A stretch of 64,000 nucleotides of DNA from contig CALVAR010000003.1 of the NCBI GenBank assembly GCA_944325575.1, positions 1-64,000 of the forward strand, written 5' to 3'. The position numbers were made by a program, and so were the translations under genes. Shown here one piece after another: positions 1 to 64,000 of this stretch; within the stretch, counting starts at the first letter, position 1, and every line of letters begins with the position of its first letter. Origin of the DNA: Candidatus Gastranaerophilales bacterium. GTDB taxonomy: Bacteria; Cyanobacteriota; Vampirovibrionia; Gastranaerophilales; Gastranaerophilaceae. Below the pieces are notes generated by a model. The model was not told the origin of the DNA and did no database searches. It was given only the letters and a program-made list of their open reading frames with translations.

Positions 1-15
1 TTTAATTTTCAATTT

Positions 16-90
16 GGGACTCCGCGCAGCTTCGCTGCTTCCTCTCGTTCGAAATGACATTTAGTCATTTCTCTCTCAGCACAGTGTCCC
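16..90. repeat. Palindromic intergenic repeat
   Basis: The segment is bounded by GGGAC at 16-20 and GTCCC at 86-90. It holds a perfect hairpin GAAATGAC-ATTTA-GTCATTTC at 51-71 and a smaller GCAGC/GCTGC hairpin near 27-40. The AATGACA end motif also ends the units of the repeat array at 55.4-56.0 kb, so this may be a relative of that family. No coding potential is seen. Confidence 0.55.
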
Positions 91-525
91 GATATTTTTT
101 ACAATATTTAATTTTCAAACTATAAAATTATTTTAATACAAGCAAAAAAATTTTTCAGTATTTATTTTACAAATTTATTAATCTAAACACAAAAGCCCTG
201 TCAAAAAAGACAGAACTTTTAAATTTTCATCCCCAAATATTCTTTTAACCCCATGGCTAGCAGCCAAAACCTTTTGAATCTAACTTTTCCATTCTTCCCA
301 ATAAAATTTAAATTTTAATTTTTAAACTTCCATGATTATCCCTAATCCCCGGAATCAGCCATCACCTCTTTCTTTCCCAAAATGGATCTCCAGTAAAATT
401 ATCATACATAGATAAAAATTTTGTATCAATAAACATTTTGTAAAATAAGTTTTACAATTGACCATGCCCCCCAATATAAAAGGATAAAAAATGTTTTTAC
501 AATCTTAATTAAGATTTATTAAAAA
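91..525. other. AT-rich intergenic stretch without a gene
   Basis: No open reading frame of convincing length or composition is seen on either strand. A weak hairpin at 191-220 (AAAAG..CTGTC, A6 loop, GACAG..CTTTT) could act as a terminator, but nothing clearly ends there. The right end holds the T-rich 3' flank of the SRP RNA gene. Confidence 0.5.
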
Positions 526-791
526 TAAAAGCCGTGCCACTGCCTATCGACAAGCGAAAAAACAATTCATCTTTATATCTGTCTCCCTCTCAAAAATCTC
601 TTACCCAAAAGTTGAATCTTAGTGCTGCTTCGTTCCCGATCTGACACGGTTCGATTGCTTTTGCCAAAAGAATTTGAGCAATCATAAACAAATATAAGAA
701 TCCTCACTCCATCACAAGCCTCACAGCAGGCTCTGCACCCCGCATAAGCGTTCGGGTCGAGAGATCCGCCAAGTCCCCGTGGAGCACGGCT
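526..791 (-). ncRNA. ffs: Signal recognition particle RNA, large bacterial form with Alu domain
   Basis: This is the RNA scaffold of the signal recognition particle, which pairs with Ffh protein for co-translational membrane targeting. On the minus strand the domain IV hairpin reads GTCAGATC-GGGAAC-GAAGCAGC at about 622-643: the GGAA tetraloop and the asymmetric GTCAG/AAGCAGC internal loop are the family hallmark. The 5' part (about 695-791) resembles the Alu domain of Firmicutes-type SRP RNA, with GGGGACTTGGCGGA, then GAGGCTTGTGATGGAG. The 5' end AGCCGTGC pairs with GCACGGCT at 531-537 near the 3' end, closing a molecule of about 265 nt, which is the usual size of the large form. A T-rich tail follows. 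It lies just downstream of the GH13 gene on the same strand. Confidence 0.88.
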
Positions 792-796
792 ATATT

Positions 797-825
797 ATCT
801 TACATTAAAATACAACCTTAATCAA
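797..825 (-). promoter_or_regulatory. Candidate promoter of the SRP RNA
   Basis: On the minus strand TTGATT (820-825) is followed after exactly 17 bases by TAAGAT (797-802), which would place the start near 790-791, at the 5' strand of the RNA's closing helix. The -35 element touches the GH13 stop region. The -10 match is only 4 of 6, so this rests mainly on position. Confidence 0.4.
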
Positions 826-3800
826 TTATTTTGTCATATAAGAAAAATTGTATTTTGTATTTGCAAGTTTAACATTCGGATTTTCTATACGTCCTTTAAA
901 AGAAAGTTCCTTGCCGGAAAAATCTTTTTCACGCAAAAGAATTAAGCCGGAATCATGAAGATTAATAGTTTCTTCAATATTTCCGTTGCTATCAATTTTT
1001 TTAATCTCATACGGGTTTGTAACTTTAAATCTTACGTTTTCGTCTAAAGCATCTTTATATATAGTACCTACTTTTAAACCTGCAGGCAAACCGCTCAAAT
1101 CCAGTCTGTTTGTAGTTAAATCCTGCTTGCAACCGCCATTAAACGGATCAGCATGGATTACACAAATTGCATCGGTTTTGTCATTATATCTGTAGAATGC
1201 AACGGAATTTTTAGTAGGCGCACTTATAAAGACTGTTGCACCGTTAACAAGGGCAGAAGCAGCTTCTTTAGCTCTAATTTTAGTAATCGCGTTTACAGAT
1301 TCATTAAACTTTTTAATAAATGAATAATTCGGGTCATTCAATCTTTCCCAGGGCAGCCTGTTTCTATTTTCCTGCTTTTCATTTTTAGCAAAAGTTTCCC
1401 ACCCTGTCATACCGAGCTCATCGCCCGCATACATCGTAGGTGCTCCGGGTAAAGCATTCATAGCAAGCCACATTGTCCTGAAACGATTAAGAGCATCATT
1501 ATTTGTCAGCATTTTTTCTAAAATTTCAGCTTTCATTTTTTCTATTTTAGGTTTATTTGCATCATCCGAAGCAAATTTTTCAAATTCCCGATTAGTTTCT
1601 ATTGCTTGCTCTACGAGAGAATCAATATTAAAATCAAACGGTCTTATCCCAAAGTTTTCTTTGTCAAAATCTTTTTCTTTGCCGTTTACAAACACAGTGC
1701 CATCGCGCAATAGCTTAAGAGAAGCAATTAATGCATCTTTAAGAGGTTTATCCAGTTTATTAAATTCTGCACTGGAATTTAAACTGATAAGCATCAAGTG
1801 ATGCATCAATTCAGGTTTTTTATCGGCATTTTCATCCAAGAAAGCACTCGGATCAAGAGAAAATACATGCAGCATTCTTGGTTTATCATGATTGCTTACA
1901 AATCTGTGTGCAAAATTCACATTACTTGCATATCCTGAATTCAAGAATTTTTGCAATTCTTTATAAACAACATCTTTGAAATTGTTCTCAGATTGTCCGT
2001 CACTATTTTTACCATACAGCTTTGGTAATAAAGAATAAAAATAGCTGTAATCAGAAACCGTTGAAAAACCTGTCCTTGGTGAAAACTTTATTTCATCTTC
2101 TTTCCAGTCTGTAAGCTCACCTATCGTATAAGATCTCGGATTGTATTCACGTACGCCTTTATTAAATTTATCCCAGAAAGAATAAATGTGTGCGATATTA
2201 GTATTATAATCAAGAGCACCGTCATCAACTGCCTCAAAATCACCAACATCCTTCGATGCATCTATTCTCCAATCCAAACCGGATTCAGTTTGTTCTATTA
2301 TTAATTTTGCAACATTTATAGAATCGGAATTTACATCTTTTAATCTTGATGACAAATGATTTACAAATGCATCAATATCATCATCAGGAATATTATTCAA
2401 TCCGTGTTTTATTTCTTCGAGCAAGCGATTTGCAACATCTTCAGGAGAAAGTTCATACTGCAGATTCAATGAATTGAAACTTACTTTTCTGAGATCAGCT
2501 ACATTATAACTAAATATATTATTATTGTTATCTTTATCGTCTTTATAAACAGGTTTTATTTGTGGGGCAAGAGATGAAACGAGCAGGAATTTTGCAATAT
2601 CGGGATATATAACTGAATAAATGTCTTTACCCTGTTCTGTCAATTCTCCGTTTTCTGATATTATGTTTATTCCAAGCTTTGCGGAAAGTTTAGACAGTAT
2701 ATTATCAGCCTGTTGAGTCATGTCATTTGCAATCAATTTATCAGACTTTTTATACAAATCTCTGTAGCGGTCAGGCATCATTTCATAATATTCATCACCC
2801 ATTTTATAAAAATCATAACGTGACATGCCGACAGTATCTTCTGTCACAGCCATATTTTTAATATAAGGGTAAGTAAATACACCCAAAAGATCTACAGCAA
2901 ACTCAGTGGCCTCAAACGGATATGACATAAGTCCGTCCGTAACGGATTCAGGCATCTTAGTTTTTGTAAGCTTATAATCTCTGCCGTCACCCCACGCATT
3001 TGTTGCAAGAATATTATCAAGAGAAGAAAGATTATCCGCATCTTTTTCCAAAATCGCTTTGGCACTTGCAGGTAAGCTGCCCTCATCTATTAAAGCTTTC
3101 ACTGCTTCTTGATAAGACAAAACTTTGTTCTCTTTTTCATGACGTTTATTTTCTATTGCTCTTGCCGTATATTCGACAAGGGTTCTCGCTACTTCGCTTG
3201 TCCAGAATTTTCCGACCTGTACGGTATCATCCTGCACCTGATATTGTGCAGCAAATTTTTGTTTATATTTATCTTGAGACAGCCCATCTTCCAAAAGTTT
3301 TTCCGGAGTAATAAATCTCTTTTTAGAAATATCACTGTTACCCACCCAGAGAGATATACCGCCGTCTTTATTTGATTCAACAAATTCAAAATTTCTCCAC
3401 TTTGTCAAAAGATTTTTGAATTCAACACTGCTATCAATTTTATGCGCTTCTTTATATTTTTTGTAATTATCTTCAACTTCTCTAAGTGTCACTCTATGAT
3501 AATAAGGCTGAACAGAATCTCTGTACCCTGCAATTTCAAAATTGTTATCAGTTTCTTTTTTGGCATATACAGAAAATACTTCATCATTATTCATCTGATC
3601 TTCCGAAGCCAGCCTGTCGTCAAAAAGCTGTACAAAAGTCGGCTTAGTCGGATCTACTTTATTGTCTATAATCTTTTTCTCAATATAATTACCTTCCGGA
3701 GTTTTTTCAAAAATTATTTTGTAAGGAGCATTAACCAGTTTTAGGTGTATATGCTCATCAATGTTAATATTTTTAGACAAGACGCCAAACCTTGTCGGTA

Positions 3801-4701
3801 AGTTTTCCAAATCTTTTGTTTCAAACAAATCAACGCACGGACTCTGTGCTCCCCAGTAGGCAATATCAGAGATATGCATTCCGGGAACGCCTTCATTTAC
3901 AAAAGCACCATCTGCAATCCATCTCATGTCATTTTTGTACAAATCAATCATGAGCTTTTTAAAATCTGAAATATCACCCAGTTCATCAGTAATTTGATAC
4001 GGATCAATTGTCCAATACCCGTGGCTTGAATGATCCATGCCAAAAACCGGAGTACCTAATACAGAAGTAATACCTGTATCTTTCAGATAAGGAATCTTAT
4101 CTTTTATAGTATTTAAAGTACCGCCCAAACGGTTAAAGTGATTTCTCTTTGCTTTTAAATCAATATTAGATTTATTTTCTTCATCCTTAACAACATTAAA
4201 TGAATCGGGAACAAGGTGTTCTATTACACGTGGTTTAATTGAATTCGCCGTCCATACAGGCGTAGCTATAGTAAACGTCCCTTCTTCATTCCCGATACCG
4301 TTATTAAAGCCTTTTGAATACTCATCATAAACACATTTATCCTGTCCTGGGAACTTAAATTTGTATCCAATTACAGCACCGTCTTGTAAATTTAAATCAT
4401 CGGCATATAATGTATAAGAAGGTAAATCGCTGCCTGTTAGTTCTCTTTCTATAGCTTTAAATGTTTTTTTTCCGTCTATATACTGTGATGGTGTGGTAAA
4501 TTCATGGTTTCCGTTATCTACCATGCGTGTCAGTATAACTTTTGTACCCTGAGGTGCATTTGGCCAAAAGAATTTATAAACATTATTTCCATGCGAATCT
4601 TTAGTCAATATATGACCTGAAAAACTCGGATTTGATTTTTTCCTGTTAATAGGTTTAGAAGAATTTGAATTAACGTTAAAATTTACAAATCTTGTATACA
4701 C
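826..4701 (-). CDS. Giant GH13 alpha-amylase-family enzyme with N-terminal leader
   Basis: The protein is a 1291-residue glycoside hydrolase family 13 enzyme, probably acting on alpha-glucan or glycogen. An N-terminal beta domain (about 38-120) resembles CBM48-type modules. The barrel starts near 190; region I is DGAFVNEG (about 264). The nucleophile Asp is in WRIDASKD (about 813), the acid Glu in TIGELTDW (about 860), and the third Asp in FVSNHDKPR (about 936). PTMYAGDELG lies near 1091. The 540-residue gap between regions I and II is far larger than usual and indicates a big insertion. No signal peptide is seen; instead there is a polar leader with NPSFSG at 24-29. The start is GTG at 4701, chosen because GAGGT lies 7-8 bases upstream. 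Exact specificity cannot be told. Confidence 0.85.
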   Translation of the reverse strand: MYTRFVNFNVNSNSSKPINRKKSNPSFSGHILTKDSHGNNVYKFFWPNAPQGTKVILTRMVDNGNHEFTTPSQYIDGKKTFKAIERELTGSDLPSYTLYADDLNLQDGAVIGYKFKFPGQDKCVYDEYSKGFNNGIGNEEGTFTIATPVWTANSIKPRVIEHLVPDSFNVVKDEENKSNIDLKAKRNHFNRLGGTLNTIKDKIPYLKDTGITSVLGTPVFGMDHSSHGYWTIDPYQITDELGDISDFKKLMIDLYKNDMRWIADGAFVNEGVPGMHISDIAYWGAQSPCVDLFETKDLENLPTRFGVLSKNINIDEHIHLKLVNAPYKIIFEKTPEGNYIEKKIIDNKVDPTKPTFVQLFDDRLASEDQMNNDEVFSVYAKKETDNNFEIAGYRDSVQPYYHRVTLREVEDNYKKYKEAHKIDSSVEFKNLLTKWRNFEFVESNKDGGISLWVGNSDISKKRFITPEKLLEDGLSQDKYKQKFAAQYQVQDDTVQVGKFWTSEVARTLVEYTARAIENKRHEKENKVLSYQEAVKALIDEGSLPASAKAILEKDADNLSSLDNILATNAWGDGRDYKLTKTKMPESVTDGLMSYPFEATEFAVDLLGVFTYPYIKNMAVTEDTVGMSRYDFYKMGDEYYEMMPDRYRDLYKKSDKLIANDMTQQADNILSKLSAKLGINIISENGELTEQGKDIYSVIYPDIAKFLLVSSLAPQIKPVYKDDKDNNNNIFSYNVADLRKVSFNSLNLQYELSPEDVANRLLEEIKHGLNNIPDDDIDAFVNHLSSRLKDVNSDSINVAKLIIEQTESGLDWRIDASKDVGDFEAVDDGALDYNTNIAHIYSFWDKFNKGVREYNPRSYTIGELTDWKEDEIKFSPRTGFSTVSDYSYFYSLLPKLYGKNSDGQSENNFKDVVYKELQKFLNSGYASNVNFAHRFVSNHDKPRMLHVFSLDPSAFLDENADKKPELMHHLMLISLNSSAEFNKLDKPLKDALIASLKLLRDGTVFVNGKEKDFDKENFGIRPFDFNIDSLVEQAIETNREFEKFASDDANKPKIEKMKAEILEKMLTNNDALNRFRTMWLAMNALPGAPTMYAGDELGMTGWETFAKNEKQENRNRLPWERLNDPNYSFIKKFNESVNAITKIRAKEAASALVNGATVFISAPTKNSVAFYRYNDKTDAICVIHADPFNGGCKQDLTTNRLDLSGLPAGLKVGTIYKDALDENVRFKVTNPYEIKKIDSNGNIEETINLHDSGLILLREKDFSGKELSFKGRIENPNVKLANTKYNFSYMTK

Positions 4702-4819
4702 AATATCAACCTCACATCACACACTGACTATAAATATTAAGACTGAAAACAAAAAAATTTGCTAATCATGCCCAAATTTTTAATAAGATTGTTACAATAA
4801 CTTAAAATAATATAAAGAA

Positions 4820-5773
4820 CTAAAACAGCCCTTTTCTGGCAAGAATTACGGCAATAATACCGGCAAGCACCAAAGAGAATAAAAGGATACCTAAAAAGGC
4901 ATAATGACCTCCTGCCATAGGAACCTCCACGTTCATCCCCCAAAAACTTGCAACCATTGTAGGTATGGCAAGAATAATTGTCACAGATGTCAAAAATTTC
5001 ATTACTATGTTCAAATTGTTTGAAATAATAGAAGCAAAAGCATCCATCATACTTTCCAAAATGTTTCGGTGCATCTCTACCATTTCAACAGCCTGTTTAT
5101 TTTCAATTATGACATCTTCCATAAGGTCTTCTATTTCTTCATTGTAATTCATAAAGGTAGAAAAACTGCTTATTTTCTTGTATCTGCTTAACTTTTCAAG
5201 AACCCTGCCATTATCTTTTAATGCTGTAGTAAAGTATACCAGAGATTTTTGCACATCTAAAAGCTGAAACAGAGCCTTATTTTTCATTGTTCTTTTTAAA
5301 TCAACTTCGATTTTATCAGTATGACGATTAATGTGTTCCAAATATCTTAAATAAAATTTCGTTGATCTGAATAAAATCTGAAACAAAAATCTTGTCCTGT
5401 CAGCCGTATCAAACAACTTTGTAGTATCCTGATTAAAAAACGATATAATTCTGTTTTCTTTTAAAGATACGGTTACAATATTGTCAGGTGTCATAATAAC
5501 ACCGAGAGGCAATGTATCAAAGCTGTTTTCATCCTCCATCATAGGGATATTCGTGATTATAAGCAGCTTGTCATCATCCAGCTCAATACGTGAACGCTCT
5601 TCAGAGTCCAATGAGTCTCTTAAAAAATCAGCATCAATATTTAACGCATTAGCAACCTGTTTAATCTCATCAGCAGTCGGCTTTATAAGATTAAACCAAG
5701 ACCCATGTTCAAATTCATTTATAGAAAATTCTTTTAAGGTTTTATCTTCCTGTGTTTTTAAAATTTGAAGCAT
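4820..5773 (-). CDS. CorA-family magnesium/divalent cation transporter
   Basis: This is an inner-membrane Mg2+ channel of the CorA type. The long soluble N-terminal part is followed by two C-terminal membrane helices, and the family signature GMN occurs as SFWGMNVEVPM at the end of the first helix. A short basic tail (ARKGLF) follows the second helix. I chose the ATG at 5773 (MLQILKTQED). The longer frame opens with TTG at 5809, but a TATAAT lies at 5812-5817, so transcription probably starts inside that extension. It is a single gene between the GH13 enzyme and a symporter. The ion specificity is inferred from the family. Confidence 0.88.
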   Translation of the reverse strand: MLQILKTQEDKTLKEFSINEFEHGSWFNLIKPTADEIKQVANALNIDADFLRDSLDSEERSRIELDDDKLLIITNIPMMEDENSFDTLPLGVIMTPDNIVTVSLKENRIISFFNQDTTKLFDTADRTRFLFQILFRSTKFYLRYLEHINRHTDKIEVDLKRTMKNKALFQLLDVQKSLVYFTTALKDNGRVLEKLSRYKKISSFSTFMNYNEEIEDLMEDVIIENKQAVEMVEMHRNILESMMDAFASIISNNLNIVMKFLTSVTIILAIPTMVASFWGMNVEVPMAGGHYAFLGILLFSLVLAGIIAVILARKGLF

Positions 5774-5833
5774 GGTAACCCGCCAATCGCATATAAATCT
5801 TCTACCCAAATATTATACAACAAGCATAAAAAA

Positions 5834-7087
5834 TTATATATCCCTTGAAGCGAGATATTCATTCATCTTGTCATAATCAAATTCATTTTCCCAGCGTGCA
5901 ATAAAAATTGTAGCAATACAGTTGCCGACAAGATTCACGGTAGTTCTGCCCATATCAAGTATCTGATCAATACCCATAAGGATTGCCACACCAATAAGAG
6001 GATAATTCAAACTGGATAATGTACCGGCAAGAACAACAAGAGCAGCTCTCGGTACACCGGCAACACCTTTTGATGTAAACATAAGAGCAAGCATTATAAT
6101 AACCTGATGTTGAAAAGACAAATCAATACCTACAAGCTGCGTTGCAAACAAAACAGCCATCGAAAGATAAAGAGTACTTCCGTCAAGATTGAATGTATAT
6201 CCTGTAGGCATAACAAAACCAACAATGTTTTTAGGTACACCGAATCTTTCCATCTGCTCCATTGCCTTAGGCAGAGCCGCTTCCGAACTGGCGGTAGAAA
6301 ATGCCAGCAAAGCAGGATCCTTTAATGTCTTGATTAATCCGATTATAGGTATTTTTACAATTTTACATACAAGAACGATAATAAACAGCAAAAATACAAA
6401 CAAAGCAAAATACAATGAAAATACAATTTTTACATAATTTTTGAGAATTGCAATTCCGCTACCGCCTATCGTACTTGCAATTGCAGCAAATACGCCGACA
6501 GGAGCAAACCACATTACATACTCCGTGAATTTAAACATAATCTCTGAAAGAGAATTTAAAAGATCCATCATAGGCTTTGCTTTATGTCCGACAGCACATA
6601 TTGCCAGAGCAAAAAACAAGCTAAAAACAACAATTTGAAGAAGATTACCCTCTGCCATTGATTTAACAATACTCGACGGAAAAATATCTACAACAAGCTG
6701 TCTTAAAGAAGTATGATATGAGCCATGGCTCATTGCAGTAACAGTGTCCATATACGAGGAAGAGACGGAAGAAACATTATCCAAACCTGCACCGGGTTGG
6801 GTAAAATGACCTATTCCAAGCCCTATGAGCAATGCTGCAATTGTAACTACTTCAAAATAAACAATTGTTTTGAATCCTATTTTACCGAGACTCTTTATGT
6901 CTCCATGTCCGGCAATACCTATAACAAGAGTAGCAAACAATAATGGTGCAATAATCATTTTCACCATATTTAAAAACATCATTGCCAGAGGAGAAAGTTT
7001 AACCGCAAAAGAAGGGAAAAGTATCCCGACAACAATCCCTAATATCAACGAAATCAATATATATCTGGTCAATTTAATGTTCTGCAA
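5834..7087 (-). CDS. Dicarboxylate/amino acid:cation symporter (DAACS family)
   Basis: This is a 417-residue secondary transporter of the GltP/DctA type, probably importing glutamate, aspartate or C4-dicarboxylates with H+ or Na+. About eight membrane helices are visible, with the re-entrant loop sequence FSTASSEAALPKAMEQ (the family's SSxATLP motif) and TGYTFNLDGSTLYL (the NLDGT region). The start is TTG at 7087, with AGAGG eight bases upstream. No partner gene is evident. The substrate cannot be decided from sequence alone. Confidence 0.9.
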   Translation of the reverse strand: MQNIKLTRYILISLILGIVVGILFPSFAVKLSPLAMMFLNMVKMIIAPLLFATLVIGIAGHGDIKSLGKIGFKTIVYFEVVTIAALLIGLGIGHFTQPGAGLDNVSSVSSSYMDTVTAMSHGSYHTSLRQLVVDIFPSSIVKSMAEGNLLQIVVFSLFFALAICAVGHKAKPMMDLLNSLSEIMFKFTEYVMWFAPVGVFAAIASTIGGSGIAILKNYVKIVFSLYFALFVFLLFIIVLVCKIVKIPIIGLIKTLKDPALLAFSTASSEAALPKAMEQMERFGVPKNIVGFVMPTGYTFNLDGSTLYLSMAVLFATQLVGIDLSFQHQVIIMLALMFTSKGVAGVPRAALVVLAGTLSSLNYPLIGVAILMGIDQILDMGRTTVNLVGNCIATIFIARWENEFDYDKMNEYLASRDI

Positions 7088-7195
7088 TAAATTGTCCTCT
7101 CACATAATTACCCGGATAAATATATTATAAAATAAAAATAGCAAACCCAAAATCAAAATACAGAAATAAATTTTTTGATTTTGGCAATCATACAA

Positions 7196-8197
7196 CTAGT
7201 TTGCAGGAGGCGCAGACAATTTGTCCAATCTTTCAGATTCATCAAGAAAATCATTATTAATTTCTTCATATGTCGTATTTTGTGCATCCGACATACCAGA
7301 AGAATGTTTTACATCCTCACCTAGAGACTGAAGCTGCTGATTATCTATTTCTCTTATAATTTTAATTTGCTCATTTCTTCTTCTTTGCTGTTCTGTTTTA
7401 CCCATTTTAATAAACGTATTTTGATAGTGGTCCAGAGTCTTATACTGATTTCTTTGTACAACTATTTCAACACGTCTGTTTTTAGCAAGAGAAGCAGAAT
7501 CTTTGCCGGTATCAATCGGTCTTGTATCAGCATAACCTACAGCAGACATAAGATCTGGCAAAATTTTAAATCTGTCAATTAAGTATCTTACAATAGATGA
7601 AGCTCTTGCAGATGAAAGCTCCCAGTTGGAAGGATATTTTCCGCCTGAAATAGGTACACTGTCAGTATGCCCCTCAACCTTGATAGAATGCATAGCAAAC
7701 TTTTGAACAATTAATTTGCCTATAGTATCAAGAATCTTTTGAGAACCTTTGGGCAATTCTGCAGAACCCGACGGGAATAAAATACCCTTATCAGTAATTG
7801 TGATAACAAGACCTCTATCATCAATTGTTGCGCTTACACCGTTCAATTCACCAGATTTTGCAAGATCTTCTATATCCTTTTTTATCTGGTCATAAGATTC
7901 CTTTTCATATCTCTGGCTAATATATTCCATCATCAAAGAATCAATCATAGAATTTGCAGAACTAGCATCCAGCACAGATTCACCGGAAGACATTACTCCG
8001 CTGCCGCCATCCAGTATTGATTGTACAGAAAATGCTTTTTTTAAAGATTCTTCAATTTTTTTAAACTCATTAACATTAGCTTGCGAAAGTCCATAAAGGA
8101 CAACAAAAGTAGCAAAAATAAGCGTCATAAAGTCCGAATAAGAGACAAGCCAACGCTCTAAATTTTCATGTTCTTCTGGTTTCTTTTTTCTTGCCAT
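7196..8197 (-). CDS. motB: MotB-like motor stator protein with OmpA domain
   Basis: MotB anchors the proton-driven stator to peptidoglycan. The protein has 333 residues. The cytoplasmic N-terminus is basic, and a single membrane helix carries the proton-binding Asp in SYSDFMTLIFATFVVLY (about residue 22). The OmpA-type peptidoglycan-binding domain occupies about 130-245, with ELSSARASSIVRYL and KNRRVEIVV. The C-terminal 80 residues are polar. The start codon lies one base after the motA stop, so the two are translationally coupled. No other flagellar gene is in the window, so a flagellar role is inferred, not shown. Confidence 0.88.
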   Translation of the reverse strand: MARKKKPEEHENLERWLVSYSDFMTLIFATFVVLYGLSQANVNEFKKIEESLKKAFSVQSILDGGSGVMSSGESVLDASSANSMIDSLMMEYISQRYEKESYDQIKKDIEDLAKSGELNGVSATIDDRGLVITITDKGILFPSGSAELPKGSQKILDTIGKLIVQKFAMHSIKVEGHTDSVPISGGKYPSNWELSSARASSIVRYLIDRFKILPDLMSAVGYADTRPIDTGKDSASLAKNRRVEIVVQRNQYKTLDHYQNTFIKMGKTEQQRRRNEQIKIIREIDNQQLQSLGEDVKHSSGMSDAQNTTYEEINNDFLDESERLDKLSAPPAN

Positions 8198-8198
8198 T

Positions 8199-8966
8199 TT
8201 ATACAGCTTCTTCTTTCATATGACTGTCAAGAATGTATGCCTGCAATTTTCTCTCAATCAAAGCAGGGCTTTCTCCAGCCTGAATTGCGAGAATACCTTC
8301 TATTATCATTTCTTTCTTTAAGAATACTTTTTTATACTTAAATTTTAATTTTGTTGAAAAAGGAATAAAAATGAGGTTCGCAGCACCAACACCATAAACC
8401 GTGGCAACAAAGGCTACAGCAATACCTGCACCCAATTTTGAAGGATCAGATAAATTCTGCATTACCTGAATCAACCCCAGAACAGCACCGATAATACCGA
8501 TTGTTGGTGAAAAACCGCCGGCTGATTCCCAAACTTTTGCACCTCCGTTAACTTTCTCTTCCAAAAGCATAACCTGCGTTTCCATCATTTGTCTAACTAA
8601 AGCCGGATCAGTGCCGTCTGCTACAGCTTCCAACCCCATCACCATAAGAGAATCCGAGGCGGTTCTTGCTTCTTTTTCAAGAGATATTGCTCCCTCTCTT
8701 CTGGCTTTTGTTGCAAATTTTATAATCTCAGCAATCAAATCATCAAAATTGACATTTTCTCCCATAAAAACATCTTTTAAAAGGACAAGTGCATTTTTAA
8801 GTTCTACAGCAGAAAAGCTTAAAATTATCGCACCCATTGTACCGCCGAATACAATAAAAGCCGCTGTTATCTGCAAAAGCTGTCCGACATTACCGCCTTC
8901 TAATGCCTGCCCGATTAAAATACATACTATCCCGAAGAATACGCCCACTAAAGAGGTAAAATCCAT
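8199..8966 (-). CDS. motA: MotA-like motor stator protein
   Basis: MotA is the ion-channel subunit of the stator. The protein has 255 residues with four membrane helices: two at the N-terminus (MDFTSLVGVFFGIVCILIG, then ITAAFIVFGGTMGAIIL) and two around 150-205 (GGFSPTIGIIGAVLGLIQ and AGIAVAFVATVYGVGAANL). The cytoplasmic loop lies between them. The conserved prolines of helices 3 and 4 are in FSPTIG and SDPSKLG. It is the first gene of a two-gene unit with motB. The ExbB/TolQ branch is a more distant alternative, but the size and the MotB partner favour MotA. Confidence 0.9.
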   Translation of the reverse strand: MDFTSLVGVFFGIVCILIGQALEGGNVGQLLQITAAFIVFGGTMGAIILSFSAVELKNALVLLKDVFMGENVNFDDLIAEIIKFATKARREGAISLEKEARTASDSLMVMGLEAVADGTDPALVRQMMETQVMLLEEKVNGGAKVWESAGGFSPTIGIIGAVLGLIQVMQNLSDPSKLGAGIAVAFVATVYGVGAANLIFIPFSTKLKFKYKKVFLKKEMIIEGILAIQAGESPALIERKLQAYILDSHMKEEAV

Positions 8967-9050
8967 ACTAATCTAATCTCCAAATATACAATTATTATTT
9001 ATAATTAAATAATAATTTGCGGATTTTGAAATCATTTATTTAGATTAGGA

Positions 9051-9728
9051 TTATTTAATTTTTGATTTTGCAGAAATTGTAACGGGAGGCGCCTGCAGGT
9101 AAAGGGGTTTTAATTTACCCCACAAATAATCTTCATCAGAAGCATTGCTGATTTTATCATACACAATTTTATTTAAATACTGACCAAGATCGGCATTGAC
9201 TTCTGTATAAACCACAGACTCAACACCGAAAGAATTTAAAAAAGCAGATGAAGTCTCATCAGCAATTACAAAAGTATCTTTAAAATCAAACGATTTTAAT
9301 TCATCGGCATTTGTAAGTTTAGGCGAAGAAAGCTCCTTATTTCTCACATATAAAGCCGTATAAAATTGATTTTTTCTTGCATCAAGAACAACTGCTGTTT
9401 TTGAGCCGGATGTATTTATATGAGAAAGAATTTCTAATGAGCTAACACCGACAAGAGGAATATTGAGCTGCTGCGCAAAGACTCTGGCAACGGTTACACA
9501 TGCTCTTATTCCGGTAAAGCTGCCTGGACCGACATTTGTACCGATTACATTGATATCTTTCATCAGAATATTGTTATTTTTTAAAATATTTACTATAGTC
9601 GGAATTAAATATGCGGAATGATATTTTTCATCATGGTTTTCCACAATTATATCCGCAAGAATCTTCTCATTTTCTGACAGAGTAACATAAGTCTTGTCCA
9701 AACTTGTATCAAAAGTTAAAATTTTCAA
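9051..9728 (-). CDS. tsaB: tRNA threonylcarbamoyladenosine synthesis protein TsaB
   Basis: TsaB is the TsaD partner needed for t6A at position 37 of ANN-decoding tRNAs. The 225-residue protein has the ASKHA-fold N-terminus MKILTFDTSLDKTYVTL and the family motif GTNVGPGSFTGIRACVTVA (about 64-82), followed by LVGVSSLEIL. The start is TTG, overlapping the tsaE stop in a TTGA. TsaD itself is not in the window. The pairing with tsaE supports the call. Confidence 0.92.
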   Translation of the reverse strand: MKILTFDTSLDKTYVTLSENEKILADIIVENHDEKYHSAYLIPTIVNILKNNNILMKDINVIGTNVGPGSFTGIRACVTVARVFAQQLNIPLVGVSSLEILSHINTSGSKTAVVLDARKNQFYTALYVRNKELSSPKLTNADELKSFDFKDTFVIADETSSAFLNSFGVESVVYTEVNADLGQYLNKIVYDKISNASDEDYLWGKLKPLYLQAPPVTISAKSKIK

Positions 9729-10198
9729 TTTTTTAATCCTTCCAAAAGCTTTTTATACGCCTCACCCTGAGCATAAAAATCAAATTTTCTTGAAGTATCA
9801 TCCAAATATTCAATTTTGATTTCTATACGGTCAAGAGGCAATTCAATATCTGAAAATTCCGCCCACTCAACACATGTCAAAACACCGGGCTTTGAATATT
9901 CCAGCAGCTCATCCAAAATTGTTATAACACCTTCTTTTTCAAGCCTGTATAAATCAAAATGATAAACAGGCAAATCTCCTGACAAATACTCATTTATTAT
10001 TACAAAACTCGGGCTTGTAACCTTTTCATTTACGTTAAGATGTTTAGCAACAAGCTTTGTAAAAGCTGTTTTTCCAGCGCCTATATCACCGTATAGACAT
10101 ACGAACGCCCCATTGCCTTTAATTGCATTTGCAAATTTTTCAGCAAGAATATTAGTCTCATCTAAACTGTTAACGGTTATTGAAAAAATCTTTTCCAT
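9725..10198 (-). CDS. tsaE: tRNA threonylcarbamoyladenosine synthesis ATPase TsaE
   Basis: TsaE is the P-loop ATPase that regenerates the TsaB-TsaD complex during t6A synthesis. It has 157 residues, the usual length. Walker A is GDIGAGKTAFTK (about 37-48), followed by the family signature VTSPSFVIINEY and VYHFDLYRL. The C-terminal part carries the conserved CVEWAE. It is the first gene of a tsaE-tsaB unit with a four-base overlap and is divergent from the secreted protein at 10266. Confidence 0.93.
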   Translation of the reverse strand: MEKIFSITVNSLDETNILAEKFANAIKGNGAFVCLYGDIGAGKTAFTKLVAKHLNVNEKVTSPSFVIINEYLSGDLPVYHFDLYRLEKEGVITILDELLEYSKPGVLTCVEWAEFSDIELPLDRIEIKIEYLDDTSRKFDFYAQGEAYKKLLEGLKN

Positions 10199-10265
10199 AA
10201 CAAAAGAATATCATGAATAGTTTCAAAAATATTGAAAAAATAATTTTCACCATTATATAAGTATT

Positions 10266-10775
10266 ATGAAAAAAATAATAACAATACTTCTGCTATTTAT
10301 CTTTGCATATCCGCTGCAATATGTCTGTGCCCAGAACCTTGTTCTTCAAGCAGGTGTATCAATGTCTGACAGAGTCCCGAAAGGATTCTTCGGCACATGG
10401 AAAATTAACTCAACATTAACCTACACAAACAACAAAGAAATATTTAATACAACAACAACCGATTTTTGGAACTTATCAAAAGTCAATGACGTCATAACAT
10501 TATCAAATCCTTTTTCCGGTGCAACAGCATCGGTAACTGTTGAGGATGTAAAAGATAATCAGATAACATTTACACATACGACAGAACATAAAAATGCCAA
10601 AATGACAGAGACACCTACTTTGACACTGAATGGTGAAAATTTTTATGGAACTGATAAAATAGTTATAGAAAAATTTAAAGATGGTAAAAAGATAAGTACA
10701 GATATTGTTGTCTATAAAATACAGGCGCACAAAATATCCGGAAATGATGCATCCATCTTTATGAGCGGAAGATAA
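10266..10775 (+). CDS. Secreted protein of unknown function
   Basis: I do not recognise this 169-residue protein. It has a signal peptide (MKKIITILLLFIFAYPLQYVCA, cleavage probably before QNL) and no lipobox. The mature part is rich in Thr, Asn and alternating hydrophobic residues, as in a beta-barrel or lipocalin-like fold. GFFGTWKINSTLTYT opens it much as GxW opens lipocalins, but that resemblance is weak. It ends 20 bases before trxB on the same strand, so the two may be co-transcribed. Confidence 0.7.
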   Translation: MKKIITILLLFIFAYPLQYVCAQNLVLQAGVSMSDRVPKGFFGTWKINSTLTYTNNKEIFNTTTTDFWNLSKVNDVITLSNPFSGATASVTVEDVKDNQITFTHTTEHKNAKMTETPTLTLNGENFYGTDKIVIEKFKDGKKISTDIVVYKIQAHKISGNDASIFMSGR

Positions 10776-10795
10776 AAAATCAGAGAGAGTAAAAG

Positions 10796-11746
10796 ATGAG
10801 CGAGAAACAGAAACTTGAATACGATGTACTAATACTGGGCGGCGGTCCAGCAGGGCTTTCTGCCGCAATATATGCTGCCAGAGGCAATGCAAAAACAGCT
10901 GTTATTGATATTTCTATGTTCGGAGGACAGCCTTCAAATTATCTTGAACTTGAGAACTATCCTGCACTTGGAAAAATCGGCGGATATGACATGATGGAAA
11001 AATTTGAAGAACATGCCGATATGTTTGAAATAGACAAATATCCTATGCAGGAAATAGAAAAAATTGATCTTATCTCACAGCCCAAAATTATAGAAACAAA
11101 AGATACAATCTTTGAATCAAAAACAGTAATTATTGCAACCGGCGCACAGGCAAAGAAACTTGGCATCCCCGGAGAAAAAGAATACATCGGAAGAGGTGTA
11201 AGCTACTGCGCTGTTTGTGACGGAGCCTTTTACAGAGACAAAACAGTTGCTGTTGTCGGCGGCGGCAATGCTGCAGTAGAAGAAGGATGCTATCTTACAA
11301 AATTTGCAAAAAAAGTATACATTATCCACAGAAGAGACCAATTAAGAGCCGACAAAATTGTTCAGGAACGTGCATTTAAAAACGAAAAAGTAGAGTTTAT
11401 ATATGACACAATACCTCTTGAAGTAAAAGGCGGAGATTGTGTAGAAAAAATCGTACTTAAAAACGTTAAAACAGACAAAACATTCGAGCTTGATACAGAT
11501 GGTGTGTTTCCATACATAGGATTTACTCCGAATATAGAACATATAAATGCACAGCTGCAGCAAAATGAAGCAGGATTTATAGTAACAAATGACAGAATGG
11601 AAACCTCAATAGCCGGTGTTTATGCGATAGGAGATGTAAGAACAACACCGTTAAGACAGGTAATAACAGCAGCAGCTGACGGTGCGGTAGCAGGTTGTTA
11701 TGCAGTAAAATATCTGGAAGAAATTGCAGAAAAAACAGCTGTATAA
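10796..11746 (+). CDS. trxB: Thioredoxin reductase
   Basis: This NADPH- and FAD-dependent enzyme reduces thioredoxin. It has 316 residues, the usual low-molecular-weight form. The FAD-binding motif GGGPAGLSAAIYAARG is near the N-terminus, the redox pair is in SYCAVCDGAFY (about 137), the NADPH motif GGGNAAVEEG is near 157, and the C-terminal FAD motif reads GVYAIGDVRTTPLRQVITAAADGA. GAGAG precedes the ATG. A strong hairpin follows the stop. Confidence 0.95.
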   Translation: MSEKQKLEYDVLILGGGPAGLSAAIYAARGNAKTAVIDISMFGGQPSNYLELENYPALGKIGGYDMMEKFEEHADMFEIDKYPMQEIEKIDLISQPKIIETKDTIFESKTVIIATGAQAKKLGIPGEKEYIGRGVSYCAVCDGAFYRDKTVAVVGGGNAAVEEGCYLTKFAKKVYIIHRRDQLRADKIVQERAFKNEKVEFIYDTIPLEVKGGDCVEKIVLKNVKTDKTFELDTDGVFPYIGFTPNIEHINAQLQQNEAGFIVTNDRMETSIAGVYAIGDVRTTPLRQVITAAADGAVAGCYAVKYLEEIAEKTAV

Positions 11747-11760
11747 AATCAAGGATAAAT

Positions 11761-11800
11761 AAAAGCAAAAGGCTTTGCAAATTGCAAAGCCTTTTGCTTT
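11761..11800. terminator. Bidirectional terminator between trxB and aminopeptidase
   Basis: An almost perfect stem joins AAAGCAAAAGGCTTTGC with GCAAAGCCTTTTGCTTT around a short loop, with A/T-rich flanks on both sides. It separates two convergent genes. Confidence 0.9.
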
Positions 11801-11815
11801 ATAAATTGAATATTT

Positions 11816-12919
11816 TTATATAACAAACTTACCGTCTTTATAAATAAGTACATCATCTGCATATATTTCAGAGCCGTTTTTCATATTTTTTATCAAATCC
11901 CAGTGCAGACCGGACTGATTTTTGCCGCCGGCCTCAGGATAAGAAGCACCCAACGCCATATGTATAGCTCCGCCTATTTTTTCATCGAATAAAATATTCC
12001 CTGTGATTTCCTGTATCATGTTATTTGTACCTATAGCAATCTCGCCCACAAATCTTGAGCCTTCGTCCATATTAATCATGTTCAGGAAATATTCCTCGCC
12101 CTTTTCCGCACTTGCTTCAACGACTTTACCGTTTTCAAGACGCAATCTTACTTTATGGGATTCATTTCCTCTGTAAATTTGAGGAAAATCAAAGTATATT
12201 GTACCATTTGCACTGTCTTCAACAGGTGATGTATAAATTTCACCGTCAGGGAAATTGCATTGTCCCGAACAGTTGAGCCATTTTCTGCCGGTTGTGTCAA
12301 AAGTGATATCAGTCTCTTCACCTATAATATGGAGTTTTGTTGTTTTATTAAGATAATCAGCCAGTCTTTGCTGTTCTCTGTCAATTTCCTGCCACTTTTC
12401 AACAGGATTATCAAGATTCAAATAGCAGGCATTAATCAAAAATTCCGTATACTCATCAAGAGACATTTTCGCTTCCTGAGCAAGAGCGTTTGTCGGGAAA
12501 TCCGCAATAACCCATCTTAAAGAACCTTCAGCAGAGCGTTTCAGCATTTTATTAGACAATTCTCTTGTTGCGGCAGAGCGTTGTGCCATTTTTTTAGAAT
12601 CAGCTTTTGCCATAGATTTTGTATTTACAGGCGCACCAATAGAAATCATAACATCTGCTTTGTCATACTCTACCTCTGTCATAGGATCAATATATGCAAG
12701 CTGCTCATCAGAAGCATATTTAATAAAAGTTTCTCCCAGACCTTCTAATGAGGTTTTTACAATAGGATTAGCTCCTTTTAACAGTACCTGTTTATAAATT
12801 TCTTTAACCAGAGGCTGTGCCTCAGGGCTTGTTGCTCTGATTATAACAAGATCACCTTTTTTTACTTTTGTTGAATAATCAACAAGAACACCTGCGTATT
12901 TTTCCCACAATTTATTCAT
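11816..12919 (-). CDS. M29-family metal-dependent aminopeptidase (AmpS/PepS type)
   Basis: This is a cytoplasmic exopeptidase of the thermophilic aminopeptidase family that removes N-terminal residues using two metal ions. The start is ATG at 12919 (MNKLWEKYAG), preceded by AGGAC; the longer frame to 12952 lacks support. This gives 367 residues, slightly under the usual 370-410. The C-terminal metal-binding region is typical: EIAIGTN, HMALGASYPEAGG and SGLHWDLI. It stands alone, sharing a terminator with trxB. Substrate preference is unknown. Confidence 0.88.
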   Translation of the reverse strand: MNKLWEKYAGVLVDYSTKVKKGDLVIIRATSPEAQPLVKEIYKQVLLKGANPIVKTSLEGLGETFIKYASDEQLAYIDPMTEVEYDKADVMISIGAPVNTKSMAKADSKKMAQRSAATRELSNKMLKRSAEGSLRWVIADFPTNALAQEAKMSLDEYTEFLINACYLNLDNPVEKWQEIDREQQRLADYLNKTTKLHIIGEETDITFDTTGRKWLNCSGQCNFPDGEIYTSPVEDSANGTIYFDFPQIYRGNESHKVRLRLENGKVVEASAEKGEEYFLNMINMDEGSRFVGEIAIGTNNMIQEITGNILFDEKIGGAIHMALGASYPEAGGKNQSGLHWDLIKNMKNGSEIYADDVLIYKDGKFVI

Positions 12920-13034
12920 ATAAAAGTCCTCAATATATTCTATCCGAATCAATAATACACTTTTGCAGCTAAATAAACAATACAGCAGCCGTATAATAGC
13001 TGCTGTATCGATTTATAAGAAATTTTTAAATTTA

Positions 13035-13823
13035 CTAACACATAGTGTTTTCTGCTTTTCTTAGAGTTATACCTCTCTTTGACTCACGTATGAATTGAAC
13101 GAATTTTTTGACATATTCATCCTGTGGAACTTCCTGTTCAATTACATCACAAGCCTTTGATATAAGATATTTTTCTGATTTAAGAATTTTCAAGGCTTCT
13201 TTGAGATGATCTCTGACGTCTTGAGGTATTCCTCTTCTTTTTAGTCCTATAGCGTTAATTCCATGAGGAATCGGGGGTCTGCCTTCACCTTTTACATAAG
13301 GGAGACAGTCCATTCTTGCAGCGGAAAAACCGCTTATTATACACATTTCACCGATTCTGACATTCTGGTGAAATACGCTCATACCGCCCAGAAAAGCACC
13401 GCGTCCGACATGACAGTGACCGCCCAAAGTAGCAAGATTAGCCATAATAACTTCGTCTTCCAAAACGCAATTATGCGCAACATGGGTCGAGGTCATAAGC
13501 ATACATCTGTCGCCCACAATAGTTGCATCGCCTTCAGTAGCAGCTCTGTTTACCGTTGCATATTCTTTGATAATGCAGTTTTTGCCGATTATAGATTTTG
13601 TGGGTTCATTTTTATAGCCCAAATCCTGCGGAGCAGTACCTATACTTGCAAAAGGAGAAATTAAAGTTCCGTCTCCGATTTCACAATACTCCAGATATGC
13701 ATTTGGCATAATTGTTACATTATCACCGATTTTTACTCCGTTACCGATTATGGCATTTGCACCAATAGTAACATTTTTTCCGATAATTGCGTCATCAGCT
13801 ATTATCGCTCTGTTATCAATCAT
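13035..13823 (-). CDS. lpxA: Acyl-ACP--UDP-N-acetylglucosamine O-acyltransferase LpxA
   Basis: LpxA performs the first acylation in lipid A synthesis, moving a 3-hydroxyacyl chain from ACP to UDP-GlcNAc. The protein has 262 residues with a left-handed beta helix built from hexapeptides (AIIADDAIIGKNVTIGANA onward). The catalytic His region is THVAHNCVLEDEV, and the C-terminal helical domain starts with GLKRRGIPQD. It is last in the lpxD-lpxC-fabZ-lpxA operon, 11 bases after fabZ. Confidence 0.95.
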   Translation of the reverse strand: MIDNRAIIADDAIIGKNVTIGANAIIGNGVKIGDNVTIMPNAYLEYCEIGDGTLISPFASIGTAPQDLGYKNEPTKSIIGKNCIIKEYATVNRAATEGDATIVGDRCMLMTSTHVAHNCVLEDEVIMANLATLGGHCHVGRGAFLGGMSVFHQNVRIGEMCIISGFSAARMDCLPYVKGEGRPPIPHGINAIGLKRRGIPQDVRDHLKEALKILKSEKYLISKACDVIEQEVPQDEYVKKFVQFIRESKRGITLRKAENTMC

Positions 13824-13834
13824 TCATTTATCTC

Positions 13835-14290
13835 CTATACAACAGAAAATATCATATCAGCAGACATAGCAAGCTGACCGTCTACCATAGCTTTGCCCTG
13901 TGCCTTAATAATCGGTCCTTTAACTTTAACAAGTTCAACTTCCATATCAAGTCTGTCACCGGGACGAACTATTTTTTTAAATCTGCAGTTATCTATACCT
14001 GCATAAACAACAAGTTTACCATTATACTCTTCCATTGTCATCAATATGCCGGCACCGAGCTGCGCAAGAGCTTCTGCCTGAAGTACCCCCGGCATAATAG
14101 GATTTCCCGGGAAATGTCCCTGGAAGAACGGTTCATTAAAAGTCAGATTTTTATATCCTTTTGAATATTTACCGGGAACACACTCTGTTATTCTGTCCAC
14201 AAGTAAAAACGGATAGCGGTGAGGTATCATGCTCATGATTTCCATCACATCAAACTTCAAAGTTTGTTCTGTAGTATTTTGTTCAGTCAT
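13835..14290 (-). CDS. fabZ: 3-hydroxyacyl-ACP dehydratase FabZ
   Basis: FabZ dehydrates 3-hydroxyacyl-ACP in fatty acid elongation and so competes with LpxA for substrate. The 151-residue hot-dog fold protein shows IPHRYPFLLVDRI and the active-site helix GHFPGNPIMPGVLQAEALAQ, with the catalytic His in GHFPG and Glu in QAEAL. It sits between lpxC and lpxA, which is a common arrangement because it links fatty acid and lipid A supply. Confidence 0.95.
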   Translation of the reverse strand: MTEQNTTEQTLKFDVMEIMSMIPHRYPFLLVDRITECVPGKYSKGYKNLTFNEPFFQGHFPGNPIMPGVLQAEALAQLGAGILMTMEEYNGKLVVYAGIDNCRFKKIVRPGDRLDMEVELVKVKGPIIKAQGKAMVDGQLAMSADMIFSVV

Positions 14291-14315
14291 TTATAACTCC
14301 TCTTCAAATCTATTA

Positions 14316-15131
14316 CTAATTTTCTTTATTTATTTTATCTTTTAAAATTTTTGCCACTTTAACATGTACTGCATGACCGGCTTCTTTAACAATAACCTCT
14401 GCTTTTAAATCAAGAGGATTAAATCCGGTAAGGTAAAAATCACCGATTAAATCTAGTATCTTATGTTTCACAGGTTCAAAATCGCTCTTAAGCTCTGTAG
14501 TATAGCCTGTATCAGTCATACCGACAGTATTTTCCATGCTGACACCTCTTGCATAGCCGGCAGCCTGAAGCATTTCCAGTTCTTTTAAATAGCCGAATGT
14601 ACGGGCCTCGATAATTTCATTCATTTTATCTTTATCAAGAGAAACCCATCTGTGATTCAGCTCCGGATGATTAAAATTAACGCTGTAAGTAACCTTAAAT
14701 TCATCAGACGGCAGAACAATCAAGTGAGTTTTACCGTTAATATATGTAACAGGCTCGCTTAAAACATAACTTTCTCGTGAAGTATTGCCGGCCTGTTTGA
14801 ATATTTCCACCCATTCTGCAGAACCGCCGCCTAATATAGGCATTTCAAAATGTGTAAGATAAACATCTATTGCTTCTATATGACATATGGCGCATGCAGC
14901 CATAAAATGCTCGATAAGCATTACCTTAATTTTATCATTTCCGATTACTGTACAGTGCTCTGTAGAAACAACATTATCAACATTAGCCTCAACAACAGCA
15001 TCACCGACATGGAAACGTATTCCCTTTACATCGGAAGGAACCAGTCTGGCTGTTGATTCAATACCAGTCATCAAGCCTTTTGAGGTAACACTTGTTTCTT
15101 TTGCAATTGTATTAAAAGCCGTTGCGTTCAT
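14316..15131 (-). CDS. lpxC: UDP-3-O-acyl-N-acetylglucosamine deacetylase LpxC
   Basis: LpxC is the zinc deacetylase that commits the pathway to lipid A. Seen here: VVSTEHCTVIG, the metal-ligand helix LIEHFMAAC (His about 79), LGGGSAEWVEIF, and the second-domain motif KILDLIGDFYLTGF carrying the other ligands, with a C-terminal AGHAVH. At 271 residues it is shorter than the usual 300 or so, mainly at the C-terminus, but all main motifs are kept. The start overlaps the lpxD stop by one base (TAATG), indicating coupling. Confidence 0.93.
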   Translation of the reverse strand: MNATAFNTIAKETSVTSKGLMTGIESTARLVPSDVKGIRFHVGDAVVEANVDNVVSTEHCTVIGNDKIKVMLIEHFMAACAICHIEAIDVYLTHFEMPILGGGSAEWVEIFKQAGNTSRESYVLSEPVTYINGKTHLIVLPSDEFKVTYSVNFNHPELNHRWVSLDKDKMNEIIEARTFGYLKELEMLQAAGYARGVSMENTVGMTDTGYTTELKSDFEPVKHKILDLIGDFYLTGFNPLDLKAEVIVKEAGHAVHVKVAKILKDKINKEN

Positions 15132-16219
15132 TATTTTTCTCCCTGTTCAAATGATTCAAGCAAATGCTCGTATTTTTTGAATTTTGCAACAGCCTCTTCT
15201 GCCGACTTGAGCATTTTTAGCTGTTTAATAAAGTCTTTTCTCGGAACTGCAGGTGCACCGATAATAATAGATTTGTCAGGGAATGACTTTGTAACACCGG
15301 CCTGGGCCATGATAATAGAATCAGATCCGATCTCGAGGTGGTCAGCGAGACCTGCCTGACCTGCAATAACAACTCTGTCACCGATTTTGCAGCTGCCTGC
15401 AAGACCTACCTGCGATACTATCATACAAGCACCGCCAACTTTACAGTTGTGACCGATTTGCACCAGGTTATCAATTTTTGTTTGAGGTCCGATAAATGTA
15501 TTTTCTATTGTACCTCTGTCTATACAAGTATTAGCGCCGATTTCTACATCATCGCTGATTACAACACCGCCGATAGAAGGTATTTTATAAACTTTTTGCT
15601 TTGTATTGGCTTCTTTAACAGCACCTTCTTTTCTTGCCTGCTCGATTACATCTGGATTTTCTGTAACAAAACTGAAACCGTCAGCACCAATACTAACTCC
15701 GTGCTGCAATATAACTCTGTTACCTATATGAGAACAGTCACCGATATTTACACCGGGGTGGAACAAACAATTTTCACCGACTGTACAATTTTTACCTATA
15801 TAAATATTGGCAAGAAGCTTTGTATTATTACCTATTACAGTATTTCTGGAAATTACTACATTTGGTCCTATTGAAACATTTTCGCCGATTTTTGCATCCG
15901 GATGAATCACTGCACTGGGATGAATACCGATTGGTGCATCAGGAGCATCGTAAAAAAGATGAAGCAATTTCATCATAGCCAGTCTCGGTCTTTCCACCTC
16001 TATAGTAGATATGTGTTCAAAATTAACACCAAGAGGTACAAGTGCAACTTTTGCTTTAGTTTTTGCAAGATTTTCTATTTCTTCCTCTGACAAAGCCAGA
16101 GCAAGAGAATTTTCATCAGACAGCAAAGGCGGTCTCAGCTTATCTATTGAAGCATCTGAAACCTTTGTAAGAATACCGCCGACTATTTCCGAAATTTCCT
16201 CTACTTTATAAGTTCTCAT
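15131..16219 (-). CDS. lpxD: UDP-3-O-acylglucosamine N-acyltransferase LpxD
   Basis: LpxD adds the second acyl chain in lipid A synthesis. The 362-residue protein has an N-terminal uridine-binding domain (about 1-105), then a left-handed beta helix of hexapeptides from [20 protein letters not shown] to about 330, with [11 protein letters not shown] bearing the catalytic His, and a C-terminal helix. AGGAG lies upstream of the ATG. It opens the operon lpxD-lpxC-fabZ-lpxA. The structured dispersed repeat at 16287-16460 lies directly upstream and may have altered the native promoter region. Confidence 0.94.
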
Positions 16220-16286
16220 CTTTTACTTCTCACTCCTTAAATGTATTGTCTTATTTTAATACTATCACAGCCAAATTTCAAATTTT

Positions 16287-16460
16287 CATATAGTCAACCG
16301 CCCCCGACAACTTATTGAGCGGGTGCAATAAACAAGTACTATATTGTACATATAACAGGGGCACCCGCAACAAGTGCATGGGGTCACTTCAGTAAAATGC
16401 TGGACTCGGCGTCACTCGCACTCCGTGTACAACATCTGCAAGCGAGGTCCCACTCAGACA
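16287..16460 (-). repeat. Dispersed structured repeat, short copy
   Basis: This intergenic element shares its ends and several internal blocks with 56775-57129. Common blocks on the plus strand are CATATnGTCAAC at the left, GCATGGGGTC, AAAATGCT, GGCGTCACTCGCACTCC, TCTGCAAGCGAGG and CAGACA at the right. It contains an 8-bp inverted repeat GCGGGTGC/GCACCCGC and CTCGC/GCGAG arms, so an RNA copy would fold well. The minus strand can encode SLADVVHGVRVTP. It fills most of the 366-base gap between lpxD and the 90-residue protein gene; no tRNA or known riboswitch was recognised. Confidence 0.75.
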
Positions 16461-16517
16461 ATTATTTATAAATATTTAATATAGAGATTATTGTAAACAA
16501 TTTGTAACAAAATAAAA

Positions 16518-16561
16518 GTATATACGCAATTTTTTAAAAGTATATACCTTTATATATATAG
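16518..16561 (+). promoter_or_regulatory. Promoter of the shared AATTTTTT/TTTATATATATA class with two GTATATAC palindromes
   Basis: AATTTTTT at 16528-16535 is followed after 13 bases by TTTATATATATAG at 16549-16561. The self-complementary octamer GTATATAC occurs at 16518-16525 and 16540-16547, the second inside the spacer. The same blocks with the same 13-base gap occur upstream of the genes starting at 41647 and 53230. The downstream gene has a strong AAAGGAG ribosome site. Confidence 0.65.
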
Positions 16562-16585
16562 AAGATATATTAAAGGAGAAACAAG

Positions 16586-16858
16586 ATGGCAATTAACCCG
16601 GCAGGAGATGCTCAAAATAACAGAGGCGGCAATGGTCAATTCAGACCTCTTTTGAGAAAAGCCCAGCAGGAAAACAGACTGCAAGCTAATCTTGCTATCC
16701 TCGATAAAAAAGATATAAGAATGAGATTTAAAAATTCAAGAGACCCGCTTTATATCGCTTTTGATTATATCGACAAAAGACCTGTTCAAGAGCTGGCAAA
16801 AGAATTTATCAAAGACTCATTATTTGATATTGTAAACTTCATCGCAGGCGGAAAATAA
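16586..16858 (+). CDS. Small conserved-looking protein of unknown function, monocistronic
   Basis: This 90-residue protein is not recognised. It is basic and polar at the N-terminus (Asn, Gly and Gln rich up to about residue 20), then helical and charged, ending in a more hydrophobic segment (IKDSLFDIVNFIAGGK). No signal peptide or membrane helix is seen. It has its own strong ribosome site (AAAGGAG), its own promoter of the special class described at 16518-16561, and its own terminator, which suggests a real and well-expressed product. Confidence 0.75.
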   Translation: MAINPAGDAQNNRGGNGQFRPLLRKAQQENRLQANLAILDKKDIRMRFKNSRDPLYIAFDYIDKRPVQELAKEFIKDSLFDIVNFIAGGK

Positions 16859-16890
16859 TAAAAAACCTCTTTTTAAAAGAGGTTTTTTTA
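16859..16890 (+). terminator. Rho-independent terminator
   Basis: AAAAACCTCTT and AAGAGGTTTTT form the stem, with a run of seven T on the plus strand, directly after the stop of the 90-residue protein. Confidence 0.92.
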
Positions 16891-16957
16891 TGACTATTTA
16901 CTCGATTAACTAATGTTAAAGATTAGTCATAATAATCATTTATTGTAAAATATAAGT

Positions 16958-18838
16958 ATGCTGAAAAAAATAATACTTATATTTTTTATATTCATAATCA
17001 ATATGTTCAGCCTTGCAAAAGCCGATGAAATACTCAAAATTAATGCAATTAATTTTGATAATTCGGACAATATTATTTTTCTCACATCGACAACAAAGGT
17101 CATGTATATAAATGTAAAATCAATGAAACTGTCAAACCCTGACAGAATATCTTTTGACATTGATAATGCTATTTTAACAACGCCGAATTCAAGCTGGACG
17201 TTTAAAAACAGTGTTATAAAGCAGGTAAAGCTGTCACAGTTTACAACAAACCCAAATGTCGTAAGAATGGTAATAACTTACAACAAAAACTTTAACGTAA
17301 ACAAACTAAAGCTGTACAGGATTGATAATAACCTTGTCTTTGTCTATGACAAAAAGCTTTTTCCTCAGAATAATCTCCGTTCAATTTATAACGATGAAAA
17401 ATCATCGGTTAATTACTATGAATACACACAAATAACAGAAGATGAAAAAAAATCCGACACAAAAGAGCAAAGCTCAAATTTGGTAAAATCTCCGGAAGCA
17501 ATAGAAATACAAAAAGCATTTAACGCAAAAGGGCAGCTGGTAAGGCAGCAGCAGCCGGAGATAAATATATCAAACCAAAAATCTGAAAAATTAAAATCAA
17601 ACTTTCACGTAAACAGAATTGATGTAAAAAGAGGGAATGCTCTAATACGAGGTATAGGCTCAATATCAGTGGAAAGTCCTTTTATCGTTACAAATCCGAC
17701 AAGATTTGTATTTGATATGCCAAATACCTATGTAGCACCGGAAATAAGAAATAAAGAGTATGTGCTCTCCGAAAAAGAAACAATAAAAATAGGACAGTTT
17801 GAACCGACAAAAGCCAGAGTTGTGGTAACAAGCGAAGATGCTGAGAAATTCCGTCCGATATACTCTTATGACTCACAGAGTATATTTCTTGCGCACGATG
17901 AACGGCTTTTGGGGATGAAACTTTTTGACAAAACATCCGCTATCTACACTTACTCCGCAAAAAAAATTGATAATACAAAAGATGTGCTCCAATTTGTTTT
18001 TACGGAACCTGTTGTGCATTCAATAAAGAAATTCTCAAACAGAGTAGAGCTAAACCTTTATAACTCATCAGGCTTTAATCATGATGCATACAAAAAGAAT
18101 TTAAATTCGGAAGTCCTTTCAAAGCTGCGTACAGAGCAGCTGAGTCCTTCCGGCATAAAAGTTATAATACCCATAAAAAAGACAACTGAACTGAATTATC
18201 AGGAGAGTTTTGATAACAAACAATTAAAACTAACTGTATACACACCTAAAGAAGAAGAAATTAACCAATCAAAGCCTTCTCCTGCTGTTATTACAAGGAA
18301 CCCTAATGTAAAAACAATTGTTATAGATGCAGGACATGGAGGTTCCGATGTAGGAGCAACAAGAGAAGGGTATTACGAAAAAGACATAACGCTTGATATT
18401 GCTCAAAGATTGGAAAAAATATTAAAGAAAAAAGGCTTTAATATATTAATGACAAGAGACAATGATGTATATGTTTCATTACAGGACAGAGTAAAATACA
18501 CAGAAGACAATAAAGGCGACCTGTTTGTAAGCATACACGTAAACTCCAGCGTAACACCGGAAGGAAACGGACTGGAAACACACTATTACACTCCTCAGTC
18601 ATACGATTTTGCGCAAATAGTCCACAAAGAGTTCGTTTCTGCAATAAATTCAAAGGACAGAGGATTGTTTAAGTCAAAATTTTATGTTATTAATCATACT
18701 ACATGCCCGTCAATTCTTGTAGAAACGGGATTTATCTCAAACCCCGAAGAGAGAAAAGAACTTTTGACATCAGCAAGAAAACAAAAAACAGCCGAGGCAA
18801 TTGCTAAAGGAATATTGAAATATCTGGGTAAAGACTAA
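16958..18838 (+). CDS. N-acetylmuramoyl-L-alanine amidase with AMIN domains
   Basis: This is a periplasmic peptidoglycan hydrolase that cleaves the amide bond between MurNAc and the stem peptide. The 626-residue protein has a signal peptide (MLKKIILIFFIFIINMFSLAKA), AMIN-like beta domains in the N-terminal and central parts (for example ISFDIDNAILTTPN and NRIDVKRGNALIRGIG), and a C-terminal amidase_3 domain from about 448. There the zinc ligands are in VIDAGHGGSDVGA, the Glu after it in YYEKDITLDIA, the His in FVSIHVNSS, and the catalytic Glu in ILVETGFISNPEE. The architecture matches cyanobacterial AmiC-type enzymes in cell separation. It is followed by murI after one base. Confidence 0.92.
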   Translation: MLKKIILIFFIFIINMFSLAKADEILKINAINFDNSDNIIFLTSTTKVMYINVKSMKLSNPDRISFDIDNAILTTPNSSWTFKNSVIKQVKLSQFTTNPNVVRMVITYNKNFNVNKLKLYRIDNNLVFVYDKKLFPQNNLRSIYNDEKSSVNYYEYTQITEDEKKSDTKEQSSNLVKSPEAIEIQKAFNAKGQLVRQQQPEINISNQKSEKLKSNFHVNRIDVKRGNALIRGIGSISVESPFIVTNPTRFVFDMPNTYVAPEIRNKEYVLSEKETIKIGQFEPTKARVVVTSEDAEKFRPIYSYDSQSIFLAHDERLLGMKLFDKTSAIYTYSAKKIDNTKDVLQFVFTEPVVHSIKKFSNRVELNLYNSSGFNHDAYKKNLNSEVLSKLRTEQLSPSGIKVIIPIKKTTELNYQESFDNKQLKLTVYTPKEEEINQSKPSPAVITRNPNVKTIVIDAGHGGSDVGATREGYYEKDITLDIAQRLEKILKKKGFNILMTRDNDVYVSLQDRVKYTEDNKGDLFVSIHVNSSVTPEGNGLETHYYTPQSYDFAQIVHKEFVSAINSKDRGLFKSKFYVINHTTCPSILVETGFISNPEERKELLTSARKQKTAEAIAKGILKYLGKD

Positions 18839-18839
18839 T

Positions 18840-19631
18840 ATGGAAAATTGTAATAAAGCTATTGGTGTAATGGATTCAGGTGTAGGAGGGTTAACAGTAC
18901 TAAAAGAGCTGTATAAACTCTGCCCTGAAGAGAATTATCTCTATTTCGGCGACACAAAAAATCTCCCGTACGGAGAAAAAACAAAAGAACAGCTTATTGA
19001 AATAGTAAAAGAGATATTTGACTTTTTTGAAAAAAAAGAGGTAAAAGCAGTTGTTCTGGCTTGCAATACAACATCAGCCACCGCCTATGAAGAACTAAAA
19101 GACAAATACAGCTTTAAAATTTATCCGTTGATACAAATAGTCTCAAAATGCGTGGCAGAAGATAAGGGGCTTACCCGAATAGGTGTTATGGCAACTCAGG
19201 CAACAATAAATTCTCACAAATACTCACAGGAACTTAAAAAGAACAACCCGCAGATACAGGTATTTGAAAAATCATGTCCTCTTTGGGTTCCGATTGTAGA
19301 AAAACAGATTGTTGAATACGATGAAAATGTTGTATTTAAGGGCTATCTTGAAGATGTATTGAACTTTAAACCGCAAAAAATCATACTCGGATGCACACAT
19401 TATCCTTATCTCACGGACAAGCTTCAAAACTATGCACCAAGAGATATTTTTATAAATCCGGCCAAACTGTTTGCGGAATATATAAAAGAAGACTTATGCA
19501 AGCATAATCTTGCAGCAAAAAACAATAATGGAGAGATAAACTATTTTGCAAGCAGCGAGCCTGAGAAATTTGCAAACAATGCAAATATGTTTATGAAAAT
19601 AGACTCAAAACCCGAACTTGTAAAATTATAA
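18840..19631 (+). CDS. murI: Glutamate racemase
   Basis: MurI makes D-glutamate for peptidoglycan. The 263-residue protein has both catalytic cysteines in their usual settings, VVLACNTTSATAYE (about 73) and ILGCTHYPYL (about 183), with GVMDSGVGGLTVLKEL at the N-terminus. It starts one base after the amidase stop, so the two cell-wall genes form an operon. A terminator follows. Confidence 0.95.
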   Translation: MENCNKAIGVMDSGVGGLTVLKELYKLCPEENYLYFGDTKNLPYGEKTKEQLIEIVKEIFDFFEKKEVKAVVLACNTTSATAYEELKDKYSFKIYPLIQIVSKCVAEDKGLTRIGVMATQATINSHKYSQELKKNNPQIQVFEKSCPLWVPIVEKQIVEYDENVVFKGYLEDVLNFKPQKIILGCTHYPYLTDKLQNYAPRDIFINPAKLFAEYIKEDLCKHNLAAKNNNGEINYFASSEPEKFANNANMFMKIDSKPELVKL

Positions 19632-19710
19632 ACTATTGTAAATATTAGGCAATAATCAAGAAGAGAAATACTTTAATAAATATGAAAGCTCTCTCTTCTT
19701 ATTTAAACTT

Positions 19711-19735
19711 TAAGACCCTTTTATAGGGTCTTTTC
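19711..19735 (+). terminator. Rho-independent terminator after murI
   Basis: AAGACCC (19712-19718) pairs with GGGTCTT (19726-19732), followed by TTTTCCTTT. The convergent gene on the minus strand ends at 19738. Confidence 0.8.
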
Positions 19736-19737
19736 CT

Positions 19738-21618
19738 TTATATTTTTGTATAAAGAGATTCCGAAATATTAATAAACTCTCTAACGAGATTTTTATCCCA
19801 CTGAATTCCAGCACCAATTTTTAGAATCTCACACGCCTTTTCATTAGACATTCCCTTACGATATGGCCTGTCGGAAATCAATGCATGATAAGCATCTGCA
19901 ACGGAAACTATTCTTGCAGCCAGAGGAATATCTTCGCCTTTAAGCTTTTCCGGATATCCGGATCCGTCCCAGTGCTCATGGTGATATTTTACAATCGGAA
20001 TCAAATCATGCAAGGATTCATTCGGCAAAAGAACCTTTTCAGCTCCTATAGTCGGGTGCTGTTTCATTATTTCCCACTCTTCATCCGTCAATTTTGACGG
20101 TTTTCTAAGCACTGATTCGGGAATACCGATTTTTCCTATGTCGTGAAGCAAGGCTCCGAGTTTTATTCTTTCCACATCCTTTTCAGGAAGATTCAATGCT
20201 CTTGCAAGCGCCTCAGAATATCTGGAAACAGATGTTGAATGACCTTTTGTATATTCATCCTTGGCATCAATGGCACTTGCCAGCGAAGTAACAACTTCTA
20301 TCAGGTGCCCCTGGTTTATAATTTCTTCGGAATGGAATTTGTTTACAAGCTCTTCATCAAAATTTATACCGATTGAAGCATGTCTTTTGGCAATAACCGA
20401 AGCAAAAGAGCTGAGTGCAGTATCGTCCCAAAAATCAAAGTCTTCAGAGCAGACAATTGTAGACATACCGTTTTTATATCCTTTGCTTTTAGAGATATAC
20501 ATTGCCTGTTCCGCAAGGATAAGCAGTTTTTCCAAATCCTGTGTAGAGTTAGGATAAGTAGCAATACCGACAGAAGCCTTCACCGGTCCAACATCATCAA
20601 CTAGACAGCAGGACAGAGAATACGTCAAATACTCTGCAAGATATTTTGCTTCAGAAGAATTTGTCTCCGGCAGAATAATAGCAATTTCGTCACCACCGTA
20701 CCTTGCAGCGGAGTCATTGCTTCTTATACCCTGCTTAATTTTATCAGCTACTAATTTAATAATTTCGTCACCTTTTGCAGCGCCAAAATCCTTGTTTATC
20801 TGAGAAATATTATTTATATCGAATATTACAATAGAAGTCTGCGTATTGGTTCTTTTGGCTTTATCAATTTCCCCCGCAAGAAGTTCCTGAAATTTTCTGT
20901 GATTATACAGCCCTGTCAAAGCATCAGTATCAGTATTCATCAAAACTCTTGCAGATAAATCCTTGTTTTTTATAAATAAAGCAAAGTATCTGGACATGAG
21001 CTTATAAATTTCACAAGAAGACTCATAATTACTGTCGCCGACAATCATTACCCCGAGGCAATCATTTACCGCACACAAAGGAATTATTACAACAGGCGAG
21101 TCATTAAGATAATGAACATTTAAAAAGCTGCTGCTGGGGGCATATTGTATTGTTTTTGAAAGAAATGCTTTTTCAACGGGAGAGTCAGTGCCGTTGATTA
21201 ATATTCTTGATGTAAATGTAGAACCTATTTTATCAACGATTTTAAAATTTATGCATTTTGATTGTTCACAATACAAACCCAAAGCAGAAAATGAAGCGCT
21301 TAGTTTGTTTGTAAAAATATTATGCAGAGAATAAAAGAGTTCGTTTTGTGTATCTTTTCCTTCCGTGACCTCGTTTAAAACTCTGATAAGTTCCTGATAA
21401 TCAACACTTTCAGAACCGCGCCACATTTTATTATTATAGCCTGCATACATTCTGTTTGCTGTTGTGCGGTTATTTATGGAATTGATTTTAGAAATAAGGC
21501 CGCTTGGAATTATAGGGCTTGAATGTTTTGAATCAACCCCTTGTTTATCGGCATCAGCTTTTTGAGAAGACAGATTATCCGAGAGATTTTTAAAATTGTT
21601 AAAACTATTAAAATTCAA
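19738..21618 (-). CDS. GAF-like/GGDEF/HD-GYP cyclic-di-GMP protein
   Basis: The 626-residue protein combines both sides of c-di-GMP turnover. A polar N-terminus (about 1-75) leads to a GAF-like sensor (about 80-205), a GGDEF domain with RYGGDEIAIILPE (about 305) and a C-terminal HD-GYP domain. The latter has LLHDIGKIGIPESVL, HHEHWDGSGYPEKLKGEDIP and RIVSVADAYHALISDRPYR, so phosphodiesterase residues are intact. The GGDEF signature is GGDEI; the last Phe is replaced, and cyclase activity may be kept or lost. No transmembrane segment is seen, so it is probably cytoplasmic. Confidence 0.9.
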   Translation of the reverse strand: MNFNSFNNFKNLSDNLSSQKADADKQGVDSKHSSPIIPSGLISKINSINNRTTANRMYAGYNNKMWRGSESVDYQELIRVLNEVTEGKDTQNELFYSLHNIFTNKLSASFSALGLYCEQSKCINFKIVDKIGSTFTSRILINGTDSPVEKAFLSKTIQYAPSSSFLNVHYLNDSPVVIIPLCAVNDCLGVMIVGDSNYESSCEIYKLMSRYFALFIKNKDLSARVLMNTDTDALTGLYNHRKFQELLAGEIDKAKRTNTQTSIVIFDINNISQINKDFGAAKGDEIIKLVADKIKQGIRSNDSAARYGGDEIAIILPETNSSEAKYLAEYLTYSLSCCLVDDVGPVKASVGIATYPNSTQDLEKLLILAEQAMYISKSKGYKNGMSTIVCSEDFDFWDDTALSSFASVIAKRHASIGINFDEELVNKFHSEEIINQGHLIEVVTSLASAIDAKDEYTKGHSTSVSRYSEALARALNLPEKDVERIKLGALLHDIGKIGIPESVLRKPSKLTDEEWEIMKQHPTIGAEKVLLPNESLHDLIPIVKYHHEHWDGSGYPEKLKGEDIPLAARIVSVADAYHALISDRPYRKGMSNEKACEILKIGAGIQWDKNLVREFINISESLYTKI

Positions 21619-21869
21619 AGCATGACCTTCCTGATATAATCTTACAAAAACCCTAACCCTAAAAATTTGCTAAAATTCATGAGAAGATTAAGTTTGATTA
21701 CAATTTTTTGTATTTTAACAGTTATTAACTTCCTTTGTAAAGATATTAAATAATGAGTTTTTTTAATAATTTTGTTTAAATAATATCAGCAATTTTATAG
21801 CAATTAATAAAAACAATTATTGTTTATTTATATATAGCAAAAGACAAAAAACAGAGTTAAAATAAAATT

Positions 21870-22052
21870 ATGGAGAAAATAACTGATATAACAAAAATAA
21901 TAGGAGAAAAGATTAAAGAATCCGCAGATGATACTGCGGCAGATAAACCTGCAAAAACATTCAAAAAATCGACTAATCCTATTTTCAAGAAACTTGCACA
22001 GTTTAAAAATGACAATCTCTCCAAAAAGTTTGATATAAATGACCTTTTTTAG
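21870..22052 (+). CDS. Small ORF of unknown function upstream of 22066
   Basis: The frame encodes 60 residues, lysine rich and soluble, with no motif I recognise. The gap to the next gene is 13 bases, on the same strand, and its Lys, Asp and Asn use resembles neighbours. The ribosome site is poor. It follows a 250-base AT-rich intergenic stretch that must hold the promoter. It is plausible as the leader gene of the 22066-prmC unit but could be a chance frame. Confidence 0.45.
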   Translation: MEKITDITKIIGEKIKESADDTAADKPAKTFKKSTNPIFKKLAQFKNDNLSKKFDINDLF

Positions 22053-22065
22053 ACTATAAAATGAT

Positions 22066-22590
22066 ATGTATTATTTAAAAAATACTCTTTTTTTAGAACT
22101 CACAAAAAACCAAAAGTCTTCGCTTTTCGGTTTTATAAAAAGTTTTGTCAAAAAGCACTGCGATAAAAGCTGTGATGACATACTGCAGCTGTTTATTGAA
22201 GATGAACAATACTACTATGCGCAGAATAATCCCCATTTTGAATGGATTATAAATGAGTTTGAAAAAGACAGTTTTATAAAAGAATTAAAAATATTAATAA
22301 ATGAAAATAAAAAACAACTTGACATAAAAGAGAAACAAAAACCTTTTCTTGAAAAGCAAAAGCAGCTGGCAAAAGAACAGAGAAAAAAAGCATCAGAATA
22401 TAAGATGTCAAAAGAGCCGCCAACAAAAAAACAGCTTTACTATTACGAAAAACTGTGTAAAAAATATAATTTAGAGATGGATGACACAAACACGCTCTCA
22501 AGATTGGATTTAAAAAATAAAATTTCAGAAATAATAGATAATGAACAAGAAAGAGCTAAAAAAATCAGATCTGATAAAGAAATATATTGA
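22066..22590 (+). CDS. Uncharacterised soluble charged protein
   Basis: The 174-residue product has a helical N-terminal half (FGFIKSFVKKHCDKSCDDILQ), a lysine/glutamate-rich probable coiled coil (about 85-115), and a C-terminal motif PPTKKQLYYYEKLCKKYNLE followed by LSRLDLKNKISEIID. That PTxKQxxY...LS..ExxxxI pattern is a short helical motif seen at the ends of many unrelated bacterial and phage proteins. Its function is unknown. Its 3' end overlaps the prmC start by 50 bases. Confidence 0.65.
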   Translation: MYYLKNTLFLELTKNQKSSLFGFIKSFVKKHCDKSCDDILQLFIEDEQYYYAQNNPHFEWIINEFEKDSFIKELKILINENKKQLDIKEKQKPFLEKQKQLAKEQRKKASEYKMSKEPPTKKQLYYYEKLCKKYNLEMDDTNTLSRLDLKNKISEIIDNEQERAKKIRSDKEIY

Positions 22591-23404
22591 CTGCGGCTTT
22601 AGTTTTGAAGAAGCAGGCACAGAAATAGATTTTGCCATAGAAATAATCAGCGGATTAACACCCAAAGACCTTATAATAGGTATTATGCCTTCGCCAAAAG
22701 ATATTGAAAAGCTGGAACAGGTTGTTGATACACGTCTTTCGACAAGGGCACCGATTGCACAGATACTGGGATGCTCATATTTTATGGGATATAAATTTGA
22801 GGTCACAAAAGATACGCTGATACCCAGACCGGAAACGGAACTTCTTGTTAAAAAGGCTGTTGAACTTATAAAAGAGAATAATTACAAACAAATACTTGAT
22901 ATAGGCTCCGGTTCCGGCTGCATAGCCTGTATGATAGCAAAAAAGACAGATGCACAGGTGCTTGGTATTGATGTTTCTAACGAAGCATTAAAAATATGCC
23001 TGAATAATGCAATACATCTGGATTTGGCAAACAGAGCAATATTTAGAAAATCAGACCTGTTCAACAGAATAAGAGAAGAAGAAAAGTTTGACCTGATAGT
23101 ATCGAACCCGCCTTATATCCCGTTAAAAGATAAACAGGGCTTGCAAATCGAAGTAAAAGACCATGAACCGTCAAGCGCACTCTTTACGGCTGACGAAAAA
23201 GGACTGGAGTTTTACACAAAAATAACTCAAGCAGCATATAAATATATGAACGCAAACGCATCACTGATTTTTGAAGTAGGGATAAATCAGGCAGAAGATG
23301 TCATGGAAATTATGGAAAATAACAACTATAAAGACATAAACTGTCTGACTGATGTATCCGGTATAAAGCGTGTAGTATACGGTATTCTGGGAGATAAAAA
23401 ATAA
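22541..23404 (+). CDS. prmC: Peptide chain release factor N5-glutamine methyltransferase PrmC
   Basis: PrmC methylates the GGQ glutamine of release factors RF1 and RF2. The 287-residue protein has the N-terminal helical domain, with ILGCSYFMGYKFEV and LIPRPETELLV, the SAM-binding motif ILDIGSGSGCIACMIA, and the catalytic NPPY in VSNPPYIPLKDKQG. The start overlaps the upstream gene by 50 bases; no strong ribosome site is visible and the reading depends on coupling. Confidence 0.93.
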   Translation: MNKKELKKSDLIKKYIDCGFSFEEAGTEIDFAIEIISGLTPKDLIIGIMPSPKDIEKLEQVVDTRLSTRAPIAQILGCSYFMGYKFEVTKDTLIPRPETELLVKKAVELIKENNYKQILDIGSGSGCIACMIAKKTDAQVLGIDVSNEALKICLNNAIHLDLANRAIFRKSDLFNRIREEEKFDLIVSNPPYIPLKDKQGLQIEVKDHEPSSALFTADEKGLEFYTKITQAAYKYMNANASLIFEVGINQAEDVMEIMENNNYKDINCLTDVSGIKRVVYGILGDKK

Positions 23405-23417
23405 TTTTTCTAACCTC

Positions 23418-23474
23418 TTGCAATTTATAATCTACATGTGTATAATAATCTTATTAGGAATGATTCTTAATAAG
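23418..23474 (+). promoter_or_regulatory. Rubrerythrin promoter with a 25-bp palindromic operator
   Basis: TTGCAA (23418-23423), a 17-base spacer and TATAAT (23441-23446) form a near-consensus promoter. Immediately downstream, 23450-23474 is an almost perfect palindrome with arms CTTATTAGGAAT and ATTCTTAATAAG around a single G (one mismatched pair). It covers the expected transcription start, where a repressor would block initiation. The AT-rich form resembles Fur/PerR-type boxes, consistent with a peroxide-defence gene. Confidence 0.75.
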
Positions 23475-23517
23475 AAGCCTTCCGGGAGAATTATGGTAAA
23501 TATGAAAGAGGTAAATT

Positions 23518-24069
23518 ATGGCAAAATTTGTATGCTCAGTTTGCGGTTATGTATATGAAGGAGATAAAGCTCCTGAAAAATGCCCTATGTGTGGTGTAGG
23601 CGCTGATAAATTTAATAAAGTGGAAGAAGGAGCAGGCGTAATCGGCTGGGCTGATGAACACAGAATCGGCGTAGGTGCTGATGTTGATGCAGAAGTAAAA
23701 CAAGGTTTAAAAGATCACTTCTTAGGTGAATGTACAGAAGTCGGTATGTACCTTGCAATGAGCAGACAAGCAGACAGAGAAGGCTATCCGGAAGTTGCTG
23801 AAGCTTATAAAAGAATTGCTTGGGAAGAAGCTGAACACGCTGCTAAATTTGCAGAATTACTCGGTGAAGTTGTTACAAACTCTACTAAGAAAAACCTTGA
23901 AATGCGTGTAGAAGCTGAATCAGGCGCTTGTGCAGCTAAAAAAGCCATTGCATCAAGAGCAAAAGAACTCAACCTCGATGCTATCCATGACACAGTACAC
24001 GAAATGTGCAAAGACGAAGCTCGTCACGGTCAGGCATTCCAGGGCTTGTTAAAAAGATATTTCGGTTAA
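23518..24069 (+). CDS. Reverse rubrerythrin (rubredoxin domain first)
   Basis: This is a non-heme diiron peroxidase that protects anaerobes from H2O2 and O2. In the 183 residues the rubredoxin-like domain comes first, with two CxxC pairs, [10 protein letters not shown] and CPMCG (about 6-25), followed by the ferritin-like four-helix domain. The iron ligands are in [23 protein letters not shown] and [11 protein letters not shown]. This order is the reverse of classical rubrerythrin and matches the oxygen-induced clostridial type. AGAGG lies before the ATG. It is monocistronic, with a promoter-operator upstream and a strong terminator downstream. Confidence 0.93.
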
Positions 24070-24090
24070 TCTGAAAATAACATTTTATAA

Positions 24091-24125
24091 AAATCCCGCA
24101 GTTATAACGAACTGCGGGATTTTTT
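24091..24125 (+). terminator. Rho-independent terminator after rubrerythrin
   Basis: AAATCCCGCAGTT pairs with AACTGCGGGATTT, followed by a T run. Confidence 0.95.
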
Positions 24126-24220
24126 GTTTTATACATAAAAAAAATAACACAAGAGAATATTTAAAAATATAAACAAAACATACTAAATACTCAGAAGAAA
24201 TGGAGCAATTGTTGAAAAAT

Positions 24221-24250
24221 AAAAAGCGCGGTATTACTACCGCGCTTTTT
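24221..24250 (-). terminator. Terminator after the HU gene (bidirectional)
   Basis: AAAAAGCGCGGTA and TACCGCGCTTTTT form a strong stem with A/T tails on both sides, 18 bases beyond the HU stop. Confidence 0.92.
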
Positions 24251-24267
24251 GCTATAAAAACTATAAA

Positions 24268-24561
24268 CTATTTTTTAGCAGCTACTTTGCCGTTAACAGC
24301 TTCTTTGAATTTTTTACCGGCAGAGAAAGCAGGAACTGTTTTAGCAGCAATTTTGATTTCTTTACCAGTTTGAGGGTTACGGCCTGTTCTAGCAGCTCTT
24401 TTTCTAGCTTCAAATGTACCAAAGCCAACTAAAGTAACTTTTTTACCTTTAGCAACTGTTTTTTCAATAGTTTCCATCAAAGCGTTGATGATTTCAGCTG
24501 TTTCTTTTTGAGTAACTTTAGATTTTTTTGATACTTCTTGTACTAATTCTTCTTTGTTCAT
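24268..24561 (-). CDS. hup: DNA-binding protein HU
   Basis: This is a small histone-like nucleoid protein that bends DNA. It has 97 residues with the standard HU fold: MNKEELVQEVSKKSKVTQKET, LVGFGTFEARKRAARTGRNP, and the DNA-binding arm ending PAFSAGKKFKEAVN. A lysine-rich tail GKVAAKK follows. It is a single gene with its own terminator. Confidence 0.96.
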   Translation of the reverse strand: MNKEELVQEVSKKSKVTQKETAEIINALMETIEKTVAKGKKVTLVGFGTFEARKRAARTGRNPQTGKEIKIAAKTVPAFSAGKKFKEAVNGKVAAKK

Positions 24562-24753
24562 AGTATTTAAACCCCTTTTCTTAAAATGTACAATTCTTAT
24601 TATATAAAAATCTCAAATATTGGCAAGTACTTTTTTACAGGAATTTTTCATCTGTTTGTTGGTTTTTTTCCTGTAATTCTAAGATAAAATTCTTTACTTT
24701 AGCCCCAAAAGCAAATAAAATAAATATATAAGCGGGAATTAAGAGGAAAGTTT

Positions 24754-25302
24754 ATGGACAGAAAAAATGCATTTTCACTTGCAGAAGCACTCATAACTCT
24801 CTTAATAGTCTGTATAATCACTATCGTAAGTGTTCCTGTACTTACAAAGAAAAAACGTGATAATCCGATGAAGGTCCTTTGGGCTCCTGATACTCAAATC
24901 AAAACAGCAATCAGACCTACAGCACACAGAGATATCATACTGGGTGAAGAAACTGACGAAAACCGACATGGCATAGTCGTTATAAACAAAATGTATTTTA
25001 AAGACAGAAAAGGCAAAGTAATAGGCTGGATTGCAGAAGACGGTTCTACTTCATTTTCACAAGGTAATGACTATGATTTTAATGCAATGTCACAAAGACA
25101 GCAAAAACTTGAACAAATGCTGGAACTACTAACGAACATGCTCCGGCAGGAAATGCAAAATCAAAGAAATACCCAAAACAGCAGATCGAGCAGGAGAAAA
25201 AATAAATATAATAACGATTATAACAACAGTATCAACGAAGATGAATTAAATGCACAAATTCAAGAATTGTTAAAATCGTTACAGACACAGCAAATGCAAT
25301 AA
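24754..25302 (+). CDS. Pseudopilin-like protein with class III signal
   Basis: The 182-residue protein carries a prepilin N-terminus: short basic leader MDRKNA, then FSLAEALITLLIVCIITI with the Glu at +5 after the processing site, as cleaved by PilD-type peptidase. The rest is a soluble domain with a repeated Gln/Asn/Arg-rich C-terminus (about 115-182). It is probably a type IV pilus or type II secretion minor pilin. No other pilus gene is nearby. It is 13 bases upstream of the deaminase gene. Confidence 0.8.
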   Translation: MDRKNAFSLAEALITLLIVCIITIVSVPVLTKKKRDNPMKVLWAPDTQIKTAIRPTAHRDIILGEETDENRHGIVVINKMYFKDRKGKVIGWIAEDGSTSFSQGNDYDFNAMSQRQQKLEQMLELLTNMLRQEMQNQRNTQNSRSSRRKNKYNNDYNNSINEDELNAQIQELLKSLQTQQMQ

Positions 25303-25315
25303 TGAGGATAAAAAA

Positions 25316-25765
25316 ATGATAAAACCATGGACAGAATATTTTTTGGAAATAGCAAAAACCTGCGCAACACGCTCAAACTGTTTTAGAGCCAAAGTAGGTG
25401 CAGTTATAGTAGGAGAAGATAAGAAGATAAAAGCAACAGGCTATAACGGCACACCGTCTAAAGTAACATCCTGCTATGAAATAGGCAAATGCTACAGAAT
25501 AGAAAATAACATCCCTTCAGGCACAAGGTATGAAACCTGCAGAAGCATACATGCCGAACAAAATGCGATTATTCAGGCAGGACAGGACAGATGCAAAGAT
25601 GCCACTATGTACATATACGGACACAATTTTATCTGCATATTATGCAAAAGATTCATTGTTCAGGCGGGTATAAAAGATGTGTACCTGCAAAAAGATGAAA
25701 ATACTCCGGTACAATATGTCACTGTGGAACAAATAAGACAGGAACTGGATGCACAACGCCCGTAA
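25316..25765 (+). CDS. Deoxycytidylate (dCMP) deaminase family protein
   Basis: This zinc enzyme converts dCMP to dUMP for dTTP synthesis. Within 149 residues the zinc-site motifs are SIHAEQNAIIQAG (His and catalytic Glu) and FICILCKRFIVQAGI (the two Cys ligands). CATRSNCFRAKVGAVIV is the family's N-terminal signature with the additional zinc-binding region. The ComEB-type label is equivalent. It is co-oriented with the pilin and def. Confidence 0.9.
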   Translation: MIKPWTEYFLEIAKTCATRSNCFRAKVGAVIVGEDKKIKATGYNGTPSKVTSCYEIGKCYRIENNIPSGTRYETCRSIHAEQNAIIQAGQDRCKDATMYIYGHNFICILCKRFIVQAGIKDVYLQKDENTPVQYVTVEQIRQELDAQRP

Positions 25766-25825
25766 ATTACAAAATGTTTGTGTGATATGATTTTAGTAAG
25801 AAATTAAGAATTAAAAGGATCCAAT

Positions 25826-26461
25826 ATGTCAATAAAAAAAGTTGTAAAATACGGTGACGAAACACTCAGAAGACCGTCAAAAGAAGTATCTAAAATATCA
25901 AAAAAAATTCAAACATTAGTACATGATCTGCTTGATACAATGTATGCACAAAACGGTGTAGGTCTTGCCGCTCCGCAAATAGGAGAAAATCTCAGAGTCT
26001 TTGTAATTGATGTTTCAACAGGCAACCAGCCGCTTAATCCGATTGTATTTATTAACCCGAAAATAATAAAAAAATCCGGTGCCTGCAGCAGCTATGAGGG
26101 ATGTCTGAGTTTTCCGGAAGCATATACTGATGTAAAGAGATACTCTGATGTAACGGTAAAGGCTTTGAATATACACGGAAAACCTTTCATACTGGAGGGC
26201 AAAAACGGAAGTCTGCTTGCAAGAGCAATACAGCATGAATTTGATCATCTGGATGGGATTTTGTTTATAGACCATTGCAGAAACAGATTTGAAGCAGACA
26301 GAATTTTGACGGAAAAAGGACTTTCTCCTGTAGAGGCAGACAGAATACTTGATGAACCCGAGTTGGACAAAGCGCTTGAAGGTTTGCCGGTAAACCCGGG
26401 AGAAACTGTATTGCCCGATGATAATAAAGAATCAAACAACGGAGAAGAAAAAGTTGATTAA
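25826..26461 (+). CDS. def: Peptide deformylase
   Basis: Def removes the formyl group from nascent proteins. The three active-site motifs are intact: GVGLAAPQIG (about 42), EGCLSFPE with the Cys ligand (about 91), and QHEFDHLDG (about 133). At 211 residues it has a C-terminal extension of about 45 acidic residues beyond the core. Its last codons overlap the start of fmt, the usual partner gene. Confidence 0.95.
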   Translation: MSIKKVVKYGDETLRRPSKEVSKISKKIQTLVHDLLDTMYAQNGVGLAAPQIGENLRVFVIDVSTGNQPLNPIVFINPKIIKKSGACSSYEGCLSFPEAYTDVKRYSDVTVKALNIHGKPFILEGKNGSLLARAIQHEFDHLDGILFIDHCRNRFEADRILTEKGLSPVEADRILDEPELDKALEGLPVNPGETVLPDDNKESNNGEEKVD

Positions 26462-27395
26462 TATAGTGTACATGGCTACGCCTGAAATAGCCGTTAATTG
26501 TCTTCAAAAGCTTTTAAATTTTAATGATATCAATGTTCAGGCTGTAGTTACACAGCCTGACAGACCATCAGGTCGTGGCAATAAGCTTACTGCTCCGCCG
26601 GTAAAAGACTTTGCTTTATCGCATAATATAGAAGTGCTTCAAACAGAAGCCCTAAAAAATGATGAAAAAATAAAAGCAAAACTAAAAACGTTAAATCCTG
26701 ATTTTTTTATAACATTTGCCTTTGGTCAATTGCTAACTCAGGAAATTCTTGATATTCCTAAGATTGCAACAATAAATTTGCATGCCTCACTACTGCCGGA
26801 ATACAGAGGCGCAAACCCGATACAAAGAGCAATATATGACGGCAAAGAAGAAACCGGTATAACAACAATGCTTACCGTACTTGCACTGGATGCTGGTGAT
26901 ATATGCCTGCAGGAAAAAATTAAAATCACTGAAAACATGACAGACAAAGAGCTTATGGACATTATTAGCGACAAAGCGCCGTTTATAATGTATCCGACAA
27001 TAAAACAGTTGTACAATAAGATTTTAACTCCTCAAAAACAGGACGAATCCAAGGTAACAATTGCAAAAAAATTTAAAAAAGAAGATGCGGTAATAGACTG
27101 GTCAAAATCCGCTCAAGAAATACACAATCATGTACGTTCAATGACGACATGGCCTGTTGCCTGCACAACAATTAACGACAAAGTTATTAAAATTTTAAAA
27201 ACGCAGGTCATTGATACAGAAAAAGAGAACCCTATCTGCGGTGAAATAATTGAGATATCAAAACAAGGGATTGCAGTTGCCGCAAAAAGGGGTATACTGT
27301 TAATACAAGAATTAAAACCGGAAGGTAAATCGAAAATGAATGCTTATGATTGGACAAACGGTTTCAAAATAAGCACGGGTAACGAATTTCAATAG
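26454..27395 (+). CDS. fmt: Methionyl-tRNA formyltransferase
   Basis: Fmt formylates initiator Met-tRNA. The N-terminal formyltransferase domain begins LINIVYMATPEIAVNCL, and the signature is SLLPEYRGANPIQRAIYDG (about 107-125); the C-terminal OB-like domain starts near 205. I chose TTG at 26454, which overlaps the def stop and has GGAG at 26440-26443, because family members start at this point; the longer frame to 26418 would add 12 residues of unrelated sequence. It is paired with def for N-formyl-Met handling. Confidence 0.93.
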   Translation: MINIVYMATPEIAVNCLQKLLNFNDINVQAVVTQPDRPSGRGNKLTAPPVKDFALSHNIEVLQTEALKNDEKIKAKLKTLNPDFFITFAFGQLLTQEILDIPKIATINLHASLLPEYRGANPIQRAIYDGKEETGITTMLTVLALDAGDICLQEKIKITENMTDKELMDIISDKAPFIMYPTIKQLYNKILTPQKQDESKVTIAKKFKKEDAVIDWSKSAQEIHNHVRSMTTWPVACTTINDKVIKILKTQVIDTEKENPICGEIIEISKQGIAVAAKRGILLIQELKPEGKSKMNAYDWTNGFKISTGNEFQ

Positions 27396-27416
27396 AAATA
27401 ATAGGAGTTTATAAAT

Positions 27417-27791
27417 ATGTATTCAAGAGGCGTCAGAGGCGCAATAACAGTTGAAGAAGATACGCCGGAGTTAATTGAAAAAGCGACTGTTGAGCTTTAT
27501 TCAAAAATGATTGAGGCAAATGACATAAAAACAGAAGATATATCTCATATAATTTTTACAATCACAAAAGATTTAAAATGCGCGTTCCCTGCAAAGTTTG
27601 TAAGACGAAACTTTAAAATACAATATGTTCCTCTTCTGTGTGTAAATGAAATGGATATTGAACCAAGCCTGAAAAAATGTCTTAGAATTTTAATGGTTAT
27701 AAATACAGATAAAAAGCAGGATGAAATCAAACACATATATCTCGGCGCCGCAAAAATTTTACGTTCCGATCTTGCAAATGAACAGTTATAA
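27417..27791 (+). CDS. aroH: Chorismate mutase, AroH type
   Basis: AroH converts chorismate to prephenate for Phe and Tyr synthesis. The 124-residue monofunctional form has the active-site Arg in RGVRGAITVEEDTPE near the N-terminus and SLKKCLRILMVINTD with the second Arg (about 87), then IYLGAAKILRSDL. It follows fmt by about 20 bases, so it may be co-transcribed. Its 3' end overlaps the convergent minus-strand gene. Confidence 0.93.
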   Translation: MYSRGVRGAITVEEDTPELIEKATVELYSKMIEANDIKTEDISHIIFTITKDLKCAFPAKFVRRNFKIQYVPLLCVNEMDIEPSLKKCLRILMVINTDKKQDEIKHIYLGAAKILRSDLANEQL

Positions 27792-28505
27792 AGCTGATTT
27801 TATTTTATCTTTGTAAAAGCCGACTATATCAATCAATGCGTGTAAAGTCAGTGCTGTTATTTCAACCTCCTGTTTCCACTCATTAAAAGAGCAATCTAAA
27901 GGCAACGCAACAAGAGGATTGTTTGGAAAATCCCTGCAAATATCCGGACGATTCTCATAATCTGTGCACAATCCGTCCGCACCAAGTTTCGGACAGTAAT
28001 AAAAGTAAAGATTTTTGTCATCAAAATGCTCTCGCAAGAGTTTGACATAGTCAGGGTATATTTTTTGAGGCTCCTCGACAGAAGTATAAGGAACAAAAAC
28101 GCTTATAAAAGATTGTGAAAATTTATCTCCGTTTTTTGCTCTTTCCTTTAACTCTTCATAAGAATATTCAGAGCTTGCAAGCTTGCAGCATGAAGAACAG
28201 CAGCCGCAATTAAAGCATTTTCTACGTTCATCTATCTTTTGTATTTTTGCAAGAATATCCTTTGATATTTTATTTTCCAAGCAGTCCAGAGCCGCTTCCT
28301 GCCAGAACTTATATCTGCAGCCGTCAGGAAATTTTTGGAATAAAGAAATATTATTAAAGTCTATTTCGCATCCTTGTTTGCAATGATTGCAAAGAGAAGA
28401 TTTTTTCAAATTTAGCAACTGCCTGTCAATTGCAGTCTGAGCATTGTAAAAAAGCTCTTTGTATATTTTTCTTGTATTAATTATTTCGTTTTGTAAGGTA
28501 TTCAT
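27786..28505 (-). CDS. YkgJ-like Cys-cluster (zinc/iron-chelating) protein
   Basis: The protein contains the CxxCxxCC cluster CFNCGCCSSCCKLAS (about 105-120) and a later ENRPDICRDFP, the hallmark of the YkgJ/putative metal-binding family; an additional CNHCKQGC occurs near 43. The metal is unknown. The start is ATG at 28505 (MNTLQNE), preferred over the longer frame from 28526. It is convergent with aroH and divergent from mutL. Confidence 0.78.
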   Translation of the reverse strand: MNTLQNEIINTRKIYKELFYNAQTAIDRQLLNLKKSSLCNHCKQGCEIDFNNISLFQKFPDGCRYKFWQEAALDCLENKISKDILAKIQKIDERRKCFNCGCCSSCCKLASSEYSYEELKERAKNGDKFSQSFISVFVPYTSVEEPQKIYPDYVKLLREHFDDKNLYFYYCPKLGADGLCTDYENRPDICRDFPNNPLVALPLDCSFNEWKQEVEITALTLHALIDIVGFYKDKIKSAL

Positions 28506-28562
28506 GCCTACAATATAGCACATCAAAACAAATTATTATAGAATAAAACAAGGGTGGAGAAG

Positions 28563-30335
28563 ATGAAACGAATACAACAGTTATCCAGACAACTGATAAA
28601 TCAGATAGCAGCCGGAGAGGTTATAGAAAGACCCGCATCCGTTGTAAAAGAGCTTGTTGAAAACTCCATAGATGCAGGCGCAACACGCATAGAGACAGAA
28701 ATAAGCAAAGACTGCCTTTCCATAAGAGTTTCAGATAACGGTTCCGGTATACATCCTGATGATATAGAACTTGCTTTTTCAAAACACGCTACAAGTAAAA
28801 TATCCGAAGCTGACGACTTGTTTGACATACACACAATGGGCTTTAGAGGAGAAGCTCTGGCCAGTATAATTTCTATTGCAAAAGTTGTATGTACAACAAG
28901 AACAAAAGATTTTGAAACAGGTACAAGGGTAGAATGTGAAGAATCCAATGTAAAATCAATGCCAGCAGCATGTGCCATAGGTACAACAATGGAGGTAAAA
29001 GATCTTTTCTACAATACACCTGTAAGACAAAAATTTTTAAAATCCGAAAAAGTAGAACTTTCTTATATTGCAGAAATCCTGCAAAGCATTGCAATAGCCA
29101 ATCCTGATGTTGCGATTACGATGATAAATGACGGCAAAACACCCATCAAAACATCAGGCAGCGGGGATTTATTGTGTGTGCTTACGGAAATCTATTCAAA
29201 TTCCATAGCAGGCGAATTAAAAAAAATAAACAAATCTGATGAGATATCAAAGCTTCACGCTTCAGGATTCTGTTCTACTCCGGATTTTACACGTTCAACA
29301 AAAAAATCTATTTATGTGTTTGTAAATAACAGGGTTGTGAAATGCCCTGTTATATTGAAAGCAATAGATACCGCTTATAAAAACATGCTTCCGGCAGGGA
29401 AATATCCTTTTGTCTGTATAAATCTAGATATACCGGCACATGACGTTGATGTAAATGTGCATCCTTCAAAAAAAGAAGTAAGATACAAAAATCCAAACCA
29501 GATATTCAACTTTGTATACGGATCGATACTTGATGCACTGTCAACATTTACACAGAATCAACCCCAAAGAGAAGAGAATATTGTTCTGCCTTTCGGCAAT
29601 TATAACAATATAAACTTTTCTGATTCGGGAATAGAAGAAGACACGCAAAACGAAGATACCGTTTATGTTTCTGAAGAAAAATTTGAAGAAATCAAGCAGA
29701 ACAATTCACGGCAATTTGAATTAAATGTAAAACAAATTGATTTAGACCTGCAAAAGACTGTTCAGGTAGAAGAAACAATAAATATAATCGGACAATACAG
29801 AAATACATATATTATCTTTGAAGAAGATACGGAACTAAAAATAGTAGACCAGCATATTGCCGATGAAAGATACATATTTGAGCAGCTTCAGGAAAATTTG
29901 AAAAAAGAAAATATCCCTTCGCAGCTTTTACTGATATCTGACATATTAAACCTTGAACCTGCAGATACGGAGCTTATTGAAGAAAACAGAGAAAAGCTGA
30001 AACGATTCGGATATGAAATACAAAAAATCTCTGACACGGAAGTTGTCTTCAAAAAGATTCCGCAGGTAATATCACACATAAAAGTCAAAGATATTCTTGC
30101 TGATATACTGGAAAATCTCCACGGAGATTTAAACAATCTGGAAGAAAAAATGCTTGTAACAATGTCCTGCAAGGCTGCAGTAAAAGCAGGTGCAGAGCTT
30201 AATTTGTGGCAGATGGAAGAACTTATAAAAAAATGGAAAACGACAAAAATGCCTTATACATGCCCGCACGGACGTCCGATAGTGCATTCTTTCAGCGAAA
30301 AAGAAATTGCCTCATTCTTCCATAGGAATGTCTGA
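28563..30335 (+). CDS. mutL: DNA mismatch repair protein MutL
   Basis: MutL couples mismatch recognition to strand excision. The GHKL ATPase has LINQIAAGEVIERPASVVKE and ELVENSIDAGAT, then DNGSGI and GFRGEALASI. The C-terminal domain keeps the endonuclease-type motif as DQHIADERYIFE and the CPHGRPI zinc motif, so strand nicking by MutL itself is likely. The start is ATG at 28563, with GGAG close upstream; a GTG at 28554 is in frame but worse placed. MutS is not in the window. Confidence 0.95.
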   Translation: MKRIQQLSRQLINQIAAGEVIERPASVVKELVENSIDAGATRIETEISKDCLSIRVSDNGSGIHPDDIELAFSKHATSKISEADDLFDIHTMGFRGEALASIISIAKVVCTTRTKDFETGTRVECEESNVKSMPAACAIGTTMEVKDLFYNTPVRQKFLKSEKVELSYIAEILQSIAIANPDVAITMINDGKTPIKTSGSGDLLCVLTEIYSNSIAGELKKINKSDEISKLHASGFCSTPDFTRSTKKSIYVFVNNRVVKCPVILKAIDTAYKNMLPAGKYPFVCINLDIPAHDVDVNVHPSKKEVRYKNPNQIFNFVYGSILDALSTFTQNQPQREENIVLPFGNYNNINFSDSGIEEDTQNEDTVYVSEEKFEEIKQNNSRQFELNVKQIDLDLQKTVQVEETINIIGQYRNTYIIFEEDTELKIVDQHIADERYIFEQLQENLKKENIPSQLLLISDILNLEPADTELIEENREKLKRFGYEIQKISDTEVVFKKIPQVISHIKVKDILADILENLHGDLNNLEEKMLVTMSCKAAVKAGAELNLWQMEELIKKWKTTKMPYTCPHGRPIVHSFSEKEIASFFHRNV

Positions 30336-30415
30336 TATAAAATTTCATCTATTATTATGATTCATATTTCTTCACAATTCCCTATACTTTAGTTGTAAAT
30401 ACTAAAAAGAGGGAT

Positions 30416-31321
30416 ATGATTTTGGCAGTTAAAAAATCCAACTTAAAGACAAAAATACAGGCAAAACCGGATTTGCGCATTGCAGAGGAGCCTAAAAAGC
30501 CCCTGACAAAGCCATATAATGATATAGATTTAAATAACTGGAAAAATTATTCCCATGTTTTAACTGATACATTATGGGAGTTCCAATCACGCGACAAAAG
30601 CAACGGTCACTCCTATGATTACCACGGCAACTATATACCGCAAATAGCGCAGCAGCTATACGAAAGATTTACCAAAAAAGGTGATGTTGTACTGGATATG
30701 TTTTTTGGTTCCGGCACCTCTGGCATAGAAGCTGTTAATATGGGCAGAAGATGCATTGGCGTAGAGCTTAAGCAGGAGCTTGTCGATTACGTAAGCAATA
30801 AATTTGACAAAAAAACACTGGTTACAGATGTGAACATAATCTGCGGAGACAGCGCATCTTCAGATATCGGATACAAGATTCAGGACAGATTGGAAGTTAT
30901 GGGCAAAGACAAGGCACAATTCCTTGTTTTACATCCGCCTTATGATGACATAATTAAGTTTTCAGATAAAAAGGAAGACCTTTCCAATTGTGCTTCTACT
31001 GAAGAATTTTATGACCTGTTTGAAGAAGTTGCAAGAAACGGCTATGAAAAATTGGAAAAAGGCAGATTTGCAGCACTTATAATAGGCGACAAATATGCAA
31101 AAGGAGAATACTATCCTCTCAGTTTCGGCTGTATGGAAAGAATGAACCGTGCAGGGTTTATCACAAAAGCCATAATTGTTAAAAATATAGAAGGCAATGA
31201 AAAGGCAAAGGGTAAACAGGCAAATCTCTGGAGATACAGAGCACTATACGGAGGCTTTTATATCTTTAAACATGAATATATTATGATTTTTCAAAAGCCT
31301 TTGAAATCCCGTAAGGTTTAA
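30416..31321 (+). CDS. Orphan site-specific DNA methyltransferase (N4/N6 type)
   Basis: The 301-residue protein has the SAM motif DMFFGSGTSGIEAVNMG (about 98) followed, not preceded, by the catalytic motif VLHPPYDDII (about 175), with His in the first position where DPPY, NPPY or SPPY is usual. TLWEFQSRDKSNGHSYDYHG near the N-terminus and GFYIFKHEYIMIFQK near the end complete it. No restriction enzyme is adjacent, so it is probably a solitary methylase. ATG at 30416 sits only three bases after GAGGG; TTG at 30422 is an equally possible start. Target and base are unknown. Confidence 0.82.
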   Translation: MILAVKKSNLKTKIQAKPDLRIAEEPKKPLTKPYNDIDLNNWKNYSHVLTDTLWEFQSRDKSNGHSYDYHGNYIPQIAQQLYERFTKKGDVVLDMFFGSGTSGIEAVNMGRRCIGVELKQELVDYVSNKFDKKTLVTDVNIICGDSASSDIGYKIQDRLEVMGKDKAQFLVLHPPYDDIIKFSDKKEDLSNCASTEEFYDLFEEVARNGYEKLEKGRFAALIIGDKYAKGEYYPLSFGCMERMNRAGFITKAIIVKNIEGNEKAKGKQANLWRYRALYGGFYIFKHEYIMIFQKPLKSRKV

Positions 31322-31997
31322 ACTCTATACAAAAATATTCCTCGAATCCCGCTTTTAAAAAGCTGCAGAGTTCATCTAATTTTAAAGAAGAAATTTGGTT
31401 TATTGTTGTAATTTTGTCTTCTTGAGGATTTTCACCAAAAATATTTTTTATAAACTCACTGTCATAATCAAACATTAAAGAACCGTGCTGCAGGATATAG
31501 CCCTGTTTTCTAAATTGAGCTGAGCCTACTATTTTTCTGCCGTTGTAACTTAAGTCCGCACCGGTAGAAAGAGACATGCAGTATTCAAAATTTGTGGAAG
31601 CTTTTTTGTTCTGGGGAAATTCAGCCTGTATTCCTGCCTTTCTTAAACCGAGAGCAATTGCGCCGGAAATTTCTTTATACGAATTTATAACAGACTCTCC
31701 ATGTTTTAAAAAATCTGCAGGACATACAAAAGAATACGTAAGCTCATTGTCATGCAATAATGCTCTGCCACCTGTAAGACGTTTAACAATATCAATTTTA
31801 TGATACCTGCAAAAAGACTTGTTTATATGTTCATCACTTTGATTACGCCCTAGAGATACACAGGCGGGAGACCAGCCGTAAAAGCGAAGAATCGGTTCGT
31901 GCAAAGCTTTTTCAATTGCCGTATTCAAAAGTTCTTCATCATACTCCATATTAAAATCACCAGAATGAACGGAATACGGGATATATATACCTGACAA
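31281..31997 (-). CDS. Lipoate-protein ligase/octanoyltransferase family protein
   Basis: The protein belongs to the biotin/lipoate A/B ligase fold and probably attaches lipoate or octanoate to E2 or GcvH proteins. Motifs: GWSPACVSLGRNQ, the substrate loop VKRLTGGRALLHDNELTYS, and the lysine-bearing NGRKIVGSAQFRKQG, ending QHGSLMFDYD. Its 238 residues fit LplA N-domain or LipM-type enzymes. The 3' end overlaps the convergent methyltransferase by 41 bases, and the start abuts nnrD (same strand). Which acyl donor it uses cannot be said. Confidence 0.85.
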   Translation of the reverse strand: MSGIYIPYSVHSGDFNMEYDEELLNTAIEKALHEPILRFYGWSPACVSLGRNQSDEHINKSFCRYHKIDIVKRLTGGRALLHDNELTYSFVCPADFLKHGESVINSYKEISGAIALGLRKAGIQAEFPQNKKASTNFEYCMSLSTGADLSYNGRKIVGSAQFRKQGYILQHGSLMFDYDSEFIKNIFGENPQEDKITTINQISSLKLDELCSFLKAGFEEYFCIEFKPYGISKAFEKS

Positions 31998-32885
31998 TTA
32001 TACAGCCTCCATAATCTTTTTAACGGCAAGAGGAATATAATCTATCAAATCCGTAGCCAATACGCTGTATACAGTTAAATCATCAGAAGCAAGTTCGCCT
32101 GATAAGCCGTGTAAATATACACCTAAGACAGAAGCATCTTCTACAGGCAAACCCTGCGCCATAAAACCAGATATAAGTCCGGTCAATACATCACCGCTTC
32201 CTGCTTTTGCAAGAGCACTGTTGCCGCTTGTATTAACATAAATTTTTAATTCTCTTGTAGCTATAACCGTATTACTGCCTTTCAAGACAACATTGCAGGA
32301 GTATTTTTCAGCGGTATACAGAGCATACTTTATACGGTCTGATTGTATGGTATCTACAGGCACCCCAATAAGACGGGACAACTCCGCAGGATGAGGAGTA
32401 ATTACGGAATTTTTCGGCAATGAAATAATATCTGATTTTGCAATCACATTTATCGCATCAGCATCTATAACTGTTTTTTTATCTGAATTGCACAAATATT
32501 TAATCAAATCATCAATAAATGCACTGATAGCAGGAGTATCTGAAAGCCCGGGGCCAACAGAAAGTACACTGTAAGATTCTATAATATTTTTCAGGTCAGA
32601 AAAAGCATCTGAAGCAATACATTTTTTATAATAATCACGCAGCGGATAAAAAGTCACCCACGGGCAGCTCCCGGCAATATTATTAATAACCTGCTCAATT
32701 GTTGCCAGAGTAACAAGTCCGGCGCCTGCCTTTAAAGGTGCAAGGGAAGAAAGATATGCTGCACCTTCATATTCAAGGCATCCTGCTATATTAAGCACTT
32801 TGCCGAATGTTCCCTTATTACTTTCCAAAGGCCTCTCAGGCAAAAGCTTTTTAGCCAGATTTATATCAATTTTTGTATATTCCAT
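31998..32885 (-). CDS. nnrD: ADP-dependent NAD(P)H-hydrate dehydratase
   Basis: NnrD repairs hydrated NAD(P)H using ADP or ATP. It has the ribokinase-like fold with GTFGKVLNIAGCLEYEGA, VITPHPAELSRL and the ATP-site signature LAKAGSGDVLTGLISGFMAQG. At 295 residues it is the stand-alone dehydratase; the NnrE epimerase domain found fused in many bacteria is absent. It lies between the lipoate ligase and trmL in a tight minus-strand cluster with gaps of 0-3 bases. Confidence 0.92.
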   Translation of the reverse strand: MEYTKIDINLAKKLLPERPLESNKGTFGKVLNIAGCLEYEGAAYLSSLAPLKAGAGLVTLATIEQVINNIAGSCPWVTFYPLRDYYKKCIASDAFSDLKNIIESYSVLSVGPGLSDTPAISAFIDDLIKYLCNSDKKTVIDADAINVIAKSDIISLPKNSVITPHPAELSRLIGVPVDTIQSDRIKYALYTAEKYSCNVVLKGSNTVIATRELKIYVNTSGNSALAKAGSGDVLTGLISGFMAQGLPVEDASVLGVYLHGLSGELASDDLTVYSVLATDLIDYIPLAVKKIMEAV

Positions 32886-32888
32886 AAT

Positions 32889-33353
32889 CTAATAACCTGT
32901 TTGCCTTAAAGCTTCATACACTACAATAGCCACTGAGTTTGAAAGATTCAAGCTCCTCTGTCCGTCATTCATTGGGATAGTAATAGAATATTTACCCTTT
33001 GAAAAAAGCAAATCCTCCGGTATACCTCTTGATTCTGGACCAAAGACAAGAAAATCACCGTTTTTAAATTTTACATCCGTATAATAGTTATTTGTTTTTG
33101 TTGTCAGATAATAAAAATCACTATCTGGAAATTCTGCCCACAAATCTTCTATATGGTCTATCCTTCTAATGTTGACAGAATCCCAGTAATCTAGCCCGGC
33201 ACGTTTTAGATGTCTGCTGTCTATTGAAAAACCGAGCTTACCGACAAGATAGACATCACAATTTGTACATGCGGCAAGACGCACTATATTTCCGGTATTC
33301 TGCGGGATTTCGGGTTCGTATAAAACAATATTTAATTTTGTTTTTATCTTCAT
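32889..33353 (-). CDS. trmL: tRNA (cytidine34/uridine34-2'-O)-methyltransferase TrmL
   Basis: TrmL is a SPOUT methylase that modifies the wobble base of tRNA-Leu. The 154 residues begin with NIVLYEPEIPQNTGNIVRLAA and carry the trefoil-knot motifs LVFGPESRGIP and ITIPMNDGQRSLNLSNSVA. It starts the three-gene minus-strand cluster trmL-nnrD-lipoate ligase. Confidence 0.93.
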   Translation of the reverse strand: MKIKTKLNIVLYEPEIPQNTGNIVRLAACTNCDVYLVGKLGFSIDSRHLKRAGLDYWDSVNIRRIDHIEDLWAEFPDSDFYYLTTKTNNYYTDVKFKNGDFLVFGPESRGIPEDLLFSKGKYSITIPMNDGQRSLNLSNSVAIVVYEALRQTGY

Positions 33354-33423
33354 TAAAAATTACCATATAAAATCCATTTTATTGTAACATATATGGCACT
33401 AAATGTTGATTATAAAAATATTA

Positions 33424-34290
33424 TTATTTGTCACTATTCTTTGCAGTAAGATGATTTTTTATCTTTACTGTAAAATATGCAGACAAGCCCAGCATTAAAC
33501 TTGTTGAAATATACGTGAGATATGCCAGTTTATTGCATTTTGACACATGTTTTGCCAAATCCTGAGAAAGAAGTGTATTTGCCAGTTTTTGACCCTTCAC
33601 GGTGGCCATAGCTTCTTCAACAAGTGTAGGTATTGTAACGGCAAATGCCAATTTTCCGGCATTATCTCTTACAAAATTCTTAGTTTTTTGCAGTGGTGTC
33701 AATTTATCACTATTTTTATCTTCTCTGCTGTTTGATGTAAAAGCGCCGAATAATGCAATAAGAGAAGCAGCAGTAAAGCCTAAATTTCTGAATTTTTGTA
33801 AAAATACACCCAATTTTGAAAAATGTAAATTTAAGCTGTGTCCTATTTCATGAAATGCAGCATGGGGTATTGCTTTTTGAGGCATTAAAATTGTACCTTT
33901 CTTATATATAATTTCCCCTGTAAGCGGATTTTTTATATCTTTTAAACAACAGCCGGCGTTTTTTCCGTTTTTAATCTGCTGTATTGGGTTCATTGCAGCA
34001 ACAAGTTTGGGGAGAAAAAGGTCCTGAAGAGTTTTAACTAAATAATTTATTTTAACACCCTTATCACTTAAACCCGTCCTTTTTAATGCATTTTCAGCAG
34101 CATTATGTAAAATTTCAACTTTATCCGGTGATAAACTGTTGCCAATATTTAATGTAAAATTTTTTACTCCTTTAGATACAATTAACAGCGGAGCTACAGC
34201 AGCAGAACCTCCGACTGTAGCAATAATTGAATTTCCGACATTTGATTTATGCTTTTTCACTTGATAACTTTGATTATTTTGAACATTCAT
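33424..34290 (-). CDS. Membrane protein with HEIGH metallopeptidase-like motif
   Basis: The family is not recognised, but two features stand out. The sequence IPHAAFHEIGHSLNLHFS (about 149) holds HExxH, the zinc-metallopeptidase signature. Four hydrophobic stretches are seen: IIATVGGSAAVAPLLIV, TAASLIALFGAF, AFAVTIPTLVEEA and YISTSLMLGLSAYF. The N-terminus is polar with no signal peptide. It may be a membrane-embedded protease; the third zinc ligand cannot be assigned by eye. It stands alone on the minus strand. Confidence 0.68.
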   Translation of the reverse strand: MNVQNNQSYQVKKHKSNVGNSIIATVGGSAAVAPLLIVSKGVKNFTLNIGNSLSPDKVEILHNAAENALKRTGLSDKGVKINYLVKTLQDLFLPKLVAAMNPIQQIKNGKNAGCCLKDIKNPLTGEIIYKKGTILMPQKAIPHAAFHEIGHSLNLHFSKLGVFLQKFRNLGFTAASLIALFGAFTSNSREDKNSDKLTPLQKTKNFVRDNAGKLAFAVTIPTLVEEAMATVKGQKLANTLLSQDLAKHVSKCNKLAYLTYISTSLMLGLSAYFTVKIKNHLTAKNSDK

Positions 34291-34377
34291 TTACACTTAC
34301 CTGCCTTATATAAAATTCAATACTTCTAAAAAATAAATATTGCCAAAGAATAAATAATTATTACAAAATATTAATAA

Positions 34378-34405
34378 AGGCTTTCCGTACAAATACGAAA
34401 AGCCT
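34378..34405 (-). terminator. Candidate terminator after the CDP-alcohol transferase
   Basis: AGGCTTTcCGTA and TACGaAAAGCCT form a stem with one mismatch, followed on the minus strand by an A/T-rich tail. Confidence 0.55.
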
Positions 34406-34434
34406 CTATAAATATATTAATTAATTTAAAATTA

Positions 34435-35106
34435 TTACTTTTTATCCTCAACAAAAAATCTTCTGCTTTCGATTAATACAGGCAATCCTCTCAATACACA
34501 GAATACAACTGCCGCATACACACAAAAATGAGCAAACGGACAAATCGCTATACAAACGTTATGAAAAGAAGCCCACGCAGATACAGCCTGTTCGGACAAA
34601 GTCGGATCACCGCCCTGTAAAAACAGATTCATTGTAGCAAAAGGGAAATTACACAATATCATTAACGCAAAAGCAAGCGCTTTTGTTACAGCATAAGAAC
34701 CTCTTGAAAAATTAGAAGCTACAAGAAAATGCCCGAGTTTTGTTTTCATCATAGTTGTAGCACCGAATGCGGTATATCCCTGCTCAAGAGCTATACTTCT
34801 TACACCGTCAGTTAAAATACCTCTTGTTACAACAATCAACGGAACCCAGACAGGTATCCAGCCCAAGACCGCAAAAACAATCCAGTAAATATTTTCAACA
34901 ATTCTGTCGCCTAAAATATCAAGAACCGCACCGAATTTGGAACTTTCATTTAACAGTCTTGCAACAAAGCCGTCCAAACCGTCAAACCAGATTGCAATAA
35001 TTGTTAAAACAAAAGCAGTAATATAGCATGCCGGTGTCTGATAAAATAACAGGCATATTGCTATAAACGCAATTATCATTCTAATAATAGTAATTAAATT
35101 AGCCAT
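34435..35106 (-). CDS. CDP-alcohol phosphatidyltransferase family protein
   Basis: This is an integral membrane phospholipid synthase. The catalytic signature DGFVARLLNESSKFGAVLDI, followed by LGD, fits DG-x2-AR-x8-G-x3-D-x3-D exactly. Multiple hydrophobic helices surround it (IIRMIIAFIAICLLFY at the N-terminus). I chose ATG at 35106 (MANLITIIRM) because AGGAG lies seven bases upstream; the longer frame to 35142 adds an unrelated polar tail. PgsA (phosphatidylglycerophosphate synthase) is the likeliest role, but the alcohol substrate cannot be read from the motif. Confidence 0.85.
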   Translation of the reverse strand: MANLITIIRMIIAFIAICLLFYQTPACYITAFVLTIIAIWFDGLDGFVARLLNESSKFGAVLDILGDRIVENIYWIVFAVLGWIPVWVPLIVVTRGILTDGVRSIALEQGYTAFGATTMMKTKLGHFLVASNFSRGSYAVTKALAFALMILCNFPFATMNLFLQGGDPTLSEQAVSAWASFHNVCIAICPFAHFCVYAAVVFCVLRGLPVLIESRRFFVEDKK

Positions 35107-35157
35107 TTTATACTCCTCGTGATTTCTAACATCTATCTGCAAGATACAGAATTAGTT

Positions 35158-36153
35158 TTACTGTTTGCTTCGAGATGACGCAAAATTATGATGTTCCAAC
35201 AGTTGTAATTTATCACCCAGCATCATTTTTTCCGCATCTTCCAATATTTTTACGACAAAATAACCGTTTTCACCGTCACTTCTTGCCTTTTTATGTTGTT
35301 CAATACATTTTACAAAATGTTCACATTCAAGTTTTAAAGGTTCAATTTCAATATAATCCAGAGCAACATTACTGCCGGAATTCGGTTTATCATTTTTAAA
35401 TACCTGAAGTTTATTTTCCTTCAATGTATCATCAAACATAGCAGAACCCTTTGTACCTCTAAGCATGAGGTTTACACGCTTTTGCGGATGTATCCAGCTG
35501 TCAGAAATATGAGCAACGCAACCGGACTCATACTCGATTTCAATGTGAGTTATGTCCATAATCTCATTACCCTCAGAGCTTACACCCATAGCAGAAATAA
35601 CTCTTTTGGGCTCTTCACCGAGAATATAGCTGACCATTGATACGTCATGAGGAGCCAGATCCCACATTACGCTTCTGTCGTTTTTAAAATAGTTAATATT
35701 TAATCTGTCAGACTGAACATATTTTATGTCGCCCAATTCGCCGGATTCTACAATCATTTTGAGCCTGTTAACAGCAGGATGATACAACAAAAGGTGTCCT
35801 ACCATCAAAACTAACCCTTTAGACTCGGCAAGTTCTTTTAATACCAAAGCTTCTTCGCTTGCCGTTGCAATAGGTTTTTCTACATACACATGTTTTCCTG
35901 CTTCCAAAGCCATTTTTACTAATTTAAAATGAGTATGGCTCGGTGTAGCAACAACTACTGCATTAATTTCTTTATTATTCAACACCTCATTAAAATCAGG
36001 TGTTGTATGTACTTCCGGATAATCAGCATTGACTTTTTTTCTGTTTTCTTCATCCATATCACAAACAGTATGAAGATAATTCAGATTATAAAAATTTCTT
36101 ACAAGATTCTTTCCCCAGATACCGGCGCCCAAAACCGCGACTTTAGTCGTCAT
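35158..36153 (-). CDS. Gfo/Idh/MocA-family NAD(P)-dependent oxidoreductase
   Basis: The N-terminal Rossmann fold has KVAVLGAGIWGKNLVRNFYNL and the family motif GKHVYVEKPIATASEEA with the conserved EKP lysine (about 97). The C-terminal alpha/beta domain includes DLAPHDVSMVSYILGEEP. Such enzymes oxidise or reduce sugars and their derivatives, often nucleotide sugars for surface glycans. The start is ATG at 36153, seven bases after GGGG; two codons further upstream the ATG is too close to that site. Substrate unknown. Confidence 0.88.
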   Translation of the reverse strand: MTTKVAVLGAGIWGKNLVRNFYNLNYLHTVCDMDEENRKKVNADYPEVHTTPDFNEVLNNKEINAVVVATPSHTHFKLVKMALEAGKHVYVEKPIATASEEALVLKELAESKGLVLMVGHLLLYHPAVNRLKMIVESGELGDIKYVQSDRLNINYFKNDRSVMWDLAPHDVSMVSYILGEEPKRVISAMGVSSEGNEIMDITHIEIEYESGCVAHISDSWIHPQKRVNLMLRGTKGSAMFDDTLKENKLQVFKNDKPNSGSNVALDYIEIEPLKLECEHFVKCIEQHKKARSDGENGYFVVKILEDAEKMMLGDKLQLLEHHNFASSRSKQ

Positions 36154-36253
36154 ATTCATTCCCCTGTTTACGTAAACTTATAACTTTATTCTTTCCAATT
36201 ATATCAGCGAAAAAAGACAAAAATCAAATTTAATTTGCATATATTTAACATTT

Positions 36254-36470
36254 CATATTGTCAACTGACGCCTGCTCTTGAATACAAGCAATGCCGTCTT
36301 ATACGATTTATTGTCCGAAAGTACTAAAGTAAAACATAGTAGTTTATTCCAATGATAAAACTGCGGATACAAGCTATTATAATCAAGTAAATCCTCAACT
36401 CTTCTGATTGCTTGTACTTAGTGCTCACCTCTTTCGCAATTATTTTTTATTTGCGCAAAGAGGTTTTCTT
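36254..36470 (+). ncRNA. Candidate structured RNA, or repeat, with terminator
   Basis: The 333-base gap between two minus-strand genes has no ORF but strong pairing. ATACAAGCAAT (about 36283) and ATTGCTTGTA (about 36408) can close a long stem, with inner arms TTGTCCG/CGGATACAA and TACTA/TAGTA. It ends with a terminator-like hairpin on the plus strand, ACCTCTTTCGCAA/TTGCGCAAAGAGGT (about 36426-36463), followed by TTTTCTTT. The shape resembles a 6S-like rod, but conserved 6S bases were not verified. The left end shares CATATTGTCAACTGAC with the repeat at 56775. Confidence 0.4.
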
Positions 36471-36492
36471 TATAAAATCTAAAATACAAAAT

Positions 36493-38280
36493 TTATTCGG
36501 CAAGAACAGTATCTTTTTTAGCAAACTGCATTTCATACAGACGTTTATAAAATCCGTTTTCTTTTGCAAGAAGCTCGTCATGCGTGCCAAGTTCCACAAG
36601 TTCACCTTCGTTTATCACTGCTATTTTATCGGCATTTTTAATAGTAGAAAGCCTGTGTGCAATTACAAAAACAGTCTTGTTTTGCATAAGATTATCAAGC
36701 GCCTTCTGAACAACAGCTTCCGACTTATTATCAAGAGCAGACGTTGCCTCATCAAGGATAATTATGGGAGAATCTTTAAGCATAGCTCTTGCTATTGCTA
36801 CACGCTGTCTCTGACCTCCGGAGAGAGTAGTACCTCTTTCTCCGATTTCCGTATCCAGACCGTCAGACATTTCGCATAAAAATTCATCCAGATGTGCAGC
36901 CTGTACAACTTTTTCCAGCTCAGCATCACTTGCATCAAAGTTACCCATTAATAAATTTTCTCTTATTGTTCCGCTGAACAAAAAATTGTCCTGAAAAACT
37001 ACAGAAATATGATGCCTTAAAGAATCAATCTTTATATCTCTTATGTCCACTCCGTCAATTTTAACAGCACCCGATGTAACATCATAAAAACGCGGGATAA
37101 GATTGGCTATAGTTGTTTTGCCGCCGCCCGAGTTACCGACTATAGCAACTGTTTCACCGACATTTGCCGATAAATTAATATTCTTCAATACAGGAGTGTC
37201 TTTCACATACTCAAAACAAACATTTTCAAGAGAAACGCCCTGTTTAATTTCATTTAGTTCAACCGCATTCTCGCTGTCTTTTATTTCAGGTTCAATATCA
37301 AACAATTCAAGAGTTCTGCATAGTGAAACAAATATTGTCTGCAAAGTAGTCAGCGTGTTGCCAAGGGTTTTTACGGGTTTGTATAAAAGCAATAGTGAGG
37401 TTACAAACGACAGCAGGCTTCCGCTTGTCATACGTCCTGACAATACAAGATATGTACCAAATGCCATAACAATTGCAATACCGACAGAGGCAATTGTGTA
37501 CATAATCGGAGACATCCATGCGACTCTTTTTACAAGAGACATATTTACATCAAAAGAATCCCTGATTTCTTTAGAAAATTTGGAAAACTGATAATCAGCA
37601 AGGTTATAGGAAGCAACTATTTTGTTGCCCTGTGTTGTTTCATTAAAATCGGTCATGATATTACCGCCGATTTTCATGGTTTCGTTTGATGCTTTTTTTA
37701 TTCTTTTTCTAATGATTGCTGCAGGTAAAAATGCAATACAAAGCACAACAACACCGACAACCGCAAGCTCCCACGAGTTGTAGAGCATAACCCCGATAAG
37801 AGCAAATGCACCGATACCGGAACTCATCAAAGCTTTTAAATTATCAAGTATTCCCTTTGATGCAGTATCAGGGTCAGTAAGATATCTTGTAAGAATTATG
37901 CCTGAAGAATTTTCATCATAAAACTTTGCATCCATCTGTACAAGTTTTTTAAACAATCCGAGTTTTACATCATTTGTTACCTTTTGACCTGTCCAGTTAG
38001 TAAGATAATCATTCAGATATCTTAACAGCCCCTGCAATGCAGCAAAGGCAACTATGCCGAAAGGAATTATATAAGCAAGAAGCATGTTCTTTTTTATAAG
38101 AACTTCATCCATATATGGTTTTAGAGCATAAGCAATAACACCGTCTAATGCACCAACGGGAAGAGCTATTAAAAAGCCCAAAATGATTCTAAACAGATAA
38201 GGCTTTATATATTTATATATTCTTTTTGTAAGATACGCATAATCGAAAGAATTTACAGCCAGTGTGTCTTTTAATTTCAT
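36493..38280 (-). CDS. ABC exporter, MsbA-like (permease plus ATPase)
   Basis: The 595-residue protein fuses a six-helix transmembrane domain (about 1-330) to an ATP-binding domain. Walker A is GNSGGGKTTIANLIP, the Q-loop follows in VVFQDNFLF, the signature is TLSGGQRQRVAIARAML, and Walker B is PIIILDEATSALD, with the H-loop in VIAHRLSTI. It works as a homodimer. With a full lipid A pathway in the window, lipid A flipping is the likely role, but other lipid or drug exporters of this family cannot be excluded. Confidence 0.88.
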   Translation of the reverse strand: MKLKDTLAVNSFDYAYLTKRIYKYIKPYLFRIILGFLIALPVGALDGVIAYALKPYMDEVLIKKNMLLAYIIPFGIVAFAALQGLLRYLNDYLTNWTGQKVTNDVKLGLFKKLVQMDAKFYDENSSGIILTRYLTDPDTASKGILDNLKALMSSGIGAFALIGVMLYNSWELAVVGVVVLCIAFLPAAIIRKRIKKASNETMKIGGNIMTDFNETTQGNKIVASYNLADYQFSKFSKEIRDSFDVNMSLVKRVAWMSPIMYTIASVGIAIVMAFGTYLVLSGRMTSGSLLSFVTSLLLLYKPVKTLGNTLTTLQTIFVSLCRTLELFDIEPEIKDSENAVELNEIKQGVSLENVCFEYVKDTPVLKNINLSANVGETVAIVGNSGGGKTTIANLIPRFYDVTSGAVKIDGVDIRDIKIDSLRHHISVVFQDNFLFSGTIRENLLMGNFDASDAELEKVVQAAHLDEFLCEMSDGLDTEIGERGTTLSGGQRQRVAIARAMLKDSPIIILDEATSALDNKSEAVVQKALDNLMQNKTVFVIAHRLSTIKNADKIAVINEGELVELGTHDELLAKENGFYKRLYEMQFAKKDTVLAE

Positions 38281-38351
38281 TATTCTATCCTATATCCCTA
38301 AGTAATAATATAAATAATATACTAAACAACTTGTAATGTCATTAATATGTA

Positions 38352-38390
38352 AAAGCAAAAAAGCTTTGGAATGCCCAAAGCCTTTTTGTA
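38352..38390 (-). terminator. Terminator, probably bidirectional
   Basis: AAAAAGcTTTGG pairs with CCAAAGcCTTTTT around a six-base loop, within A/T-rich flanks, just beyond the 38413 stop. Confidence 0.8.
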
Positions 38391-38412
38391 CAAAATGAAC
38401 TATTACTACGTT

Positions 38413-39762
38413 TTATGCCGCCTGTTTTTTATTGTGCGGTTCAATTTTTTCGCTTATCCAGTTTGCGAAAGGCGTCACAATTACAGGACCTACAAATCTG
38501 TATATTGTAGTAAATATAACTATAGGACCTAAGAGTCTTATACCAATCATTCTGTTATTAAGAATTTTGTTTGCATTTTTTGCTGCTGCAAATTTTGGAT
38601 TTTGTTCTAATTTTTCCAAAACTTCCGGTTTATTAGCATATCTTTTTAACAGATTTTCATAGAAATCAGATTTTCTAACCATATCAGGGTTCATTCTCTT
38701 ATATGTTTCTTTATAATTTGCTAATTTATTATTGATTACACCATCAAGTTTATAAGCACCTATTGTGCAGAGAAGAGCAGTAATACCCTGATTTAAAATC
38801 ATCGGGAGTTTCTGGTCTTTTTCTATACCTTTAGATCTTGCTGTTCTTTGCATATACCACCCGGAAAGCCATAAGCTTTCACCTGCAATCAAATGCGGGA
38901 ACCAGTTTTCTTTTTGGGCAAACCAGTTAACAAATCTTCTTGCATAATTTGTGTCAGCCACCTTGCCAATGCCTTTGGCCAGACCTTCTGTCACCATATT
39001 GCCAACACCTTTAAACGAAGGATTTGCCTTGTTATTTTTAGAAAGATTATCATAAGCAGAATCAGAAGACGATTTTATTTTTGTAAAACCGCTAAAAGGT
39101 TTTGCGTCATTACCCTTAAAGCTCATAAAAGAATAATCTATTTTTGCTTTATCCGCAGGAGGCAATTCTTTTCCGGTTTTAGAAAGTCCCATAGCTCTTA
39201 ATATAGGCGGAACAATAGCAATAGTCGCAGCCGCACGAAGAGGAAGGAATATCGGCTGATGTAATCTGCCTGCTGTTTCTTTAAATACTCTGCCATGCTC
39301 TTTTATGAAAGAAGCATCGTTTTTCATATATTTGGAGGGATTGTCCATTACCTTTTTAACAGCACGTTTTATAGGTTCCGATGCAACAAATGTAGTTACA
39401 AGTCCCAAAACACCTGTAGCTATGGAATGTGCAACCTGATAATTATTTTTACGTTTTTCAACAGGATCCTTTGTCGGAATAACATAAATTGAAGCTGGTC
39501 TGGCAATAGTAGTAAGACCGAGAGCAATAAGAGCATCCGCCATTAAGGAATTGTCCGCAAGTATATCAAGAAACTTGTTGAACATTTTGTTGCGGGCTAA
39601 TTTTTCACCCATTGTTTTTGCAACAGGCAATGGATTCGCTTTAAAACTCAAACGACCGCTCGGATTTAATCCTGCGGTCGTTTTATTCGCACTTCTATTG
39701 TTATTATTATTTGCTAAATAATGATGATAAAGACTATGATAAGCTAGATTTTCGGTTTTCAT
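38413..39762 (-). CDS. Multi-pass membrane protein of unknown function with SFKA/SFKG motifs
   Basis: This 449-residue protein is not recognised. A polar Asn/Thr-rich leader ends in SGRLSFKANPLP (about 37), and the related strings MSFKGN and NPSFKG occur in the middle loop (about 213 and 252). Hydrophobic helices include ADALIALGLTTIARPASIYV, ATGVLGLVTTFVA and IRLLGPIVIFTTIYRFVGPVIV. No signal peptide is seen. The remnant protein at 57505 shares its general layout, ending in a hydrophobic PxxxN segment. GGAaa lies upstream of the start. Function unknown. Confidence 0.72.
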   Translation of the reverse strand: MKTENLAYHSLYHHYLANNNNNRSANKTTAGLNPSGRLSFKANPLPVAKTMGEKLARNKMFNKFLDILADNSLMADALIALGLTTIARPASIYVIPTKDPVEKRKNNYQVAHSIATGVLGLVTTFVASEPIKRAVKKVMDNPSKYMKNDASFIKEHGRVFKETAGRLHQPIFLPLRAAATIAIVPPILRAMGLSKTGKELPPADKAKIDYSFMSFKGNDAKPFSGFTKIKSSSDSAYDNLSKNNKANPSFKGVGNMVTEGLAKGIGKVADTNYARRFVNWFAQKENWFPHLIAGESLWLSGWYMQRTARSKGIEKDQKLPMILNQGITALLCTIGAYKLDGVINNKLANYKETYKRMNPDMVRKSDFYENLLKRYANKPEVLEKLEQNPKFAAAKNANKILNNRMIGIRLLGPIVIFTTIYRFVGPVIVTPFANWISEKIEPHNKKQAA

Positions 39763-39913
39763 TGGTTTTCCAATCTATTTTATGTATATTCTGTATTCGC
39801 TTTAAGTCTGTAAAGAGAATTATTTGCTAATTATATTCAAAAATCATTAAAAAAGTAAAGTTTTTTTACAATTCTTAATAAAGTGTATAAAAAACAATTA
39901 TTAAATTCTCTGT

Positions 39914-41506
39914 TTACGCAGTCAAATTAATATATTTGGCTTTGCAAATACCGTCTACCGCAGAAATCTCTGACAATACAGCAGTATCAACTTCACTTCC
40001 TGTATTTATTATCATCAATGATATATTGTCATCATCTGACCTGTTTTGCGCAACATTCATTCTCGTAATATTTATATTTTTATTACCCAGAATAGTTGCA
40101 ACCTTAGCTACCATAGACGGTTTATTCTGGTGAGGAACAATAATCATGTGTTTTTCAGGTTCAATACTTGCGTTGTATCCGTTTATTTTAACTATTCTGG
40201 GCATATCATTAGCAATTAAAGCCCCTGCAATAGTATTTGTTTCTTTATCCGTTACAAGTTTTAAAGTAATAGAACCTATATAATCCGTACTTGTATTAGA
40301 TTTTGTAGCAGATACGTCAAAACCCTTATTTTTAGCAATAACAGGGGCATTAACATAATTTACATCATTAACAAAAGATGATATTACACCTTTCACTACA
40401 GCAGTTTCAAGCGGAGAAACATCCAAATCCGCAAGATTGCCTTTTACCGTAATATAAATACCTTTTAAATTACCTGATGACATCTGCATTGCAAGCTCGC
40501 CAATATTTTCGGCAAGCTGCATATAGTCTTTTACAGGCTCCAATTTTTCCGGTTTTAAAGAAGGAATATTCACGGCAGAACGGGCAGAACCTCCGGAAAG
40601 TACATCACGAATCTGCTCTGCGACATCTTCCGCTACTTTTAGCTGAGCCTCTTCCGTACTTGCACCGAGGTGAGGAGTCAAAAGTATATCTCCCGTTGTT
40701 TTTACAAGAGGTGAATCAGCGATATCAGGCTCACCTTCAAAGACATCTACCGCTGCCTGAGAGACAAGACCCTTTTCTAATGCTTCTGCGAGGTCATTTT
40801 CATCTATAATACCGCCTCTGGCGCAATTAATAAGTCTTACGCCTTTTTTCATTTTTGCAATAGTATCTTTATTAATCATGTGCATTGTTTCTTTTGTTTT
40901 TGGTACATGCACTGTAATATAATCCGCAACAGGCCACAAATCATCTAAAGATTCAGCATATTTTGCACCGAATTTTTCCACAACCTCTTTTGTTGTATAA
41001 GGATCAGAAACCACAATTTTCATGCCCAGTGCCTTTGCTGCTTCTGCCACATGATGACCGATTTTACCAAAGCCGATAATACCGAGAGTCTTGCCAAAAA
41101 CCTCATGTCCGGTAAACTTTGAACGTTCCCATTTACCCTGTTTTGTTGACTCAGCAGCTTTTGCAATATTTCTGGACATAGCAAGCATCAAAGCAACAGT
41201 ATGTTCTGCAGCTGCATTTGTATTCCCGTCCGGAGAGTTAACAACTATTATCCCTCTTTTTGTTGCGGCTTCCAAGTCTATATTGTCTACCCCAACCCCT
41301 GCTCTGCCTATTATTTTAAGATTTTTGGCAGCTTCTATAACTTTAGCGGTAACCTTGGTCTGGCTTCTGACCATCAAGGCGCTGTATTCACCAATAACAG
41401 AACACAATTCATCTTCACTCATAGTAGGCAGTATTACCCCTTCAGCAGCCTCATCGATTATTTGCTTTGCTGTTTCATTGATTTTATCCGTAATTAAAAC
41501 TTTCAT
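39914..41506 (-). CDS. serA: D-3-phosphoglycerate dehydrogenase
   Basis: SerA starts serine synthesis. It is the long form (530 residues) found in cyanobacteria and many other bacteria: substrate-binding domain, NAD-binding domain with LGIIGFGKIGHHVAEAA, and the catalytic motifs GRAGVGVDNIDLEAA and LTPHLGASTEEAQLKVAEDVA. An intervening regulatory domain (about 320-450) and a C-terminal ACT domain follow (NKPSMVAKVATILGNKNINI to the end). It is divergent from the LysM gene. Confidence 0.95.
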   Translation of the reverse strand: MKVLITDKINETAKQIIDEAAEGVILPTMSEDELCSVIGEYSALMVRSQTKVTAKVIEAAKNLKIIGRAGVGVDNIDLEAATKRGIIVVNSPDGNTNAAAEHTVALMLAMSRNIAKAAESTKQGKWERSKFTGHEVFGKTLGIIGFGKIGHHVAEAAKALGMKIVVSDPYTTKEVVEKFGAKYAESLDDLWPVADYITVHVPKTKETMHMINKDTIAKMKKGVRLINCARGGIIDENDLAEALEKGLVSQAAVDVFEGEPDIADSPLVKTTGDILLTPHLGASTEEAQLKVAEDVAEQIRDVLSGGSARSAVNIPSLKPEKLEPVKDYMQLAENIGELAMQMSSGNLKGIYITVKGNLADLDVSPLETAVVKGVISSFVNDVNYVNAPVIAKNKGFDVSATKSNTSTDYIGSITLKLVTDKETNTIAGALIANDMPRIVKINGYNASIEPEKHMIIVPHQNKPSMVAKVATILGNKNINITRMNVAQNRSDDDNISLMIINTGSEVDTAVLSEISAVDGICKAKYINLTA

Positions 41507-41591
41507 CCTCTAAACTCCCTGTGAATAATAAAAACTCTTATGTATTATACATTACTTTTAACATTTGTTACAAAAAAATACATAAAAAGTA

Positions 41592-41625
41592 AATTTTTTG
41601 TATAAAAATTTTTTTATATATATAG
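41592..41625 (+). promoter_or_regulatory. Promoter of the shared AATTTTTT/TTTATATATATA class
   Basis: AATTTTTT (41592-41599), 13 bases, then TTTATATATATAG (41613-41625). The blocks and spacing match those at 16528 and 53259. The GTATATAC octamer is degenerate here (GTATAAAA in the spacer; GTATAT lies after the -10 block), so this copy may lack the putative operator. Confidence 0.6.
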
Positions 41626-41646
41626 TATATATTTTTGGAGAGAGAC

Positions 41647-42660
41647 ATGACAACATCATATTCAGTAAAATCAGGAGATAATCTTTGGAATATTGTTAAA
41701 TCACAATTTGGTTTAACAAATAGTACTGATATTGCAAATACAGTAAATAAAGTTGCAAAAGCAAACAATATACAAAACAAAAATCTTATATTTGCAGGAC
41801 AAAAACTTAATCTGGATATAGGGTTAACAGTAGAAAAAACAACGGAACCCGAGGCCGCCGAACCTCAAGCAAAACAAGATACAGGAACCAACCCTATAAC
41901 TCAACAAGCACAAACCGCAGCAAATGAAAGAATAGGCTTTAATAACATAACAACTCATGAAGATTTAGATAAATTAGCAGCAAGCTCTGTTTCTATCTTC
42001 TCATCGGATGTAAAAACAGATGAACAAAAACAACAAGCTTATACAGCATATTCAGAACAGCTTTTAAAAGAATATTATGACTTAAACGGTGACGGCAAAG
42101 TTACTACGGAAGAATTCGGCAAAAAAGAAACTGAAGGTTCTGTAAATGCTTTAAATATTCAGGGACAAAAACTTGATCAGGATGTAATAACAGATATTGA
42201 AACAAATCCAGAACAACAAACTCTTTTGAATTTTTATGACACAAATAAAGACGGAAAAATTTCACGTGAAGAATATGCAAAAGGTCTTGCCTCTTTGGAT
42301 ATGCAGCCAATGTACAATGAAGAACTAAACCAAACTCTTTCAGAAAGATCAGGCAATTTATTTGCACGCAATTTAGATATGAACGCTGATGGAATAATTT
42401 CTGCACAGGAACTTGCTTTCTTCAACCAAAATGCAGATGAAATGGATGGAAAAGCAGATGGTGTAATAACAAATGCCGGAGAAAGCGGAATGTTTAGTGC
42501 TATAACAGGAATGAATGCCAACAATCCTGAAATTAACAGAGTAGTTAACAAATATCTGGGTGGTGAAACCCTCACTGCAGATGAACAAAAAATACTTGAA
42601 GAATCAACGACTACAATTAGAACTAATATGAAAAAAGCTGCTGGGCTTGATGAAGAATAA
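41647..42660 (+). CDS. LysM domain protein with EF-hand repeats
   Basis: The product has one N-terminal LysM domain (TTSYSVKSGDNLWNIV to about 52), which binds peptidoglycan-type glycans, a linker, and several EF-hand-like calcium loops: DLNGDGKVTTEEF, DTNKDGKISREEYA and DMNADGIISAQEL. No signal peptide or lipobox is seen, which is unusual for LysM. The start is ATG at 41647, six bases after GGAG; a TTG at 41635 is in frame but overlaps that ribosome site. It has its own promoter of the shared class and its own terminator, so it is monocistronic. Function unknown; perhaps exported by an unrecognised route. Confidence 0.8.
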   Translation: MTTSYSVKSGDNLWNIVKSQFGLTNSTDIANTVNKVAKANNIQNKNLIFAGQKLNLDIGLTVEKTTEPEAAEPQAKQDTGTNPITQQAQTAANERIGFNNITTHEDLDKLAASSVSIFSSDVKTDEQKQQAYTAYSEQLLKEYYDLNGDGKVTTEEFGKKETEGSVNALNIQGQKLDQDVITDIETNPEQQTLLNFYDTNKDGKISREEYAKGLASLDMQPMYNEELNQTLSERSGNLFARNLDMNADGIISAQELAFFNQNADEMDGKADGVITNAGESGMFSAITGMNANNPEINRVVNKYLGGETLTADEQKILEESTTTIRTNMKKAAGLDEE

Positions 42661-42676
42661 ATTATACAAATAATAA

Positions 42677-42710
42677 AATAAAAGCCGGGTATTAAACCGG
42701 CTTTTATTTT
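42677..42710 (+). terminator. Terminator after the LysM/EF-hand gene
   Basis: AATAAAAGCCGG and CCGGCTTTTATT pair around a short loop and are followed by T-rich sequence. It overlaps the 3' end of the convergent gene. Confidence 0.88.
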
Positions 42711-44545
42711 ATATAAATTTCTTCAAGATTATGTATTACCCCGCCAAGCGCAGTAGGGTGTATATTTCCGAATTTATTTCTAATCGCCGTTATTCTTATC
42801 GGAGAATACAGGTATATTATCGGTTTTAAGTCATATATAAGCTGCTGATAATTTTCATAAAGCTGCTTTCGCTTATCAAAATCGAGTTCTAATGAAGCAC
42901 GATCAAACAATTCATTCAGCTTTTTCTCCCAATCAAAAAGATTTTTATTCTCCTCGGGTGTTTTTCTCATATTAAACACATGCAATGTACCGTTTGAATA
43001 CCATACATTTTTTCCGCCGTATGGTTCTAAAGGACTTCCGGTAAAGCCCATAATAACAGTATCAAAATCGTTTGTATTAACAAGCTTGCTCACAAGAGTA
43101 TTAAACTCAATCGGCTTAAAATTCACGGTCATGCCGAGTTCTTCAAGATCCTGTTTGACCATCACTCCTATTGATTCACGTTCTGTATTACCGGCATTTG
43201 TATAGAGATCGAATTCTACTTTGTGACCGTCTTTATCATATAGTTTTCCCTTTTTCCAGTAGAATCCGGACTTTTTAAGAAATTCTCTGGACTTAGCCAA
43301 GTCTTGAGGATGCCCTTTGGCAACCTTTTCATTTAAATATATAGAAGACAGAGGTTCTGACGTGAACAAGGGCGCAGCAACACCGCTTGCAATATTAAAT
43401 ACCATATTTTCTCTGTCAAGAGCATAATCAACAGCCTTACGGAAATTTACATCATTAAACCATTTTTGTTTAACGGGATTTACATAGTATTTGCCTTTAT
43501 CATTCTTTCTTGTATTTAAATTAAAAGCAAAATACATAGTACCTGTATCAGGCCCGAGATTATAGATTTTATAATCGGAAAATTTTTCTTTTTCTTTAAA
43601 CAGAGCAACATTTGTTCCTCTTAAACCGACAGTATCAAGCTCGCCCGCCTTAAATTTCAGCAGTTCATTGTTTAAATCACCCACAATCAAAATAATGTAT
43701 TTATCCAAATACGGAAGTTTTTGTCCCTTTTCATCAATCATGTAGTAATCAGGGTTTCTTTCATAAACAATCCTTTGGGCAGGAACATACTCTTTCAGTT
43801 TAAAGGCACCGCTTGTAACAAAATCAGAAGGTCTTGTATTTGAACTCCAGAATGAAGCAAAGGCTCTTTTACCCTTTTTAGTAACGGGCTCTAGTATATG
43901 TTTTGGAGCTATAGGCACGCTCAATTGTCTTAAAAACGGAGAAAACGGTTTTGGGGTAACAAATTTAACAGTGTAGTCATCTGTTTTTTCAATTTTTGGA
44001 AGCTTATCACCGACATACATTGCATCTCTTGTACTGGTGTTACCATAACCGCCAAAGATTATTGTATTCCAAGTAAAATACACATCATCAGCCGTAATAG
44101 GCTTGCCATCCGACCATTTTAAACCGTGTCTTAATTTTACAATATACGTTTTTTTATCAGGGAGTACGTCTATACTTTTTGCAAGTTTTGGTATTACTTC
44201 TCCGGTGTACGGATCTGTAGTAACAAGAGCATCAAACATAATATCAGCAGCCTGAGAAGAAGTTGCATCCATAGAATTCCAGCTGTTAAACGTTTTGGGC
44301 CCCTCGCCTATAGTACTTGTTACAAGCGTGCCACCGTACTTTCCGGCAGGACTTCTGGACAAAAGATAATCCACTCCGTCTATTGTTTTTGTAGCAGCAG
44401 GGTAAGGAGTATACAACTGTTCTACATTGCTGTTTTCAGAGTTATATTCCTTTTCTTTTTCAGGACGGTCAACTCTTATACAGCTGACAAGAAGAACACA
44501 TATAAATAATAAAAGTAATATTACATATACTATTTTTTTATTCAT
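42704..44545 (-). CDS. Lipoprotein, peptide/nickel-type ABC substrate-binding protein
   Basis: The protein belongs to the SBP_bac_5 family that binds oligopeptides or similar ligands for ABC import. It has a lipoprotein signal: MNKKIVYVILLLLFICVLLVSC, with the lipobox LVSC. The mature region has the family's GLKWSDGKPITADDVYFTWN and TVKFVTPKPFSPFLRQLSVPI, and ATG at 44545 is chosen because it directly precedes the signal; the frame upstream is unrelated. No permease or ATPase gene is adjacent, so it is an orphan binding protein here. Confidence 0.87.
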   Translation of the reverse strand: MNKKIVYVILLLLFICVLLVSCIRVDRPEKEKEYNSENSNVEQLYTPYPAATKTIDGVDYLLSRSPAGKYGGTLVTSTIGEGPKTFNSWNSMDATSSQAADIMFDALVTTDPYTGEVIPKLAKSIDVLPDKKTYIVKLRHGLKWSDGKPITADDVYFTWNTIIFGGYGNTSTRDAMYVGDKLPKIEKTDDYTVKFVTPKPFSPFLRQLSVPIAPKHILEPVTKKGKRAFASFWSSNTRPSDFVTSGAFKLKEYVPAQRIVYERNPDYYMIDEKGQKLPYLDKYIILIVGDLNNELLKFKAGELDTVGLRGTNVALFKEKEKFSDYKIYNLGPDTGTMYFAFNLNTRKNDKGKYYVNPVKQKWFNDVNFRKAVDYALDRENMVFNIASGVAAPLFTSEPLSSIYLNEKVAKGHPQDLAKSREFLKKSGFYWKKGKLYDKDGHKVEFDLYTNAGNTERESIGVMVKQDLEELGMTVNFKPIEFNTLVSKLVNTNDFDTVIMGFTGSPLEPYGGKNVWYSNGTLHVFNMRKTPEENKNLFDWEKKLNELFDRASLELDFDKRKQLYENYQQLIYDLKPIIYLYSPIRITAIRNKFGNIHPTALGGVIHNLEEIYIK

Positions 44546-44654
44546 ACATAACAATTTAGCACAAAACAAGCAGATAATTACACTGCCTGTTTGTGGAATA
44601 AAAAGAATAAATCATAATGACTTGAGAATATACCAATAATGCATATAAAGAGAA

Positions 44655-46283
44655 TTAAAAGCTGTTTTTCAATTGTTCTTTTGCATACTCAATTGCAGGC
44701 ATCTCTTCAAAAAATGTATAATTTTCACCAATCTGGTTTAATATATTATGTTCCTTAAGCTGCTTTAGGACATCCTCATTTTTTATAACAAGAAGCATTT
44801 CAACCTCCTGTGCTTTTAAGCGAAGAATAATATCCTCCAGTGCAAAAATAGCCGATATATCAAGCAAATCATCCGCTTCATAGTTTAATATTAAATATTT
44901 CGTACCGAGCATATCCTCAAACTTTGAAATAAGTTGTGTTGCAGAACCGAAAAAGAATTGTCCGGAAATATGCACAACTCTTATCTTATGATGATAATCA
45001 TTTTCAAGTATTTTTTCATATTCCATTATATCCGCATCATAATTAGAAAGGGGCTTGTGTATAATATCTGCCTTATCAGCAACACGTTTTGCGTACAAAA
45101 GAGCAGCCAGAGTAATCCCCGCACCAACAGCAAAGATTAAGTTGTAAAATACGGTAAGAAAAAATACTGTAAACAAGACATACAAGTCATCTTTCGGGGC
45201 ATATTTTAAAACTTTTAAAAGTTTTACGTCTATAATGTCATATCCTATCTTTATCAATATTGCAGCCAGAACTGCAAGAGGAATCTGTGCAACAAAACCT
45301 GAAAATTTAAAAAGAAGAATTAATAAAAGAAAAGGATTTATAAAAGCGGCAATTTTTGTAGTAGCTCCTGCATTTAGAGCAGCAACAGTACGCATAGTTG
45401 CAGCAGAGCCGCCCAATGAACCCGTTATTGAACAAAAGATATTACCAATCCCCTGAGCTGCAAGTAAGTGTTTGGGATTGTGGCGTGTTTTTGTCAAAGA
45501 ATCAGAGACAAGACCTGTCAGCATACTTTCCGCCGAAAAAACAATTGCAATTGTAAGAGCATAAGGCAGATATTCTATAATATGACTAAAATCACAATAT
45601 GGCTTTATCAGTGCAGGAAAAGATACAGAAACTTCGCTTATTCTATCAAGATTAAGCCCCATTTTAACGGAAAGCCACGTACAAAATATTAAAGCGACAA
45701 TCTGAGAAGGGATATATTTATTAATTTTTTTTGGTACAAAAAATACAATAATTAAAGTAACAATACCGATAAAAAGCGCACTATGGTTTAAAGAAAGAAT
45801 ACTCTGATGAAGCGTAAGTACTGTTTCAACAGTAGATGACAAAGCCTTGTGCCCCATCAAAGGATTAAGCTGTAATATGATTATAATAATCCCGACACCG
45901 TTCATAAACCCCGATATAACCGGATAAGGAATATATTTAACCATTTGCGGTATGTTCGTTAAAGAAGCAATAATCTGAAATACAGCAGCCGTAAAAAGAA
46001 CAGTTACAGCTGCTTGCATATTATTATTCATAGCAATCATTGCAGATGCAACGACAATTGCAACGGGTCCTGTAGTACCGGATATCAAAGGTACCTTTGG
46101 CCCGAGCATGCCGGCGACAAAGCATAAAATAATTGCACCCCATATCCCTGCCCCGGCGCCAAATCCAGTAGCCACACCAAAAGCTAATGCCTGAGGCAGA
46201 GTAATTATTGCAGAATTTATACCACCAAAAACATCTCCTGCAAAGATTTTTAACTTTAATTTAAAATATTTATCTAAATCCAT
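44655..46283 (-). CDS. SulP-family anion transporter with STAS domain
   Basis: The 542-residue inner-membrane transporter of the SLC26/SulP family exchanges or imports sulfate, bicarbonate or other anions. The N-terminal membrane domain starts NSAIITLPQALAFGVATGFG and includes the conserved GPVAIVVASAM. About 12-14 helices are visible to residue 400, followed by a cytoplasmic STAS domain (about 430-540; VRVVHISGQFFFGSATQL). Bicarbonate uptake is conceivable but the substrate cannot be inferred. Confidence 0.9.
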   Translation of the reverse strand: MDLDKYFKLKLKIFAGDVFGGINSAIITLPQALAFGVATGFGAGAGIWGAIILCFVAGMLGPKVPLISGTTGPVAIVVASAMIAMNNNMQAAVTVLFTAAVFQIIASLTNIPQMVKYIPYPVISGFMNGVGIIIIILQLNPLMGHKALSSTVETVLTLHQSILSLNHSALFIGIVTLIIVFFVPKKINKYIPSQIVALIFCTWLSVKMGLNLDRISEVSVSFPALIKPYCDFSHIIEYLPYALTIAIVFSAESMLTGLVSDSLTKTRHNPKHLLAAQGIGNIFCSITGSLGGSAATMRTVAALNAGATTKIAAFINPFLLLILLFKFSGFVAQIPLAVLAAILIKIGYDIIDVKLLKVLKYAPKDDLYVLFTVFFLTVFYNLIFAVGAGITLAALLYAKRVADKADIIHKPLSNYDADIMEYEKILENDYHHKIRVVHISGQFFFGSATQLISKFEDMLGTKYLILNYEADDLLDISAIFALEDIILRLKAQEVEMLLVIKNEDVLKQLKEHNILNQIGENYTFFEEMPAIEYAKEQLKNSF

Positions 46284-46421
46284 ACAAAAATATTAACATA
46301 TACAAAGAGTTGTATTAACAATTGTAACTTTTCAATTTACCTTTACAAAACTAATAACAAATTTTTTTATGTTCAGATTTAAAACTACTACGTCTTTATA
46401 TATACATAAAAGGAAAAGCAA

Positions 46422-48806
46422 ATGACAAGCATACAAAAAGTTCAAACTTTACAACAACTGCCGCAATCAAAAGAACTCAAACATCAAAATCAGAATAAGA
46501 TAAAAATTTTAAATAGCACTTCACCTGATTTGTTAACAAACTATTTGTCACTAATGGCAAACAATAATAAAGCAATAGTTTCATTCGGATATGCACCGAC
46601 AAGACATGGTGCTGATAACAAAGAATTTGTACCGGTCATACCGATGGAGCAGACACTTGTGCGTCCATACGGTCAGAACTTTGATGTGGATGTTTTTAAA
46701 CCGACTTTGTCTGATTATGCAAAAAATAAGATTTACAATGAAGCATCTTCAAGAATATTCGGAACAAGACCCTGGCCTCAAATAGAAAATATAAATGCCT
46801 GGATGGTCACATCCGAAACCAACGAGTTTAAATCTGACGGAGGCTTGGGCAAAGTTGCAGAAGATCTGCCAAACAGCTTTAATAAAAGATTCAACAAAGA
46901 TAATAAAAACTTTATGTCAGTAATAACACCGATGTATGTAAACGGTAAAGAATACAGACTTGAATATAACAACGGAAAATATACTTACCACTATGGCAAA
47001 CGAGGTGAAAAAGAAAAAGAAGTAAAATACGAGGGGAAAATTAATGTTCCGATGTATTTCGGTTCTCCGCATAATACGAGATTAAAAGATGTAGATGTGA
47101 GAGTTTTTACAACAGAGCTTAATACAGACAAACCGAAACCGACTAAATATATTATGCTTGAAGTACCTGAATACGGTGATGATGCAAACGGACAGTTCAC
47201 TACATTCAACCAATTCTTTAACATAATTGACAAAGATACAAGAAATGCAAATCACAACACACCTTATGCAAATTCAGAATTTTCAGATCCTGTATACAGA
47301 ATGGCATTTTTCTCCAAAGGTGTATATGAACTTATGAAAAGCATAAAAGAAGGCGATTTCCAGGGTATTGAAGCACCAAACTCCGTTATACTTAACGACT
47401 GGCAGGCAGGTTCTCTTGCTGCAATGATGCACTACACAGCAAATGCAGAAGCTGATACCGGTGCAATTTCAAAAGAGACAGGCCGCTACTTTGATGAAAC
47501 GCCGACAATTTATATTGTTCATAACTGTGAACATCAAGGCGCAACAGACGGAAATGATTGGAACAGAAAAAACATATTCGGTACATTATTCGGAGCATAT
47601 GGCGCAGAAATTCTCCCCAATTCCAAAAGCTGGAATGAAGCTCAGGAAGAAGACAAAAGTGCACTTATGAGATATACAAACTTTAACTCTGCAAAAACAG
47701 GGATATCTCTTGTTGACAGAGTAGTTCCTGTTTCTGAGTACTACGCACAGGAACTTGTTCATTCCAATGAAAAGGCAAGAGGAATGATGGACTTGATGAA
47801 AGCAAGATTCTATGGCCCCGGACATACACTTACACCGATTACAAACGGTTATTCAAAATCACTCATTGAACCTACGAAGAAAAACATGGAAAAATTGACG
47901 GAAGCAACAAAAAAAGATTTCACAATGCAGCTGCCGCCTGATGTTCCAAGCATAGATTTGTCTGATTTTGAATTAAAAGCATACGATGCAGATTCTCTGG
48001 ATAAAAAAATACAGAACAAGAATGCTGTAATGAAAGTGTTCAAACAGTTAATAGAAAGAGAAAAACATCTTCCTTATGATGAATATGCTCAGCCGGCAAG
48101 AAAATATATGCTTTTTGAAGCCGACAGAACGGCAATAAAAGAAGACGACTTTACCAATACACCGGTTATTGCATATTCAGGACGTGTTGACCCGCAAAAA
48201 GGTGTAGACAGCATATTTAAAGAAGCAATGTGGAAATTTGCCGAGCACAATAAAAACACTCCGGAAGAGAAACTGCCTGTATTTATACTTGGCGGAGCGA
48301 TTTCTCAAAAAGGAGCTTATGACAAGCTAAAAGAATTCAAACATTATATGACGGAATTCTACCCAAATGTAGGTAAGAGAATAATACTGGTACACGGATT
48401 CCTGAATACAAATCTTGTTGCTGCAGCTTCTGATATGTTCCTTGTTCCATCTGTATTTGAACCATGCGGCTTGACTCAGCTGGAAGCTATGGCAAAAGGT
48501 TCTCTGCCCATTGCGACATCAACGGGCGGGCTTGTTAATACAATAAATGATAATGTTGACGGATTCAGAACAAAAGCTTTCTTTGATGAAACCGGCAGCA
48601 AACAACTGTTGTACGGCGGCGGATTTGCCAACAACAATGATGCATACTGCGAAGCACTTGAAAGAGCATTAAATGTATACTATAACGACCACACTAAATT
48701 TGAACAAATGCAAAAAACGGCAATGCAAAATGACTTTAGCTGGGATAAAGACGGCGGTGCTCTTGATAAATACATCAATCTTATAAAAACCGGCCGCACA
48801 GAATAG
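46422..48806 (+). CDS. glgA: Glycogen/starch synthase (GT5) with N-terminal leader
   Basis: This enzyme extends alpha-1,4-glucan from ADP-glucose. The 794 residues are far above the usual 480, owing to an N-terminal extension of about 115 residues and inserts. The sugar-nucleotide motif is EFKSDGGLGKVAEDLP (usually KTGGLADV). VILNDWQAGSLAAMMHY follows, and the C-terminal domain has AYSGRVDPQKGVDSI and the Glu motif FEPCGLTQLEAMAKG. The leader contains KAIVSFGYAP (about 46), echoing the SF motif of the GH13 enzyme. Upstream TTTATATATACA (46395-46406) is a weak relative of the shared promoter. A terminator follows. Confidence 0.9.
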   Translation: MTSIQKVQTLQQLPQSKELKHQNQNKIKILNSTSPDLLTNYLSLMANNNKAIVSFGYAPTRHGADNKEFVPVIPMEQTLVRPYGQNFDVDVFKPTLSDYAKNKIYNEASSRIFGTRPWPQIENINAWMVTSETNEFKSDGGLGKVAEDLPNSFNKRFNKDNKNFMSVITPMYVNGKEYRLEYNNGKYTYHYGKRGEKEKEVKYEGKINVPMYFGSPHNTRLKDVDVRVFTTELNTDKPKPTKYIMLEVPEYGDDANGQFTTFNQFFNIIDKDTRNANHNTPYANSEFSDPVYRMAFFSKGVYELMKSIKEGDFQGIEAPNSVILNDWQAGSLAAMMHYTANAEADTGAISKETGRYFDETPTIYIVHNCEHQGATDGNDWNRKNIFGTLFGAYGAEILPNSKSWNEAQEEDKSALMRYTNFNSAKTGISLVDRVVPVSEYYAQELVHSNEKARGMMDLMKARFYGPGHTLTPITNGYSKSLIEPTKKNMEKLTEATKKDFTMQLPPDVPSIDLSDFELKAYDADSLDKKIQNKNAVMKVFKQLIEREKHLPYDEYAQPARKYMLFEADRTAIKEDDFTNTPVIAYSGRVDPQKGVDSIFKEAMWKFAEHNKNTPEEKLPVFILGGAISQKGAYDKLKEFKHYMTEFYPNVGKRIILVHGFLNTNLVAAASDMFLVPSVFEPCGLTQLEAMAKGSLPIATSTGGLVNTINDNVDGFRTKAFFDETGSKQLLYGGGFANNNDAYCEALERALNVYYNDHTKFEQMQKTAMQNDFSWDKDGGALDKYINLIKTGRTE

Positions 48807-48832
48807 AATACTAAATAAACACGTAGCAATAA

Positions 48833-48863
48833 AAAGTCCGGATTTATTTAAAATTCGGACTTT
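48833..48863 (+). terminator. Terminator after glgA
   Basis: AAAGTCCG and CGGACTTT form the stem around an A/T-rich loop, then TTTA-rich sequence. Confidence 0.8.
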
Positions 48864-48883
48864 ACTATTTATTTCATTATTTT

Positions 48884-49366
48884 CTACATAGCAGTTCTCA
48901 TATATTGAGAAAAGACCTGTGAAAAATACATAATAGAACTAAAGAAAACAGCTATCAACGCAACTTCTATAGCCACAGCCCATATCGCCCATTTCCTCTG
49001 CACAGAATGAAAATGGTTTATACTCTCCCATTCTTTGTTTTCCCACGCCCATTCATTTCCCTTGGCCCCGCAATAAATGGAGAACAAAATAGAAAGCAAC
49101 CACCCAAAATAAGGAATAAATGGCAGGACAAAAGCCAAACAAGCAACAGGAGTATTATTAAACAAACCCCATATCGGCGTGATTATACAAGCACCCCAGT
49201 TAAAACAGTTAATATTCTTAGGGAAAGCCTGACCCTTTACACGGTATCTGTTTTCTTTTTTTAATTTTTCGGTGTCATAACCGAATTCTATATTAGAAGA
49301 AGCGCCATAATTCCCGTAACGGGAAACGGCGCTTCTTATTCTTGATTCATTATTATCGTATGACAC
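48884..49366 (-). CDS. Small membrane protein of unknown function
   Basis: The 160-residue protein has a polar N-terminus (about 1-48), then hydrophobic segments ACIITPIWGLFN, VACLAFVLPFIPYFGWLLSILFSIYC and WAIWAVAIEVALIAVFFSSIMYF. The string FNWGACIITPIWGLFNN resembles the FNWGAFxxxxxW motif of several small bacterial membrane protein families of unknown role. It has its own minus-strand frame just downstream of minE; co-transcription is possible. Confidence 0.7.
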   Translation of the reverse strand: MSYDNNESRIRSAVSRYGNYGASSNIEFGYDTEKLKKENRYRVKGQAFPKNINCFNWGACIITPIWGLFNNTPVACLAFVLPFIPYFGWLLSILFSIYCGAKGNEWAWENKEWESINHFHSVQRKWAIWAVAIEVALIAVFFSSIMYFSQVFSQYMRTAM

Positions 49367-49410
49367 AAAATAATCCTGTATTTGTTAACAAAAAATATTA
49401 TACCAAATTT

Positions 49411-50049
49411 TTAATTATTTTTGTTTTTTTTAGATTTTTTGTGCTCATTTGTATTATCTTCAGAAGACTCTGTCTCTGATTCAGAGTTTTCATCATTATC
49501 AGCGGAATCGGAAGAATCATTTTCTTGAGAGTCTGCATCTGAATCAATATCTGTTGAATCATCGCTAGAATCCGGATTATTGTCAGCATTGCTGTTATCA
49601 GATTCAGGATTTACATCAATATTGTCAGAGGATTCTTCTTCCAACGATTTTTCATCCTCTGCAGCATCAGCAGAATCGTTTTCATCTTCAGTAGTATTTT
49701 TTAGAGCATTAAGAGCCTCCTGCTCTTGTGCTTCAATCTCTTCAATTTCTTCTTTAGTTCTTGCTCTTATAACAGGGATGTTAAGCATAAGAGCTATTTC
49801 ATCACCGTCAGCCTCCAGATTTAAATCAAGAGCTTCCTGATCAATTTCCACATACTTAGAAATGACGGTGATAAGCTGTTCACGCATTTTCTGCATAGTT
49901 GCACCGTCCAGATTAGATCTATCCTGCATCAAAACAAGTTTTAACCTGTTTGTCGCAGTATCTTTAGATGATTCAGCATCCTGCAGCCTGTCTTTTTGAA
50001 AGAAGTTCAAGACTCTGTTGTATAAATTACTGAAAATATTTTCACTCAT
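49411..50049 (-). CDS. minE: Cell division topological specificity factor MinE with acidic tail
   Basis: MinE drives MinCD oscillation by stimulating MinD ATPase. The first 95-100 residues are a normal MinE: a membrane-targeting helix (IFSNLYNRVLNFFQKD), the anti-MinCD helix (TATNRLKLVLMQDRS) and the dimer domain (QLITVISKYVEID to NIPVIRA). A further 110 residues are almost all Glu, Asp, Ser and Asn, ending KKSKKNKNN. Such a tail is not found in typical MinE of about 90 residues. It follows minD by 16 bases. Confidence 0.9.
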   Translation of the reverse strand: MSENIFSNLYNRVLNFFQKDRLQDAESSKDTATNRLKLVLMQDRSNLDGATMQKMREQLITVISKYVEIDQEALDLNLEADGDEIALMLNIPVIRARTKEEIEEIEAQEQEALNALKNTTEDENDSADAAEDEKSLEEESSDNIDVNPESDNSNADNNPDSSDDSTDIDSDADSQENDSSDSADNDENSESETESSEDNTNEHKKSKKNKNN

Positions 50050-50064
50050 TGTCCTGCCTCCTTC

Positions 50065-50892
50065 CTATTCATTGTCCTGTTTGGATTTAATACCAAAGAT
50101 TTTTTTTATTTTGTCAATAAAAGCGGCAAAACCTGTAGGCTGATTTATATCCATAAAAGGAACTTCCTCGCCTTTTATACGTCTTGCTACATTTATATAA
50201 GCCTTGCCTGCAGGCGAATCTTCTACATTAACAATCGGCTCGCCTCTGTTTGTAGAAGTAATAATACCAGTATCCTCCGGTATAACGCCTATTAAATCAC
50301 TGGAAAGAATATCACATACATCCTCTACGCTCATCATATCATTAGATTGAATCATATTCGGACGTACTCTGTTTACAAGCAGCTTATAAGATTTAATTTC
50401 TTCTCTTGCTTCCAAAAGTCCAATGATTCTGTCTGCATCTCTGACTGCCGACATCTCGGGAGTTGTTACGACAATAGCTTCCGAAGCACCGGATACTGCA
50501 GTTTTAAAACCTTCTTCTATACCTGCAGGACAATCAACAAGCACAAAATCAAAATCTTCCTGCAGCTGTTCGCAAATAGATTTTAACTGTTCCGCACTGA
50601 CAGCAGACTTGTCCCTTGTCTGAGCAGCAGCCAAAAGACACAGATTAGGATTCTTTTTATCCTTAACAAGAGCCTGTTTTAACTTGCAGCGTTCTTCAAC
50701 AACATCAACAAGCGTATACACAATACGATTTTCCAATCCCAGAAGCAAATCCAAATTTCTAAGCCCGATATCAGTATCTACCAGTACTACACTGGAACCG
50801 CTTTTGGCAAGTGCAGTTCCTATATTGGCAGAGGTAGTAGTTTTACCTACACCGCCTTTGCCGGAAGTAATTACTATTACTCTACCTGTCAT
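50065..50892 (-). CDS. minD: Septum site-determining ATPase MinD
   Basis: MinD is the membrane-binding ParA-like ATPase of the Min system. It has 275 residues: the deviant Walker A GKGGVGKTTTSANIG, VLVDTDIGLRNLDLLLGLENR, and VLVDCPAGIEEGF (Walker B). The C-terminus ends in an amphipathic segment (FAAFIDKIKKIFGIKSK) that fits the membrane-targeting sequence. It sits between minC and minE in the same operon. Confidence 0.95.
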   Translation of the reverse strand: MTGRVIVITSGKGGVGKTTTSANIGTALAKSGSSVVLVDTDIGLRNLDLLLGLENRIVYTLVDVVEERCKLKQALVKDKKNPNLCLLAAAQTRDKSAVSAEQLKSICEQLQEDFDFVLVDCPAGIEEGFKTAVSGASEAIVVTTPEMSAVRDADRIIGLLEAREEIKSYKLLVNRVRPNMIQSNDMMSVEDVCDILSSDLIGVIPEDTGIITSTNRGEPIVNVEDSPAGKAYINVARRIKGEEVPFMDINQPTGFAAFIDKIKKIFGIKSKQDNE

Positions 50893-50936
50893 CTCTATTA
50901 TGCTCCTTTACCTATTTACCTGTCTTTTACTCGTCA

Positions 50937-52145
50937 CTATCTGTCATTAATCTTTAAAATCACAATACTTCCGTTAACATTTCTCGCTTCTTCGGGAGTA
51001 AAAGTATTAGATTTTTCCACATAAATATTTTTTATATGATCCGGTCTTCTTGCATATGAATCAGCAATTCTTAATTGTATCGCATTAAGAGTCAGCGCTC
51101 TGATTCTTGCCTTTGTGTTGCCGTTACAGCCGGCATGTGCAATACCGCCTAATATTCCCCATACAGTAATATCACCCGCAGCATGGATTTCGCATCCCGG
51201 ATGGCAGTCGCCTATAATAACGACATTGCCGTTAGATCTTATAACCTGTCCGGAACGTACTGTCTGCTTGTGATACTGTGTGTTCATTTGAAGAATTGCA
51301 TAATCTTCATCCGTCATTTCTTCTTCCGGAATTTCAAAATTATCCTCCGCCTCTTTTGTCAAAGGCCAGTTCTTCATATCGGACAATTCTTTTTCATCAC
51401 TCAAAATATTTTCAAGTTTTTTTTCGGAATCAAAAATGCTGTCGAGTTGTTCTTGTATCTCTTCTTCTTTTTCTTCAGTCATAGGTTCAACAGGCGGGGT
51501 TATAAAATCATCGTGTTCTCGAATCTGTGCAGTATCCTGCTCAACTGGCTTTCCAAATTGTATTTCCGTACTTTTTTCTTCCAAAGAAGAATCAGACTGT
51601 TCTGTCTTATCCTGAGATATTTCTTCTGATATTTTCTGTTGTTCAGTATATTCTTCAGCAGTACCAGATGACTCAGATTTAGATTCTGTTTCATTTTCAA
51701 CAACTTCTTCATTTGAGGTATCGCTGATTACCTCCACAACCTGCGAATCATTTTCATTATTTTTATTTTTAGATTCATCTGCTATATGATCCGTCATAGG
51801 GATATACTGTTCTGACGGTTCATCGACAGGAGCCTGCGCCTCCAGTGCTGACAATTCTTCCTGCAGCTCTTCTTCAACATCCTTTGTACTGATACCGAGA
51901 GTTGCAGCAGCCAGCTCTGTCTGTTGTGACTCAGATTCAATAAGCGACAGAGTAGAATTTATACTGTTTATCAAAGAATTAATACTTAAAAGCTGTGACT
52001 GATTTAGTGTTATATCACCCAGTTTCAACCAGATTTTTTTGTTAGCGGCTTCTTCTTTTTCAATAATGTTGCTAAGCTCAAAAACCACATCAGCAGGGTT
52101 TTGTGCGTGTGTTAAATCAATAATATATCTTTTGTTTAATTCCAT
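50937..52145 (-). CDS. minC: Septum site-determining protein MinC with long acidic linker
   Basis: MinC inhibits FtsZ polymerisation. The C-terminal domain (about 298-402) is clear: VIRSNGNVVIIGDCHPGCEI and AAGDITVWGILGGIAHAG, then ARIRALTLNAIQLRIADSYAR. The N-terminal domain (about 1-95) fits MinC_N. The linker (about 100-295) is very long and made almost wholly of Glu, Ser, Asp, Thr and Gln, where other MinC have a short one. It is first in minC-minD-minE. Its translation starts 45 bases before minD resumes, with no other gene between. Confidence 0.9.
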   Translation of the reverse strand: MELNKRYIIDLTHAQNPADVVFELSNIIEKEEAANKKIWLKLGDITLNQSQLLSINSLINSINSTLSLIESESQQTELAAATLGISTKDVEEELQEELSALEAQAPVDEPSEQYIPMTDHIADESKNKNNENDSQVVEVISDTSNEEVVENETESKSESSGTAEEYTEQQKISEEISQDKTEQSDSSLEEKSTEIQFGKPVEQDTAQIREHDDFITPPVEPMTEEKEEEIQEQLDSIFDSEKKLENILSDEKELSDMKNWPLTKEAEDNFEIPEEEMTDEDYAILQMNTQYHKQTVRSGQVIRSNGNVVIIGDCHPGCEIHAAGDITVWGILGGIAHAGCNGNTKARIRALTLNAIQLRIADSYARRPDHIKNIYVEKSNTFTPEEARNVNGSIVILKINDR

Positions 52146-52264
52146 ATCCTTTTAACCCGTTAATATAAAAACTTACCCCGAAGGTCTATAATAAAAGGAT
52201 ATATGAAATATCTATCAAATACAATTGTTTGTAATTGAATGTTGCAATTTGTTATAAAAAATTA

Positions 52265-53230
52265 TTATTTGTTTTCTTTTGATTCAATTATATTATTTAC
52301 TTTTGCAGCAGCTTGTCTTGCTGCTTTTATTCTTGCTTCAAAAGTATTAGCTGTCTGTGTATTTCGATTTATGATTTCATCCTGTACATCGATTTCTGCT
52401 TGTATGTCATCTATTTTATTCTGACTTTCCTTTATTTTATCTTCTGTTTCTTTTAATTGTTTATCCAGAACATCAATTTGTTTTTTAATAGCATCCTTTT
52501 GTGCATCCGATATTTCAGGATTATCAAGTTGTTTTTTCAAGTCACCAATCTTATTTATTAAGTTAGCTTTTTCATTAAGCAATCCGTCCTTAATAGCTTG
52601 TTCACTTCGTAAAGCCTGTATTTTTGTATTCTTAGTAGCTTTTGCTGTTTCTGCATTTCTTAAGGCCTCACTTTTTTGTGCTTCAGCAGTTTCAATAGCA
52701 TTTATCAAATTATTATTAATATTTGTAAGTGTTTCAGATGATGTATTTTCGTCAACGCCGTTAGCTGTATTTATACAAGAATTCAATGCAGTCATTGAAT
52801 CATTAGAATTTGTAGTATTCTGAGATATTTCTTTTCTTTCTGCTTTAGAGAATCCGGCATTATTTGCATTATCTTTTTTAGAAGTAAAGAAAGATGCCAA
52901 AGGAAGTGCCAAACCGAAAAGAGTACTGATACCGCTGACTACCCAGCCGGCTATTGCCCATCCGTTACCGGAATCTGAAGAAGAAGATGATGATGAATAT
53001 GAACCATAAATTCCGTTTGTAGTTAAAATGCGATCTTTTTTCTTTTGGTAATCAGGGATATTCCAGTCCATTTTCTGTGCATTTTGTCCGTTGAGAATAG
53101 TACCAACGTTAGTAGAATAAATTCTGTTGGGATTGCCAGTATTATCAATAGACTGATTAACAAGAGGCCAACCTTTATTGGTATTTGAACAAATCACGCT
53201 GTCTTTATATTTACTAAAACTGTTAGTCAT
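52265..53230 (-). CDS. Membrane-anchored coiled-coil protein of unknown function
   Basis: In 321 residues there is a polar N-terminus with a Ser run (about 78-89), one or two hydrophobic segments (WAIAGWVVSGISTLFGLALPLASFF, about 92-116), then a long charged coiled coil with regular heptads (about 165-321; for example LINKIGDLKKQL and KQLKETEDKIKESQ). No signal peptide or known domain is recognised. It has its own promoter of the shared class (53259-53308), and is divergent from the PfkB-type kinase. Function unknown. Confidence 0.72.
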   Translation of the reverse strand: MTNSFSKYKDSVICSNTNKGWPLVNQSIDNTGNPNRIYSTNVGTILNGQNAQKMDWNIPDYQKKKDRILTTNGIYGSYSSSSSSSDSGNGWAIAGWVVSGISTLFGLALPLASFFTSKKDNANNAGFSKAERKEISQNTTNSNDSMTALNSCINTANGVDENTSSETLTNINNNLINAIETAEAQKSEALRNAETAKATKNTKIQALRSEQAIKDGLLNEKANLINKIGDLKKQLDNPEISDAQKDAIKKQIDVLDKQLKETEDKIKESQNKIDDIQAEIDVQDEIINRNTQTANTFEARIKAARQAAAKVNNIIESKENK

Positions 53231-53258
53231 GTTCTTTCTCTCTACGACTTTGTACTCT

Positions 53259-53308
53259 TATATATATAAAGTATATACCATTCAAAAAATTGCTATTTTA
53301 GTATATAC
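53259..53308 (-). promoter_or_regulatory. Promoter of the shared AATTTTTT/TTTATATATATA class with two GTATATAC palindromes
   Basis: Read on the minus strand, AATTTTTT (53284-53291), 13 bases, then TTTATATATATA (53259-53270). GTATATAC occurs at 53271-53278, inside the spacer and next to the -10 block, and at 53301-53308. The octamers are 30 bases apart here against 22 at 16518. A GCAATTTTTT core and an upstream TTAACA or TAACAA are also common to both. Confidence 0.65.
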
Positions 53309-53383
53309 TTTGTTAACATTTCTTAATATTAAAATTTGCTCTATTATATTGCTTATGATATTGTCATTTCTAAGGATAATATT

Positions 53384-54322
53384 ATGGGTGAAAAATTAGA
53401 TATTATAACAATAGGTGAAAGCCTTATTGAGCTTTCCAGCCCGACAAGTCTTGCGTATTCAAAAACACTGGACAAATATTACGGCGGTGACACTCTGTGT
53501 ACGGCAGTAGCAGCCCAGAGACTCGGTTCTCAGGCAGGTTACATTTCAAGGGTTGCAAACGATCCTTTTAGAGAATATCTCATGGACGCATGGCAGTCTG
53601 AAGGGCTTGATATATCGCAAGTAAAGCTTATTGACGGTTTTAACGGGGTATATTTTATCGGGCACCCCGAAAATGCAGAAAAAGAGTTTGTATATTACAG
53701 AAAAAAAACTGCTGCAACAAAACTTTCAATCGATGATATATACAAAGAGTATATACTCAGTGCTGATATTGTTTACGCAACAGGTGTTACACAGTCGCTT
53801 TCACTAAGCGCAAAAGAAGCAGTAAAAAAAGCTTTTCAGATATCTTTTGAAAACAATATGACAACCGCTTATGACCCGAATTTTGATTGCAGGCTATGGG
53901 GAATACAGGATGCAAAAGATGCGTTTGATGAAATATCCGACTACATAAGCATTATGTTTTTGAGTTTGGAGCACGATTGTATAAAGCTTTTTGAAATAGA
54001 TTCACCCGACAAATGCATAAAATATTTGTGGGACAAAGGTATAAGCATAGTAGTTGTAAAATCAGCCAAAGATAAGGGCTATTTTGTAGGTTTTGAGGGT
54101 GACATAACTTTTGTCAAATTTCAAACAGAAGAAATAGTGGACTCCACGGGCTCCGGAGATGCCTTTAACGGTGCATTTTTACACGGCCTGAATTCCGGTA
54201 TGACGGCATTCGAAGCGGCAAAACTGGCAGCGATAGACGCTGCGATACAATGCAAAGGAATGGGTGCAATTAAGTCCACACCGTACAAAGAACAGGTATA
54301 TTCGGCATATTACGGTCAATAG
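53384..54322 (+). CDS. PfkB-family sugar kinase, 2-keto-3-deoxygluconate kinase-like
   Basis: This ribokinase-fold enzyme phosphorylates a sugar or sugar acid. It has the N-terminal ITIGESLIELSSP and the sugar-binding YYGGDTLCTAVAAQRLG; the ATP-site and catalytic Asp are in VDSTGSGDAFNGAFLHGLN (about 256). The overall layout, with FNGVYFI and the later AYDPNFD, fits the KdgK branch. The start is ATG at 53384 (MGEKLDI); the frame back to 53336 reads through upstream promoter-like sequence. A polysaccharide pyruvyl transferase gene follows 11 bases downstream. Confidence 0.87.
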   Translation: MGEKLDIITIGESLIELSSPTSLAYSKTLDKYYGGDTLCTAVAAQRLGSQAGYISRVANDPFREYLMDAWQSEGLDISQVKLIDGFNGVYFIGHPENAEKEFVYYRKKTAATKLSIDDIYKEYILSADIVYATGVTQSLSLSAKEAVKKAFQISFENNMTTAYDPNFDCRLWGIQDAKDAFDEISDYISIMFLSLEHDCIKLFEIDSPDKCIKYLWDKGISIVVVKSAKDKGYFVGFEGDITFVKFQTEEIVDSTGSGDAFNGAFLHGLNSGMTAFEAAKLAAIDAAIQCKGMGAIKSTPYKEQVYSAYYGQ

Positions 54323-54333
54323 CGGGTATTATT

Positions 54334-55368
54334 ATGTCTGATGAATCAAAACACATTGCGGTTTCCGGTTATTACGGATTTGACAATTTCGGCGATGAAG
54401 CAATATTAAATGTCTTAACAAAAGAGTTAAAGAAAAATAATTTTTACGTAACAGTCTTCTCAAAAAATCCGGAAAAAACAGGATTTAAGCTCGGTGTAAA
54501 TTCTGTTTACACGTTTAATATAAAGTCAATAATAAAAACCCTGAAGAACTGCGATGTACTCATAAGCGGAGGCGGCAGCCTTTTACAGGACTCAACAAGT
54601 CTAAAAAGCCTTTTGTATTATGTTTTTGTTATTTTATGCGCTGAGTTTTTCAAAAAAGATGTAATTATATTTGCACAGGGCATAGGCCCAATAAAAAATG
54701 CCTTAGGCAAATTTCTTACAAAAATTGCACTGAAAAAATGTAAATACATAACAGTGCGTGATGAAAAAAGTCTGTTTTTATTAAGAAGCTGGAAACTTAA
54801 TCCCGAGCTTGTATCAGACCCGGTATGGAATATTGAGACAAAAGCTTACAAGCCTGCAAACAGAGTCGGTATACAGCTAAGAAGCTGGAAGGGATTGTCT
54901 CAAAAATATCTTTTTAATCTTGCAAAAAGTGTAGTTGAACATTTCGCTGATAAAGAAATATGTATATACTCTTTTCAAGACACTCTTGATTTAGATATAT
55001 GCAAACATTTTGAAGCACAGCTAAAGCTTCTAAAGCCTGATATCAAGACAAAGCTGATAAATGCAATGAGCATAGAAAATACGGTAGCGTCTTTTGCAGA
55101 ATTGAATTATTTGATAGGTATGAGATACCATGCCTGCCTTCTTGCACTAAAATACGGAATCCCTTCACTTGCGCTGAGCTATGACACAAAAGTCAAAAAA
55201 ATAGCAGAAAGGTTTGAGCTGCCATGTTCCGAATTAAGTGTGGACGAAGATTTAGACAAATTATTTGACGAATTAAAAGCAATACAACCTCAAATGATAC
55301 AAAAGAAAGCGCAGGAGTGTGTTTTTGATTTTAATACGATACTAAATAAAATATCAGAGTCAGAATGA
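54334..55368 (+). CDS. Polysaccharide pyruvyl transferase family protein (CsaB type)
   Basis: The family adds pyruvate ketals to surface polysaccharides, for example for anchoring S-layer proteins. The 344-residue protein has the N-terminal HIAVSGYYGFDNFGDEAILNVLT, the PEP-binding region ISGGGSLLQDSTS and IFAQGIGPI, and a second domain with VGIQLRSW and IGMRYHACLLALKYGIPSLALSYDTK. CsaB is the best-known member, but the acceptor here is unknown. It is likely co-transcribed with the kinase upstream. Confidence 0.88.
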   Translation: MSDESKHIAVSGYYGFDNFGDEAILNVLTKELKKNNFYVTVFSKNPEKTGFKLGVNSVYTFNIKSIIKTLKNCDVLISGGGSLLQDSTSLKSLLYYVFVILCAEFFKKDVIIFAQGIGPIKNALGKFLTKIALKKCKYITVRDEKSLFLLRSWKLNPELVSDPVWNIETKAYKPANRVGIQLRSWKGLSQKYLFNLAKSVVEHFADKEICIYSFQDTLDLDICKHFEAQLKLLKPDIKTKLINAMSIENTVASFAELNYLIGMRYHACLLALKYGIPSLALSYDTKVKKIAERFELPCSELSVDEDLDKLFDELKAIQPQMIQKKAQECVFDFNTILNKISESE

Positions 55369-55386
55369 CCGATTTTTATTTATCTG

Positions 55387-56015
55387 TTGGGCAGGTATGC
55401 CCAACCTACAGCACTCAGAATAACGTCCCTCTGTCATCCTGAGGAAGTGTAACGACCGAAGGATCTCACAGGCTTTTTGAATACATATCAGATGTGTAAG
55501 ATTCTGAACACAAACGCTCTTTTCGCAAGGCACATCTGGCGCTTCAGAATGACATCCCTCTGTCATCCTGAGGAGCGAAGCGAGCTCAGGATCTTACAAG
55601 ATTTTGGATTACATATAAGATGTGTAAGATTCTGAATACAGCAATATTTTTACAGCAAAGCATATTTGATGCTTCAGAATGACAGGTGTGTGTAGAATGA
55701 CACTTATTCGTCATCCTGAGGGAACAAAGTGACCGAAGGATCTCAAGGACTTTTTGATTACATATCACACCGTCAAGATTCTGAACACAAACGCTCTTTT
55801 CGCAAGGCACATCTGGCGCTTCAGAATGACAGGTGTGTGTAGAATGACACTTATTCGTCATCCTGAGGGAGTGTAACGACCGAAGGATCTCACAGGCTTT
55901 TTGAATACATATCAGATGTGTAAGATTCTGAATACAAACGCTCTTTTCGCAAGGCACATCTGGCGCTTCAGAATGACATTTTTGTATTGGGCAGGTATGC
56001 CCAAGCTACAGCACT
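55387..56015. repeat. Array of four palindromic repeat units with flanking hairpins
   Basis: Four units of 122-123 bases run at 55433-55554, 55562-55684, 55710-55831 and 55857-55978. Each begins GTCATCCTGAGG and ends CAGAATGACA, giving imperfect inverted ends; units 1 and 4 also carry the inner pair CAGATGTG/CACATCTG, so each folds as a nested hairpin. Unit 2 has diverged and unit 3 has lost an inner arm. The whole array is bracketed by a 29-base direct repeat with the hairpin TTGGGCAggtaTGCCCAA, at 55387 and 55987, exactly 600 bases apart with one mismatch. Short ORFs inside are repeat translations, not genes. This fills the 661-base gap. Confidence 0.88.
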
Positions 56016-56029
56016 TAACCAAATAAATT

Positions 56030-56770
56030 CTATTCTTCTGATTGTTTTTTCTTTTCAATAAAGCGTGCTGCAAAAACTCCGGCCTCAAACAAGAGCCATG
56101 TCGGTACACCGAGCATAAGCTGGCTCACAATATCAGGCGGAGTAAAAATAGCAGCAAGAATAAGAATACCGACAATTATATAAGGTCTTGCATTTTCAAG
56201 CATAGACACACTCACCAGACCGAATTTTATTCCTATCAAAACAGCAAGCGGAATCTGAAACATTAAGCCAAAAGCAAGCATCATGCCTGCCGAAAGGTTT
56301 ATAAAGCTTTCCAGCCCCAAAGTCGCCTCGAGATGCGTTGTGGAAAATGCAGCAGAAAAATTCATTATCAAAGGCATTATCAAAAATATACAAAAACATG
56401 CACCTGACACAAACAAAAAAGTAGCAAGAATAACAAGCCAGTCCATAAACTTTTGTTCGTGTTCATACAATGCGGGCAAAACAAATTTTCTCACCTGCAA
56501 TGCAATATATGGAAACGCAAGCACAAAAGCTATTACAAGTCCTGCTTTTAGCTGTATTACAAAAACCTCCATCGGTGAGAAATAATGAAGCTTTGATAAC
56601 CCTTGAGGCAGAGTATTTTTTATCAAAAAATCAATAAACTTAGGCGCAGCATAAAACCCCGCAGGCGAAAGTATTACAACTGCAACAATAGACCTTATCA
56701 GCATGCTTCTCAATGCTTCAAGGTGCTGTATAAAAGTTTGTTCCTCCTGTTGTTTATCTTCAACACTCAT
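56030..56770 (-). CDS. tatC: Sec-independent protein translocase subunit TatC
   Basis: TatC recognises twin-arginine signals and forms the core of the Tat translocon. The 246-residue protein has TFIQHLEALRSMLIRSIV at the N-terminus and six hydrophobic helices with VRKFVLPALYEHEQKFMDW and IVGILILAAIFTPPDIVSQLMLGVPTWLLFE near the end. No TatA gene is in the window. No Shine-Dalgarno sequence precedes the ATG, and the repeat element at 56775 begins four bases upstream, so the original leader has probably been replaced. An AGGAGG lies inside the ORF at codons 8-9 with no start codon at the usual spacing. Confidence 0.9.
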   Translation of the reverse strand: MSVEDKQQEEQTFIQHLEALRSMLIRSIVAVVILSPAGFYAAPKFIDFLIKNTLPQGLSKLHYFSPMEVFVIQLKAGLVIAFVLAFPYIALQVRKFVLPALYEHEQKFMDWLVILATFLFVSGACFCIFLIMPLIMNFSAAFSTTHLEATLGLESFINLSAGMMLAFGLMFQIPLAVLIGIKFGLVSVSMLENARPYIIVGILILAAIFTPPDIVSQLMLGVPTWLLFEAGVFAARFIEKKKQSEE

Positions 56771-56774
56771 ATTT

Positions 56775-57129
56775 CATATTGTCAACTGACTCTGACTACT
56801 TGATGAACCTGTGTGATAGACAAGTCCGTTTTTAGCAACAAGTCCGGCACAGGCAACAGCGAAATCAGACTGGCACGCCGTGTGAGGCATAGCCGAACCC
56901 AGTGCCATTGCGAGCGGAAACGTTGAGTTTTCGTGAGCGTCTGATTTCAAGACAGTACATGGGGTCTACCTCTCAGAAACAATACTTAATTGTTTCTTCG
57001 GCAGAGTCGCAAAATGCTAGACTGGCTGCAACATCGGCTGAGCTGAGGCGAAGCCTGATGTTATGCCCCTACCTGGTGGCGTCACTCGCACTCCATGTAC
57101 TACTTCTGCAAGCGAGGCCGCCTCAGACA
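56775..57129 (-). repeat. Dispersed structured repeat, long modular copy
   Basis: This element shares ends and internal blocks with 16287-16460 but is twice as long. The extra sequence consists of self-contained inverted repeats placed between the shared blocks: GAAATCAGAC/GTCTGATTTC with TGGCAC/GTGCCA inside; GAAACAAT/ATTGTTTC; and AACATC/GATGTT. On the minus strand the right part can encode SLAEVVHGVRVTP. Nothing else is recognised in this 364-base gap between tatC and the AKR fragment. Confidence 0.75.
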
Positions 57130-57134
57130 TATTT

Positions 57135-57449
57135 TTAAGAAACTTCTGTTTGAGATTCGGTCTGTTCATTCTTAGCTTCTGATTCAGCCGCTTTTTGAGC
57201 ATTTTCCGTCAACTCCTGAGCTTCTTTTTTCAGGGTTTCTTTTGCATTCTTAAACTCGTAAGCAGCTCTTCCCATTGCCTTTTCGCTTTTTCCGCCCATA
57301 TACATATATGCCGTATCAAAATAGTTTATGCCGGCATCAATAGCTCTTTGAACCATTTTTTTATTAAGAGCATCATCAATAACTCCGTTTTTATCAGTAG
57401 GCAGTCTCATTGCACCAAAACCGAGCATTGTAAAAAACTTTGCAAACAA
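57135..57449 (-). pseudogene. Aldo/keto reductase fragment
   Basis: The open frame contains only the start of an aldo/keto reductase: LGFGAMRLPTDKNG and AGINYFDTAYMYMGGKSEKAMG, typical of the first 50-60 residues. The catalytic Tyr belongs to that stretch, but the Lys and His regions and the whole rest of the barrel are missing. After AAYEF the sequence turns into a Glu/Lys/Ala-rich tail unrelated to the family. The first residues (MFAKFFT) are the reverse complement of the opposite-strand gene, so this is a remnant at a rearrangement junction. Confidence 0.72.
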
Positions 57450-58458
57450 TGAAAAGAAAATTATTCAGGTTTCCAAAGAATATCTGACAAAAGATACGGA
57501 AACAATGATAAAAGGCATAAGAGAATCGGCAAAACAGCTGAAAGCGGAAGCTGATTTTGAAAATATACTACAAAGATTTAAAGGTAAAGAAGAAGATTTA
57601 AAGAAGAAACTCCTAAAAGCACACGAACAGATATTGCGTTCCGATTTTATATCAACAGGACTTTTGATGGGAAGTATTCCGTGGATTGCAACTGGGATAA
57701 CCGAATACAAAACAGGACGCAAAGGATTTTCCGCAACATTTAATATGCTTGAAGAAAAGGAAATATCTAAAAAAGACCACGCAAAAAGCAAACTAAAAAG
57801 ACTTGCAGGGACACTTGCGTTTGCCTTTATACCCGGTACTATACTGTCAAAAGTAGTAACAAAAGGTCTCAGTGCAAAAACAGCGAACATAATAAAAAAT
57901 AATGCCCAAAACTTTAATTACACTTCCGGTGTAAGTATGTCAAAAACAGTTAATGCAATGAAATGGGCATTCACCGGATTTCTGGCAAAGCTGCCGTCCT
58001 CCCGTGATAAATACGAGCTGAGAGATAGAACAGCAAGAGAAGGCGCAACATTTGTAATGTTTTTTGGCGGAGATTTTTTAATAAATAATATTTTGGGCCG
58101 GCTTTCGGATCATTTTTTAGGCACAAAGATTATGAATACGGATAAGTATAAAGGTCAAAAAATAGGTTTTCTAAAAAGTTTCTTGCTGCCGACAAGACGT
58201 TTCAGGAAAATAGATAACCTGAAAAACGTTTCACAGGATGTAATTAAGAGAACAAAAAACATTGGAGCAATTTTATACTGGGTATCTTTAATTACAAATA
58301 TGGCAGTACTCGGATTTACTGTGCCTCATTTTTTAAACAAAATGCTCCGGCACTCCGTTGAAAAAGATAAAGCAAAAGACAGAATTGCAAACAACGGATT
58401 ACCCCCGTTCAACTTCTATAAAAATATAGAAGACTGGAGCAAAAATGCTAAAATTTAA
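57430..58458 (+). pseudogene. Membrane protein gene lacking its 5' end
   Basis: The first ATG is at 57505, but the frame is open further left (VKNFANNEKKIIQVSKEYL...), in sequence matching the style of the protein, until it runs into the antisense AKR fragment; no start codon exists there. From 57505 the product is 317 residues: a charged helical N-terminus, then hydrophobic segments (STGLLMGSIPWIATGIT, LAFAFIPGTILSKV, GAILYWVSLITNMAVLGFTVPHFL). It resembles the 38413 membrane protein in layout. Probably truncated by an inversion near 57430-57445; it may still be translated from 57505. Confidence 0.62.
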
Positions 58459-58463
58459 CAGTG

Positions 58464-58880
58464 CTAAACAACAGCATCCTCCGGTCTGGAATTGTTAATA
58501 GGGTTCCATGTATCTTTCAGATTATTTTTTATAAGATTTTGATAAAAGTTCTCTTTATAATCCAATAAATCAAGCTGCTGCTGTAATTCTTTCATTTGAG
58601 ACAATGCTTTATCTTTTGTTGCTCGGATGATTTCATATCTTTCAGGTATAGTTGAATCACCAATTATGCACAAATCAATATATCTTTTTATAGATTTATT
58701 TTCTGTTCCTACAGAGCGGAGACATTTTACGATTTTTACCCATTCAAGATCGTTGTCGGAGAATAGTCTTATATTATTTTCATTTCTTTTTACAAAAGGG
58801 AAGAAACCGCATTTTGCCCAGAATCTGAGTGTATGCTCTGATATATCCATTTTGTCAGCAACTTCTTTAACAGTATACAT
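58464..58880 (-). CDS. MerR-family transcriptional regulator
   Basis: The 138-residue protein starts with the MerR winged helix: MYTVKEVADKMDISEHTLRF, then WAKCGFFPFVKRNENNIRLF, and a C-terminal coiled coil (about 80-118). No effector-binding Cys cluster is seen, so the inducer is unknown. It is divergent from the EndoQ-like gene at 59021, which may be one of its targets, and convergent with the remnant gene upstream. Confidence 0.87.
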   Translation of the reverse strand: MYTVKEVADKMDISEHTLRFWAKCGFFPFVKRNENNIRLFSDNDLEWVKIVKCLRSVGTENKSIKRYIDLCIIGDSTIPERYEIIRATKDKALSQMKELQQQLDLLDYKENFYQNLIKNNLKDTWNPINNSRPEDAVV

Positions 58881-59020
58881 TTATCATCTCCTATATTGCT
58901 ATAATGATATTTTATCACAAAAACATAAGAGCAGCTCTAAAGATAAAAACAATTATAAACTGGACATACAAAATAAGCTTGGATTAAAATTGGGATAATA
59001 TTAAATCGGGAGTAGATTAA

Positions 59021-60277
59021 ATGTTATTTTATGCGGATTTGCACATTCATTCAAAATATTCAAGAGCAACCAGCAAAAACTGCAACCTTGAAGAACTGGC
59101 AATATGGGCTCAAAAAAAGGGGCTAAGTGTCATATCAACAGGCGACTTTACTCATCCCGCCTGGTTTGAAGAAATTAAAGAAAAACTTATTCCCGCAGGA
59201 AACGGAGTGTTCAGACTTAGACCCGACATAGAAAAAAATATTTTAAAATCCAACAGCCCCGTATATTTTATACTTTCCGTTGAAATTTCTACAATATACA
59301 AAAAAGGAGAGAAAACAAGAAAAGTTCACCATGTTGTATTTTCTCCTGATATAGATTCCGCACAAAATTTCAGACAGAAACTTGCTGCAATAGGGAACAT
59401 AAATTCAGACGGCAGACCGATACTGGGTCTGGATTCAAGAAATCTTTTAGAAACAGTACTTGAATCCGGAGAGGGAAGCTATATAATCCCTGCACACATC
59501 TGGACCCCTTGGTTTTCCGTTCTTGGTTCAAAATCCGGGTTTGATTCCATTGACGAATGCTATGAAGATCTTGCAGAACATATTTTTGCGGTAGAAACGG
59601 GACTTTCCTCCGATCCCGAGATGAACTGGCATGTTTCAAGCCTTGATAAATACAGACTTGTTTCAAACTCTGATGCACACTCTCCGTCAAAGCTGGCAAG
59701 AGAAGCAACTGTGTTTGACACAGAGCCTGACTATTTCAGTATGATGAATGCACTGAAAACCGGCAACGGATATGTAGGAACGGTAGAATTTTTTCCGGAA
59801 GAAGGGAAATACCATGATGACGGTCACAGAAAATGCAATATTTGCCTGACACCATCCGAGACTAAAAAGCTAAACGGAATCTGCCCGGTATGCGGAAAAC
59901 CTCTTACAATAGGAGTTGCCAACAGAGTATATGAACTTTCTGACAGAAAGGGAGACGTCACACCCCCTCCGACTGCAGGCAAAGTAATAAGTCTTGTTCC
60001 TCTGCCTGAAATTCTTTCCGAAATAATGCAGGTCGGACCTTCAAGCAAATCAGTCACTGCAGAATATGAAAACTTAATAAACAAGCTCGGCCCGGAACTT
60101 TCTATTCTCACAAGCGTACCTGTTGAAGAAATAGAAAAAGTCCATTCGCCTATCCTGGCAGAAGGTATATCCCGCCTGAGAAAAGGACAGGTAATAAGGC
60201 AGTCCGGATATGACGGAGAATACGGCATAATAAAATTGTTCAATGAAGATGAAATTGTAAAAAAAAAACTCCGTTAA
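59021..60277 (+). CDS. Endonuclease Q-like PHP-domain protein
   Basis: EndoQ nicks DNA 5' of deaminated bases. The N-terminal PHP domain shows YADLHIHSKYSRATSKN and STGDFTHPAW, with later HIWTPWFSVLGSKSG and VSNSDAHSPSKLAREA. A zinc-ribbon-like CNICL...CPVC pair follows (about 273-294), and the C-terminal helical region ends ...RQSGYDGEYGIIKLF. The frame stops at 60277 straight after a 10-A tract (60259-60268). A helicase frame begins at the same tract, shifted by one base, so this product may be only the first half of a fused protein. GGGAG precedes the ATG. Confidence 0.83.
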   Translation: MLFYADLHIHSKYSRATSKNCNLEELAIWAQKKGLSVISTGDFTHPAWFEEIKEKLIPAGNGVFRLRPDIEKNILKSNSPVYFILSVEISTIYKKGEKTRKVHHVVFSPDIDSAQNFRQKLAAIGNINSDGRPILGLDSRNLLETVLESGEGSYIIPAHIWTPWFSVLGSKSGFDSIDECYEDLAEHIFAVETGLSSDPEMNWHVSSLDKYRLVSNSDAHSPSKLAREATVFDTEPDYFSMMNALKTGNGYVGTVEFFPEEGKYHDDGHRKCNICLTPSETKKLNGICPVCGKPLTIGVANRVYELSDRKGDVTPPPTAGKVISLVPLPEILSEIMQVGPSSKSVTAEYENLINKLGPELSILTSVPVEEIEKVHSPILAEGISRLRKGQVIRQSGYDGEYGIIKLFNEDEIVKKKLR

Positions 60278-61985
60278 TTTAAAACTCGATATAAATATTC
60301 CCGATGTATCGAAAAAAACAAAGGCAAATTCAAAAAATTCAGTAAACACAAAAGAGTACTCTTTAAACAATTTTGATAATATTAATATTGTCAAAGCCGT
60401 AAAAGAAAAAACTGTAAAATCCGAAACGATAAAGACAACAAAGCTGGATGAATACCAGCTTTCTGCAGTTGAAAATACTGCAAAAAAATTGTTAATAACT
60501 GCAGGTCCGGGGTCAGGGAAGACAACTGTGCTTACAAAGCGTATTGCTTATTTAATTAAAGAAAAAAATATCCCCGCAAAGAACTGTCTTGCCGTAACTT
60601 TCACAAGAAAAGCGGCACAGGAGCTAAAAGACAGACTTTCCGTACTTCTTGACGAACAACAAGCACAAACAATCAGCATCCATACTTTTCACTCTTTATG
60701 CTTTTCCATATTAAAAGAGAATTACACACAGGCAGGATTACCACAGGATTTTAGAGTTATTACGGAAGAAGAGAAAGCGCTTTATAACAATGACATACCG
60801 GATAATATGCCGGTATTTGATGATTTAATTGAACTAACAATAAAACTTTTCGAAAATCATCCGGAGATTCTTAAGGAATATCAAACAAAATTTAAATATA
60901 TCTCGGTAGATGAATATCAGGATATTGATGAAAATCAGTATAAGCTTATAAAAATGCTTGCAACAAATGATACAAATATGTGCATTATAGGAGACCCTAA
61001 TCAGGCAATATACGGTTTTAGAGGAGGAGATTCAAAATTTTTCAATAATTTTACACAAGATTATCCTGATGTTGAAACGGTTAATTTAAAAAATAATTAC
61101 CGCAGTGCAAAAGATATAGTTAATGCCTCTAATCAGATGATAGAGTCTTTCAACACAATTTCAAAATACAGCGCAATAAATAATAAAATTACTATCCATA
61201 CAGCACCTACGGAAAAATCCGAAGCTGAGTTTATGGTAAGCACAATTGAAAATCTTATAGGCGGTCACAATCTTTTTTCAATTGATTCTGATAGAACAGA
61301 CGGACAAAGCGATGATTTCTCTTTTGGAGATATTGCCATACTTTACCGGACATCGCTTCAATTAAAACCAATTGAAGAAGCACTTATAAGATCGGGTATG
61401 CCTTTTGTAAAACTGTCAGATGATTTATTATTCACAAAAAAAGCAATAAGAAATCTTCTGAAAAATCTCAATGACAGCACAAGCATAGCTGAACAGATTA
61501 AGCATCTAAAAAATGATTTTAAAGAAGAAATTGATTCTTTTATATGGGAATATTTAGAAAAACTTGCAATTGAATGCAACAGCAAAAATGATTTTATACA
61601 CGAAGTATCATTGCTGAAAGAATCGGACACTATAGATGCACGTGCGGACAGAATTTCTTTAATGACGTTGCATTCTTCAAAAGGATTGGAATTCAACTGC
61701 GTATTTATTGCAGGACTTGAAAACGGGTTGATTCCTTTATACAAAGCTGAAACAGGAAAAGAACTTGAGGAAGAAAAAAGACTCTTGTATGTAGGTATGA
61801 CAAGAGCAAAACAACTGTTGTTTTTAACAAGAGCAAAAAAGCGCCATATATTCGGAAAAATGGAAGACAGAGAGATATCCCCATTTTTAGAAAAAATAGA
61901 AAATGATTTACTCAAGCTTACGACTTTTGATAAAGAATATAAAAAAGCAGATAAAGAGAACGTAAACCAGCTAAGTTTATTTTGA
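60261..61985 (+). CDS. UvrD/Rep-type DNA helicase, probably the C-terminal half of an EndoQ-helicase protein
   Basis: SF1A helicase motifs are all present: GPGSGKTTVLTKR (I), TFTRKAAQEL (Ia), YISVDEYQDID (II), GDPNQAIYGFRGGD (III), KNNYRS (IV), MTLHSSKGLEFNCVFIAG (V) and RRLLYVGMTRAK-like EEKRLLYVGMTRAK (VI). The Q motif LDEYQLSAV lies upstream of the first possible start (TTG 60489), and the frame is open back to 60261 with no ATG, GTG or TTG. Removing one A from the 10-A tract joins it to the EndoQ frame, giving about 990 residues. At about 570 residues it is smaller than PcrA (about 720), and motif order is normal. Confidence 0.85.
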   Translation, partial: KKNSVNLKLDINIPDVSKKTKANSKNSVNTKEYSLNNFDNINIVKAVKEKTVKSETIKTTKLDEYQLSAVENTAKKLLITAGPGSGKTTVLTKRIAYLIKEKNIPAKNCLAVTFTRKAAQELKDRLSVLLDEQQAQTISIHTFHSLCFSILKENYTQAGLPQDFRVITEEEKALYNNDIPDNMPVFDDLIELTIKLFENHPEILKEYQTKFKYISVDEYQDIDENQYKLIKMLATNDTNMCIIGDPNQAIYGFRGGDSKFFNNFTQDYPDVETVNLKNNYRSAKDIVNASNQMIESFNTISKYSAINNKITIHTAPTEKSEAEFMVSTIENLIGGHNLFSIDSDRTDGQSDDFSFGDIAILYRTSLQLKPIEEALIRSGMPFVKLSDDLLFTKKAIRNLLKNLNDSTSIAEQIKHLKNDFKEEIDSFIWEYLEKLAIECNSKNDFIHEVSLLKESDTIDARADRISLMTLHSSKGLEFNCVFIAGLENGLIPLYKAETGKELEEEKRLLYVGMTRAKQLLFLTRAKKRHIFGKMEDREISPFLEKIENDLLKLTTFDKEYKKADKENVNQLSLF

Positions 61986-62032
61986 AAAAAAAGATATACT
62001 AATATGCTATAATTTTTTTTAAAGGAGATTAT

Positions 62033-62968
62033 ATGCAAAAAATAATTATTGCACTTTTTTTGATGACAGCATTTTCTCTGACTGCTTTTGCTGCGAAATA
62101 TAAAGTTAATACAAGCGGTCAGGTAACAGCACCGACAGGACAGGTGCAAAAAGGCAGTGTATTAAATCAACAAACAAATATATACAACAACTATTACGCC
62201 CCGCAATACGTAAACAGCAAACAGGTGCTGCAAGCCCAGGTGAGTGTAATAGATATAGTTATGGACTATTCCGGAAGTATGTATAACTGGACAAACGAAG
62301 CAAAAAACTCTATGTCTCAAATCATTGCCCAGCTGCCTGCATCTACAAGTATCGGTTTTAGGGTTTTCGGGCATAATGGCATGGCAGGTTCCAACAATCT
62401 ATACAACCCGTACAAACCTGCTCTTGCAAAAGTACAAAGCATAATCAAATCGGCAGGAGGCAAATATAAAGTACAAACAAAATCCGATGAATATCTCGGT
62501 TCTATTACAGGCTCCTGCTCAGCCACTGCACAGGTAACTCCTGTTGCAACCAATAACTTAACAGCGCTTTTATCAGGAATGAATTCCATTTATCTTGGCG
62601 GTTCAACACCTCTTACTTACGGCCTGTATCAGGCAGTAAATCAAGACTTTTCAGGAATATCAACACAAATACCCAAAAAGATAGTGCTCATTACAGATGG
62701 CGGTGAAAACTGCGGAGGCGACCCTTGTGAATTTGCAAGAGAACTTGTAAGAAAAAGAAATGACATACACATAGATGTAGTTCTTGTATCTTCTACGTCT
62801 CAAAAGCTTAGATGTCTGGCTGACACAACAGGCGGAAAAATGTACACAACAAACGACTTATCAAGTTTTTCCAATATATTGATAGAGTCTATGCAGACAC
62901 CGCCTGCACAGATACAAATGCCGGAACCGGAGAAACCGCAGCAGAATTACGAATATATTGATGATTGA
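62033..62968 (+). CDS. Secreted VWA-domain protein
   Basis: The protein has a signal peptide (MQKIIIALFLMTAFSLTAFAA) and a von Willebrand factor A domain (about 75-290). The MIDAS metal site is visible: DYSGSM, a Thr in STPLTYGLYQAV, and Asp in ITDGGENCGGDPC, a Cys-containing loop. The N-terminal linker is polar and the C-terminus is proline rich. Such proteins bind partners or matrix outside the cytoplasm. An extended -10 (TGcTATAAT, 62005-62013) and AAAGGAG precede the ATG; the leader is very short. It is unlinked to any moxR-like gene here. Confidence 0.85.
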   Translation: MQKIIIALFLMTAFSLTAFAAKYKVNTSGQVTAPTGQVQKGSVLNQQTNIYNNYYAPQYVNSKQVLQAQVSVIDIVMDYSGSMYNWTNEAKNSMSQIIAQLPASTSIGFRVFGHNGMAGSNNLYNPYKPALAKVQSIIKSAGGKYKVQTKSDEYLGSITGSCSATAQVTPVATNNLTALLSGMNSIYLGGSTPLTYGLYQAVNQDFSGISTQIPKKIVLITDGGENCGGDPCEFARELVRKRNDIHIDVVLVSSTSQKLRCLADTTGGKMYTTNDLSSFSNILIESMQTPPAQIQMPEPEKPQQNYEYIDD

Positions 62969-62993
62969 TACAAAACTGCTGAAAAAAATATTT

Positions 62994-64000
62994 TTAATAT
63001 AAATTAACTTCAAAATTACCGCCCGACATTTTGACGGATAATTTTAATGTCTGATTTTTATATGCAGCAGGAGGCGTTTTATAGCTCGGTGTATTCATCA
63101 TAGCAGAATACACAGCATCATTTAAACTGTCATTAATTGATTGCTGTGAAAAAGCCCTATTAACCAGATTCCCAGACGAATCAATTTTAAAACTTACAAC
63201 ACAACTGCCGTCTCCAACAACATTTACAAAATTAATATTTGATGCAATTTTATTACGAAGGCCTATTTTGTAATTTTGATACTCTTTCTGCATTGCAGCT
63301 GTATTCACTGCGGGCTGTGCAGACGGTTTTGCTGATACTTTCTTTGTCACGGAAGAAGATTGTTTAGCAGCTGTAGCATTAGATTTATTAGTGGTATTAG
63401 TTTTTACATTGGTATTAGAAGTTGTTGTTTTTGCGACAGTCTTTTTAGGCGCAGCAGCCTTATTGGCAGAAGAAGTCTTCTTTGCAGTTGATGATGGTTT
63501 GTATGTATTATAAGCCGGTGTTGAAGCCTTTTGATTATACACATTAGATTTCCGCACAGGTGCAGATATTTGATTTTTTACATTGTTATATGTATTGATT
63601 ACATCAGACACTATCGGAATAGATTGGGACTGTTGTTTATTAGCAACTGTATTACCAGTTTTTTTAATTTTTGATTCTATCCATATTTCATCAATTGAAG
63701 GTATGTTTTTATTAGCAATTTTATTGTTTGCTGCTTTATTCTCTGACGTTGATTTATCCTCATCAGGGCCAATATCTATAAATAAAAGAGAAATAATTGA
63801 CAAAATAATACAAAGCGCTAATATAAGCACAGACTTTTTATCAATAGACCCCTGAACGGAACTTTTGCTTGCAGGATTTTGTTGCTCATAACGGATATAT
63901 GAAGGAGCCGCTTTAGGCGGATTATTATCTGGCATTATTTCAAATGTATCATTTCCGCAATCACAATAATCAGGTTTTTGGCTAAAAGTTTTTCCGCACT
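62994..64000 (-). CDS. Zinc-ribbon/membrane/TonB-C protein, 5' end beyond the window
   Basis: The gene continues past the right edge: the frame is open to 64000 with the first visible codons giving CGKTFSQKPDYCDCGNDTFE, the last two pairs of a CxxC-type zinc ribbon. An ATG at 63935 is therefore internal. A single membrane helix (VLILALCIILSIISLLFI) is followed by a low-complexity Thr/Lys/Ala/Ser linker (about 60 to 210 after that ATG) and a C-terminal TonB-type domain with VVGDGSCVVSFKIDSSGNLV and PSYKTPPAAY. This suggests an inner-membrane protein reaching the periplasm. Its partner is unknown. Confidence 0.8.
   Translation of the reverse strand, partial: CGKTFSQKPDYCDCGNDTFEIMPDNNPPKAAPSYIRYEQQNPASKSSVQGSIDKKSVLILALCIILSIISLLFIDIGPDEDKSTSENKAANNKIANKNIPSIDEIWIESKIKKTGNTVANKQQSQSIPIVSDVINTYNNVKNQISAPVRKSNVYNQKASTPAYNTYKPSSTAKKTSSANKAAAPKKTVAKTTTSNTNVKTNTTNKSNATAAKQSSSVTKKVSAKPSAQPAVNTAAMQKEYQNYKIGLRNKIASNINFVNVVGDGSCVVSFKIDSSGNLVNRAFSQQSINDSLNDAVYSAMMNTPSYKTPPAAYKNQTLKLSVKMSGGNFEVNLY

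What the first reader, a model, noticed from the sequence alone, without database searches (positions are those of the whole stretch)
55387..56015. Four-unit palindromic array bracketed by identical hairpins exactly 600 bases apart
Units have inverted ends (TGTCATcCTGA/TCAGaATGACA) and an inner pair CAGATGTG/CACATCTG, while the whole array sits between two 29-base copies of a hairpin-containing sequence. Such bracketing suggests nested insertion into an older element, or recombination between brackets. Units show different stages of decay (unit 2 diverged, unit 3 lost an inner arm).
Basis: seen in the sequence. Interest (0 to 1): 0.5.

Follow-up and report, generated by a model that had tools for sequence, protein, structure and literature searches.

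The report
Mosaic of two known hairpin repeats
Between two genes of a gut relative of cyanobacteria lies a small cluster of two already known kinds of short hairpin repeats, copies of which are scattered over the genome along with a gene for the enzyme that probably spreads one kind; it is mostly ordinary, with a few testable oddities.

Summary
The array is real: four 123-124-nt units (55432-55978) between two copies of TTGGGCAGGTATGCCCAA, starts 600 nt apart. Neither part is local. BLAST gives 77 matches in the 2.02-Mb genome (genus in Candidatus Gastranaerophilales), and the hairpin pattern has 36 places (reversed control 0).

The hairpins are GTAG-tagged REPs. The genome encodes a REP-associated tyrosine transposase (RAYT) whose gene carries the same hairpin upstream and, inverted, inside its reading frame. 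The units are head-to-head dimers of C/TGTC-tagged palindromes: each half pairs with itself, never fully with the other end. Both superfamilies were published in 2013.

The brackets probably do not enclose an insertion. In this genome a GTAG REP usually caps one fixed end of a dimer (23 of 34 oriented hairpins, none reversed on that side), so the locus reads as tandem [dimer-REP] composites enlarged by 147-nt duplication. The csaB-tatC junction holding the array was seen in no other species examined.

Verdict: new member of a known kind. What moves TGTC dimers, and whether array length varies between strains, remain open.

The parts
54334..55368 (+). left neighbour, polysaccharide pyruvyl transferase gene (called csaB here), reads towards the array
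   Evidence: ORF; PF04230, 155 bits
55360..55369 (+). end of a truncated TGTC dimer, TCAGAATGAC; contains the csaB stop codon
   Evidence: sequence; same 17-nt gap to the hairpin as at C6:65883
55387..55409 (-). left bracket: GTAG REP; on the - strand GTAG followed directly by an 8-bp hairpin with a 4-nt loop
   Evidence: 36 places of the core pattern in the genome; fold z -3.5
55415..55424 (+). half TGTC palindrome with one change (TCAGAATAAC) on the tag side of the left REP
55432..55554 (+). unit 1: head-to-head TGTC dimer
   Evidence: 97.6% identical to unit 4
55561..55684 (+). unit 2: TGTC dimer of another subfamily
   Evidence: nearest relative C10:14515, 87.9%; folds better than all but 3 of 200 shuffles
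55685..55708 (+). 24-nt linker, identical to 55832-55855
55709..55831 (+). unit 3: CGTC dimer, first inner arm changed
   Evidence: 86.2% to unit 4
55832..55855 (+). 24-nt linker, identical to 55685-55708; linker plus unit form a 147-nt direct repeat, 88.4% identical
55856..55978 (+). unit 4: CGTC dimer
   Evidence: with the right REP 94% identical to C1:35655-35807
55987..56009 (-). right bracket: GTAG REP; on the - strand GTAG, one base, 7-bp hairpin with a 4-nt loop
   Evidence: fold z -3.0
56030..56770 (-). right neighbour tatC, reads towards the array
   Evidence: ORF; PF00902, 185 bits

Best explanation
A REP mosaic between two convergent genes. The brackets are GTAG-tagged REPs, served in trans by a RAYT encoded elsewhere in the genome. 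The units are head-to-head dimers of C/TGTC-tagged palindromes, a kind for which no dedicated transposase is known. Shown: dispersed copies, tags, hairpin structure, a RAYT gene with the same hairpins in cis, one-sided polarity of the dimer-REP composite, near identity of units 1 and 4, identical 24-nt linkers. Inferred: (1) the RAYT spread the GTAG REPs as single-stranded DNA; (2) an ancestral dimer-REP composite was amplified in this lineage, in part inside a larger element with terminal inverted repeats (8 of 19 listed composites have that terminal sequence just upstream); (3) the four-unit array grew in place by 147-nt tandem duplication and exchange between copies; (4) it lies at a gene junction that differs from relatives, either because repeats recombined there or because breakpoints collect repeats.
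For: 77 matches; 36 hairpins, control 0; RAYT NF047646 at 140 bits against a cut-off of 80 with the hairpin 52 nt before its ATG and an inverted copy inside the frame; halves self-pair in 32 of 33 and 30 of 31 units; 23 of 34 oriented hairpins cap a dimer end, 0 of 34 reversed on that side; 8 of 19 composites with the terminal sequence upstream; unit identities and linkers; junction not seen in 22 other species, csaB looked at in 18 and tatC in 11; a comparable mosaic at C5:89413-90184 replaced by 19 nt in the closest relative. Definitions from PMC3733652 (parts 1-3 of 8 and passages).
Against: No movement was observed. Of 34 oriented hairpins 11 have no TGTC half on the capped side, and TGTC halves also occur on the tag side, 11 in the same and 9 in the opposite orientation. 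In other species the association is weak or absent: 6 of 29 in G003, 0 of 17 in G009. RAYT relatives were found in only 10 of 23 genus genomes, and G003 and G017, with 40 and 30 hairpins, have none. Units 1, 3 and 4 as single DNA strands fold no better than shuffles. The ends of the one empty site lie in other repeats and cannot be placed exactly.
Confidence: 0.88

Rival explanations
1. The units are miniature inverted-repeat transposons with TGTCATcCTGA/TCAGaATGACA as terminal repeats, inserted one after another between two halves of an older element or between direct copies that recombine.
For: The outer ends are inverted with one mismatch; units occur at many places; some mosaics are present here and absent in a relative.
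Against: The mismatch is systematic: ATCCT at one end and AGAAT at the other never pair fully (0 of 33) whereas each pairs inside its own half. The left 'bracket' carries the remnant of another dimer at its far side. A hairpin on one side of a dimer without a second hairpin on the other is common.
Confidence: 0.1
2. The array is kept as a bidirectional RNA element: in the convergent space it ends or stabilises the transcripts of csaB and tatC.
For: The two genes point at each other; REPs are reported to prefer convergent and unidirectional spaces and may act as RNA (PMC3733652, passages).
Against: The consensus scan found no terminator-like site in the array. The four units and brackets were not seen beside either gene in G010 and G015; G022 has other repeats after csaB. 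This rival concerns a use and does not exclude the main reading of origin.
Confidence: 0.15
3. The composites move only as passengers of a larger element with terminal inverted repeats (TGATAATATTTATTATG), and the RAYT plays no part today.
For: 8 of 19 composites have that terminal sequence just upstream; 5 complete pairs 429-846 nt apart in the held stretches; 46 places of the terminal sequence with up to 2 mismatches, controls 4 and 2.
Against: 11 of 19 composites lack it, the window array among the loci without it; an intact RAYT gene with the same hairpins is present.
Confidence: 0.2

Closest known systems
GTAG-tagged REPs with RAYT / TnpA-REP (PMC3733652, PMC6006769)
   Same: GTAG foot beside a short hairpin, many dispersed copies, a RAYT gene with the same hairpin in cis, location between convergent genes.
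   Different: Here the bracket pair is in direct orientation 600 nt apart, and most copies in this genome carry a TGTC dimer at the non-tag side.
CGTC-tagged REPs, head-to-head dimers (PMC3733652)
   Same: C/TGTC tag, short stem beginning with A-T pairs, dimers with tags outside, no dedicated transposase found.
   Different: 3' half has a long loop; dimers are regularly joined to a GTAG REP in one orientation. Di Nocera et al. [quoted passage not shown]
BIME / REP clusters
   Same: Mosaic of REPs and linkers in an intergenic space, partly tandem.
   Different: Mix of the two superfamilies with a fixed order.
TnpA-REP subclass 2.4 with REPs inside the transposase gene (PMC6006769)
   Same: In-frame REP between the HuH and the Y motif of the RAYT of this genome.
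   Different: Motifs are DHIH, FQ and YIHYNP, not the listed NH[IFV]H, WQ and YIxNNP; here the internal copy is at a fixed place in related genes.

Membership tests
GTAG REP (brackets) | GTAG at the foot of a short stem-loop | tested here: met
   CTAC after both hairpins; 7-8-bp stems
GTAG REP (brackets) | many copies in the genome | tested here: met
   36 places, control 0
GTAG REP (brackets) | cognate RAYT gene with the same REP in cis | tested here: met
GTAG REP (brackets) | binding and cleavage by the RAYT | not testable with these tools
   needs protein
CGTC REP dimer (units) | CGTC or TGTC tag and stem starting with A-T pairs | tested here: met
   unit sequences
CGTC REP dimer (units) | each half a palindrome of its own, tags outside | tested here: met
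   five stem bases: 32 of 33 and 30 of 31
CGTC REP dimer (units) | stem of 8-9 bp and loop of 4-5 nt as in the four published families | tested here: inconclusive
   unit 2 has an 8-bp 5' stem but a longer loop; 3' halves have long loops; figures with the family consensus are not held
MITE with TGTCAT terminal repeats | ends that pair with each other | tested here: not met
   0 of 33 pair fully over the five bases tested
MITE with TGTCAT terminal repeats | target-site duplication | tested here: inconclusive
   the one empty site has ends inside other repeats
TnpA-REP subclass 2.4 (RAYT of this genome) | in-frame REP between HuH and Y motifs | tested here: met
   codons 85-92 of L031
TnpA-REP subclass 2.4 (RAYT of this genome) | motifs NH[IFV]H, WQ, YIxNNP | tested here: not met
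   DHIH, FQ, YIHYNP

The most novel reading that the evidence does not exclude
TGTC dimers, which have no known transposase, spread in this lineage by carrying a GTAG REP at one fixed end, so that the RAYT moves dimer and REP together as one single-stranded element. The same polarity in seven gap classes here (9, 10, 13, 14, 17, 29, 33 nt) and in a second species (G003: six hairpins with a 21-nt gap, none reversed) would then reflect the mechanism and not only shared descent. It would answer the question left open in PMC3733652.
Probability: 0.12. Interest if true: 0.5.

Novelty: new member of a known kind. Interest (0 to 1): 0.27.

Why it matters
It accounts for a repeat array in a little-studied gut lineage with named repeat kinds and a probable enzyme for one of them. 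The fixed polarity of GTAG caps on TGTC dimers makes the question of 2013, what moves CGTC-type repeats, testable in one genome. The RAYT with its own target hairpin inside the reading frame offers a test of self-limitation.

Tried and rejected
Rfam on the whole window at gathering scores gave only the SRP RNA at 532-789. A search of papers for six repeat strings found 138 papers; none of the 30 titles listed concerns these repeats, the other 108 were not seen. RNAalifold on 33 units used units in mixed orientation and showed only outer pairs that hardly vary, which say nothing; searches repeated the work with oriented units. The 33 units come from stretches fetched because they matched, not from a census of the genome. 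A single crossover between C1:35655 and this array as origin of the csaB-tatC junction was considered; by itself it does not give the gene order of G010. The 300-nt hairpin pair at G003:C1:170368/170669 looked like the RAYT pair, but its flanks differ. Empty-site test: flanks of 8 composite loci whole and 24 nt of a ninth (of 14 prepared) against G022 and G010; one locus (C5:89435) was followed and is empty in G022, C1:35640 was looked at and not resolved, the other six were not followed. A composite of GTAG and CGTC repeats was not found in print (open-access library only); listings were seen for these, PMC3733652 was read in parts 1-3 of 8 and passages, PMC6006769 in passages.

Rows dropped before counts: hairpins that could not be oriented (2 of 36 own, 9 of 38 G003, 4 of 21 G009, 1 of 5 G004); 2 of 40 G003 and 5 of 10 G004 hairpins were not fetched; G017 and G011 hairpins were not examined. 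RAYT codon test: 7 of 20 relatives with incomplete matches. RAYT fragments: contig-edge copies, duplicates of the same copy and a 45%-identical RAYT of G009.

Full report
What is there. Four units of 123-124 nt (55432-55554, 55561-55684, 55709-55831, 55856-55978) lie between two copies of the hairpin TTGGGCAGGTATGCCCAA at 55387 and 55987. The 29-nt copies differ at one base. The neighbours are a polysaccharide pyruvyl transferase gene (csaB here) on + and tatC on -, pointing at each other.

Copies elsewhere. The genome has 2,022,751 bases in 38 contigs. BLAST with 55380-56020 gives 77 matches in it. The pattern TTGGGCA-N2..8-TGCCCAA has 36 places, the reversed control 0. In 23 genomes of the genus, the own included, 15 have the pattern, with 0 to 40 copies per genome. 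Loci of G009 and G011 of the same genus are letter for letter L080 (its first 2000 bases compared) and L086, which come from records titled Candidatus Gastranaerophilales.

The brackets. On the - strand each reads GTAG and then a hairpin, 8 bp directly after the tag on the left, 7 bp after one base on the right, loop 4 nt; z -3.5 and -3.0 against shuffles. This is the GTAG REP type of PMC3733652. The genome has three places with a Y1 transposase. Two intact genes pass the NCBIfam cut-off for REP-associated tyrosine transposase (140 and 122 bits, cut-off 80). That at C7:85376-85909 has the same hairpin with its tag 52 nt before the ATG and an inverted copy inside the frame. That at C9:55359-55889 is flanked by another REP, GTAGGGTGCAATTTATTGCACC. 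The third is a fragment.

The units. In 33 dimers from the held stretches the 5' stem ATCCT/AGGAT pairs fully in 32 of 33 and the 3' stem ATTCT/AGAAT in 30 of 31 (two without a recognised inner arm); the outer arms never pair fully with each other, 0 of 33. So a unit is two palindromes head to head with a C/TGTC tag, as in the CGTC superfamily, and not one inverted repeat. As single DNA strands units 1, 3 and 4 fold no better than shuffles; unit 2 does.

Brackets reread. Of 36 exact hairpins 34 could be oriented. 23 of 34 have a TGTC half within 60 nt on the non-tag side and none has one there in reverse. On the tag side halves occur in both directions (11 and 9 of 34). The capped-side gaps are 9, 10, 13, 14, 17, 29 and 33 nt; copies are related, so these are not 23 independent events. 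The left bracket fits the rule: 17 nt before it stands TCAGAATGAC, the end of a truncated dimer, as at C6:65883; the csaB stop codon lies in it. I therefore read the locus as tandem [dimer(s)-REP] composites. Elsewhere the link is weaker: 6 of 29 oriented hairpins in G003, 0 of 17 in G009, 4 of 4 in G004 (5 of its 10 hairpins held).

How the array grew. Units 1 and 4 are 97.6% identical, and C1:35686 is 95.1% and 94.3% to them; unit 3 is 86.2% and 85.4% to units 4 and 1; unit 2 is nearest to C10:14515, 87.9%. Units 2-3 and 3-4 are joined by the same 24-nt linker, and linker plus unit form a 147-nt direct repeat, 88.4% identical. Tandem duplication with exchange between copies is the simplest account; it is inferred.

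Junction. None of 18 csaB loci (one with under 0.2 kb on its 3' side) and none of 11 tatC loci, together from all 22 other genomes, shows the two genes side by side within the fetched flanks. In G022 the tatC block is inverted relative to csaB and about 3.5 kb away. In G010 tatC stands beside a gene that I call udk from its sequence, without a database hit; in the own genome that gene borders the composite C1:35655-35807, which is 94% identical to unit 4 plus the right REP. Rearrangement through repeats is plausible, not shown. A mosaic elsewhere, C5:89413-90184, is replaced by 19 nt in G022; the direction of change is unknown and the ends lie in other repeats.

RAYT side finding. By a strict rule (tag G[TC][AC]G, eight perfect pairs) the internal inverted hairpin is intact in 15 of 20 relatives' loci and the upstream one in 13 of 20. 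In 14 full-length genes the eight codons of the internal hairpin are the most conserved at synonymous level, 0.90 same codon against 0.70 in the rest; the only 5 of 171 windows that reach this value overlap the hairpin. Gene conversion by dispersed REPs could also do this. In a second clade (L103-L105) another hairpin, GGGGTTTCTACCCC, stands upstream in all three; its inverted match is inside the gene in two, and degenerate in L103. In-frame REPs inside such genes are already reported for subclass 2.4 (PMC6006769, passages).

Comparison and verdict. Both repeat kinds, head-to-head dimers, RAYTs and internal REPs are known. What I did not find in print (open-access library only) is a regular GTAG cap on TGTC dimers. 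New member of a known kind, interest 0.27.

Noticed in passing
L031:1425-1450 and 1729-1752 (G000:C7); L080-L097; L103-L105: The RAYT gene carries its own hairpin inside the reading frame, inverted to the one upstream; the codons there are the most synonymously conserved of the gene, and a second clade has another hairpin at both places.
   Followed up: partly
L033, L098, L107, L110: Broken RAYT copies tend to break at the internal hairpin (residues 85-96): 4 of 8 usable fragments (a fifth, L108, starts at 96), binomial 0.0012 with the stretch chosen after seeing the data. Not there: L096, L109, L115.
   Followed up: partly
L107 (G002:C5:127713-129208): RAYT whose 5' part resembles the first clade and 3' part the second, split at the internal hairpin by about 1 kb that holds another reading frame.
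   Followed up: no
G000 C4:56542-56970, C5:77335-78180, C9:24655-25122, C21:4905-5423, C29:10689-11181: Elements of 429-846 nt with inverted ends TGATAATATTTATTATG, several holding a dimer-REP composite; no gene for their movement was looked for.
   Followed up: partly
window 56771-56900: Another dispersed repeat of about 130 nt beside tatC, at least 8 further places in the own genome in a listing that was cut short.
   Followed up: no
window 57135-57449: A short reading frame that looks like two ends of a longer gene joined: its two parts lie about 2.4 kb apart in G022 and G010.
   Followed up: no
L133 (G003:C11:55310-55477): Four GTAG REPs at an exact 50-nt tandem pitch at a contig end.
   Followed up: no
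L032 (G000:C9:55359-55889): A second RAYT with its own REP type, GTAGGGTGCAATTTATTGCACC, on both sides of the gene.
   Followed up: no
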